IMG/VR virus record: IMGVR_UViG_3300031576_000227
Span: 1-32,341 of that record
Direction: 5' to 3' (one strand)
Length of the DNA: 32,341 nucleotides
Source: a virus
Shown here: in pieces, positions 1 to 32,341 of the stretch
Position numbering within the stretch: the first letter of the stretch is position 1
Layout of the letters: every line of letters starts with the position of its first letter
Translations under genes and position numbers: made by a program
Notes under the pieces: generated by a model
Told to the model about the DNA's origin: nothing
What the model saw: the letters and a program-made list of their open reading frames with translations, nothing else
Database searches by the model: none

Positions 1-60
1 GTCGGGAATCACCACTTTCCTTCTTTTCTGTCAGCCAAGCTTGCTAGGTGCATTCTCAAC

Positions 61-723
61 ATGAGCGACCTGCCCGTTATCGACACCACCGACTTGCCGA
101 CGATCTTCCCCGCAGCAGACCGCGCCCGCTCCGGAGCGCTTCTTCCCACCGGCCGGCGCGTCCATCGCACGACCTGCGCGCGGCGATCCTTCCGCGACGC
201 CAGGCGGACCGCGGCCGCCGCCGAGGTGCTCACCGACCTGCCAGCGGCCGGCGAGGCCCTGCACTTCATCGCGGACACGTCCTTCGAGCTATGCGCCATC
301 ATCGCCCGCATCATCGAGCTGGCCGGCAGCCCCTGCCGCCGCCTCACCGTCGCCACGCTCGGCTTGCACCAGCGCACGCTCGACATCTTGCTCCGCCTGT
401 CGGATGCCGCCGCGATCAAGCGAATCGACTTACTCGCGAGCGCCTACTTCCGCTCCGTTGACGTGGACCTATGGACCCGCACCGTCGCCGAGCTGACCCG
501 CCGCGGTCATCATGCCGCCGCCGCCCGCGCCCACGCGAAGTTGCAGCTCTACGACTTCGCCGACGGCCGGCGATTTGTGGTGGAATCGTCCAGCAACCTC
601 CGCTCCTGCAAGTGCCACGAGCAGACGACGCTGATTCACGACCCCGGCTTGTACGACTTCCATTTCGGCTGGACTCATGAGCTTATTGCGGAGGCGCGCC
701 GATGCGATGTCCGAAACACTTGA
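61..723 (+). CDS. Phospholipase D-like (HKD motif) phage protein upstream of terminase
   Basis: The 220-residue protein carries one HxK(x)4D motif (His158, Lys160, Asp165), followed by an SSxN element ending at Asn179. These are the catalytic signature of the phospholipase D superfamily, whose members hydrolyse phosphodiesters in lipids or nucleic acids. Only one HKD motif is present, so an active enzyme would have to dimerise, as in the Nuc/BfiI type. The region from about residue 95 to 205 is the conserved part. The first 50 residues are Arg- and Ala-rich and look disordered. The gene overlaps the small terminase by 22 bases, so it is probably co-translated with packaging genes. A nuclease role in packaging or host DNA attack is inference. 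The start has only a weak AGGTG ribosome binding site, and an upstream start outside the window cannot be excluded. Confidence 0.75.
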   Translation: MSDLPVIDTTDLPTIFPAADRARSGALLPTGRRVHRTTCARRSFRDARRTAAAAEVLTDLPAAGEALHFIADTSFELCAIIARIIELAGSPCRRLTVATLGLHQRTLDILLRLSDAAAIKRIDLLASAYFRSVDVDLWTRTVAELTRRGHHAAAARAHAKLQLYDFADGRRFVVESSSNLRSCKCHEQTTLIHDPGLYDFHFGWTHELIAEARRCDVRNT

Positions 724-1274
724 CCGGCGAGGCCGCTGCCGCCTGGCGCTGGCTGATTCCGACGCTTCGCAAGCGCGGGACCATCGAGCCCGCAGACCTG
801 GCAACGCTCGAAATCTGCTGTGTCAACTTCGCCCGCTGGAGACACGCCGAGGTGGAGCTGAGCAAGGCCGGCGTGCCGCTCATCAAGGGCGCGGACGGGC
901 AGGCCCGGCCATCCCCATATGTCGCCATCTCGCGTGCCGCGCAGCGGGACTTGCTCGCGTCGCTCCAGTCGCTTCGCCTGGACGCCCGCAGCCGGGACTT
1001 GCTGACAGCCGATGATGCCGAGGATCCCGCCGACGCGGACGACTTCGAGGCCAACCCCGCGGAGCGTACCATCGTCGCCCGACATCCCGAAGAGATGGCC
1101 CACGCCACGACCTGGACGGTTCTCTGCCCCTACTGCGCCCGGACCTACGGAGCCTTCACGTTGGCGAAAGATCAGACTTCCCGCCCTTGCGCCGGTTGCG
1201 GCAAAGAGGTGCGGCTGGAACAGGAAGACGGCAAGCCCGTGCTGGTGATGGGCGAGGAGACGGAGGACGCATGA
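702..1274 (+). CDS. Terminase small subunit, P27-like, with C-terminal zinc ribbon
   Basis: The 190-residue protein is predicted to recognise phage DNA and load the large terminase. Residues 8-110 have the layout of P27-type small terminases: an N-terminal 'LTGEAAAAWRWLIPTL' helix, a helix around 'DLATLEICC', and a segment with Pro near residue 70 before 'YVAISRAAQRDL'. The C-terminal 50 residues add CPYC and CAGC pairs (about residues 142-170), a zinc ribbon that is unusual for the family. The ATG follows a GGAGG with good spacing and overlaps the upstream gene. The stop overlaps the large terminase start in an ATGA junction, which supports an operon and this reading frame. Confidence 0.83.
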   Translation: MRCPKHLTGEAAAAWRWLIPTLRKRGTIEPADLATLEICCVNFARWRHAEVELSKAGVPLIKGADGQARPSPYVAISRAAQRDLLASLQSLRLDARSRDLLTADDAEDPADADDFEANPAERTIVARHPEEMAHATTWTVLCPYCARTYGAFTLAKDQTSRPCAGCGKEVRLEQEDGKPVLVMGEETEDA

Positions 1275-3613
1275 CTTCCCGCACCCGCACACCCCCGAAG
1301 AAAACCCGCCTCACGCCGAAGGCCAAGCCTTTGAAGGCAAAGCCGAAGCGCCGACCTGTCGCTTCGCCCCGCAGACTGCCGAAGAAACCACTCACTCAGC
1401 TGGACGGCTACGAGCTGCACAAGCTCCGCGTCCAGCAGCGGGAGATGGTGCAGTCGGCGAAGGGTCGCGACATCGGCTCCATCCGCCCCATCAAAGACAT
1501 CGAGCGCCGCCTTGCCGCGCGGGCCTCGCTGGAGCAGTTCTGTCTCACTTACAACCCGCGGCCGTTCTACCGGCCGTTCTCCAACGATCATCGCGGGGCG
1601 ATCAGGCGGCTTGAAGAGACTGCCCGCGCTGCCGGCCTGTACGCCTACGCCATGCCGCGCGGCAGCGGCAAGTCGATTCTCTGCCGCATGGCGTCGCTGT
1701 ATGCCGTCAGCTACGTCTTTCAGCGCTACTCGTTCATTATCGGGGCGAACTCCAGCAAGGCCGAAGACAACTTGGCGGCGCTGAAGACGTGCATTCGTTT
1801 TTTGCCGCAGTACCGCGCCGACTTCCCGGAGATCGCCCAGGCCGTCGAGTCGCTGAGCGGCATCGCACAGAAGGCCGGGGGCCAGCTCTGCTGTGGCGAG
1901 TCAACGATGATCGAATGGAGTCAAGACCGCATCATCCTGCCGACCGTGCCGCCTCCGCCGAATTGGCCGAAAGGATGGCCGCTCCGCGACGATGGCAAAG
2001 TACCGACCAGCGGCAGCATCGTGGCGAGCGCTGGCCTAACCAGCGACGGCATCCGCGGCTCGGTTATAACGCTCGCGACCGGCGAGTCACTGCGGCCAGA
2101 CTATGTCCTGCTGGACGATCCGCAGACGCCGGAAAGCGCGATGTCGCCGACACAGATCGCGACCCGTCTCCGGCTCATCAATGAGGACCTGCTTGGGCTA
2201 GCCGGGCCTGGCGAGACGATCAGCTGCGTCATGCCGTGCACGGTGATCGCCCCCGGCGACGTGGCCGACCAAATGTTGGACCGCAAGAGGAACCCACTCT
2301 GGCGCGGGCAACGCACGCGGCTGATGAACGCGATGCCAACGAACATGAAAGCATGGGACCGCTATTTCGACGTGTTCAAAGAATGCGCTCAGGCGGAGCC
2401 ACCGGACATAGACCCGGCCGCATATGACGATCCGACCGCGGCGGAAGTGAAGGTGCTCCGGCAGATTTACAAGATGGCAAACGACTACTACTGCGAGCAT
2501 CGTGCCGAGCTGGACGAAGGGGCGACGCCGGCGTGGCCTGAGCGAATGGGCAAGTGGGAGACATCGGCCACACAGCACGCGATGCACCTCTACTTCCGCG
2601 ATCAGCGAGCGTTCTGGTCGAACTACCAGAACGACCCGAAACCGGTCGAGATTACAGGCGCTGAATCGAGACAGCTCGCAGAGAAGGATTTAGCGGCCAA
2701 GTTCAACAACCTCACGCGCGGCATCGTCCCGCGCGAGTGCAACCGCCTGACCGCGTTCGTGGACGTGCAGGGGGAAATTCTCTTTTGGGCCGTGTGCGGC
2801 TGGACGGATCGGTTCGGCGGTGCCCTGGTGGACTATGGGACGTTTCCGCCGCAGCCTGTCGCCGCGTTTGAAGCGCTGATGCCGCGGGCTCCGCTCTCAG
2901 CTATGTTCCCAAGGCTCGAGCGCACGGCTCGCATCTACGCCGGCCTAGCCGAGCTAGTCCCGCAGATCATGGGGCGGAGCTACTTGCAGGACGGCGCTGA
3001 TGGTCGCATGAGTGTTTCGCTGTGCCTGATTGACGCCGGCTTTGAGGCGGACGCCGTACACGACTTCCTCTCCCGCTCGCCGCTCAAGGCCGTCCTGAAG
3101 CCATCGAAGGGGAAGGCGGTTGACGCAGGTTCAAAGCCGATGAATGAGTACCGCAAAGACGTAGGCGATATAATGGGCTGGAATTGGCGCATTGACGCGA
3201 AGTCGCAAGCCAAGGGCAGGTTCGTCAGTTTTGACACCTACGCATGGAAATCGTTCTTCGCGGAATCTCTCTTGGCCCCGGCCGGGGCGAGCGGTTCGTT
3301 TTACCTGCCCGGTGGAACATTGCAGGAGCATCCGTTGTTGACGATGCACCTGCTTGCGGAGTACCGCGAGCCGACGTGGGGGCTGGGGCGGCGGGTAGAA
3401 AAGTGGATGCCGCGGCCGAACCGACGCGAGAATCACTGGTGGGATTGCTGCGTCGGGGCAGCCGTCGCGGCGTCGGTGCTTGGCGTGAACTTCAATCCGG
3501 GGGCGGCGGCTGGGGCAGGCCCGCTCGCGACCCAGACAGCCGGCCCGCCGGTGAAGCTCAGCGAGATGCCGCGCCGTAGAATCGTGAGTGAGGGAAGGCG
3601 GAGGGCGATGTAG
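1271..3613 (+). CDS. Terminase large subunit (packaging ATPase-nuclease)
   Basis: The 780-residue protein pumps DNA into the prohead and cuts concatemers. An ATPase domain shows a Walker A 'PRGSGKS' (Lys134, Ser135) and a Walker B 'YVLLDD' ending in Asp282-Asp283. The C-terminal half begins near 'TAFVDVQGE', with Asp498 as the first acidic residue of an RNase H-like nuclease. The N-terminal 50 residues are rich in Lys, Pro and Arg. I chose the ATG in the ATGA overlap with the small terminase because GGAGG lies just upstream. The open frame extends 28 codons further upstream, but that part overlaps coding sequence. The length is above the usual 450-650 residues because of long inserts between the Walker motifs. 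Whether packaging is cos or headful cannot be read here. Confidence 0.93.
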   Translation: MTSRTRTPPKKTRLTPKAKPLKAKPKRRPVASPRRLPKKPLTQLDGYELHKLRVQQREMVQSAKGRDIGSIRPIKDIERRLAARASLEQFCLTYNPRPFYRPFSNDHRGAIRRLEETARAAGLYAYAMPRGSGKSILCRMASLYAVSYVFQRYSFIIGANSSKAEDNLAALKTCIRFLPQYRADFPEIAQAVESLSGIAQKAGGQLCCGESTMIEWSQDRIILPTVPPPPNWPKGWPLRDDGKVPTSGSIVASAGLTSDGIRGSVITLATGESLRPDYVLLDDPQTPESAMSPTQIATRLRLINEDLLGLAGPGETISCVMPCTVIAPGDVADQMLDRKRNPLWRGQRTRLMNAMPTNMKAWDRYFDVFKECAQAEPPDIDPAAYDDPTAAEVKVLRQIYKMANDYYCEHRAELDEGATPAWPERMGKWETSATQHAMHLYFRDQRAFWSNYQNDPKPVEITGAESRQLAEKDLAAKFNNLTRGIVPRECNRLTAFVDVQGEILFWAVCGWTDRFGGALVDYGTFPPQPVAAFEALMPRAPLSAMFPRLERTARIYAGLAELVPQIMGRSYLQDGADGRMSVSLCLIDAGFEADAVHDFLSRSPLKAVLKPSKGKAVDAGSKPMNEYRKDVGDIMGWNWRIDAKSQAKGRFVSFDTYAWKSFFAESLLAPAGASGSFYLPGGTLQEHPLLTMHLLAEYREPTWGLGRRVEKWMPRPNRRENHWWDCCVGAAVAASVLGVNFNPGAAAGAGPLATQTAGPPVKLSEMPRRRIVSEGRRRAM

Positions 3614-3616
3614 GGA

Positions 3617-3781
3617 ATGGCTGCCAATGCTCGTGGAATTGTGTGCTCGCAGTGCGGACACGACCGCTTGCCGTGCCTCTACACGCGACGGCGGAACGGC
3701 TTCATGATCCGCGTCCGCGTCTGCAAGCGGTGCAAAAACCGCGTCACGACCATTGAAAGAATCGCCGCGGCCGTGGTTTAG
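3617..3781 (+). CDS. Small zinc-ribbon protein (54 aa)
   Basis: This 54-residue basic protein starts three bases after the large terminase stop and has a GGAGGG ribosome binding site inside the end of that gene. It contains two cysteine pairs, CSQC near the N-terminus and CKRC about residue 37, separated by an Arg-rich linker. That layout is the four-cysteine zinc ribbon also seen at the start of NrdR, although the rest of NrdR is missing. The likely role is nucleic acid binding. It is the last gene before a terminator, so it probably closes the packaging transcript. Small size limits the certainty. Confidence 0.62.
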   Translation: MAANARGIVCSQCGHDRLPCLYTRRRNGFMIRVRVCKRCKNRVTTIERIAAAVV

Positions 3782-3795
3782 TACAGGGCCTGTAC
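3781..3795. repeat. 15-bp palindrome after the zinc-ribbon gene
   Basis: GTACAGG, one central base, then CCTGTAC form a perfect dyad that begins at the last base of the zinc-ribbon stop codon. It could be a protein binding site or part of a transcript end. No regulator can be assigned. Confidence 0.4.
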
Positions 3796-3937
3796 GATTT
3801 CTCAGGAATTCCGCTGGACAAATCCCTTTCGCCGTTGAACTTCTCGGCGCATCTTCGGAAAATCCACCGTAGAACAACGCGAACCGGGTGACATCGCTGT
3901 CCGATCAGCGGCGGTGACACCAGCGAGAACGAATGCA

Positions 3938-3971
3938 AGCCGTGCTGGGCAGCACTCCAGCACGGCTTTTT
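3938..3971 (+). terminator. Rho-independent terminator between packaging and head genes
   Basis: An 11-bp perfect stem (AGCCGTGCTGG with CCAGCACGGCT) around an 8-base loop is followed by a run of five T. This is a textbook intrinsic terminator in plus orientation. It sits in a 231-base gap that otherwise holds only the palindrome at its left end and no convincing gene. It should separate the terminase transcript from the portal/capsid transcript, or end a short RNA that starts inside the gap. Confidence 0.85.
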
Positions 3972-4012
3972 CGTTTGCTCACCCGGTCGGTTGTTCCACT
4001 GCGAGGCTCCCG

Positions 4013-4237
4013 ATGCCTGACCTCTCCGACGAGATCGAAGACGTTGCCGAAGGCCCGAAGTCGGCGTCGGGGGACGCCGGCTCATTCGAGCAGCACCCGC
4101 TGCCGGACCTCATCAAGGCCGACCAGTACCTGAAGGGCACGACGGGCCTTGGCGGCACGAACGACAACGGCGGTCCGAAGTCAGGCTGGGGCCGGCTGCG
4201 GACGGCGCGAGCAATCCTTCCGGGGACGCATCAGTAA
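4013..4237 (+). CDS. Small head protein in the gpW position
   Basis: This 74-residue acidic protein ends directly where the portal gene begins (TAA then ATG, no gap). Its position is that of lambda gpW, the head-tail joining protein. Conserved-looking elements are an N-terminal acidic helix, 'SFEQHPLPDLIKADQYL' and a final 'RAILPGT' segment, a pattern I know from proteins placed before lambda-type portals in other phages. Sequence identity to gpW itself is not evident, so the joining role is inferred from position. The open frame extends upstream through the terminator. The ATG chosen here has a GAGG ribosome binding site and lies downstream of the terminator. Confidence 0.68.
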   Translation: MPDLSDEIEDVAEGPKSASGDAGSFEQHPLPDLIKADQYLKGTTGLGGTNDNGGPKSGWGRLRTARAILPGTHQ

Positions 4238-5770
4238 ATGGCAGGCGTTTTTTCCAGGCTGGTGAACTGGCTCCGCGGCAGCGATAGCCGCGGCGGACGG
4301 CGCTCCACCTATGACGCCGCCGAAAGCCAGAAGGAACTCAAAGAGCACTGGAGCGCCGCCGACGCCCTCAGCGCCGCCTCGCTGAACACGCCGGAAGTGC
4401 GGGCCACGCTGCGCCAGCGGGCGCGCTTGGAAGCGCGGAACAATCCTACTGCGGCCGGGCTGCTCTCACGGATCGCATTCGACCTGATCGGCACAGGGCC
4501 GCGGTTGCAACTCGGACCGATGGGCGATGCCGAGCCGACCAAGGAACTCACGCTCCGCTACCGCAAGATCGAACGGGCGTTCGCGAAGTGGACGAAGGAA
4601 ATCTGCCTCGCGAAGAAGCTCCGTATTCTCCATGAATCACGGCTGCGCGATGGCGAGTGCTTCGCTGTGCTGAAGACGACTCGCGCGCTCAAAGGCCCTG
4701 TCAAGCTGGACGTGTGCTTGATCGAGGCCGACCAGTGCCAGAGCCCCTACGACCGACTCTTGAACGACGCGAAGTTCGTTGACGGCATCGAGTTCGACGC
4801 GGACGGGAACCGCACGAAGTACCACTTCCTGAAACAACATCCCGGCCACAACTGGCGAACCTCTTTCGAGACCGAGGCAGTTCACGCCGAGGCGGTCATT
4901 CACTGGTATCGTCCGACGCGGCCCGGTCAGGTCCGCGGCGTCTCCGAAATGGCCCCCGTGCTCAACACGCTGGCCCAGCTTCGCCGCTGGGGAATCGCCA
5001 CGCTCACGAACATGGAGACGGCGGCGCATATCACCGGCGTGCTCGAAAGCGACATGCCGTCAGACACGGGAACCGCACCGACCTTCGAGACGATGGACGA
5101 AGTTGATATGCCGCGTGGGGCGCTGCTCACGCTGCCCGGTGGATGGAAGGCGTCGTCATTCCAGGCGAACCAGCCGAATCAGAAGTTCGAGACGGCCAAG
5201 GAAGCCTACGAAGGCGACATCGGTCGTCCCTTCCATGCACCGTTCAACGTCGTGGCCGGCAACTCGTCCAAGTACAACTACTCATCCGGCCGGCTGGACC
5301 ATCTCAACTATCACAGCTCGATTTGGGTCGAACGCGACGACCTGCAAAAGGACGGCGTGGACCGCATCGCTTACGCATGGTTTGAAGAGGCGATGGTAAC
5401 GCGCGAGCTGGGCGATTTGTTTGTCGGCCTGCCGCCGTTTGAGGATTGGAACTGGGACTGGCAATGGGACGGCTTCGAGTCGATTGACCCGGTGAAGGAC
5501 GCCACGGCCGAAGAGCTGGAGCTGGCGAACAATACGAACACGCTCGCGGAGATTTGCGCCGCCAAGGGCCGGCACTGGGAAGACGTGCTGGCGCAGCGCG
5601 CTCGCGAGCAGGCCCGCATGAAGGAACTCGGTCTCGGCATTGAGCCGGTTGCGGCGCGCATCCGGACGGAACCGACTGAGCCCAAAGACTCTCAAGACGA
5701 ATCCCGCAATCGCGAGAAGGACGATGCCGCGGAAGATCGTGAAGACGAAGCCGCTCTCGCGTTTGCATAG
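4238..5770 (+). CDS. Portal protein, lambda gpB-like
   Basis: The 510-residue protein forms the dodecameric ring at the capsid vertex through which DNA enters and to which the tail connects. The N-terminal 'LEARNNPTAAGLLSRIAFDLIGTGPRL' style segment near residues 65-95, the 'VIHWYRPTRPGQVRGVSEMAPVL' region near 210-235 and the overall length fit lambda-family portals. The C-terminal 50 residues are highly charged and low in complexity. It starts immediately after the gpW-position gene, and its last 47 bases overlap the protease-capsid gene in another frame. This overlap is typical of lambda B and C. Confidence 0.92.
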   Translation: MAGVFSRLVNWLRGSDSRGGRRSTYDAAESQKELKEHWSAADALSAASLNTPEVRATLRQRARLEARNNPTAAGLLSRIAFDLIGTGPRLQLGPMGDAEPTKELTLRYRKIERAFAKWTKEICLAKKLRILHESRLRDGECFAVLKTTRALKGPVKLDVCLIEADQCQSPYDRLLNDAKFVDGIEFDADGNRTKYHFLKQHPGHNWRTSFETEAVHAEAVIHWYRPTRPGQVRGVSEMAPVLNTLAQLRRWGIATLTNMETAAHITGVLESDMPSDTGTAPTFETMDEVDMPRGALLTLPGGWKASSFQANQPNQKFETAKEAYEGDIGRPFHAPFNVVAGNSSKYNYSSGRLDHLNYHSSIWVERDDLQKDGVDRIAYAWFEEAMVTRELGDLFVGLPPFEDWNWDWQWDGFESIDPVKDATAEELELANNTNTLAEICAAKGRHWEDVLAQRAREQARMKELGLGIEPVAARIRTEPTEPKDSQDESRNREKDDAAEDREDEAALAFA

Positions 5771-8180
5771 CGACGCGAGCAGCGCTGATGTCATCCAGGT
5801 TCCGACGTTCGCCCGCCTGGACGAATACGCCGGCGTCTGGGCGATGGAGTCGCAGGCCTTCGCGCTTCAGTGGCAAAAGCTCCGCGGGCTGGACTTGGCG
5901 GCACACGTCCAGCAGCCAGCGGCTCCGCTCCGGTCGGCAGTCGAGCGCGTGAACAGCAAGAGCGGCCGGCAGGTCGCTGTCGTGAAGCTGATGGGCACGC
6001 TGATGAAGCAGCAGTCGAGCTTCGGCACCTCGACTTCAACCGTGCAGGCCCGGCGCGACATCCGCCAAGCGGCAGCCGATCCGGATGTCGTCGCAATCCT
6101 GCTCGCAATCGATTCTCCCGGCGGGACCGTGGCCGGCACGGACGACCTGGCGAAAGACATCCGACAGGCGAACAAGCAGAAGCCGGTCTATGCCCAGATC
6201 GATGACCTCGGGGCCAGTGCTGCCTACTGGCTCGCGAGCCAGGCCGAGGCAATATTCGCGAACAGTCCGACCGCCCTTGTCGGTTCGATTGGCACGCTGA
6301 TGACGGTCTACGACCTCAGCGGTGCTGCGGAGAAAGAAGGGGTGCGGGCTATGGTGTTCGCGACTGGGCCGCTGAAGGGCGCCGGCGTTGCGGGGAGCAA
6401 AGTCACCGAGGACCAGGCCAACTACTTCCAGGGGCTCGTTGAGGAAGCCCAGAAGAGTTTCGACGGCGCAGTCCAGAAGGCCCGCAGCCTGACCGACCGA
6501 CAGCTCGCCGACGTGCGTTCCGGCGCAGTGTTCGGCGCGGCTGAGGCTTTGGACCGCAAGCTCATTGACGGGATTCAGTCGCTGGAGACCACAATTGAGG
6601 CGCTGGTCGCTGAAGCCAAAGCAAGAAACCAGGGCGCGAAGTCGTCCGTTCTGAAGGGGACCACGATGGCTAACGAACTCGACACCGAAGCCTGCGCAAC
6701 CATCACTCTCACCGAAGTGGAGCGGAAGACCATCAGCGAGCAGGCTGTCGCCGCAACGCGAGCCGGTGCTGCCACGGAACTCCAGCGGCAGGCGGACATC
6801 CGCGCCGTCTGCGATGGCAAGCATCCCGACATTGAGGCGAAGGCCATCGCCGAAGGTTGGGAGAAGCTCAAGGCGAAGGAAGCCGTGCTCGACGCGAAGC
6901 TGGAGGCGGTTCGCAACGCGCGCCCCAGCGGGCCGGCCATCCTCTCCCGCAGCCACGAGAAGGATTGCACCGTCGATACTCTCGCCGCCGCGATGATCCT
7001 GCGCATCGGCGGACGGCTCGACCACACGGCTTACGAGTCTTCGGCCGCGTTCGGCATGGTCGGCATTGACGCTCGCGACCGTAACGTCGGAATCCCGTCA
7101 TGGCTCCGGGCTGGGCTCAACGATGACCAGCGGCAACGAACGATGGAGATGGCCCATCGCTTCTCGCGCCTCAGTGCGCACGACATCTGCCTTGAGGCAC
7201 TGAGGATTGACGGAAAGGACATCCCTGACACGAAAGAGGGCGTGCTCCGCGCCGCTTCTTCGGGCTCCGCGCTCACGAACATTTTCACGACCAGCGTTAA
7301 CGCCCTGCTGCTCATGTCGTACATCGACACGCCGGACAGCACGGCAGACTGGACGCAGCCGGCCGACGTGAACGACTTCAAGACGAACGAGCGCATTCAA
7401 ATCGAGATCGGTGCCGGACTCAAGAAGTTGCCCCGCGGCGGCGCGGCCGATCATGCGAAGTACACCGACCGCAAGGAATCGTACAAGATCGCTCGCTACG
7501 CCAAGCAGTTCGTCGTTGATGAGCAGGACTGGATCGATGACAACCTGGGGGGGCTGTCGAAGAGCCCGCGTGAGTTCGGCATGGCTGCGGCTCGGCTGCG
7601 TCCCGATCTGGTCTACGCGATCATCCTCGACAACGCGAACCTCGACGCCACAGCGCGGGCGCTCTTCAACACGACCGACGCGAACCTTGAGACGGCCGCC
7701 GCGCTGGCGGCAGCCACGCTGCGAACCGCTGTAAAGAATCAGCTGCTCGTCCGCGAGAACAGCATCAACCTGAATCTCGTGCCGACCCATCTCTTGCTCC
7801 CGCCGTCGCTCAAGCATCTCGGCTGGGAACTGACCAATTCAAGCACGATCTTCCTGGCCGGCACCACGAACACCGAACGCGGCAGTCTCAACGCCCTGAA
7901 GGCGGATGGCATCATGCCGGTGTTCGAGGCGCGCCTGGAAAATGGCGTCACTGACCCGTCGGACGAGACGACGGCGGCCGGCTCGGCCACGGCCTGGTAT
8001 CTGGTTTCCAACCGCGCTAACACGATTGAGGTTGGCTACCGACGTGGAACAGGGCGGGCTCCGCAGGTCCGGTCGTTCGTGCTCGACAAGGGAAGCTGGG
8101 GCATGGGTTGGGATGTCGCGATGGACATCGGCGCCAAGGCGCTCGATTGGCGCGGGTTGCGGAAGAACGCCGGCGCGTAG
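5724..8180 (+). CDS. Prohead protease (S49)-scaffold-major capsid fusion
   Basis: One 818-residue frame contains two normally separate functions. Residues about 60-300 are an S49 (SppA-like) protease of the lambda gpC type: 'LAIDSPGG' near residue 134 and the nucleophile Ser165 in 'LGASAAYW'. Residues about 315-430 are helical and charged, like a scaffold. Residues about 445-818 resemble the Mu gpT-like major capsid protein. The ATG was chosen inside the portal end, after an AGAAGG. A second in-frame ATG at base 6666 (residue 315), preceded by AAGGGG, could give a separate scaffold-capsid product, as with Nu3 inside lambda C. Self-cleavage would be needed otherwise, since capsid protein is required in large excess over protease. 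Confidence 0.88.
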   Translation: MPRKIVKTKPLSRLHSDASSADVIQVPTFARLDEYAGVWAMESQAFALQWQKLRGLDLAAHVQQPAAPLRSAVERVNSKSGRQVAVVKLMGTLMKQQSSFGTSTSTVQARRDIRQAAADPDVVAILLAIDSPGGTVAGTDDLAKDIRQANKQKPVYAQIDDLGASAAYWLASQAEAIFANSPTALVGSIGTLMTVYDLSGAAEKEGVRAMVFATGPLKGAGVAGSKVTEDQANYFQGLVEEAQKSFDGAVQKARSLTDRQLADVRSGAVFGAAEALDRKLIDGIQSLETTIEALVAEAKARNQGAKSSVLKGTTMANELDTEACATITLTEVERKTISEQAVAATRAGAATELQRQADIRAVCDGKHPDIEAKAIAEGWEKLKAKEAVLDAKLEAVRNARPSGPAILSRSHEKDCTVDTLAAAMILRIGGRLDHTAYESSAAFGMVGIDARDRNVGIPSWLRAGLNDDQRQRTMEMAHRFSRLSAHDICLEALRIDGKDIPDTKEGVLRAASSGSALTNIFTTSVNALLLMSYIDTPDSTADWTQPADVNDFKTNERIQIEIGAGLKKLPRGGAADHAKYTDRKESYKIARYAKQFVVDEQDWIDDNLGGLSKSPREFGMAAARLRPDLVYAIILDNANLDATARALFNTTDANLETAAALAAATLRTAVKNQLLVRENSINLNLVPTHLLLPPSLKHLGWELTNSSTIFLAGTTNTERGSLNALKADGIMPVFEARLENGVTDPSDETTAAGSATAWYLVSNRANTIEVGYRRGTGRAPQVRSFVLDKGSWGMGWDVAMDIGAKALDWRGLRKNAGA

Positions 8181-8199
8181 GCTCCGGGAGGGGCAAGTC

Positions 8200-8421
8200 G
8201 TGAAGAAGTTCCAGTTTGAGACGGAGATGAAGGTGCTCGGCAAGCGTTACGCTCCTGGCGCCGTCATCGTCGAGAACGAGATCGACGCCGGCTGCTTGCA
8301 AAGCATGTTGGCGCTCAAGCAGTTGTCGCCGGTTGCACCGGAAGTCGCGGCCCCGACGCCGGCCCCAACGCCAGCGCCCGTAGCGACAAAGGCATCGGAA
8401 CCGAAGGCCAAGAGCAAGTAA
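8200..8421 (+). CDS. Small conserved head-region protein with Ala/Pro tail
   Basis: The 73-residue protein begins at GTG, seven bases after a strong GGGAGGGG ribosome binding site. The open frame continues upstream, but that part overlaps the capsid gene. Residues 1-45 look folded and residues 46-73 are a low-complexity Ala-Pro-Thr-Lys tail. It lies between the major capsid and the decoration protein, where phages often encode small capsid accessory proteins. I do not recognise the family, and no specific function can be read. Confidence 0.66.
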   Translation: MKKFQFETEMKVLGKRYAPGAVIVENEIDAGCLQSMLALKQLSPVAPEVAAPTPAPTPAPVATKASEPKAKSK

Positions 8422-8460
8422 CGCGCGGCCCAAAGTGGCCCGACTAACAGGAGCATTCCA

Positions 8461-9465
8461 ATGGGCGAAGCAGTGCGAATCCGAGACCACAACGACCGCC
8501 GGACCATCGCCGCTGCGGCCGTCGCCACCGGCGAAATCTGGCAGCTCCCGGACGGGCGCGCTGCCTACTACAACGGCCTCGATGCCGCGGCTGCCAACGA
8601 TTTCACCGAGTGGCAGACCGATGGCACGGTCGAAGTCACCAAGACCGCATCCATCGTCATCCTCGACGGTCAGCCGGTCTTCTGGGACCACAGCGCCAAC
8701 TCCGCGACCTTCGAGCCGGTCAACGACAGGGACTTCTTTCTCGGAACCGCCGTTGGCGACTGGGCCAGCGCCGACACGACCGGCAAAGTCAATCTGAACT
8801 GCAAGCCACACTACAACGTGGACCTGCTCCACGGCGGGGCCGGCTTCGGGACGGGTGGCTTCCTGTCCGTGCCCGTCGGCACGCCGGCGGCCGGCGCCTT
8901 CGGCTACCCCGTGGTTCTCGGCGGGACGCTTCAGCTTGAGCTGACGGCAACCAGTGAAGCGCAAAAGGCCGACGCCTTGAGCGTGGATGGGTTCGCAGTC
9001 GGGTCGAACTGGATTTTCGAGGGCATTTTCCGTCTCGCCAACGACGGCGCCAACGCCACGCAGGATTTCACCTTCGGCGTGGCATCTGGCACGCACGCGA
9101 CCGACTTCCAATCGGTTGCGGAGTTCGCGGCCGTCTCCACGGTGGGTGCCTCGACCAACATCAATTGCCAGTCGGACGACGGCACGACCGACGTGGCCCC
9201 AACCGATTCGACCAAGGACTACACCGAGGGCTCAGCGGTAGCCAACCGCGTTCACGTTGTCATCGACGGCCGCGATCCAGCGAGCGTCAAGTTTTACATC
9301 GACGGCGTGCGGGTGTTGAGCGGCACAACCTTCGTTCTGACTGCCGCCACGGGACCGCTGTTCGCCATCGCCCACCTGGAAAAGACCATTGGGACGGACG
9401 TGTACAAGGTGCTAATCGATCATGCCGCCGTCCGCCTGATGCAGCAGGACAACGTGCAGCGCTAA
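8461..9465 (+). CDS. Capsid decoration (DUF2190-like) protein with C-terminal jelly-roll
   Basis: The first 110 of 334 residues match the pattern of capsid cement proteins of the DUF2190 type: short beta strands, 'ILDGQPVFWDHSANSATFEPVN', then 'FFLGTAVGDWASADTTGKVNLN'. Residues about 150-325 form a second beta-rich domain with features of LamG/concanavalin-like sheets ('HVVIDGRDPASVKFYIDGVRV'). The protein probably sits on the outside of the capsid, where the second domain could bind surface glycans. That binding role is inference. It follows the capsid gene and a 73-residue head protein. A GGAGCATTCCA leader gives a plausible ribosome binding site. Confidence 0.72.
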   Translation: MGEAVRIRDHNDRRTIAAAAVATGEIWQLPDGRAAYYNGLDAAAANDFTEWQTDGTVEVTKTASIVILDGQPVFWDHSANSATFEPVNDRDFFLGTAVGDWASADTTGKVNLNCKPHYNVDLLHGGAGFGTGGFLSVPVGTPAAGAFGYPVVLGGTLQLELTATSEAQKADALSVDGFAVGSNWIFEGIFRLANDGANATQDFTFGVASGTHATDFQSVAEFAAVSTVGASTNINCQSDDGTTDVAPTDSTKDYTEGSAVANRVHVVIDGRDPASVKFYIDGVRVLSGTTFVLTAATGPLFAIAHLEKTIGTDVYKVLIDHAAVRLMQQDNVQR

Positions 9466-9509
9466 ATCGCCTGACTGCCGAGGTTCGCCCATTCGCAGGG
9501 AGTCCCCCG

Positions 9510-9878
9510 ATGGACAGAAAAATCGAAACCGCACTGGAGAACCTGCGGCTCTCCGTGGAGGGGAAGGAGCAGGGCGTCAATCGCGTCAAAACTGTGATCG
9601 GCTACGATCCCCACGGCCAGCCGATTGAGCGCGATACGATCCGGCGAGCTCACTCTGCAGTCATGCCCGAAGAAATCATCGCTGTCTGCGAGTCCATCCC
9701 AGCCGAGAAGCGTGACCACACGGTGCGTGCCCTATGGCTCGGCTCAACGCGGGCCAGGAAGGAAAGGGCCGTCTTCGTCCAGAGCGACGACGTGCGCCAC
9801 TTGCTGGAGCAGGTGAAACCCCATGCCAACCGACCGAATGCAAGCCCGCCAGCGGTGGCTAGCGGATCAAAAAATTGA
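9510..9878 (+). CDS. Conserved hypothetical head-tail region protein
   Basis: This 122-residue soluble protein has a helical N-terminus and no motif I recognise. The frame is open further upstream, but that section overlaps the decoration gene, so the ATG 45 bases after that gene's stop was chosen. Its last 56 bases overlap the next gene in a different frame. The place between capsid decoration and head-tail adaptor suggests a connector or assembly role, based on context only. Confidence 0.6.
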   Translation: MDRKIETALENLRLSVEGKEQGVNRVKTVIGYDPHGQPIERDTIRRAHSAVMPEEIIAVCESIPAEKRDHTVRALWLGSTRARKERAVFVQSDDVRHLLEQVKPHANRPNASPPAVASGSKN

Positions 9879-10194
9879 AAACGAGTCGCAGTCCGTTACC
9901 TATCGACGGGCGGCAGCGAGCGTGACGGTCAGTGCGGTGCTCGCAAAGAAGTTCTTTCGGCTCGCCGATGGCGGCGTGTACGTGACGGAGCGGGACTTTC
10001 TGATTCGGCCCGCCGATCTGGTGCTCTCGGGCTCGCCAGCGACGCCGGCCGAAGGCGACAGGATCGATCTAGTTGAGGGCTCAGCCACGAATCGCTACGA
10101 GGTGCTGCCAGCCCCGGATGGGCAGTGCTATTCGCTCGACCCGCACAGGACGTTTCTCCGCGTGCATACGAAGTTCATCGGGGTAGCGACGTAG
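9823..10194 (+). CDS. Head-tail adaptor/head completion protein (probable)
   Basis: The 123-residue protein is mostly beta in prediction and ends with 'YSLDPHRTFLRVHTKFIGV'. That closing segment resembles planctomycete phage head-completion proteins I recall, where a conserved Asp-Pro and a C-terminal strand occur. Residues 65-95 ('PAEGDRIDLVEGSATNRYEV') fit the small beta barrel of adaptor proteins such as gpFII or HK97 gp7-like stoppers. A GGAGCAGG ribosome binding site precedes the ATG, inside the upstream gene. The stop lies one base before the next start. Function is inferred from gene order and fold impression. Confidence 0.6.
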   Translation: MPTDRMQARQRWLADQKIENESQSVTYRRAAASVTVSAVLAKKFFRLADGGVYVTERDFLIRPADLVLSGSPATPAEGDRIDLVEGSATNRYEVLPAPDGQCYSLDPHRTFLRVHTKFIGVAT

Positions 10195-10195
10195 C

Positions 10196-10642
10196 ATGGC
10201 CGCGCAACTGATTCACGTAGCGGATGACGTGCGGACTTTGCTTGCGGCCGGATCGTTCAGCCAGGCAATCTCGCCGCTCCGTGAGTTGTTGAATCGCGAG
10301 CAGCTTTCGGCCTTGACGACCGTCGCCGTCCAGGTGGTTCCAGCGACGGTGCTCATTACGAGAGCGGCGCGACCAGCGAGCACGGTGAAGGATCGGCGCT
10401 ACGGCGCGGAAATCTGGGTCCAGAAGAAGCTCAACGGGACGGACGCGGAAATCGAGACGGAAGCCGCTGGGCTCCTGCTGCTGGTCGAAGAGATGATCGA
10501 CTACCTCTTCGACAACGTGCTTGCGACCAGCGGGCGATACCCGGAGACGATTGAGAACGACCCGGCGTTCAGCGCGGAGGCTTATTACCAGGAGCGGCTG
10601 TTTGAGTCCGTCGTCACCGCGACCTACAGGCACTTCCGATGA
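10196..10642 (+). CDS. Probable tail terminator / neck protein
   Basis: The 148-residue protein lies where lambda-like phages encode the tail terminator (gpU) or neck proteins. It has an N-terminal helical region, a central 'TVAVQVVPATVLITRAARPASTV' strand pair and a long C-terminal helix with many acidic residues, ending in a strand ('VVTATYRHFR'). The alternation fits the alpha/beta fold of tail terminators. The stop codon overlaps the next start in ATGA. I see no diagnostic motif, so the role rests on position. Confidence 0.58.
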   Translation: MAAQLIHVADDVRTLLAAGSFSQAISPLRELLNREQLSALTTVAVQVVPATVLITRAARPASTVKDRRYGAEIWVQKKLNGTDAEIETEAAGLLLLVEEMIDYLFDNVLATSGRYPETIENDPAFSAEAYYQERLFESVVTATYRHFR

Positions 10643-11214
10643 ACCTGACCATCGCGGCAGCCAAGAGGAACTTTTTCGACTCCGCGAAGGTCAAGCGGGC
10701 CGTGGACCGTGGAAAGCGGCAGGCGCTATCGAAGTGCGGGGCGTTTGTCAGAACCGCAGCCCGCAGCTCTCTGCGGTATCGGAAGAAGCCATCAGCGTCG
10801 GGACAGCCGCCCAGTGTCCACAAGGGCCGGGGCGGCAAGAGCCCGCTCAAGTTGATCTTCTTCGCCTGGGACGCCAGCAGCAAGACAGTCGTTGTGGGCG
10901 CCGTCCTCTTCGCTCCAGCGACAGGCGCGCCGCGGACCCTGGAGCACGGCGGCAGCGTGGGGCGACGGAAGAATCCGCGCCGGCGCGTGCGGACGCTCGC
11001 CGCCTCCGGCGAGATCAGGCTGCAAGGCAAAAAGGCCGTGTATGCCAAGCTGACGACAGCCCGTCAGGTTGCCGCCGCGAACCGATTGCAGGCCCAACTG
11101 TACGGGCCGGAGTTCTTCGCGGGCGGCAATGCGGCAGCCCGGCCGTTCATGCAGCCGGCCTTGAAGAAGGAAGCCCCCAAGTTCCCGCTCGCCTTTCGCG
11201 GCAGCGTGAAATAG
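10639..11214 (+). CDS. Probable tail completion/minor tail protein (HK97 gp10-like position)
   Basis: The 191-residue, strongly basic protein starts in an ATGA overlap with the upstream gene. An N-terminal helix with 'ALSKCGAFVRTAARSSL' and a later 'RPFMQPALKKEAPKF' segment resembles gp10-like tail completion proteins, which contain 'RPFL.PA' near the C-terminus. Such proteins cap or finish the tail before it joins the head. The many Arg and Lys residues (around 'GRRKNPRRRVR') may contact DNA or a negatively charged ring. It is followed at once by the tail tube gene. Confidence 0.6.
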   Translation: MNLTIAAAKRNFFDSAKVKRAVDRGKRQALSKCGAFVRTAARSSLRYRKKPSASGQPPSVHKGRGGKSPLKLIFFAWDASSKTVVVGAVLFAPATGAPRTLEHGGSVGRRKNPRRRVRTLAASGEIRLQGKKAVYAKLTTARQVAAANRLQAQLYGPEFFAGGNAAARPFMQPALKKEAPKFPLAFRGSVK

Positions 11215-11226
11215 GAGACGACCACT

Positions 11227-11673
11227 ATGCCTGGAACAGCAGTAATCGGCCTGGAGTGCAAGCATTACCGGAACACTGGTACTGTCGGCACACCGACCTG
11301 GAATGAAACCGTCAACGCCCGCGACGTGAATTTCAACTTCTCGAGGGAAGAGGCCGACGTGTCCAGTCGGGCCACGTCCTACGTGCGGACCCGTGGCACT
11401 CGGAAGGTTATCAGCATCGACTGGACCATGATCTGGGACCACGCGGACACGGACATGGAGGCATTTCGCGATGCTTGCCTTAACGGCACGACGATTGAAC
11501 TAGCCGTGTCCGACGGCGCGATCGCCACAGCCGGCAACGAGTACTTCCGGGCCATCTGCGAAATCTTCGAGTTCAACCTGGCCGAGCCGATGAGCGGCGA
11601 GCGCCTGCTCTCGATTGTAGCGAAACCCGGCTACGACGATACCACATTCCCGACCTATAACACGGCCGTCTAA
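11227..11673 (+). CDS. Major tail (tube) protein, probable
   Basis: The 148-residue protein sits directly before the tail chaperone block and two genes after the terminator-like gene, the normal position of the tail tube subunit. The beta-rich sequence with 'TSYVRTRGTRKVISIDWTMIWD', a helix ('DMEAFRDACLNG') and 'EYFRAICEIFEFNLAEP' fits the tube fold. There, a helix packs between two sheets and a strand carries the inter-ring contact. A GGAG ribosome binding site precedes the ATG. The size is at the small end for the family. Confidence 0.62.
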   Translation: MPGTAVIGLECKHYRNTGTVGTPTWNETVNARDVNFNFSREEADVSSRATSYVRTRGTRKVISIDWTMIWDHADTDMEAFRDACLNGTTIELAVSDGAIATAGNEYFRAICEIFEFNLAEPMSGERLLSIVAKPGYDDTTFPTYNTAV

Positions 11674-11676
11674 CCC

Positions 11677-12678
11677 ATGCCCGGCGAAGCAACCGTCAAC
11701 CTGCTGGATGAGGTGCTGAAGGATCGGCACATGCACCCGGCCGCTAACATCGGTCGCGACAAGCTCGTTCAAAAAGCGCTCGCAAGCTTCCCGCAGAACC
11801 TGCTCACTGCGCGGGTGTGGGACGCGCTTGACATGCTCCTGCCATCGGACGGCAACGCTGAATCGGCCGAGCACACTGTCAGCTACTACTGGGACCCGAA
11901 CAGCGCCGATGACACGATGTGGATTTGCGTCAGCCGCGGCTGGCGGGTGGTGGGCATCACGGCCTGTATCGAAGTGGCGGGGACCGATGCCGGCGCGGTG
12001 ACCGCGGCTGTCAAGAAGGCGGCCAGCGGAACCGACATCGCCGCCGGCACAGCCTTGCACACGGGCACAATCGATCTCAAGGGCACGGTTAACACGAATC
12101 AGGCTCTTACGCTGTCGGCCACGTCGAGCGACTTGGACATAGCCGTCGGGACGCGCATCGGCATTGATTTCACCGGCACGCTGACGGCCGCGCGTGGCTG
12201 CGTGACTGTGGCCCTGGCTCGGGCCTCGTCGGCCGACGATTGCCGGATCGTCACCGGGACCTTCGGCACAAACGCCCCGCGGATCAAGACGCGGGACGTG
12301 AAAGCGGCCGCCGCCGTCACCATCCGCTTCCGGCAGATCGTCACCCTGCCGGACACCTACGAGGCCGGCGAGGACGTGCAGATTCGGCTGAATGCCGGCA
12401 TGGAAACAACCGTCGCCGACACCACGGCCACAATCGACGTGGAAGCCTACGAGCTGAACAGCGACGGCACGCTCTCCTCTGACCTTGTGGAGACGGCTGC
12501 GACATCCATCAACAGCACGACCATCGCGAACAAGGATTTCTCGCTGACGGAGACAAACCTGTCGCCGGGCGACCGGCTCGACGTACGGGTGACGTTCGCC
12601 ATCAACGACGCGGCCGGCGTGACGGCTGTCCTGGGCGTCGTCCATGACCTCATTCTCCGCTGCGACGTTCGCCCGTAG
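11677..12678 (+). CDS. Beta-rich structural protein, two-domain (tail or decoration)
   Basis: This 333-residue protein has a helical N-terminus (about 1-55) and then two long beta domains of similar layout, about residues 85-190 and 205-330. Both are rich in Thr, Ala, Asp and Gly. It has no enzymatic motif. Placed between the tail tube and tail chaperone genes, it may be a second tail protein or a tube decoration with an immunoglobulin-like fold. I do not recognise the family. The stop of the tube gene is three bases upstream, so translation is probably coupled. Confidence 0.62.
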   Translation: MPGEATVNLLDEVLKDRHMHPAANIGRDKLVQKALASFPQNLLTARVWDALDMLLPSDGNAESAEHTVSYYWDPNSADDTMWICVSRGWRVVGITACIEVAGTDAGAVTAAVKKAASGTDIAAGTALHTGTIDLKGTVNTNQALTLSATSSDLDIAVGTRIGIDFTGTLTAARGCVTVALARASSADDCRIVTGTFGTNAPRIKTRDVKAAAAVTIRFRQIVTLPDTYEAGEDVQIRLNAGMETTVADTTATIDVEAYELNSDGTLSSDLVETAATSINSTTIANKDFSLTETNLSPGDRLDVRVTFAINDAAGVTAVLGVVHDLILRCDVRP

Positions 12679-12693
12679 CACCTTCGGGAAACC

Positions 12694-13203
12694 ATGCACA
12701 CGTTCAAAGACTCAGAAGGCCGCGAGTGGCGCGTGCGCATCAACGTCAACACGATTGAGCGCGTTCGCGGCATCAAGATCGCCGGCACACACGTTGACCT
12801 CTACAAACTGGCCGACGATGGTTTCAAGCCGCTGTCGGAACTGTGCGCCGACCCGTGCAAGCTGGTGCAGGTTCTCTACGCGATCCTGGACCCGGAGAAG
12901 GTCGGCGTGACGGCCGAGCAGTTCGGCGAGGCGTTCGCCGGCGACGCGCTCCACGAAGCCACGGTCGCCTTTGCCGAGGAGCTGCTGGATTTTTTCCCCG
13001 AAGCCCGGACGCGGGACCTGCTCCGGAAGGCCCTAGCGAAGGGGCGGGAAGTCAAGGACCGGATGCTCGACCAGGGGGAGAAGCTGATTGCGGAGATTCA
13101 GCCGGAAGCGGAGGCAGCGAAGATCATCGAAACGCTGGCTCAAGAGCAGAAGCGCAAGTCTGGGAATGCGCCGGCATCGTCGGCGTTGACCCCGGCCGTT
13201 TGA
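12694..13203 (+). CDS. Tail assembly chaperone, G-like
   Basis: The 169-residue helical protein precedes the tape measure gene and has the features of tail assembly chaperones. It has a short N-terminal beta segment ('TFKDSEGREWRVRINVNTI'), a helical core and an acidic, Lys/Glu-rich C-terminus. Chaperones of this type coat the tape measure until the tube polymerises. A second protein fragment with conserved look lies in the -1 frame over its 3' end, as in lambda gpG/gpGT, so part of the product is probably extended by frameshifting. Confidence 0.68.
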   Translation: MHTFKDSEGREWRVRINVNTIERVRGIKIAGTHVDLYKLADDGFKPLSELCADPCKLVQVLYAILDPEKVGVTAEQFGEAFAGDALHEATVAFAEELLDFFPEARTRDLLRKALAKGREVKDRMLDQGEKLIAEIQPEAEAAKIIETLAQEQKRKSGNAPASSALTPAV

Positions 13204-13448
13204 CGCTGGCGAAGCTCGTCAAGATGGCCCGCGCCAGGCTCATGACGGACTGGGACCACACGGCCCGGCTGGTGCAGACGATCCACAATGGGAGTCTGGT
13301 GAGCGCGTCGGCGTTCACGAAGATCGGCCGGGACAAGTTCATTCAGGACGCGATGAGGGAGAATCCTTACCGCGCGGGCGAAGTGCAGCGGCCGAAGCCG
13401 ACGATGAAGCTCAGGTTGCGGGACGTGCGGGGGGCATTGGGGGTGTGA
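13158..13448 (+). CDS. Tail assembly chaperone C-terminal extension, GT-like (-1 frame)
   Basis: This segment reads 'WECAGIVGVDPGRLTLAKLVKMA' style sequence in the -1 frame relative to the chaperone. It continues as 'DWDHTARLVQTIHNGS' to a stop two bases before the next gene. The conserved-looking part begins before any start codon in its frame (the first ATG, at 13224, is already inside it), so it must be entered from the upstream gene. The pattern is that of gpT, added to gpG by frameshifting. No canonical slippery heptamer is visible. T GGG AAT at 13161-13167 is the closest. Independent translation from 13224 is the alternative. Confidence 0.6.
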   Translation, partial: VWECAGIVGVDPGRLTLAKLVKMARARLMTDWDHTARLVQTIHNGSLVSASAFTKIGRDKFIQDAMRENPYRAGEVQRPKPTMKLRLRDVRGALGV

Positions 13449-13449
13449 G

Positions 13450-13632
13450 ATGTCGAAGATACCCGTTGAAATTGAATTCATTGTAAAAGACGAAGGGCTG
13501 CGCCGGTCGCTGGCGCAGCTACAGGAAGCAGCCAGCATTCTCCGCGCAATTCTGAATGATTGCGTGGCGTCGGCATCGCGAGTTGTAAAGGCAGCGAGAG
13601 GTAAACGTGGCAACAAGCGCCGGAGCAATTAA
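13450..13632 (+). CDS. Small basic protein between tail chaperone and tape measure
   Basis: The 60-residue protein has a beta start ('IPVEIEFIVKD'), an amphipathic helix ('LRRSLAQLQEAASILRAIL') and a very basic C-terminus. GGGGGTG just upstream can serve as ribosome binding site. Its end overlaps the tape measure start by 26 bases. Small helical proteins at this place in other phages assist tape measure assembly. That is an analogy, and I do not recognise the family. Confidence 0.55.
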   Translation: MSKIPVEIEFIVKDEGLRRSLAQLQEAASILRAILNDCVASASRVVKAARGKRGNKRRSN

Positions 13633-15451
13633 AGCCGGGGCCGCCTACGTGGAGATCGGGGCCGACGACAGCAAGTTGCGCCGCGTGTTCCTGGCATCGC
13701 AGAAGCGCGTTGCCGCCTTCGGCGCCGCCCTCGTCTCCGTCGGCTCGCGCCTGACCGGCGTTGGCGCGTTGCTCACCACGCCCTTCATCGGCGCGGCCAA
13801 GCTGTTCGCCAACATGGGCAGCGAGATGCTCGACATGAGCACGCGGACGGGCCTGTCCGTCGAGACGCTCTCGGAGCTGAGCTACGCGGCCGGGCAGACC
13901 GGCGTCGCGATGGAGCACCTGGAAATCGCCATGAAGGAAATGGTCAAGAATGGGATTCCAACCAGCGACTTTCAGCGCGTCGCCGAAGAGATCAACTCGC
14001 TGCCGTTCCACACTCAGCGTGCACAGAAGGCGATGGAGATTTTCGGAACGAAGACGGGCACGAAGCTGCTTCCGTTGATCGCGGAGGTGAAGGCCCTGAG
14101 CCAGGAAGCCCGTGACCTGGGAATCGTCATGACAACCAAGCAGGCCAAGGCCGCGGACGTACTCGGCGACCGGCTCGACACGCTTTGGAAGGTCGTGAAG
14201 ATGGGCGTGTTCGAGATCGGCGGAGCGCTCGCCCCGGCCCTGTCGTTGACGACGCGCCTGCTGGTGAACGGCATCAACGTCGTGCGGAAGTTCATCAAGG
14301 AGAACGAGCAACTCGTTGTCATCGCCGCCGCGGTCACGCTCGGAATCACTGCGCTCGGCATCGCCCTGACCGCCGTCGGCCTGGTCGCGAAAATCGCCGC
14401 GGCCGGGATCGGCGTGCTGGCGTTCGCCTTCAGCATCCTATCGATCAAGAAGATTGCGTCGATTGCCTTGTGGGGCGTCTGGACGGCGGCCACGCTGGTT
14501 GCGAAGGGGGCCGTCTGGCTGTTCAACGCGGCGATCACCGTGATGAACCTGCTGCTGGCGGGAAACGTCATCGCCGTCGGCGCGCTTGTCCTTGTCGTGG
14601 GAACGCTGGGCGCCGGGCTGGTGGTCGCTGGCGCGGCCGCCTACGGGGCCTTCAAGGCGGCGAGTGCGTTCATCGGTGCGCTCGGCCAACTGGGGAGCGC
14701 GGCGAGCGGGCCAATCGCGCACATCGGCGACATGTTCAAAGAGTGGTGGACGATTCTGGGGAAGATCGTTCAGGTCGCGAAGGTGGACATGAAGCTCGCC
14801 TGGGAAATCGCCGGGGCGGGGGCGGCGCTGGCGGTCTCGCAGGTGAAGGACGTGTTCCCGCCGCTGTGGAAGTTTCTCGGCGACGGGTTCGCTGCTATTG
14901 CGAAGTTCATCGGGGAGACTTTTGTCGCTGAGTTCAGCAATGCAATCATGACCATGCTGGGACTCTTCAAAATGCTCAAGCCCTTTAGGAATGTCCCTGT
15001 TATCGGTTCACTGTATGACGCAGCGCGTGAGCTGCGTCCTGAATTCAAAGAACCGCCCGAACTGAAGCTTCCAAATTTTGTTGCGCCGACTGAAAGCGCA
15101 GAGACAAAAGCCGCCCGCGATAGGCTCAACAAACTTCTGGTGAAGGGAGAAGCCGCGGTCGCACACGACACGCTCAAGCACTATCTGAGGATCGGCCAGG
15201 GACTCGGCACGGCCATATTGGGGGCCGGGAACCCACTCGCTACGCTTCTTCAGTCTATCGCTCGCCCGCTGCCGACGGTTGGCCCATCGCTCGCCGGCGA
15301 AGCGAAAGCGACGTTCAACCCGTTCGGCGTCCGCGGGCTCGGCGCGGACACCATCGACAAGCAGCAGCTCAACGTGCAAAGCCAGATGCTTACTCAACTG
15401 AAGGGGATCAAGCAAAACACGGGGAAGGGCAGTGGCGGATGGTGGTGGTAG
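13607..15451 (+). CDS. Tail tape measure protein
   Basis: The 614-residue protein starts at GTG after GAGAGGT with six-base spacing. Residues 1-110 resemble the N-terminal domain of TP901-type tape measures ('AGAAYVEIGADDSKLRRVFLASQKRV', then 'GSEMLDMSTRTGLSVETLSELSYAAGQTGVAMEHLE'). Residues about 234-350 contain several hydrophobic, Ala/Val/Gly-rich membrane-like segments, as expected for a protein that inserts into the host envelope during DNA entry. Tape measure length sets tail length. At roughly 0.15 nm per residue this one would suit a tail of about 90 nm. The C-terminus ends in a Gly/Trp motif. Confidence 0.9.
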   Translation: MATSAGAIKAGAAYVEIGADDSKLRRVFLASQKRVAAFGAALVSVGSRLTGVGALLTTPFIGAAKLFANMGSEMLDMSTRTGLSVETLSELSYAAGQTGVAMEHLEIAMKEMVKNGIPTSDFQRVAEEINSLPFHTQRAQKAMEIFGTKTGTKLLPLIAEVKALSQEARDLGIVMTTKQAKAADVLGDRLDTLWKVVKMGVFEIGGALAPALSLTTRLLVNGINVVRKFIKENEQLVVIAAAVTLGITALGIALTAVGLVAKIAAAGIGVLAFAFSILSIKKIASIALWGVWTAATLVAKGAVWLFNAAITVMNLLLAGNVIAVGALVLVVGTLGAGLVVAGAAAYGAFKAASAFIGALGQLGSAASGPIAHIGDMFKEWWTILGKIVQVAKVDMKLAWEIAGAGAALAVSQVKDVFPPLWKFLGDGFAAIAKFIGETFVAEFSNAIMTMLGLFKMLKPFRNVPVIGSLYDAARELRPEFKEPPELKLPNFVAPTESAETKAARDRLNKLLVKGEAAVAHDTLKHYLRIGQGLGTAILGAGNPLATLLQSIARPLPTVGPSLAGEAKATFNPFGVRGLGADTIDKQQLNVQSQMLTQLKGIKQNTGKGSGGWWW

Positions 15452-15452
15452 C

Positions 15453-16313
15453 TTATTTGCTAAGTCTCTTTAGAAGTTCGTTGGCCTCTGTCGCTGCTTT
15501 GGTTGTGGGCCAGCGAGAGATTATTTGCTTCAGGAGATCCTCGCCGTCAGATTGCGCCCCGGCTGCCAAGTAAGATTTCGCATGGCGAAGTTTGCTTGCT
15601 GCGTCGGCCTCCGGATCAGGCGAACTCGGCGGCTTTCCGGTTTTTGACGTTGCGGCTGCTGCCCTGGCGGACTGCTTCATTTGATCCTCTAGCTCTTTGT
15701 AAGTAGGGAGCGCGGCGGCTTGTGTAGCAGGATCAGGCATCAGCGATTCGTCCGATGGCTCGACAACGAAGACCGTGTTAACAGCACCGAGAACACTTAC
15801 ATACTTGTGTGTTCCGCTCACGCGCGATGGTTTGTCTATCACAATAGTCTTTCCATCAGTCATGCCCGTAGTTCTCCATCCGCGTAACAGTAGTGTCGTG
15901 TCATTCCAGGTAACGAGCAACTCGCTGGCGCTGACGACTTGGAGGATTCTGTAGGCCAGGAAGCCATCCTCAAGGCGATTGCTGGGTTTCATAAAGCCAG
16001 CCTGCCCAACCTGAAAACAGTCTGGCCGAATTGCAGGCAACCAGCTTTTGGCTACGAAGGGATAGCTCTTTTCTAACTGCCTCAGCTTTTCGGAGGCTTT
16101 CTTGAGGTTGTCATCCCGTTGCCTGGTGTCGTCTTGCGACTTCGGCCGTTTGGCTCGGAGGTCGTGCATCAGTTGCTTGGTGTCTTGTATGTCCTGGAAC
16201 ATCCAATGCAGGTTCTGCCGCCGCTCAGCTTTGACGTAGGCCTGGACGCGCGGCGTTTGGTTCTCAACCTTCCACTCAACTTGGAGCACGAGGGCGACGG
16301 TTAAAGCAAGCAT
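15453..16313 (-). CDS. Secreted moron-like protein with TPR-like C-terminus
   Basis: This is the only minus-strand gene inside the tail operon. The ATG was chosen because GGGAGGT precedes it by seven bases. It encodes 286 residues beginning with a short hydrophobic signal-like stretch ('MLALTVALVLQ'). Residues about 35-85 are a charged helix. Residues about 100-205 are a beta domain ('YRILQVVSASELLVTW', 'LLRGWRTTGMTDGKTIVI', 'VSGTHKYVSVLGAVNTVFVVEP') of a kind I associate with planctomycete cell proteins. Residues about 235-286 look like a TPR-type helical hairpin. Base composition is visibly less GC-rich than the flanks. A lysogenic conversion or surface role is inferred. Confidence 0.72.
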   Translation of the reverse strand: MLALTVALVLQVEWKVENQTPRVQAYVKAERRQNLHWMFQDIQDTKQLMHDLRAKRPKSQDDTRQRDDNLKKASEKLRQLEKSYPFVAKSWLPAIRPDCFQVGQAGFMKPSNRLEDGFLAYRILQVVSASELLVTWNDTTLLLRGWRTTGMTDGKTIVIDKPSRVSGTHKYVSVLGAVNTVFVVEPSDESLMPDPATQAAALPTYKELEDQMKQSARAAAATSKTGKPPSSPDPEADAASKLRHAKSYLAAGAQSDGEDLLKQIISRWPTTKAATEANELLKRLSK

Positions 16314-16375
16314 GGTATGACCTCCCAGGGAGCACAATTCTCCACCTGACCGCTGCACGATGCAAGTGAAATCTC

Positions 16376-17203
16376 ATGGCGACATTCCTCGAACTCTACA
16401 AATCTCCTGAGATCGTCAACAGCACCGACCCGGCGCAGAGAAGCCGGACGATGCACTTCGCGATCTTCGGGACCACGAGCAAGGTCGAAGCCGAGAACCT
16501 GGCGGCCGCAGAAGTCGTGACGTTCTATGATGGCGTTCCGCTCACCACCTATTCGCTTGAATTTGTAGGGGGCGATTACTGGGAGGGGCGGGCCAACTAC
16601 AGTTCGGGGAGTCAGCAGGGGCAGAGCAAGGAGCCCGGCTCCTCCACGCTCGAATTCGACACGGGGGGCGGAACGCAGCGCATCCAAATGGCGCGCGCGA
16701 CCATCTCGAAAAATGTACCGCCGCTCGGAACCGTAGTCGATTTTGAAGGCGCGATCAACGTCAACGAAGATCGGATCGAAGGCGTCGACGTGACGCTCCC
16801 GGTGTTCCACTTCAGCATAACGCACCAGTTGCCTATCGAGCACGAAATCCCACTCGGCTACGTCCGCGGGGTGTTCCTGCTCACTGGCATGATGAACGCT
16901 GCGGTCTTCAAGGGATTCGAGCGAGGCGAGGTACTGTTTCTCGGCGGCTCGGGGCGCAAGCGCTCGGAAGAGGCGGCGGAGCTGAATTTCAAGTTCGCCG
17001 CGTCGCCCAACGTCACCAAACTGAAGATCGGCGAAGGCGCGAACCAAGTCACCGTTCCGGTGAAGCTCGGCTGGGACGTGCTCTGGATCAAGTACATGGA
17101 CGTAGTGCCAACTAATGGTAAATCGATCATCAAACGGCCCACTCAGGCCAACGTCGAGCGCGTCTACGAATTCGGCGACTTTACCGTCCTTGGGAGCATC
17201 TGA
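16376..17203 (+). CDS. Distal tail/baseplate structural protein
   Basis: The 275-residue protein is beta-rich and resembles a family common downstream of tape measures in planctomycete phages. Markers are 'STLEFDTGGGTQRIQMA' near residue 95, 'EGVDVTLPVFHFSITHQLP', 'GMMNAAVFKGFERGEVLFLGGSG', 'FKFAASPNVT' and 'GWDVLWIKYMD'. These suggest a tail-tip hub or distal tail protein that links the tube to the fibre. The stop overlaps the fibre gene in TGATG. The ribosome binding site is weak. It should be the first gene after the moron in the plus direction. Confidence 0.68.
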   Translation: MATFLELYKSPEIVNSTDPAQRSRTMHFAIFGTTSKVEAENLAAAEVVTFYDGVPLTTYSLEFVGGDYWEGRANYSSGSQQGQSKEPGSSTLEFDTGGGTQRIQMARATISKNVPPLGTVVDFEGAINVNEDRIEGVDVTLPVFHFSITHQLPIEHEIPLGYVRGVFLLTGMMNAAVFKGFERGEVLFLGGSGRKRSEEAAELNFKFAASPNVTKLKIGEGANQVTVPVKLGWDVLWIKYMDVVPTNGKSIIKRPTQANVERVYEFGDFTVLGSI

Positions 17204-18693
17204 TGGACCAGTTCGCCAAGGTACAAGCCGGCGAAGCGCTCAAGCCGTCCGCGGAAGCGTGGAATGGGTTCCTGGAGGTGCTCGGCGCTTTCAAAGCGGG
17301 ACGGTTCAGCGCCGACGATACGGTTGAAGCGCGGCTGAAGCGCGGCGACACCATCCTAGTGCGGAACGACAGCGGTGTAGACGTGCAACGCGGCGGCGTG
17401 CTGGGGTTGTCCGCCCCCGTCATCACAGTGGCCGACAGCGAGGATGAGTTTCTCCAGCGCGTAGCGATGTCGGGCGTCTCGCCGTCGGGTCATCAGGGGA
17501 AATTTGCCGTCCTGCTCGGCCCGCTGCCGAACGAGTCGGCTTCAAATCGGCGGCTCTACTGGGCAGCGGTTGACGGCGTGTGTTTGGCTCGCGTGAACGT
17601 CGTTGACTCAGGACACGAATGGGCCGACGCGAAGGATGGGCAGACGGCCTCTCTGGAGAGCGATAACGCGGGCTCGGCGCGAATTGTCTGGAAAGAGTCT
17701 GGCACAGGCGAGAAGTGGGCCATCGTGCGGCTGGTGGGGACCGACACATATGAGGAGGCCTGCAAGCGCATCTTGCATTGTGTTCGCTGCGTGACGCATC
17801 CGGACGGAACGTCGGACATCGTTGAGGATTACAGCTACTGGCGAGGCCCAGCCAGTTCTTGGTCAGACTCGCCGTGCGAAGGCGGCGATCCGTGCGGTGA
17901 TGGCAGCGGGGACGGCGGTACTGGCGGTGGTGGGGGAGGCGGCACTGGCGGAACTCCACCGGGTGAAGGCGGCACTATTATCCCCCCACCTGGCGGAGGT
18001 GGAAGTGGCGGCAGAGGTGGAAGTGGCGGCGGAGGCGGAGGAGGCGGCGGAGGCGGCGGCGGCACTGTTCCTCCGCCTGGGCCAGGGCCAACGCCCGGTA
18101 ATCCCTGTCCGCCTGGCTACACACAAATTTCCAACGGCGATTGCGTGCAAATTCTTCCGCAAGGTGGCTCAGGCGCGACTTTCCTCTCGCCTGGACAGCC
18201 CGCCACGTCCGGTCCATCGTCGCGGCAAATCCTTGATCGCCTGTGGAGCCTGTTTCACGGCGACGGTACGGCCACGGATGGGCAGGTAGTCACCTACGAT
18301 TCGACCAATGGCGTCGTCGGCTTTGAGACGCCGGCGGGCAGCAGTGCAGCGTTCAGCGTGCTCTCGCCCGCAGCCCTGACCGGAAACGTCAACAACTGGA
18401 ACCCTGGCACGCTATCGGATCGCACGGTCATCCGTGTAACTACAAACGGCGGTGGGCCGTACTCGATCACAGGCATCGCCGGCGGAACAGCCGGTAAAGA
18501 AATTGTGATTGTGCTGATCCACGCGACAGATTCGGTCATTCTCGAAGATGACAACGCGGGCAGTTCGGCGGGCAACCGTTTCCAGTGCGGCAGCCTTAGC
18601 GCTGTGCTCAACGCTCCGGACACGAGCAGGACCTTTGTGCATTCGGCCGACAGTAACAACGATCGCTGGCTTATGACGGCATCAGGAGTGTAA
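17203..18693 (+). CDS. Tail fibre/tip protein with glycine-rich hinge
   Basis: The 496-residue protein has three parts. Residues 1-215 form a beta-rich base with several cysteines. Residues about 230-300 are almost only Gly, Pro, Ser and Thr. Residues about 345-496 are a globular beta domain with 'YSITGIAGGTAGKEIVIVLIHATDSVILEDDN' character that ends in 'NNDRWLM'. The last module is a known type of fibre-tip domain that forms trimers and contacts the receptor. The hinge would give flexibility between base and tip. The start overlaps the previous stop (TGATG), so the two are co-translated. Receptor binding is inferred. Confidence 0.72.
   Translation: MDQFAKVQAGEALKPSAEAWNGFLEVLGAFKAGRFSADDTVEARLKRGDTILVRNDSGVDVQRGGVLGLSAPVITVADSEDEFLQRVAMSGVSPSGHQGKFAVLLGPLPNESASNRRLYWAAVDGVCLARVNVVDSGHEWADAKDGQTASLESDNAGSARIVWKESGTGEKWAIVRLVGTDTYEEACKRILHCVRCVTHPDGTSDIVEDYSYWRGPASSWSDSPCEGGDPCGDGSGDGGTGGGGGGGTGGTPPGEGGTIIPPPGGGGSGGRGGSGGGGGGGGGGGGGTVPPPGPGPTPGNPCPPGYTQISNGDCVQILPQGGSGATFLSPGQPATSGPSSRQILDRLWSLFHGDGTATDGQVVTYDSTNGVVGFETPAGSSAAFSVLSPAALTGNVNNWNPGTLSDRTVIRVTTNGGGPYSITGIAGGTAGKEIVIVLIHATDSVILEDDNAGSSAGNRFQCGSLSAVLNAPDTSRTFVHSADSNNDRWLMTASGV
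17891..18101 (+). repeat. Low-complexity Gly/Pro coding repeat in the fibre gene
   Basis: GGC/GGA/GGT-type triplets dominate and encode a run of more than a dozen glycines, flanked by Pro-rich stretches. The repeats are imperfect at the third codon position. Such tracts can change length by slippage and often give assembly problems. Confidence 0.8.
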
Positions 18694-18707
18694 GGGAGGC
18701 AGACCAA

Positions 18708-19109
18708 ATGGCAGCCCCGAAGAACTGGGTCAACAAGCACAAGGGCGTGGCGACGCTTTCGGTCGCCAATGCCAACCGCGATGGTACAGGAACCGTCGTT
18801 ACGGTATTTACAGCCACAGCCACTAACACGCGAACCTTCCGTGCCAACATCGTCGCGCCGGGACCTGTGACTGAAGGCTTCATTCACGCTTACACACACG
18901 ACGGAACTAACTTCACTTTTCTCGCCGATCGCGCCGTGCGCGCGACCAATATCGCTGTCGGCGTCGCCGGGCAGCGAGCCCCGGTGCTGCCCTGGAACGA
19001 CGTCTGGCGGCTGGAGGTGTGGCTGCCGACCACCTCGGATTCAATTCGCATGGCCACGGAGATCGGCGAGACGTTCAAGATCACTTTGGAAGCCGAGAGC
19101 TACGCCTAG
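18708..19109 (+). CDS. Small beta-rich tail/fibre-associated protein
   Basis: The 133-residue protein has the layout of a single beta sandwich: 'SVANANRDGTGTVVTVFTATATNTRTFRANIVAPGPV', then 'GFIHAYTHDGTNFTFLAD', then a C-terminal 'FKITLEAESYA' strand. I recall similar one-domain proteins directly after fibre genes in planctomycete phages. It probably belongs to the tail tip or acts as a fibre accessory. A GGGAGG ribosome binding site lies eight bases before the ATG. No catalytic motif is visible. Confidence 0.62.
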   Translation: MAAPKNWVNKHKGVATLSVANANRDGTGTVVTVFTATATNTRTFRANIVAPGPVTEGFIHAYTHDGTNFTFLADRAVRATNIAVGVAGQRAPVLPWNDVWRLEVWLPTTSDSIRMATEIGETFKITLEAESYA

Positions 19110-19127
19110 AAAAAAAGGAGAAGCACA

Positions 19128-19457
19128 ATGGGACCGTGGCAACAAATCATCCTGAAGCGGTGGGAGATTCCACCGGATGGCGGGCAGCCTTTCCTGGTCG
19201 AATTCACCTGCCCCTGGGCGCGATTCCTGGCTTGCATCAACGACGCCGACGGCGAGGCGAAGGCGTTGTCGCCAATCGCCGTCTCGGCAGCAGCCCCGGA
19301 GTTGGCGGAGCTGCACGCCGTCCGCAGTCTCAGCACCGACGCCGCGACCAAGTTCGCTGCGACGTGCGCCGAGGCCTGCCGCCGCGTGAACGCCGGCGCC
19401 CACTCGCCCGATCCGCAACTGACGAAAGAAGCGAAAGCTAGGCTGGCAGGGCCGTAG
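19128..19457 (+). CDS. Hypothetical tail-region protein (109 aa)
   Basis: The 109-residue protein starts after an excellent AAAAAGGAG site. Residues 1-40 look beta-rich ('QQIILKRWEIPPDGGQPFLVEF'). The rest is helical and Ala-rich, with a late Cys. I do not recognise the family. Its position between a fibre-associated protein and a cysteine-rich protein suggests the tail tip. The next gene begins two bases after its stop. Confidence 0.55.
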   Translation: MGPWQQIILKRWEIPPDGGQPFLVEFTCPWARFLACINDADGEAKALSPIAVSAAAPELAELHAVRSLSTDAATKFAATCAEACRRVNAGAHSPDPQLTKEAKARLAGP

Positions 19458-19459
19458 AT

Positions 19460-20077
19460 GTGCTGTCGCGCGTCGTCGGGACATGCTGTTGCAAGAAGCC
19501 GGTGCCGCCGGGGTGCGATCCTCCCTGTCCGTGCAAGGACGTACCTTGCTGGTCGTTCTTGCTAGACGGACTATTCGATCCCAGCCCGCCCTGGGGAGCC
19601 TGCTGTCCTGAGTGGAACGGCTTGTGGCGCATGGTCAAGACTGGGTCGGGGCTGTGTAATTGGTGCGCTTCCACCCTCTGCTTGCCGGGACCACTTGTGC
19701 CAGTGTTCCCTAAGGCGATGGGGTTCTTCCTGGAAGGATGGTGCGGCAAGGCACGCTTGGCCCCGTTCTGCATCAACTTGCCGCTTAATCCGTACGCCGA
19801 CTGCAGCTGGATCAACACGCCAGGCTTCGGCGCTGTCGGCGCTGGATTCTACTACTACAACGATCTGTTTGAGTGTGACCGTCCAAACCGGCTCGTTAAA
19901 CAATTAACGGGACCGGCTGACCTGTGCTTCCAATGCATCGGCTGGCCAGATGAGATTGTGATCGAACCCTGCGACCTGGAAGACGTTGGCGGCAAGGACG
20001 GCGACCCAGAAGACGAGGACCGCTTCTGCATGTGCTACCGGGAAATCTTAGGTGACGGCTTTGGCGCGGGGATCTGA
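19460..20077 (+). CDS. Cysteine-rich protein (21 Cys in 205 aa)
   Basis: I count 21 cysteines in 205 residues, grouped near the N-terminus (CCC, then CDPPCPC), in the middle (CC, CNWC) and at the end (CFQC, CMC). There is no signal peptide. The spacing does not match a simple zinc ribbon, so the protein may bind several metal ions or carry disulfides once exposed on a virion. The GTG start follows an AGGG by eight bases. An ATG two bases upstream opens only a 35-codon frame and was not used. Cysteine-rich proteins after fibre genes are a recurring feature of planctomycete phages as I know them. Confidence 0.6.
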   Translation: MLSRVVGTCCCKKPVPPGCDPPCPCKDVPCWSFLLDGLFDPSPPWGACCPEWNGLWRMVKTGSGLCNWCASTLCLPGPLVPVFPKAMGFFLEGWCGKARLAPFCINLPLNPYADCSWINTPGFGAVGAGFYYYNDLFECDRPNRLVKQLTGPADLCFQCIGWPDEIVIEPCDLEDVGGKDGDPEDEDRFCMCYREILGDGFGAGI

Positions 20078-20081
20078 TTTT

Positions 20082-20390
20082 GTGATCAACCTCCCCGTCT
20101 GCCGGCAGCGTGGACAAGAGCAGGGCGGGCGGTTCGCCTGCGCCAGCCGATGCTTTGTGCGCGGCAGTCTCGATAGTTCTGTGCCGGCGAGTTTTTGCGC
20201 CCAAGGATGCCGGCACATCGACCAGGACTGCGCTGAGCCAGCGGCTCCAGCGCCCAAGGAAGTACCCAAGGAACTCGAGCCTTTCCTTTGGCCTGGCCAG
20301 CGCGAGAAGGTCCTGCTGATGCGACGCCCGGTGCGATGCAGATGGCTTGGCAACCGGACCGGTGAACGCCGGCGCTATGCGTTGGGATGA
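20082..20390 (+). CDS. Cys-rich zinc-finger-like protein ending at an in-frame UGA
   Basis: The 102-residue product from the GTG (GGGGAT upstream) contains Cys groups near residues 7-23 and 37-50, a Pro/Glu-rich linker and 'RCRWLGNRTGERRRYALG' at the end. The 'C..LG..TGE' element resembles the beginning of a small zinc-binding domain found in planctomycete phages, where further cysteines normally follow. Here the frame stops at TGA. The same frame then continues with four more cysteines to a stop four bases before the next gene. An alternative start lies at 20052. The gene may be interrupted or read through. Confidence 0.5.
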   Translation: MINLPVCRQRGQEQGGRFACASRCFVRGSLDSSVPASFCAQGCRHIDQDCAEPAAPAPKEVPKELEPFLWPGQREKVLLMRRPVRCRWLGNRTGERRRYALG

Positions 20391-20531
20391 GGATCCCACC
20401 CAACGCAAGAGTGCGTCAAGCCGGTCCTGGCTTGCTTGAATCCGCGGCGCGGCGGCGGAACGACGGTGCTTGAGTGCGAGGGGTGTCCGAGCGATCTGTA
20501 CGAATTGCCTATTGCCCCCCGGAGAACATGA
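20391..20531 (+). pseudogene. In-frame continuation after UGA with second half of a Cys domain
   Basis: After the TGA at 20388-20390 the same frame stays open for 46 codons with no start codon before its first cysteine. It encodes 'ECVKPVLACLNPRRGG' and 'LECEGCPSDLYELP'. The cysteine spacing completes the domain begun before the stop. The next gene starts four bases after the final TGA and uses a GGAG inside this segment. The simplest reading is a nonsense mutation or sequence error. Readthrough or recoding of UGA is possible. Confidence 0.45.
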
Positions 20532-20534
20532 GCA

Positions 20535-20834
20535 ATGAACGACGTTGACCGCATCGTGTCGCTGCTTGAACGCAACGGTTTCAGCCGGGGCGACGATTTC
20601 GACGCCCAACATGACCGACGGCCGTTCTTCTACCTGAATCAGGTTGGTTCTCGACCGCTCCAGGGCCGCGTCATCGTCGGCTCGCTCTGGACAACTTTCT
20701 ACATCCGTGTCCCGATTGAGCATACGAGGGAAGCCGCCCAGATCGTGGACATGCAATCCGTCCGGACTGCCGACGAAGAAGGCGTCTACATCCTGGCCGC
20801 GAAGCTGAAGCAAAAGGGCCGACTTGCCGCATAA
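20535..20834 (+). CDS. Hypothetical protein (99 aa), last gene of the late block
   Basis: The 99-residue soluble protein has an alpha/beta pattern: 'DRIVSLLERNGFSRGDDF', 'RVIVGSLWTTFYIRVP', and a final helix 'GVYILAAKLKQK'. GGAG lies about ten bases before the ATG. I do not recognise the family. It is the last well-supported plus-strand gene before the lysogeny region and is followed by an overlapping, doubtful frame. Confidence 0.55.
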   Translation: MNDVDRIVSLLERNGFSRGDDFDAQHDRRPFFYLNQVGSRPLQGRVIVGSLWTTFYIRVPIEHTREAAQIVDMQSVRTADEEGVYILAAKLKQKGRLAA

Positions 20835-21115
20835 TGGTCGCGCCCATGCCGAACCCGCTCAAACGATTCCCGAAACGCCGCGGCGACCGCAGCGACGCCG
20901 AAACGCGGCTCACCGCGACTCTTGCGACGCGGCTTGGCGTGGCCGTTAGTCGTCAAGCCTGCACGCCTTGGTCAATCATCCGTTCTATTGGCGAGCGTGC
21001 CTGCCGGATTCGCTGGAGTTGCTTCTTGCGGGCCTGCCGACGTTCTCGCTGTCGTGTGGTCGCCTTGGCGTTGCACTCTTCGCAGCGCACGCTATGGCCG
21101 CCAGTTGGACCGTAG
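20834..21115 (+). CDS. Doubtful basic ORF overlapping an antisense gene
   Basis: The frame opens in a TAATG overlap with the upstream stop and encodes 93 very basic residues. Residues after about 40 lie opposite the better-supported minus-strand zinc-finger gene and are rich in Arg, Cys and Ser, as expected for a shadow. Only the first 40 codons are free of overlap. I include it because the start junction is typical of this operon, but it may not be a gene. Confidence 0.2.
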   Translation: MVAPMPNPLKRFPKRRGDRSDAETRLTATLATRLGVAVSRQACTPWSIIRSIGERACRIRWSCFLRACRRSRCRVVALALHSSQRTLWPPVGP

Positions 21116-21150
21116 TAAGCACACGTCTTGCCGCACTTGCAGAGGCTCAC
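20953..21150 (-). CDS. Small zinc-finger protein downstream of XRE regulator
   Basis: The 65-residue protein carries 'CKCGKTC' near the N-terminus and 'CEEC' at about residue 25. A long basic helix rich in Arg, Gln and Lys follows. Four cysteines spaced as two pairs fit a zinc finger, and the tail could bind DNA or RNA. The start overlaps the stop of the XRE gene (ATGA), so both share one minus-strand transcript. It may act with the regulator. Confidence 0.6.
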   Translation of the reverse strand: MSLCKCGKTCAYYGPTGGHSVRCEECNAKATTRQRERRQARKKQLQRIRQARSPIERMIDQGVQA

Positions 21151-21395
21151 GCATGAACTCCATTCCGCGCGGCCCGACGCTTGGCGTGGCCGTTGGCGGT
21201 GTGCGGCTTGCCGTTTGCCTTGGCTAGCAACTCATCTAGCCGAATCAGATGTTCACGCCGCGGCAGCCGGCGCTCCAGCTCCCAACGACAAATCGTCGCC
21301 ATCGTCACGCCGAGCAACTTTGCAAACGCACGCTGACTCAGCCCCATGCGCTGACGGAGCGCCACAATCTCTTGTCCGCTAGGAACCATGAGCAT
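21147..21395 (-). CDS. XRE-family helix-turn-helix regulator (probable repressor)
   Basis: The 82-residue protein contains an HTH_3 domain at about residues 9-55 ('IVALRQRMGLSQRAFAKLLGVTMATICRWE'). A basic tail follows, without a dimerisation or cleavage domain. AGGAGG precedes the ATG by seven bases. It faces the early plus-strand genes across a 151-base gap that holds matching dyads, the arrangement of a lysis-lysogeny switch. One half-site covers its own translation start region, so it probably controls itself. The small size recalls Cro or short repressors rather than a full CI. Confidence 0.75.
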   Translation of the reverse strand: MLMVPSGQEIVALRQRMGLSQRAFAKLLGVTMATICRWELERRLPRREHLIRLDELLAKANGKPHTANGHAKRRAARNGVHA

Positions 21396-21396
21396 A

Positions 21397-21415
21397 CGGT
21401 ATCCTCCTGTTACCG
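21397..21415. promoter_or_regulatory. Possible autoregulatory operator at the XRE start
   Basis: CGGTA and TACCG form an inverted repeat around the XRE gene's ribosome binding site. The right half, TGTTACCG, is identical to one arm of the full palindrome at 21486-21504. A shared half-site on both sides of the gap suggests binding by the same protein. Confidence 0.5.
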
Positions 21416-21476
21416 ATCTGGCAAGGGCAACTCTGAGACCGCCACTACCATTTTTGAAAAAATCTCCAAATCAGGA

Positions 21477-21505
21477 TTGACTGGCTGTTACCGGAGCGGT
21501 AACAT
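21477..21505 (+). promoter_or_regulatory. Early rightward sigma70-type promoter
   Basis: TTGACT, a 17-base spacer and TAACAT form a plausible housekeeping promoter firing towards the early genes at 21547. The spacer is largely filled by the TGTTACCG/CGGTAACA palindrome, so a bound repressor would block polymerase. The -35 box matches five of six consensus bases and the -10 four of six. Confidence 0.6.
21486..21504. promoter_or_regulatory. 19-bp operator palindrome in the early promoter
   Basis: TGTTACCG, the centre GAG, then CGGTAACA form a perfect 8-bp dyad. It lies between the -35 and -10 boxes of the early promoter. The likely ligand is the XRE protein encoded opposite. Confidence 0.65.
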
Positions 21506-21546
21506 CCTCTCTGTCGGCTCCGTCCGGCCGACGCGAGGGCGACCCC

Positions 21547-21744
21547 ATGACCGTGATCCGTTCGACCGACCGCATCCTTGATTTCAATTGCGGCTGTGCG
21601 GCTCGGCTGATGCAGCGCTTCGCCGGACGCAAGCCCGACGCCTGGACGCTGGCGAACTGCGAGCTACACACAGAGCTGGAGCTTGAAGAAGCCGTCCACC
21701 AGAACAAGAGCCGGCTGAAGTTCAGCCGATGCGAGGGCGAATGA
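21547..21744 (+). CDS. First early gene, hypothetical (65 aa)
   Basis: The 65-residue protein is the first gene after the early promoter, with GAGGGCG before the ATG. It contains 'CGCAARLMQRFAGRKPDAW' and an acidic helix 'CELHTELELEEAVHQNK'. I do not recognise the family. The stop codon overlaps the next gene's start region (ATGATG), which has been duplicated. Confidence 0.55.
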   Translation: MTVIRSTDRILDFNCGCAARLMQRFAGRKPDAWTLANCELHTELELEEAVHQNKSRLKFSRCEGE

Positions 21745-21779
21745 TGGCGAGCGAACGGCGAATGATGGCGAGCGAACGG
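21738..21779 (+). repeat. Two perfect 21-bp tandem copies at a gene start
   Basis: A 21-base unit beginning CGAATGATGGCGAGC occurs twice without mismatch. It contains the stop of the upstream gene and two ATG codons. The second copy adds seven codons (repeating Met-Met-Ala-Ser-Glu-Arg) to the next protein. It is a recent in-frame duplication. Confidence 0.9.
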
Positions 21780-22109
21780 AAAGAAGTCACCTGGGACGAC
21801 GACACCGGAACCTGCGCCGGAGCCGCTTGGATCGACAGCCGCGGTGACCTCTGCATTTCCTGGAACGGCATGTTCACCGGCAGCATTCCTGCTTGTGTCG
21901 TGCCACAACTGACGGTGTTGCTCAATAGGCCAAAACCGGCCGTGGTCGTGAATGTGACGGACTACATTCTTACCGCGCTCCGCTCTGCGCGGCAGACGAT
22001 CATATCGGCCGTGCAAGTTGGCTGCGACCTGCCCGACTTCGATCCGGCAGAACACGTCACCGTGAAGGAAATCGATGCAGCCATTCGCAAAGCTACGGAG
22101 GGCACGTAA
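21744..22109 (+). CDS. Early gene 2, hypothetical
   Basis: The protein of about 121 residues can start at any of four ATGs within the tandem duplication. I chose the second ATG because it has the best spacing to GAGGG and overlaps the previous stop as TGATG. The core 'VTWDDDTGTCAGAAWIDSRGDLCISWNG' is beta-rich and the C-terminal half is helical. It ends in Ala-Thr-Glu-Gly-Thr, the same five residues as the next gene, because the stop/start junction is repeated. No family is recognised. Confidence 0.6.
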   Translation: MASERRMMASERKEVTWDDDTGTCAGAAWIDSRGDLCISWNGMFTGSIPACVVPQLTVLLNRPKPAVVVNVTDYILTALRSARQTIISAVQVGCDLPDFDPAEHVTVKEIDAAIRKATEGT

Positions 22110-22521
22110 ATGCCGAGCGAACAAACGATCCGTGCTCAGGACTCCGACGGCTACCAGCACGTCATGAGGCGAGTCGCGCACCGCGTCCGGAGTCTCTGCG
22201 GCTATCTGGACCTCGACCAAATTCACCTTGCCAAAGGCGAGAACAGGCTGACCGCGAGCGGCTTTCCGTGCGGCCACTGCGAACTGCTTGCCACGGAGGG
22301 CACGTAAATGGCGAAGGCGAAAGCACAGAAGATTGCCTACTCTCAGCGCCGCGAGATGCGGATTCGCCGCGACAAGACGGCGGCGATGATGATGCAGTCT
22401 TTGCTCGCGCAGGGCGCTGAGGGCATTGGCCGCACGGCTAGCATCGCCTGCGAGATAGCTGACGTTTTGCTTGCTACGCTTGACCGCACTCAGCCGAAAG
22501 CAGCCACGGAGGGCACGCATG
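22092..22521 (+). repeat. Three copies of a conserved gene junction
   Basis: The motif ACGGAGGGCACGTAAATG, containing ribosome binding site, stop and start, occurs at 22095-22112 and 22293-22310. A third copy, ACGGAGGGCACG with CATG in place of TAAATG, lies at 22506-22521. Each copy encodes Ala-Thr-Glu-Gly-Thr at the end of the upstream gene. The third lies 16 bases before the attachment site. The intervening gene bodies are unrelated. Confidence 0.85.
22110..22307 (+). CDS. Early gene 3, hypothetical (65 aa)
   Basis: The 65-residue protein lies between two copies of the repeated junction and has an identical ribosome binding site to its neighbour. It includes 'HVMRRVAHRVRSLCGYLDLDQIHLAKGENRLT' and a 'CGHC' pair near the C-terminus. 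The pair could bind metal together with Cys30. No function can be assigned. Confidence 0.58.
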   Translation: MPSEQTIRAQDSDGYQHVMRRVAHRVRSLCGYLDLDQIHLAKGENRLTASGFPCGHCELLATEGT

Positions 22522-22526
22522 TTTAG
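22308..22526 (+). CDS. Early gene 4, hypothetical helical protein (72 aa)
   Basis: The 72-residue protein is basic at the N-terminus and helical throughout ('RREMRIRRDKTAAMMMQSLLAQGAEGIGR'). It ends with the shared Ala-Thr-Glu-Gly-Thr plus His-Val. Translation starts directly at the stop of the upstream gene. It is the last gene before the attachment site, and its own end carries a third copy of the junction whose ATG leads into the half tRNA. Confidence 0.58.
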   Translation: MAKAKAQKIAYSQRREMRIRRDKTAAMMMQSLLAQGAEGIGRTASIACEIADVLLATLDRTQPKAATEGTHV

Positions 22527-22537
22527 TTCCTGCATAG

Positions 22538-22583
22538 AGCGGGTGATGGGACTTGAACCCACGACAGCCACGTTGGCAACGTG
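22538..22583 (-). other. 3' half of tRNA-Gly(GCC): phage attachment site core
   Basis: Read on the minus strand, the segment gives most of an anticodon arm with loop TTGCCAA (anticodon GCC), a 5-base variable region, a T arm with stem GTGGG/CCCAT and loop TTCAAGT, and the 3' acceptor strand CACCCGC with a discriminator T. No D arm or 5' acceptor strand exists upstream. The fifth anticodon-stem pair would be G-G, which marks where host identity probably ends. The anticodon arm is a near-perfect CACGTTG/CAACGTG dyad, a typical crossover site for tyrosine recombinases. The integrase gene lies 59 bases away. After integration this half would rebuild the host tRNA. Confidence 0.85.
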
Positions 22584-22641
22584 CCGGGGAGAACGCCACG
22601 TAGACCGTGACGCCCACGATGCCGACGTGGAGAGGACTCAC

Positions 22642-23625
22642 TCACTTTTCAGCCGGATTCACGATCTTTCTGAGGTATTCGACGCGCGTCCTGGTGTGAG
22701 CGCCGTAACAGGCGTCCACCATGCGGGTGCTCTTGTGCCCCAAGGCATCGGCTACCTCTTTGTTCGACCTGCCCTCTTCCAGCTTCGCGACAGAAAATCC
22801 GTGCCGGAGCCCGTAGGAGGACTTCTCTTTGGGGATGCCGGCGCGTCGAGCCCAGCGGCGGAAATGCTGCTCCCAAGTGTCTTCTTTCCACGGTTCGCCG
22901 TCACCGTTCAGAAACACGAGGTCGCCGGGCTTCGGCTGTCTCTTGCGGTGGAGCCAACGGAGCAGCCGAAGCAGCCGGTTCGACAGCGGGATCAGGCGGA
23001 TGTCGCCCGTCGCGGCGAACGTCTTGCTCTCGCGCCCGAGGTCAATCACGCCGGCCCAGTCAACATGAAGCCACTGCACTCGCCGCATTTCGTCAGGGCG
23101 TGGGCCGGACTCCCACAAGAACTTGAGGGCGATGCGGAAGGCCGGGCTGCCAGGGCTCTTTCGCGGTCGCTGCCTTTTGGGGCGGGCGCGAACCATCATC
23201 GCCAAGTACTCGGCCCGCTCCATCGCGGGTCGAATCTTGGGGTGAAGTCGGATTTCCCGCGGCCATTCGTAGGGGTTCCACGCGATCAGCTTGACATCGC
23301 GGAAGGCCCAGCGGAAAGCGCCGATGACGGCGGCGAGCGCGTCGCGGATCGTGCTGTCGGCCTTCCATTCGGGGTGAGCGGCAAGCCACGTCAGCAAGTC
23401 CTCTTGGACGCAGGTATCGACAGGCTTGGCCGGATGATCGGTCGCGAACTTGGGCAGGAAGTTCAAATCGCGTTCGCGACTCTTGGGCTTCAGTTTGCCG
23501 AGCCGGACGCGCAGGTCGAGATGAGCGCGGCGCGCATCGATCACGTCCGCCACGGTGAAAGGTGCGTCGGTGGACGCCGGGTCGAAGAGATGCAGACGGT
23601 GCGTCGGCTGAGCATGGACGTTCAC
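22642..23625 (-). CDS. int: Tyrosine recombinase (phage integrase)
   Basis: The 327-residue protein catalyses site-specific recombination between the adjacent attachment site and the host tRNA gene. The C-terminal catalytic domain shows Arg176 in 'GPRPDEMRR', Lys201, Arg274 in 'YGLRHGFS', His297 in 'LGHKS' and the nucleophile Tyr307 in 'ACYGAH'. The first His of the HxxR box is Tyr271, a tolerated variation. Residues about 20-110 are a core-binding domain of the SAM-like type. The GTG start follows GGAGG by five bases. The frame is open 31 codons further upstream without a good ribosome binding site. No excisionase was identified with certainty. Confidence 0.93.
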   Translation of the reverse strand: MNVHAQPTHRLHLFDPASTDAPFTVADVIDARRAHLDLRVRLGKLKPKSRERDLNFLPKFATDHPAKPVDTCVQEDLLTWLAAHPEWKADSTIRDALAAVIGAFRWAFRDVKLIAWNPYEWPREIRLHPKIRPAMERAEYLAMMVRARPKRQRPRKSPGSPAFRIALKFLWESGPRPDEMRRVQWLHVDWAGVIDLGRESKTFAATGDIRLIPLSNRLLRLLRWLHRKRQPKPGDLVFLNGDGEPWKEDTWEQHFRRWARRAGIPKEKSSYGLRHGFSVAKLEEGRSNKEVADALGHKSTRMVDACYGAHTRTRVEYLRKIVNPAEK

Positions 23626-23662
23626 ATGAGCCTCCAGCACACGGTAGCGGCAGGAAGCCCAG

Positions 23663-23690
23663 GCCCCGCAGCCCAACGGCGGGGCAGTTT
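23663..23690 (+). terminator. Hairpin in the integrase-early gene gap, possible terminator
   Basis: GCCCCGC and GCGGGGC form a 7-bp stem with a 9-base loop, followed by AG and four T in plus orientation. It could stop transcripts that run from the early genes across the antisense integrase. On the minus strand it lies in the integrase leader. The rest of the 202-base gap between the two start codons shows no clear promoter. Confidence 0.35.
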
Positions 23691-23827
23691 TCCTACCGGC
23701 CTCGCGCACAAGAGGCAAGAGCGCAGGGGAACTTCACGATAACGCAACGCCGGTGAAAACTCAACAACGGGAAACGGTCGTGTTGGCCGCCATTGGGATC
23801 GTCCACCATCACAAAGGAGCTATTGCA

Positions 23828-24592
23828 GTGAAGACGAGAACGAACACAGAGCCAGCAGCGCCGGTGAACCGCATCGCGTCGTCGGCGAACGGCCAAGACA
23901 AGAAGAACAAGGAGCAACTGACCATTGCTCCGCTTCGCCAGGCCATCATGACCATCCCCATCGTCGGCGTCTCGCCGCTCAAGGTGCTCCGCTTCAGTCA
24001 GAAGAAAAGGAACCTCATGGCGACCACGCAGGAAGCCGGCGAGCAATCGAAGACCAAACGCAAGCGCGAGCCGAAGGACTTCAAGGCCGAGTATGAGGAT
24101 GCCAAGTACCGTTGCACCGTCACGGAGAAAGGCAAGGAGCTGACGTGGCTCGGGCTCAATGCGAACGGCGTTCGGAACGGCTGCATCGAGACGTGCCGCA
24201 TGGCCGGGTTCGTCATGACGCGGGCCAAGATGAGCGTCTTCTGCGTTGAGGACGGACTGGACAACATCGACGCCACGCCTCTCTGCCGCATCTACGGCGA
24301 GCCGGAGATGGTCGTTGACCCAGTGCGGAACGCGAACGGTTCTCCGGACCTGCGCCCCCGCGTGATGTTCCGCCGGTGGAAGATGACGCTGCGTATCCGG
24401 TTCGATGAGGACCAGTTTTCCGCGAGCGACATCATCAACCTGATGATCCGCGTCGGGCAACAGAACGGGCTTGGCGAGGGGCGGCCGAACGGTACTCAGG
24501 GGTGCGGAACCGGTAACGGGATTTTCACCGTCGATGCCGAGAACTGCAAGCTGGAGCGGCTGCCGCAAAATCCGTTCAAGGTGCGGGAGTGA
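23828..24592 (+). CDS. Conserved phage early protein (DNA-metabolism region)
   Basis: The 254-residue protein begins at GTG after AAGGAG. An N-terminal linker leads to 'IMTIPIVGVSPLKVLRFSQKKRNLM', a Lys/Arg-rich section, 'KGKELTWLGLNANGVRNGCIETCR' and 'LCRIYGEPEMVVDPVRNANGSPDLRPRVMFRRWKMTLRIRFDEDQFS'. It then ends in a Gly-rich part. This order is familiar from a widespread phage family of unknown function usually found near recombination genes. Its paired beta strands and Gly-rich C-terminus recall ferredoxin-like RNA-binding folds, which is only an impression. It is followed by an unusual purine-rich repeat. Confidence 0.68.
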   Translation: MKTRTNTEPAAPVNRIASSANGQDKKNKEQLTIAPLRQAIMTIPIVGVSPLKVLRFSQKKRNLMATTQEAGEQSKTKRKREPKDFKAEYEDAKYRCTVTEKGKELTWLGLNANGVRNGCIETCRMAGFVMTRAKMSVFCVEDGLDNIDATPLCRIYGEPEMVVDPVRNANGSPDLRPRVMFRRWKMTLRIRFDEDQFSASDIINLMIRVGQQNGLGEGRPNGTQGCGTGNGIFTVDAENCKLERLPQNPFKVRE

Positions 24593-24790
24593 ATTGGAAG
24601 GCCGGAAAGCAGAGCACCGGATGCAAACGCAGTGAACAGCACTGAAGTGGAAAGGATCGGATAGCAAAGGCTGGAGCGCAAGGCAAAGGATCGCAGCGGA
24701 GCGGACCGCATCGGCTGGACCGCAGTCGAAGGCAGTGAAGCGGAGCGGACGGCTAAGCAGCGGACAGCATCGGCCCTCCTCAGTTTTGGA
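24593..24790 (+). repeat. Purine-rich degenerate direct repeat array
   Basis: The non-coding gap of 243 bases before the next gene holds about 200 bases made of short, imperfect, roughly 10-base units such as GGAAAGGATCGG, GGCAAAGGATCG, CGGAGCGGACCGCATCGG and CGGAGCGGACGG. T is rare on the plus strand. No start codon with a ribosome binding site leads into it. It may be a protein binding array, an RNA or a replication/recombination element. Confidence 0.65.
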
Positions 24791-24835
24791 TCGAACCGCC
24801 TGGAACACCATCGCCCCACAACAGGAGGCCCGCCA

Positions 24836-25312
24836 GTGAAACTTCAAGAACTTGAACCGAAAGCCCGTAGTTTCTCCCAGCGCAAGGACGTTCGCCAGGC
24901 ACTGGAGAAGGTCCGCAAGCAGAACAATGACGGCTTGCTGTTGCCCGAAGAGGTCGTCAGCGAAGCCCAGAGCGAAGACAGCCCGCTCCATCGCGCCTTC
25001 GAGTGGGACGACACCAAGGCGGGCCGTCAGTACCGCTTGATGCAGGCCCGCGCCTTGATCCGGCATATCGAGGTCGTGTACCCGGATGACAAGAGCGAGC
25101 AAGCTATTCCGAAGTACGTCAGCCTCAAGTCTGACCGCCGGCGCCCTGGCGGCGGCTATCGCGAGACCGGGCAAGTCCTCTCGTCCAAAGAACTGCTGAA
25201 GGAACTGGAGGACACGGCCAAGAAGGAACTGGAGAGCTGGACGCAGCGGTACAAGATGCTGAACGACCTGTGCGAGAAGGTTCGCAAGGCTGCTGGGCTG
25301 AAGGTCAAGTAG
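24836..25312 (+). CDS. Conserved phage helical protein (158 aa)
   Basis: The 158-residue protein starts at GTG with GGAGG upstream. Its layout matches a widespread phage family. A charged N-terminal helix is followed by 'LLLPEEVVSEAQSEDSPLHRAFEWDDTKAGRQYRLMQARALIRHIEVVY', a middle with 'YVSL', and a C-terminal coiled helix 'KELLKELEDTAKKELESWTQRYKML'. The 'SPLH..FEWDD..A' element is the hallmark I recognise. The family's function is unknown to me. It often sits among early genes, as here between the repeat array and the Mom-like gene. Confidence 0.7.
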   Translation: MKLQELEPKARSFSQRKDVRQALEKVRKQNNDGLLLPEEVVSEAQSEDSPLHRAFEWDDTKAGRQYRLMQARALIRHIEVVYPDDKSEQAIPKYVSLKSDRRRPGGGYRETGQVLSSKELLKELEDTAKKELESWTQRYKMLNDLCEKVRKAAGLKVK

Positions 25313-25327
25313 GACTTGGAGGAACGT

Positions 25328-26077
25328 ATGACAACTTCCGACACCGTGATCTTCTGCGGCCACTACGGACCGGACGGCAAGTGCGGCGCTGAGGCCACGG
25401 TGCGGATCGTCCACGGGAGCAAGCAAGAGGCCCGGTGTGAGAAGCATCGGAAGGCGGCTGAGCAGTGCCGGCCGGGGTGTCGGGTTGTTCCGCTGAACGG
25501 AGATGCCGACGTGACCACCGGCGGCGAAAGCATTTGTCGGCTGATGCACCCGCTCTTCCAAGCGGGCCAAGGCGGTTCAAGTCCGACCTCGCCGCTCGAA
25601 CTGCGCTTCCACACTTGCGCCGTCTCCACAGCCCGGCGGCTGAATCGCCTGTGGCACTCGGTCCTGCCGAAGACGGTCGAATCGAACCTGACGCGGACCC
25701 GACGTAACGCCTACTTCGCCGCCGAGTGCGACGGGACGTTCTACGCAGCGGCAATCTGGACTGACCCGATTGCGTACGGCCTGCCAGCGGACTGGCTGGA
25801 ATTGCGACGGTTCGCGATAGCGCCGGACGCCCCGAAGTACACGGCCTCGCGGATGCTCGGATGGATGGTGCGACAGTTACGCAAAAAGTTCCCCGACGTG
25901 GTAAAGCTCATCAGCTATCAGGACTGCGACCGCCACGCTGGGACTATCTACAAGGCGGCTGGCTGGAAGATGGGCGTGAAGAGCTACGAGCATCGTAACC
26001 GTGGCCTCCGCTCTGGTCGCAAGCGGAATATGCAGCAGACGACGGCAACGAAGCAGCGATGGGAACTGGACCTATGA
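25328..26077 (+). CDS. Mom-like GNAT protein (putative DNA modification)
   Basis: The 249-residue protein joins an N-terminal cysteine cluster (about residues 10-52, with CxHxxxC-like spacing) to a GNAT-type domain at about residues 120-220. The region 'LRRFAIAPDAPKYTASRMLGWMVRQLRKKFPDV' and the later 'ISYQDCDRHAGTIYKAAGW' match the pattern of phage Mu Mom relatives, which add a methylcarbamoyl group to adenine in phage DNA and so block restriction. The C-terminus ends in 'QRWELDL', also seen in such proteins. The ATG with GGAGG five bases upstream was chosen. Its stop overlaps the next start (ATGA). DNA as substrate is inferred from the family. Confidence 0.7.
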   Translation: MTTSDTVIFCGHYGPDGKCGAEATVRIVHGSKQEARCEKHRKAAEQCRPGCRVVPLNGDADVTTGGESICRLMHPLFQAGQGGSSPTSPLELRFHTCAVSTARRLNRLWHSVLPKTVESNLTRTRRNAYFAAECDGTFYAAAIWTDPIAYGLPADWLELRRFAIAPDAPKYTASRMLGWMVRQLRKKFPDVVKLISYQDCDRHAGTIYKAAGWKMGVKSYEHRNRGLRSGRKRNMQQTTATKQRWELDL

Positions 26078-26287
26078 TCGTCGTCCACACTTTTTGCAAA
26101 TGCGACGCTTGCGGAAACGAAGCCCGCGCCAGGCAATCTTTTCCGCCCATGATCGGGCGACGGCCATTCCGCGGAAGTAATCGCCCGGAACGACGGCTGG
26201 TTCATCGGTACGACCGGCGACTACTGCCCGGAGTGCAAGAGGCGTGGGGTGGCGAAGTTGAAGGCGAAGCTGGAGGCCGCAAAGTGA
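26074..26287 (+). pseudogene. Zinc-ribbon protein gene split by a +1 frameshift
   Basis: The ATG overlaps the Mom-like stop and encodes 'FCKCDACGNEARARQSFPP'. The expected continuation, 'SGDGHSAEVIARNDGWFIGTTGDYCPECKRRG', is found only in the +1 frame from 26153, after a TGA in that frame, and ends at 26287. The two parts together give a four-cysteine ribbon (CDAC and CPEC) of a type I know from phages. Neither part is complete alone. The second part overlaps the next gene in GTGA. A single-base insertion or sequence error at 26149-26152 is the simplest cause. Confidence 0.55.
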
Positions 26288-26982
26288 CCACCGAAACCGA
26301 AATCCTCGATCAAGTCCGCAAGTTCGTGGCCTTGACGCCGCACCGGCTCGACATGGAGCACTGGCACGGCAACGCGCCGTGCAGCACGGCACATTGCCTG
26401 GCCGGCTGGGCTCAAGAGTTGTCCGGCGAGAAAGGTGATCCGTACGAGATCGGGCGGCGCCTCCTGCCGAAGACAGCCGCAATGCCGGGATTCTTCTGCT
26501 CGGCGAAGGTCGCTCGCGCGTGGCTCGATACGCGCGGATACGCAGACGACACGAAAGAAAGCGCCTTCCGCGATGCACTGATCGGTCTGGGCTGGAAGCA
26601 CGTTTCGTCGGGGACGCATGAGACCATCAGCGGCGACTGGCTCTACGGCAACGCGGTACTGACCACGATGGAAGCGATACTCTTCGGTGATGACAGCGAA
26701 GCGACTGACGGAGACCGCGAAATGAGCAGCATCCGCAAACAGCCCCGCGCCTCCTTCCGCCATGACAACGTGCGGATCGACCGGACTTACCGTGGCTCGT
26801 TCGCCGGCCGGACGTGGACGAGGTGCAACGAGACGACGCCAGACATCGAAGCCCGCATCGCCCAATTGACTGACCTAGCAGAGCGGGGGCTGCCGCTGGT
26901 TTATCACACGGAGGGGAACCATGCTCGTACTCAGTCGGCATACAGGACAACGGCTTTTCATCGGCGACAAGGTGATTGTTGA
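26284..26982 (+). CDS. Conserved hypothetical phage protein (232 aa)
   Basis: The GTG start lies in a GTGA overlap and has GGAGG eight bases upstream. The frame is open further upstream only because it shares the frame of the split zinc-ribbon gene. Residues about 1-140 contain 'LDMEHWHGNAPCSTAHCLAGWAQELSGE', a His/Cys-containing helix motif I recall from uncharacterised phage and bacterial proteins. Residues 150-232 are basic and less conserved in appearance. The last 62 bases overlap csrA, so the true C-terminus may be shorter. No function can be assigned. Confidence 0.55.
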   Translation: MTTETEILDQVRKFVALTPHRLDMEHWHGNAPCSTAHCLAGWAQELSGEKGDPYEIGRRLLPKTAAMPGFFCSAKVARAWLDTRGYADDTKESAFRDALIGLGWKHVSSGTHETISGDWLYGNAVLTTMEAILFGDDSEATDGDREMSSIRKQPRASFRHDNVRIDRTYRGSFAGRTWTRCNETTPDIEARIAQLTDLAERGLPLVYHTEGNHARTQSAYRTTAFHRRQGDC

Positions 26983-27124
26983 AGTGGTGGGCATCAACAA
27001 GGGCCGCGTGCAGCTTGGCATCTCTGCGCCGCGAGAACTGCCGGTGCATCGCGAGGAAATCAAGAAGGCAATCGATGCGGCCAGGGCCGCGAAGGACATG
27101 CCCGCTGCGCCCTGCGTTAGCTGA
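26921..27124 (+). CDS. csrA: Phage-encoded CsrA/RsmA translational regulator
   Basis: The 67-residue protein has the full CsrA pattern: 'MLVLSRHTGQRLFIGD' at the start, 'GRVQLGISAP' in the middle and 'VHREEI' with Arg44. Leu4, Arg6, Val42 and Arg44, which contact GGA motifs in RNA, are present. Position 7 is His instead of the usual basic residue. CsrA dimers bind ANGGA sequences in leaders and usually block translation. The gene has its own strong site ACGGAGGGGAACC, which contains ACGGA, so autorepression is plausible. Its stop overlaps an ATG of the next gene. It may retune host metabolism or phage early genes. Confidence 0.93.
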   Translation: MLVLSRHTGQRLFIGDKVIVEVVGINKGRVQLGISAPRELPVHREEIKKAIDAARAAKDMPAAPCVS

Positions 27125-27936
27125 TGGCGACGGCTGACACAGGCCAGCGGGCTGCTTTTCACGGAGAGCACGATGCGTTTTTTCTCGGCACGCACCAGGT
27201 TGAATGGCTCGGACGTACAGACGTGCCGCTGTTCGTCTCCGCGCGTCGGCTCCGTCTCCGAAAGCGACTGCCGACAGCTCGCTGGCCGTGGGCTCTCGAC
27301 TCCGGTTTCTCGGAACTCTCGCTCTTCGGCCGCTGGGAGACGAGCCCGCAACAGTACGCCGACGAAACCCGGCGCTGGCGTGACCGGATCGGCGGAATGC
27401 AGTGGGCAGCTCCGCAAGATTGGATGTGCGAGCCGTTCATCGTCGCCAAAACAGGAAAGTCCGTCCGTGAACACCAGCAGCGAACCATCGCCAGCTACCA
27501 CGATCTGCGCCGCCTGGCCGACGGTGTTCAGTGGATTCCTGTCCTGCAAGGATGGGGTTTCGAGGACTACTACGATCATGCGGCACAATGGCTGGCGAGC
27601 GGAGTACCGCTCACCGATGGCCGGGTGGTGGGACTGGGCTCAGTCTGCCGACGTCAATCTACAGGACTGGCCGCTGACATCGGTCGATCCCTGTTTGATC
27701 GTGGAATACGGCTGCACGCCTTTGGGTTCAAGTTCGGCGGACTGGTCGCATGCGCGCCTTGGCTGGCGAGCGCGGACAGTCTCGCCTGGAGCTACAACGC
27801 CAGACGCAATGTACCGATGGCTGGGTGTTCACATGGCTCTTGTGCGAACTGCCTTCGTTGGGCTCTGCGCTGGCGTGAGCGGCTGCTGAATGTGCTGAGC
27901 GTGCACCGGGAATACGTTCAGCCGGTTTTGCTCTGA
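27124..27936 (+). CDS. DpdA-like deazapurine DNA modification protein (TGT fold)
   Basis: The frame encodes a protein resembling DpdA, the tRNA-guanine transglycosylase-like enzyme that inserts 7-deazaguanine into DNA. Visible TGT-like elements are 'ALDSGF' near residue 57, 'APQDWMCEPF', 'IPVLQG', 'VGLGSVCRR', 'LHAFGFK' and 'SADSLAWS', whose Asp may be the nucleophile. A 'CSHGSCANC' cluster may bind zinc. The in-frame ATG overlaps the csrA stop but has no ribosome binding site. Family members start at the equivalent of 'FFLGTH'. A good start (GGAGAG, then ATG at 27173) sits one frame away and would join this frame by -1 slippage at 27178. The usual second Gly of DSGGF is absent. Confidence 0.72.
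   Translation: MATADTGQRAAFHGEHDAFFLGTHQVEWLGRTDVPLFVSARRLRLRKRLPTARWPWALDSGFSELSLFGRWETSPQQYADETRRWRDRIGGMQWAAPQDWMCEPFIVAKTGKSVREHQQRTIASYHDLRRLADGVQWIPVLQGWGFEDYYDHAAQWLASGVPLTDGRVVGLGSVCRRQSTGLAADIGRSLFDRGIRLHAFGFKFGGLVACAPWLASADSLAWSYNARRNVPMAGCSHGSCANCLRWALRWRERLLNVLSVHREYVQPVLL
27178..27184 (+). promoter_or_regulatory. Slippery heptamer T TTT TTC at the DpdA-like start
   Basis: From the ATG at 27173 the codons are ATG CGT TTT TTC. The last seven bases form X XXY YYZ in the correct phase. A -1 slip gives Met-Arg-Phe-Phe-Leu-Gly-Thr-His, the N-terminus expected for the family. One extra T in the run would have the same effect. Confidence 0.55.
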
Positions 27937-27949
27937 AGCGGAGAGCACG

Positions 27950-28174
27950 ATGCTCGCATTCGGATTCGTGGGCACGATGGACACGCCGAAGAAAATCCAT
28001 GCAGCCGCTGGCACTGAGAGAAAGTGCAAAGGACGCGAGAAGAACTGTGCGGCGTGCGGACAGATGATTCGTGTCGGCGAAGTGTACGTGATCGGTGAAG
28101 GCCATTTGCCGATGCACTACGGCGCACGGTTTGTATCGCGGCCGGGACCGAATTGTCCGCCTGAAAATCCGTGA
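27950..28174 (+). CDS. Small zinc-binding protein (74 aa)
   Basis: The 74-residue protein follows a GCGGAGAGCACG leader almost identical to that before the DpdA-like start at 27173. It carries Cys in 'KCKGREKNCAACGQM', followed by 'VYVIGEGHLPMHYG' and a last Cys. A zinc knuckle with Cys and His ligands is plausible. There is no signal peptide, although the N-terminus is mildly hydrophobic. The family is unknown to me. Confidence 0.55.
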   Translation: MLAFGFVGTMDTPKKIHAAAGTERKCKGREKNCAACGQMIRVGEVYVIGEGHLPMHYGARFVSRPGPNCPPENP

Positions 28175-28192
28175 CATGATAAGGACTGGTCG

Positions 28193-28287
28193 GGGCCAAG
28201 CTGGCAACGCGGTTCAATTCTGCCGTTGGCTCCTGCCGGCAGAACAGGGGGAAGCGCGAGTGCCTGCGGTCGAACCGAGCTTGGCCC
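28193..28287. ncRNA. Nested inverted repeats, possible structured RNA
   Basis: A perfect 10-bp outer pair (GGGCCAAGCT with AGCTTGGCCC) encloses a perfect 8-bp hairpin (TTCTGCCG with CGGCAGAA, 11-base loop). The element fills most of the 132-base gap between two small genes and ends 19 bases before the next ATG. It could be a leader structure, a small RNA or a protein binding site. An overlapping 106-codon frame is open here but looks like a shadow. Confidence 0.4.
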
Positions 28288-28306
28288 ATTGCGGTGAGAA
28301 CAACCG

Positions 28307-28501
28307 ATGCGAACCAACTGCCTTCTCTGCAATCGCATGGTCCAGACGCGCGGCCTCTGCCGCACTCACTACCGGCGGGCGCTCCGTGATGTCACGGCCG
28401 GTGAGTATAGCTGGGAGGACGCTGAGGATCGCGGCCTCGCCCTGCCGACGCAAGACAACCGCGAGAAGTTGGGCGAGTGGTTCAGGAGGTTGACGGCGTG
28501 A
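28307..28501 (+). CDS. Small zinc-finger protein (64 aa)
   Basis: The 64-residue protein begins 'MRTNCLLCNRMVQTRGLCRTHYRR'. CxxC, Cys and His are spaced as in a small zinc finger of the kind repeated in phage accessory regions. The C-terminal half is acidic, with several Trp. The ribosome binding site is weak (GCGGTGAG), and the start follows a structured region. Its stop overlaps the next start in GTGA. Confidence 0.6.
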   Translation: MRTNCLLCNRMVQTRGLCRTHYRRALRDVTAGEYSWEDAEDRGLALPTQDNREKLGEWFRRLTA

Positions 28502-28677
28502 AAGCCGCGTTCAACGGCACATGCTTCTGGTGTGAGATGTTCAAGCCGCACTGCGCCAATGTGCGCATTCGCATTGACGACGTGCACAGAAAGTACAGCC
28601 GCGTTGCGAGAACTATGTTCGTGCACGCGGTTTCTGGAGCAATCGAAGTAGGAGCCCGACGTGGAAGACATGGCTGA
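28498..28677 (+). CDS. Small cysteine-containing protein (59 aa)
   Basis: The GTG start lies in a GTGA overlap with GGAGG eight bases upstream. The 59-residue product has 'CFWCEMFKPHC' near the N-terminus, three Cys and a His that may hold a metal ion. A basic remainder follows. The last 17 bases overlap the next gene. The family is unknown. Confidence 0.5.
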   Translation: MKAAFNGTCFWCEMFKPHCANVRIRIDDVHRKYSRVARTMFVHAVSGAIEVGARRGRHG

Positions 28678-28999
28678 GCGGGAGTTGGAAGCCGAGCGGA
28701 AGGTGCGCGACGACCGCGACCGTTACAAGGCTGCGCTGGAGTGGATTCTCCGCTACGCCGCTGAGCGCCGGTCGAATGCCGCGCTGAAGATCGACGGGCC
28801 TGGCTCAGCCGTCCCAAGTCAGACGCCCTACGCAGACACGCTTATGGAGGCGTTCTGCTACTGGCGCGGCTACCGCGAGGGAATCGGGTTCATCAACGCG
28901 GTCGCTCACGACGTGCTGGTCGGCAAGGCGCTGATGGAGCTGCCGTACATCGGCACAGACAACCCCCGCCGCCCCGCAGCCGACGGAGTGATAAAATGA
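28661..28999 (+). CDS. Hypothetical helical protein (112 aa)
   Basis: The 112-residue protein starts at GTG, six bases after GGAG. Residues 1-35 form a strongly charged coiled-coil-like helix ('ERELEAERKVRDDRDRYKAALEWILRYAAE'). A second helical section has 'YADTLMEAFCYWRGYREGIGFI'. No signal peptide or motif is seen. It is followed by the XRE regulator gene. Confidence 0.58.
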   Translation: MEDMAERELEAERKVRDDRDRYKAALEWILRYAAERRSNAALKIDGPGSAVPSQTPYADTLMEAFCYWRGYREGIGFINAVAHDVLVGKALMELPYIGTDNPRRPAADGVIK

Positions 29000-29029
29000 C
29001 GCTTGCATCGAACGAAAAAAGAGGCGAAC

Positions 29030-29236
29030 ATGCCCACCGTGACACGCAAACGCGGACCGAAGATTTCCCCGGCCGAGATCAAGCGCATCCGAACCCGGCT
29101 GGGACTGACTCAGGCGCAAGCTGCCGAGCGCGTCGGCGTCACCGTGCGGACGTGGAACTCCTGGGAGTGCGCCCGCGACGTGCCCGCCATTCAAAGCGTC
29201 ATGCTTCTCCGGATGCTCTCCGAAGGAAAAATTTAG
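29030..29236 (+). CDS. XRE-family helix-turn-helix regulator, second copy
   Basis: The 68-residue protein is essentially one HTH_3 domain: 'IKRIRTRLGLTQAQAAERVGVTVRTWNSWE' at about residues 15-44, then a short helix. GAGG lies six bases before the ATG. The frame is open nine codons upstream, without a better site. It stands directly in front of a strong promoter with two 15-bp operators, so it is the natural candidate to bind them. It shares only the fold with the minus-strand regulator. Confidence 0.78.
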   Translation: MPTVTRKRGPKISPAEIKRIRTRLGLTQAQAAERVGVTVRTWNSWECARDVPAIQSVMLLRMLSEGKI

Positions 29237-29244
29237 AATCGACC

Positions 29245-29273
29245 TTGACAAACAGGAAGTAGCTTCCTATACT
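29245..29273 (+). promoter_or_regulatory. Strong sigma70 promoter before the GHKL gene
   Basis: TTGACA, a 17-base spacer and TATACT give a perfect -35 and a five-of-six -10. It is the best promoter in the window and reads towards the GHKL ATPase gene 83 bases downstream. Operator 1 fills the spacer. Confidence 0.85.
29254..29268. promoter_or_regulatory. Operator 1 (15-bp dyad in promoter spacer)
   Basis: AGGAAG, centre TAG, CTTCCT form a perfect dyad between the -35 and -10 boxes. Binding here would exclude RNA polymerase. The neighbouring XRE protein is the likely ligand. Confidence 0.7.
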
Positions 29274-29280
29274 AGTACGT

Positions 29281-29295
29281 AGGAACTAACTTCCT
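29281..29295. promoter_or_regulatory. Operator 2 (15-bp dyad just downstream of promoter)
   Basis: AGGAACTAACTTCCT has the same outer arms AGGAA/TTCCT as operator 1. Its centre lies 27 bases downstream of that of operator 1. It would cover the transcription start. Two similar sites allow cooperative repression. Confidence 0.65.
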
Positions 29296-29355
29296 TGCGA
29301 GCGACCGGCAAGTCAGGTCGCAGGCTGTCGGCGAAGGCCGACGGGAGGATAGGTC

Positions 29356-30447
29356 ATGAGTAACTGGTTTTCGGTGGACAAGGCTGGGCTGGCCGCGGTG
29401 CTTGAACGACGCGGCAAAGCGTTCGCCCTGTTTGAATTGGTGCAGAACGCTTGGGACTCTGGGGCCGAGCGTGTCAGTGTGACGCTCACGCCGATTCCCG
29501 GCCAAGCGTATGCACAGCTTGAAATCGATGACAATGGGGAAGGCTTCGCGGACCTGAGTCACGCTCACACGATGTTCGCGAGGTCCACGCGGGCCGACGA
29601 TGCCGAGAAGCGTGGCCGGTTCAACCTGGGGGAGAAGCTGGTCCTGAGCGTCTGCCGTTGGGCTGCAATCGAAACCACAAGCGGTACGCTGGAATTCTGC
29701 AATACCGGCAATCTCCGTCGCGGCTCGGACAAGAGGGAATCGGGAACGCGGTTCGTCGCCGAGATCAAGATGACGCGCGACGAATACGGTGAATGCTGCG
29801 AGGCCATGCGCCGTCTCATCCCGCCAGTCGCCACGACCTTCAACGGCGCTGAGATCGAACGGCCGGATTCCATCGCCCGCTTTGATACCAAACTGCCGAC
29901 GGAGATTGCCGACGCCGACGGGCTCCTGCGCCGCACAACGCGGCTGGGCACAGTTGAAGTCTACGAAGGCAACGGCGAACTCCTGGAACTCGGCATCCCG
30001 GTGTGCGAGACGACGAACGGCTACCGCGTCAACGTGCTCCAGAAGGTTCCTCTGAACATGGAGCGGGACAACGTGACGCCGGCCTTCCTGCGAACGATCC
30101 AGGCCGCACTCCTGAACAATGTGCATGACCGGCTCTCGCCCGAAGAGGCGTCAATGCCGTGGGCTCAAGAGGCAGCCGGTGATGCCAGAGCCACGCCCGC
30201 TGCCGTTAAGGCGGTCATCAAGGCCAGGTTCGGCGAACGAGCGGTAGTCGCCACGCCGAACGATCCGATGGCGAATGCAGCGGCGGAAGCGGCCGGGTTC
30301 ACGGTGATTCCTGGCGGCTCGCTGAGCGCCGACGCCTGGGCGAATATCCGCAAGCATAACCTCTTGCTACCAGCGTCGCAGGTGTTCCCGACGCCGAAGC
30401 CTGAGGCGCTGGCGAACGCAACGCGCTGTCCGATGTGTGGGCGATGA
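29356..30447 (+). CDS. GHKL-type ATPase of phage origin
   Basis: The 363-residue protein has an N-terminal GHKL ATP-binding fold as in Hsp90, MutL and MORC proteins. The N box 'FELVQNAWDSGA' contains Glu27 and Asn31, 'IDDNGEGF' contains Asp59, and 'GRFNLGEKLVLSV' serves as the Gly-rich lid. Residues about 130-240 form a second domain of the ribosomal S5-like type found behind such folds. The C-terminus ends in 'CPMCGR', half of a zinc site. GGGAGG precedes the ATG. It is the first gene behind the strongest promoter and two operators, so expression is tightly controlled. Phage homologues have no established role. Confidence 0.78.
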   Translation: MSNWFSVDKAGLAAVLERRGKAFALFELVQNAWDSGAERVSVTLTPIPGQAYAQLEIDDNGEGFADLSHAHTMFARSTRADDAEKRGRFNLGEKLVLSVCRWAAIETTSGTLEFCNTGNLRRGSDKRESGTRFVAEIKMTRDEYGECCEAMRRLIPPVATTFNGAEIERPDSIARFDTKLPTEIADADGLLRRTTRLGTVEVYEGNGELLELGIPVCETTNGYRVNVLQKVPLNMERDNVTPAFLRTIQAALLNNVHDRLSPEEASMPWAQEAAGDARATPAAVKAVIKARFGERAVVATPNDPMANAAAEAAGFTVIPGGSLSADAWANIRKHNLLLPASQVFPTPKPEALANATRCPMCGR

Positions 30448-30553
30448 AACCTCCCGCGCTCGTCCCGCTGCTTGGCGTCAAGTCAGGCAGCGGGCGGCGC
30501 GGCCTTTTGTGCAGCTAACCAAACGCTCGCTCCTGCGGGCCGGTGGGAGAAGG

Positions 30554-30904
30554 ATGATGGCGACGAGAACGCGAGCACAGAAAGCCGCTGCACTCCACTC
30601 GTGGGGTTTTGTCGCCGTGCACAAATGGGCCGAGAACTGGAAGGGCGACGCGATCAACAGCGTCTATGAGCGGTGCAGTACGTGCGGAGTAATACGCCGT
30701 TACACGCAAGGCAGTCCAACCCCGACGGTGATGTACCTGCTGCTGGACGGACTTGACTGGTGTTCGGTGCAACACCATTTGAGAACTCCCAGCATGATCC
30801 GCGTCCTTCTCTACCTGACGATCTTCGCCCTGGCGGTCACGGCGATTGCCGGCTGCTGCTCGGTGCGAAAGCAGAAGGCGACGGAGTATGGAGTGTACAC
30901 GTGA
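30554..30904 (+). CDS. Small protein with zinc-ribbon start and lipoprotein-like end
   Basis: The 116-residue frame begins at tandem ATGs after GGAGAAGG. Residues about 20-80 include 'CSTCGVIRRYTQG', as in small phage zinc ribbons. Residues 81-116 read 'MIRVLLYLTIFALAVTAIAGCC' and then a short polar tail. That end looks like a complete lipoprotein signal peptide with lipobox Ala-Ile-Ala-Gly-Cys. A second start at base 30795 in the same frame could therefore produce a 36-residue lipoprotein, but only a weak GAGAA precedes it. The frame is open further upstream without support. Confidence 0.5.
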   Translation: MMATRTRAQKAAALHSWGFVAVHKWAENWKGDAINSVYERCSTCGVIRRYTQGSPTPTVMYLLLDGLDWCSVQHHLRTPSMIRVLLYLTIFALAVTAIAGCCSVRKQKATEYGVYT

Positions 30905-31131
30905 TGACGACTGCCGAACGCATGATGGAACTGGTGCAGTGGGAGATTCTGCCCGCGCCAGAGAACACCGACGGTGATCTACCTTACGCGACCAGCGTCG
31001 GCATTCTGAGTATTGGAGACTTTCATTTGCAAGTCTACCAACTCAGCAATGGACAGCGTGTCATCGACGAACGCGACCTCAAGGTGTTCTTCGGGCTTGA
31101 CGGTAGTCATTCCCCCGTGGCCCCGGAGTAG
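30904..31131 (+). CDS. Hypothetical protein with P63C/Bro-N-like start (75 aa)
   Basis: The start ATG overlaps the previous stop as TGATG, and an adjacent GTG is also possible. The 75-residue product contains 'SVGILSIGDFHLQVYQLSNGQRVIDERDLKVFFG'. That resembles the opening of phage P63C or Bro-type antirepressor proteins, where a beta hairpin precedes 'G.R.....L...LG'. If so, it lacks the rest of the domain and would be a remnant or a minimal version. Confidence 0.5.
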   Translation: MTTAERMMELVQWEILPAPENTDGDLPYATSVGILSIGDFHLQVYQLSNGQRVIDERDLKVFFGLDGSHSPVAPE

Positions 31132-31178
31132 GTGCAGGGGATCGAAACGGGGCCACTCTTTCAAAAGGAAATTACACA

Positions 31179-31439
31179 ATGGCACGCTGGCAACTGACCA
31201 TCTCTGGGAGTGGCGTCCGCAAGGCTTCAGTTGAAAAGCTGGCGAAGAAGATGCAAGACGAGTTCGGGAAAGACACGAGTATCAGCGTCACGGACGCAAC
31301 ACCGCCAGAAAGCCGTTCAGACCGATTTAGCAGCGCGATGTCTCTTGTCGGCGACGCGCGTAGCGAAGTGGAGGAGCTACGCGACGAGCTACAGAACTGG
31401 CTTGACGGCCTGCCTGGCCTGGAGTCGAAGAGGGGATAA
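31179..31439 (+). CDS. Hypothetical acidic helical protein (86 aa)
   Basis: The 86-residue protein follows AAAGGA with nine-base spacing. It starts with a beta strand ('MARWQLTISGSG'), then a helix 'ASVEKLAKKMQDEF', a Ser-rich linker and a C-terminal coiled segment 'ARSEVEELRDELQNWLDGLPG'. It looks like a small adaptor or antagonist, but no family is recognised. Codon use is slightly less GC-rich than that of its neighbours. Confidence 0.58.
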   Translation: MARWQLTISGSGVRKASVEKLAKKMQDEFGKDTSISVTDATPPESRSDRFSSAMSLVGDARSEVEELRDELQNWLDGLPGLESKRG

Positions 31440-31558
31440 TGGCCGCCCAGCAAGCTCGCCCAACGGGAGAAAGCCCCATGACCACGTATCACGATGCCCA
31501 GCGAGCCGCTGCTGTCGCCGATTCGATCCTTATCGACGCATCATTCTCTGCTGGCTGA
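31439..31558 (+). CDS. Short ORF (39 aa), doubtful
   Basis: The ATG overlaps the upstream stop as TAATG. A second in-frame ATG at 31478 follows GGGAGA and would give 26 residues ('MTTYHDAQRAAAVADSILID'). The following 95 bases before the next gene contain another open frame without its own good start ('WLNQRDKEEFMQAMRRSRF'). The two could be halves of one broken gene. Confidence 0.3.
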   Translation: MAAQQARPTGESPMTTYHDAQRAAAVADSILIDASFSAG

Positions 31559-31653
31559 ACCAGCGTGATAAAGAAGAGTTCATGCAAGCCATGCGGCGGT
31601 CTCGGTTTCCTGACCAGTGGCCAGGCCACGAAGCCCAACTAGGAGGATCAGAA

Positions 31654-32341
31654 ATGCCAACTGCAACGAACGTACTCGATCTGCTAATCCCACTCGCCGA
31701 CGCCCACGCGAAGGCCGACGAGTACATTACCGGGACCTACTGGGACACGGCCAGGCGCAAGGGTTGCAGCGTCGGCTGCACCATCGCTGACGCGAAGAAG
31801 CTCAAGCTCGTAAACGGCATGGATGACGACGACCACGCCGGCCTTGCCGCTCTGTTTGGCGTCCCCGAAATGCTCTGCTACTTGCAGGACCACATTTACG
31901 AGGGCCTGCCCAACGACAAGCGGGCAGGGTGGACGCCGCGTTTTTTGCGGGCGCTCAAGTCGGCACGCGATTGCTCTAACGCGCCAGCCAGGATCATGTC
32001 GCGGCTCTGCAACAAGCTCGCGAACGACGCCATACGCGACGATGTTCGCGTGGTTGCGCAGGCGACCGCCAAGCTATGGCTGCGACGAGCCAATGGCGAC
32101 GAACCGAACGAAGCGGAATGGGACGCGGCGTGGCAGCAAGCCGACGCGGCGCGGCAGAAAGCCGACGCGGCGTGGCAGCAAGCCTACGCGGCGCAGCAGC
32201 AAGCCGAGGCGGTGCGGCAGCAAGCCTACGCGGCGCGGCAGCAAGCCGACGCGGCGCGGCAGCAAGCCTACGCGGCGCAGCAGCAAGCCGAGGCGGTGCG
32301 GCAGCAAGCCGACGCGGCGCGGCAGCAAGCCGACGCGGCGC
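31654..32341 (+). CDS. Conserved protein with alanine-rich heptad repeats (partial at window end)
   Basis: The gene has AGGAGG seven bases before the ATG and runs off the window, leaving 229 residues. Residues 1-150 match a widespread uncharacterised family: 'KGCSVGCTIADAK', 'DHAGLAALFGVPEMLCYLQDHIYEGLPND', 'GWTPRFLRALKSARD'. From residue 157 it consists of seven-residue repeats of the type DAARQQA. These would form a long helix. Relatives in phages and cyanobacteria also end in Ala-rich repeats. Function is unknown, and a structural or immunity-like role would be a guess. Repeat number may vary. Confidence 0.78.
   Translation, partial: MPTATNVLDLLIPLADAHAKADEYITGTYWDTARRKGCSVGCTIADAKKLKLVNGMDDDDHAGLAALFGVPEMLCYLQDHIYEGLPNDKRAGWTPRFLRALKSARDCSNAPARIMSRLCNKLANDAIRDDVRVVAQATAKLWLRRANGDEPNEAEWDAAWQQADAARQKADAAWQQAYAAQQQAEAVRQQAYAARQQADAARQQAYAAQQQAEAVRQQADAARQQADAA
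32122..32341 (+). repeat. 21-bp coding tandem repeat, at least 10 copies
   Basis: Units encode (D/Y/E)-A-(A/V)-(R/W/Q)-Q-(Q/K)-A. About 10.5 copies are present up to the window end. Copies 4-7 and 8-11 are related as an 84-bp higher-order repeat, with the order Tyr, Glu, Tyr, Asp versus Tyr, Glu, Asp, Asp at the first position. The true copy number lies outside the window. Confidence 0.95.

Follow-up and report, generated by a model that had tools for sequence, protein, structure and literature searches.

Termination-reinitiation at overlapping stop and start codons is established both with and without a Shine-Dalgarno sequence, and removal of the Shine-Dalgarno often reduces the output of reinitiation (PMC6728339). 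In one study, slippery heptamers that lacked stimulators exceeded the background rate of frameshifting, which was near 0.05%, by at most about 10-fold (PMC4066793). Phages that encode dpdA alone may have unmodified DNA (PMC6884629). The dpdA gene described here lies in a virus record of 32,341 bases, the whole of which was analysed and is called the window below, and which contains the phage head genes for a terminase, a portal, and a peptidase-capsid protein. The features around the start of dpdA are listed in Table 1.

Table 1. Features at and around the start of dpdA in the window.
Feature	Position	Strand	Remarks
csrA ribosome binding site, CACGGAGGGG	26907	+	GGAG ahead of ATG 26921
csrA-like gene, 67 aa	26921..27124	+	PF02599, E 2e-19; phrog_9500
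Strong RNA hairpin, terminator- or attenuator-like	27100..27152	+	spans the csrA stop; followed by TGCTTTT
TGATG overlap (csrA TGA 27122-27124, dpdA ATG 27124-27126)	27122..27126	+	only in-frame dpdA start; no Shine-Dalgarno
dpdA as recorded, 270 aa	27124..27936	+	16 extra residues, then core beginning at residue 17
Ribosome binding block CACGGAGAGCACG and ATG 27173	27160..27175	+	probable native dpdA start, one base off frame
Off-frame ORF from ATG 27173, 238 codons	27173..27889	+	no Pfam family; unrelated to DpdA
T TTT TTC heptamer (Phe-Phe codons)	27178..27184	+	phase correct for a -1 slip relative to ATG 27173
Next gene, 74 aa, Cys-rich, ATG 27950	27937..28172	+	same ribosome binding block as dpdA upstream

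As judged from its sequence, the gene product is an ordinary DpdA of the 7-deazaguanine DNA transglycosylase family and is predicted to insert a 7-deazaguanine base into DNA. It matches the full-length PF23859 profile over residues 17-257 (E 3e-79, 266 bits against a curated cut-off of 27) as well as phrog_1279, and its core motifs are intact (D59, QDWMCEP, G-x-G-S-[VI]-C-R-R, and D218-S219). A search of the PDB by sequence returned no relative. The best PDB fold matches of the predicted structure (built on 28 sequences; mean pLDDT 89) were tRNA-guanine transglycosylases, with an E value of 1e-5 and a modest TM of about 0.5. In this prediction the first strand spans residues 18-23 and residues 1-16 have a pLDDT below 50 and are predicted to be disordered, so that the 16-residue tail lies outside the DpdA fold. 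A short distance upstream of dpdA, positions 25316-26077 encode a Mom-like DNA modification protein (PF25680, E 7e-13; phrog_1384), a neighbor found at none of the other fetched dpdA loci; csrA and these two different DNA-modification genes form one cluster in the window. An Rfam search gave no match, and tandem repeats with a unit of about 21 bases (GGCAGCAAGCCGACGCGGCGC) occupy positions 32122-32341 and reach the end of the record. An exact pattern search of viral contigs found neither another copy of the virus nor a near relative, and the same was true of flanking-gene and portal searches and of megablast of phages and plasmids.

A preliminary description of this DNA had claimed that the only start codon of dpdA backed by a ribosome binding site opens the wrong frame and that a slippery heptamer just behind it would, by a -1 slip, produce the N-terminus of the family. 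These statements are borne out. GGAG at 27163-27166 precedes ATG 27173, from which the codons read ATG CGT TTT TTC, and a -1 slip at the heptamer gives MRFFLGTH; in the family the N-terminus reads M-[RK]-F-[FY]-L-G-T-H, from which the record departs by one base. Upstream of the FFLGTH core, the DpdA frame contains neither ATG nor GTG nor TTG until ATG 27124, which lies 18 codons ahead of Phe19 and is therefore the closest start in frame. From that codon the whole DpdA frame is open, and a frameshift is therefore not required to make the protein. The earlier proposal that a seventh T would restore the frame stands insofar as a one-base change does toggle it; the base missing before the two Phe codons need not be a T, since the loss of any base between ATG 27173 and these codons would give the same picture.

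To place this arrangement in its family, we compared 117 distinct homologous dpdA loci, none above approximately 59% identity. An in-frame start lies within five codons of the core in 103 of the 117, most commonly at position -2 (51 of the 103, with Arg or Lys as codon 2 in 33 of those 51), and ATG 27173 sits at this -2 position, out of register by a single base. Among the loci compared, the window alone has no near in-frame start and, in addition, an off-frame ATG with a Shine-Dalgarno. The combination of off-frame start and heptamer was present in none of the 117 homologues, a test of conservation limited by the identity of at most about 59%, and an exact scan for the heptamer lying off frame ahead of the family motif gave six matches, no DpdA among them. 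One relative (L077) carries ATGAGGTTTTTTCTCGG in frame, with TTTTTT at the same place, which indicates that the six-T run arises simply from a Phe-Phe N-terminus. Breaks in the dpdA frame occur in two other independent fetched loci (L010/L131, where the break adjoins a G10 run, and L060), and dpdA records with frame breaks are not rare. In L010, the break lies around position 2460 beside the ten-G run, with an apparent Planctomycete-type protein end upstream. A further dpdA homologue, in a Planctomycetota MAG (L052, around position 5007), has no ATG, GTG, or TTG in the 49 open codons before its core, and so is a second case of an abnormally reading start.

The ribosome binding block ahead of ATG 27173 belongs to a set of similar blocks in this genome. 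With a GGAG core and up to two mismatches, CACGGAGRGCACG occurs five times on the + strand (at 22094, 22292, 22505, 27160, and 27937) compared to about once in shuffles, and every copy has an ATG within 3 nt (22110, 22308, 22519, 27173, and 27950, respectively). The four copies other than that of dpdA open ORFs of 65, 72, 407, and 74 codons, and the 15-mer CGGAGAGCACGATGC is identical at 27162, before dpdA, and at 27939, before the next gene. Counted on both strands and without the GGAG requirement, the block is less striking (7 copies versus 3.6 expected); the weight therefore rests on the position of all five + strand copies before an ATG. Possibly the recurrent block is a regulatory element, beyond a plain ribosome binding site. 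ACGGA is present in the ribosome binding sites of both csrA (26907-26921) and dpdA (27160-27173). Known CsrA/RsmA binding sites have this motif at their core, although ANGGA at a Shine-Dalgarno is also frequent by chance; the phage CsrA could act as a repressor of both csrA and dpdA.

The hairpin that spans the csrA stop has a folding energy of about -37 kcal/mol and is one of the two strongest found when the + strand of the window was scanned at 60 nt, a longer stretch around it has a z score of -3.8, and ATG 27124 falls within its loop. A consensus terminator scan did not flag it. The sole stronger + strand hairpin comes directly after the stop codon of a gene that ends at 30447, with CCTTTTG behind it; this gene, near the right end of the window (29356-30447), encodes a HATPase_c domain protein (PF02518, E 3e-9). 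Both hairpins look like transcript ends, and the stretch from 27125 to 27160 accordingly seems intergenic rather than coding. Enrichment of Shine-Dalgarno sequences in hairpins was unconvincing (5 of 18 GGAG-ATG sites versus 22 of the 167 GGAG sites in the whole window).

Taken together, the recurrent ribosome binding block, the start position in homologues, and the intergenic look of the hairpin indicate that ATG 27173 is probably the native start, and because this codon stands one base off the family start, the simplest reading is that one base is missing. It is likely, in our judgment, that dpdA starts natively at 27173 and that a base before the core has been lost, in the record or in the virus; the off-frame start, the family of blocks, the start position in homologues, the open frame from 27124, and the predicted disorder of the tail are observed, while which start is in use and whether the deletion is real are inferred. 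The native protein would have begun as in the relatives, with Met, usually Arg or Lys, and then Phe-Phe-Leu-Gly-Thr-His, and the record would be one base short between ATG 27173 and the FFLGTH core. An error of the assembled record is a tentative explanation of the missing base, short of probable, and compatible with the option of a sequence error that was listed in the preliminary description; a real and recent deletion is also possible, and only slightly less likely. If the deletion is real, ribosomes finishing csrA would restart at the overlapping ATG 27124 and produce an intact enzyme, to which the restart would add the 16-residue tail that is predicted to be disordered. The main competing account of the start holds that dpdA has always been translated from ATG 27124 by termination-reinitiation off csrA, with a natural tail, and that the block and ATG 27173 are fortuitous or serve reinitiation only. 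The TGATG overlap is exact, in the right frame, and opens the full DpdA frame, as would suit a genuine start; reinitiation at overlaps without a Shine-Dalgarno is documented (PMC6728339), overlapping starts occur elsewhere in this genome (e.g., ATG 17203), and 7 of the 117 homologues start 11-29 codons upstream of the core, that is, with tails of at least 11 codons. However, the overlap at 17203 has a Shine-Dalgarno while that at 27124 does not, the strong hairpin, whose loop holds ATG 27124, has the look of an intergenic element, and the presence of a complete ribosome binding block and an ATG a single base away from the family start would have to be a coincidence. Nor is the open upstream frame strongly discriminating, since simulated loss of one base after the ATG left some in-frame upstream start at 11 of 21 gene starts in the window; the nearest of these was an ATG at 1 of the 21. 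We therefore regard a native start at 27124 as unlikely, though the earlier view of ATG 27173 as the real start signal, which is probably right, had given this upstream codon too little weight.

Explanations that invoke the heptamer or its T tract fare considerably worse. In the headline claim of the preliminary description, programmed -1 frameshifting on the U UUU UUC of codons 2-4 would make DpdA from ATG 27173. The heptamer has the correct phase, measurements in E. coli place U_UUU_UUC among the more shift-prone heptamers, and GGAG lies inside the 6-17 nt spacing range reported to stimulate shifting (PMC4066793). Against this, the arrangement of the shift site recurs in no homologue, neither in the 117 loci nor in the heptamer scan, its T6 consists of plain Phe-Phe codons, and the DpdA frame can be read from 27124 regardless. 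The RNA 3' of the heptamer folds no better than shuffles in three downstream stretches (z +0.6 to +1.4), and given at most about 10 times the ~0.05% background for unstimulated heptamers, nearly all product from 27173 would be that of the 238-codon off-frame ORF. We consider such frameshifting very unlikely. A more elaborate version, in which a genuine -1 shift at codons 2-4 keeps the amount of a DNA-modifying enzyme low and a single GGAG serves both initiation and stimulation of the shift while being overlapped by an ANGGA-type motif of the adjacent phage CsrA, is likewise very unlikely. Equally improbable is a phase-variable T tract, or slippage of RNA polymerase on it, that would switch DpdA on and off. 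A one-base change in the tract would switch the reading frame that ATG 27173 opens, but the tract has only six T, four other T6 runs occur in the window, and efficient slippage of bacterial RNA polymerase is documented on about nine A or T (PMC5009743); the six-T run thus does not favor these two mechanisms, which had been listed earlier as options. Moreover, ATG 27124 is in frame with the six-T form, and the "off" state would not truly be off.

The probable loss of one base behind a native start at 27173 has its main consequence in annotation. The gene in the record is best taken for a DpdA whose start carries a suspected one-base deletion, and gene callers will assign to it a 16-residue tail that possibly does not exist. 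Were frameshifting true, a DNA hypermodification enzyme would be under an unusual form of control close to its start; a programmed frameshift at the start of dpdA is unlikely, and we see no good case for it.

The locus can be compared with three known systems. Like other phage DpdA proteins (PF23859, phrog_1279), that of the window has a full-length family match, conserved motifs, and a fold like that of tRNA-guanine transglycosylases; it differs in a start codon displaced from the frame by one base, in the 16-residue N-terminal tail it carries as recorded, and in adjoining csrA, which is near dpdA in none of the fetched homologue loci. The phased heptamer with an upstream GGAG resembles bacterial X_XXY_YYZ -1 frameshifting, as in dnaX and the IS3 family. 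In contrast to those sites, the heptamer lies at codons 2-4, it lacks downstream structure and conservation, and the shift is not needed. Finally, the overlap of the csrA stop with the dpdA start is like that of translationally coupled TGATG/ATGA gene pairs (PMC6728339), and translation of dpdA from ATG 27124 would be expected to depend on that of csrA; the csrA-dpdA pair differs in that its overlapping start is without a Shine-Dalgarno.
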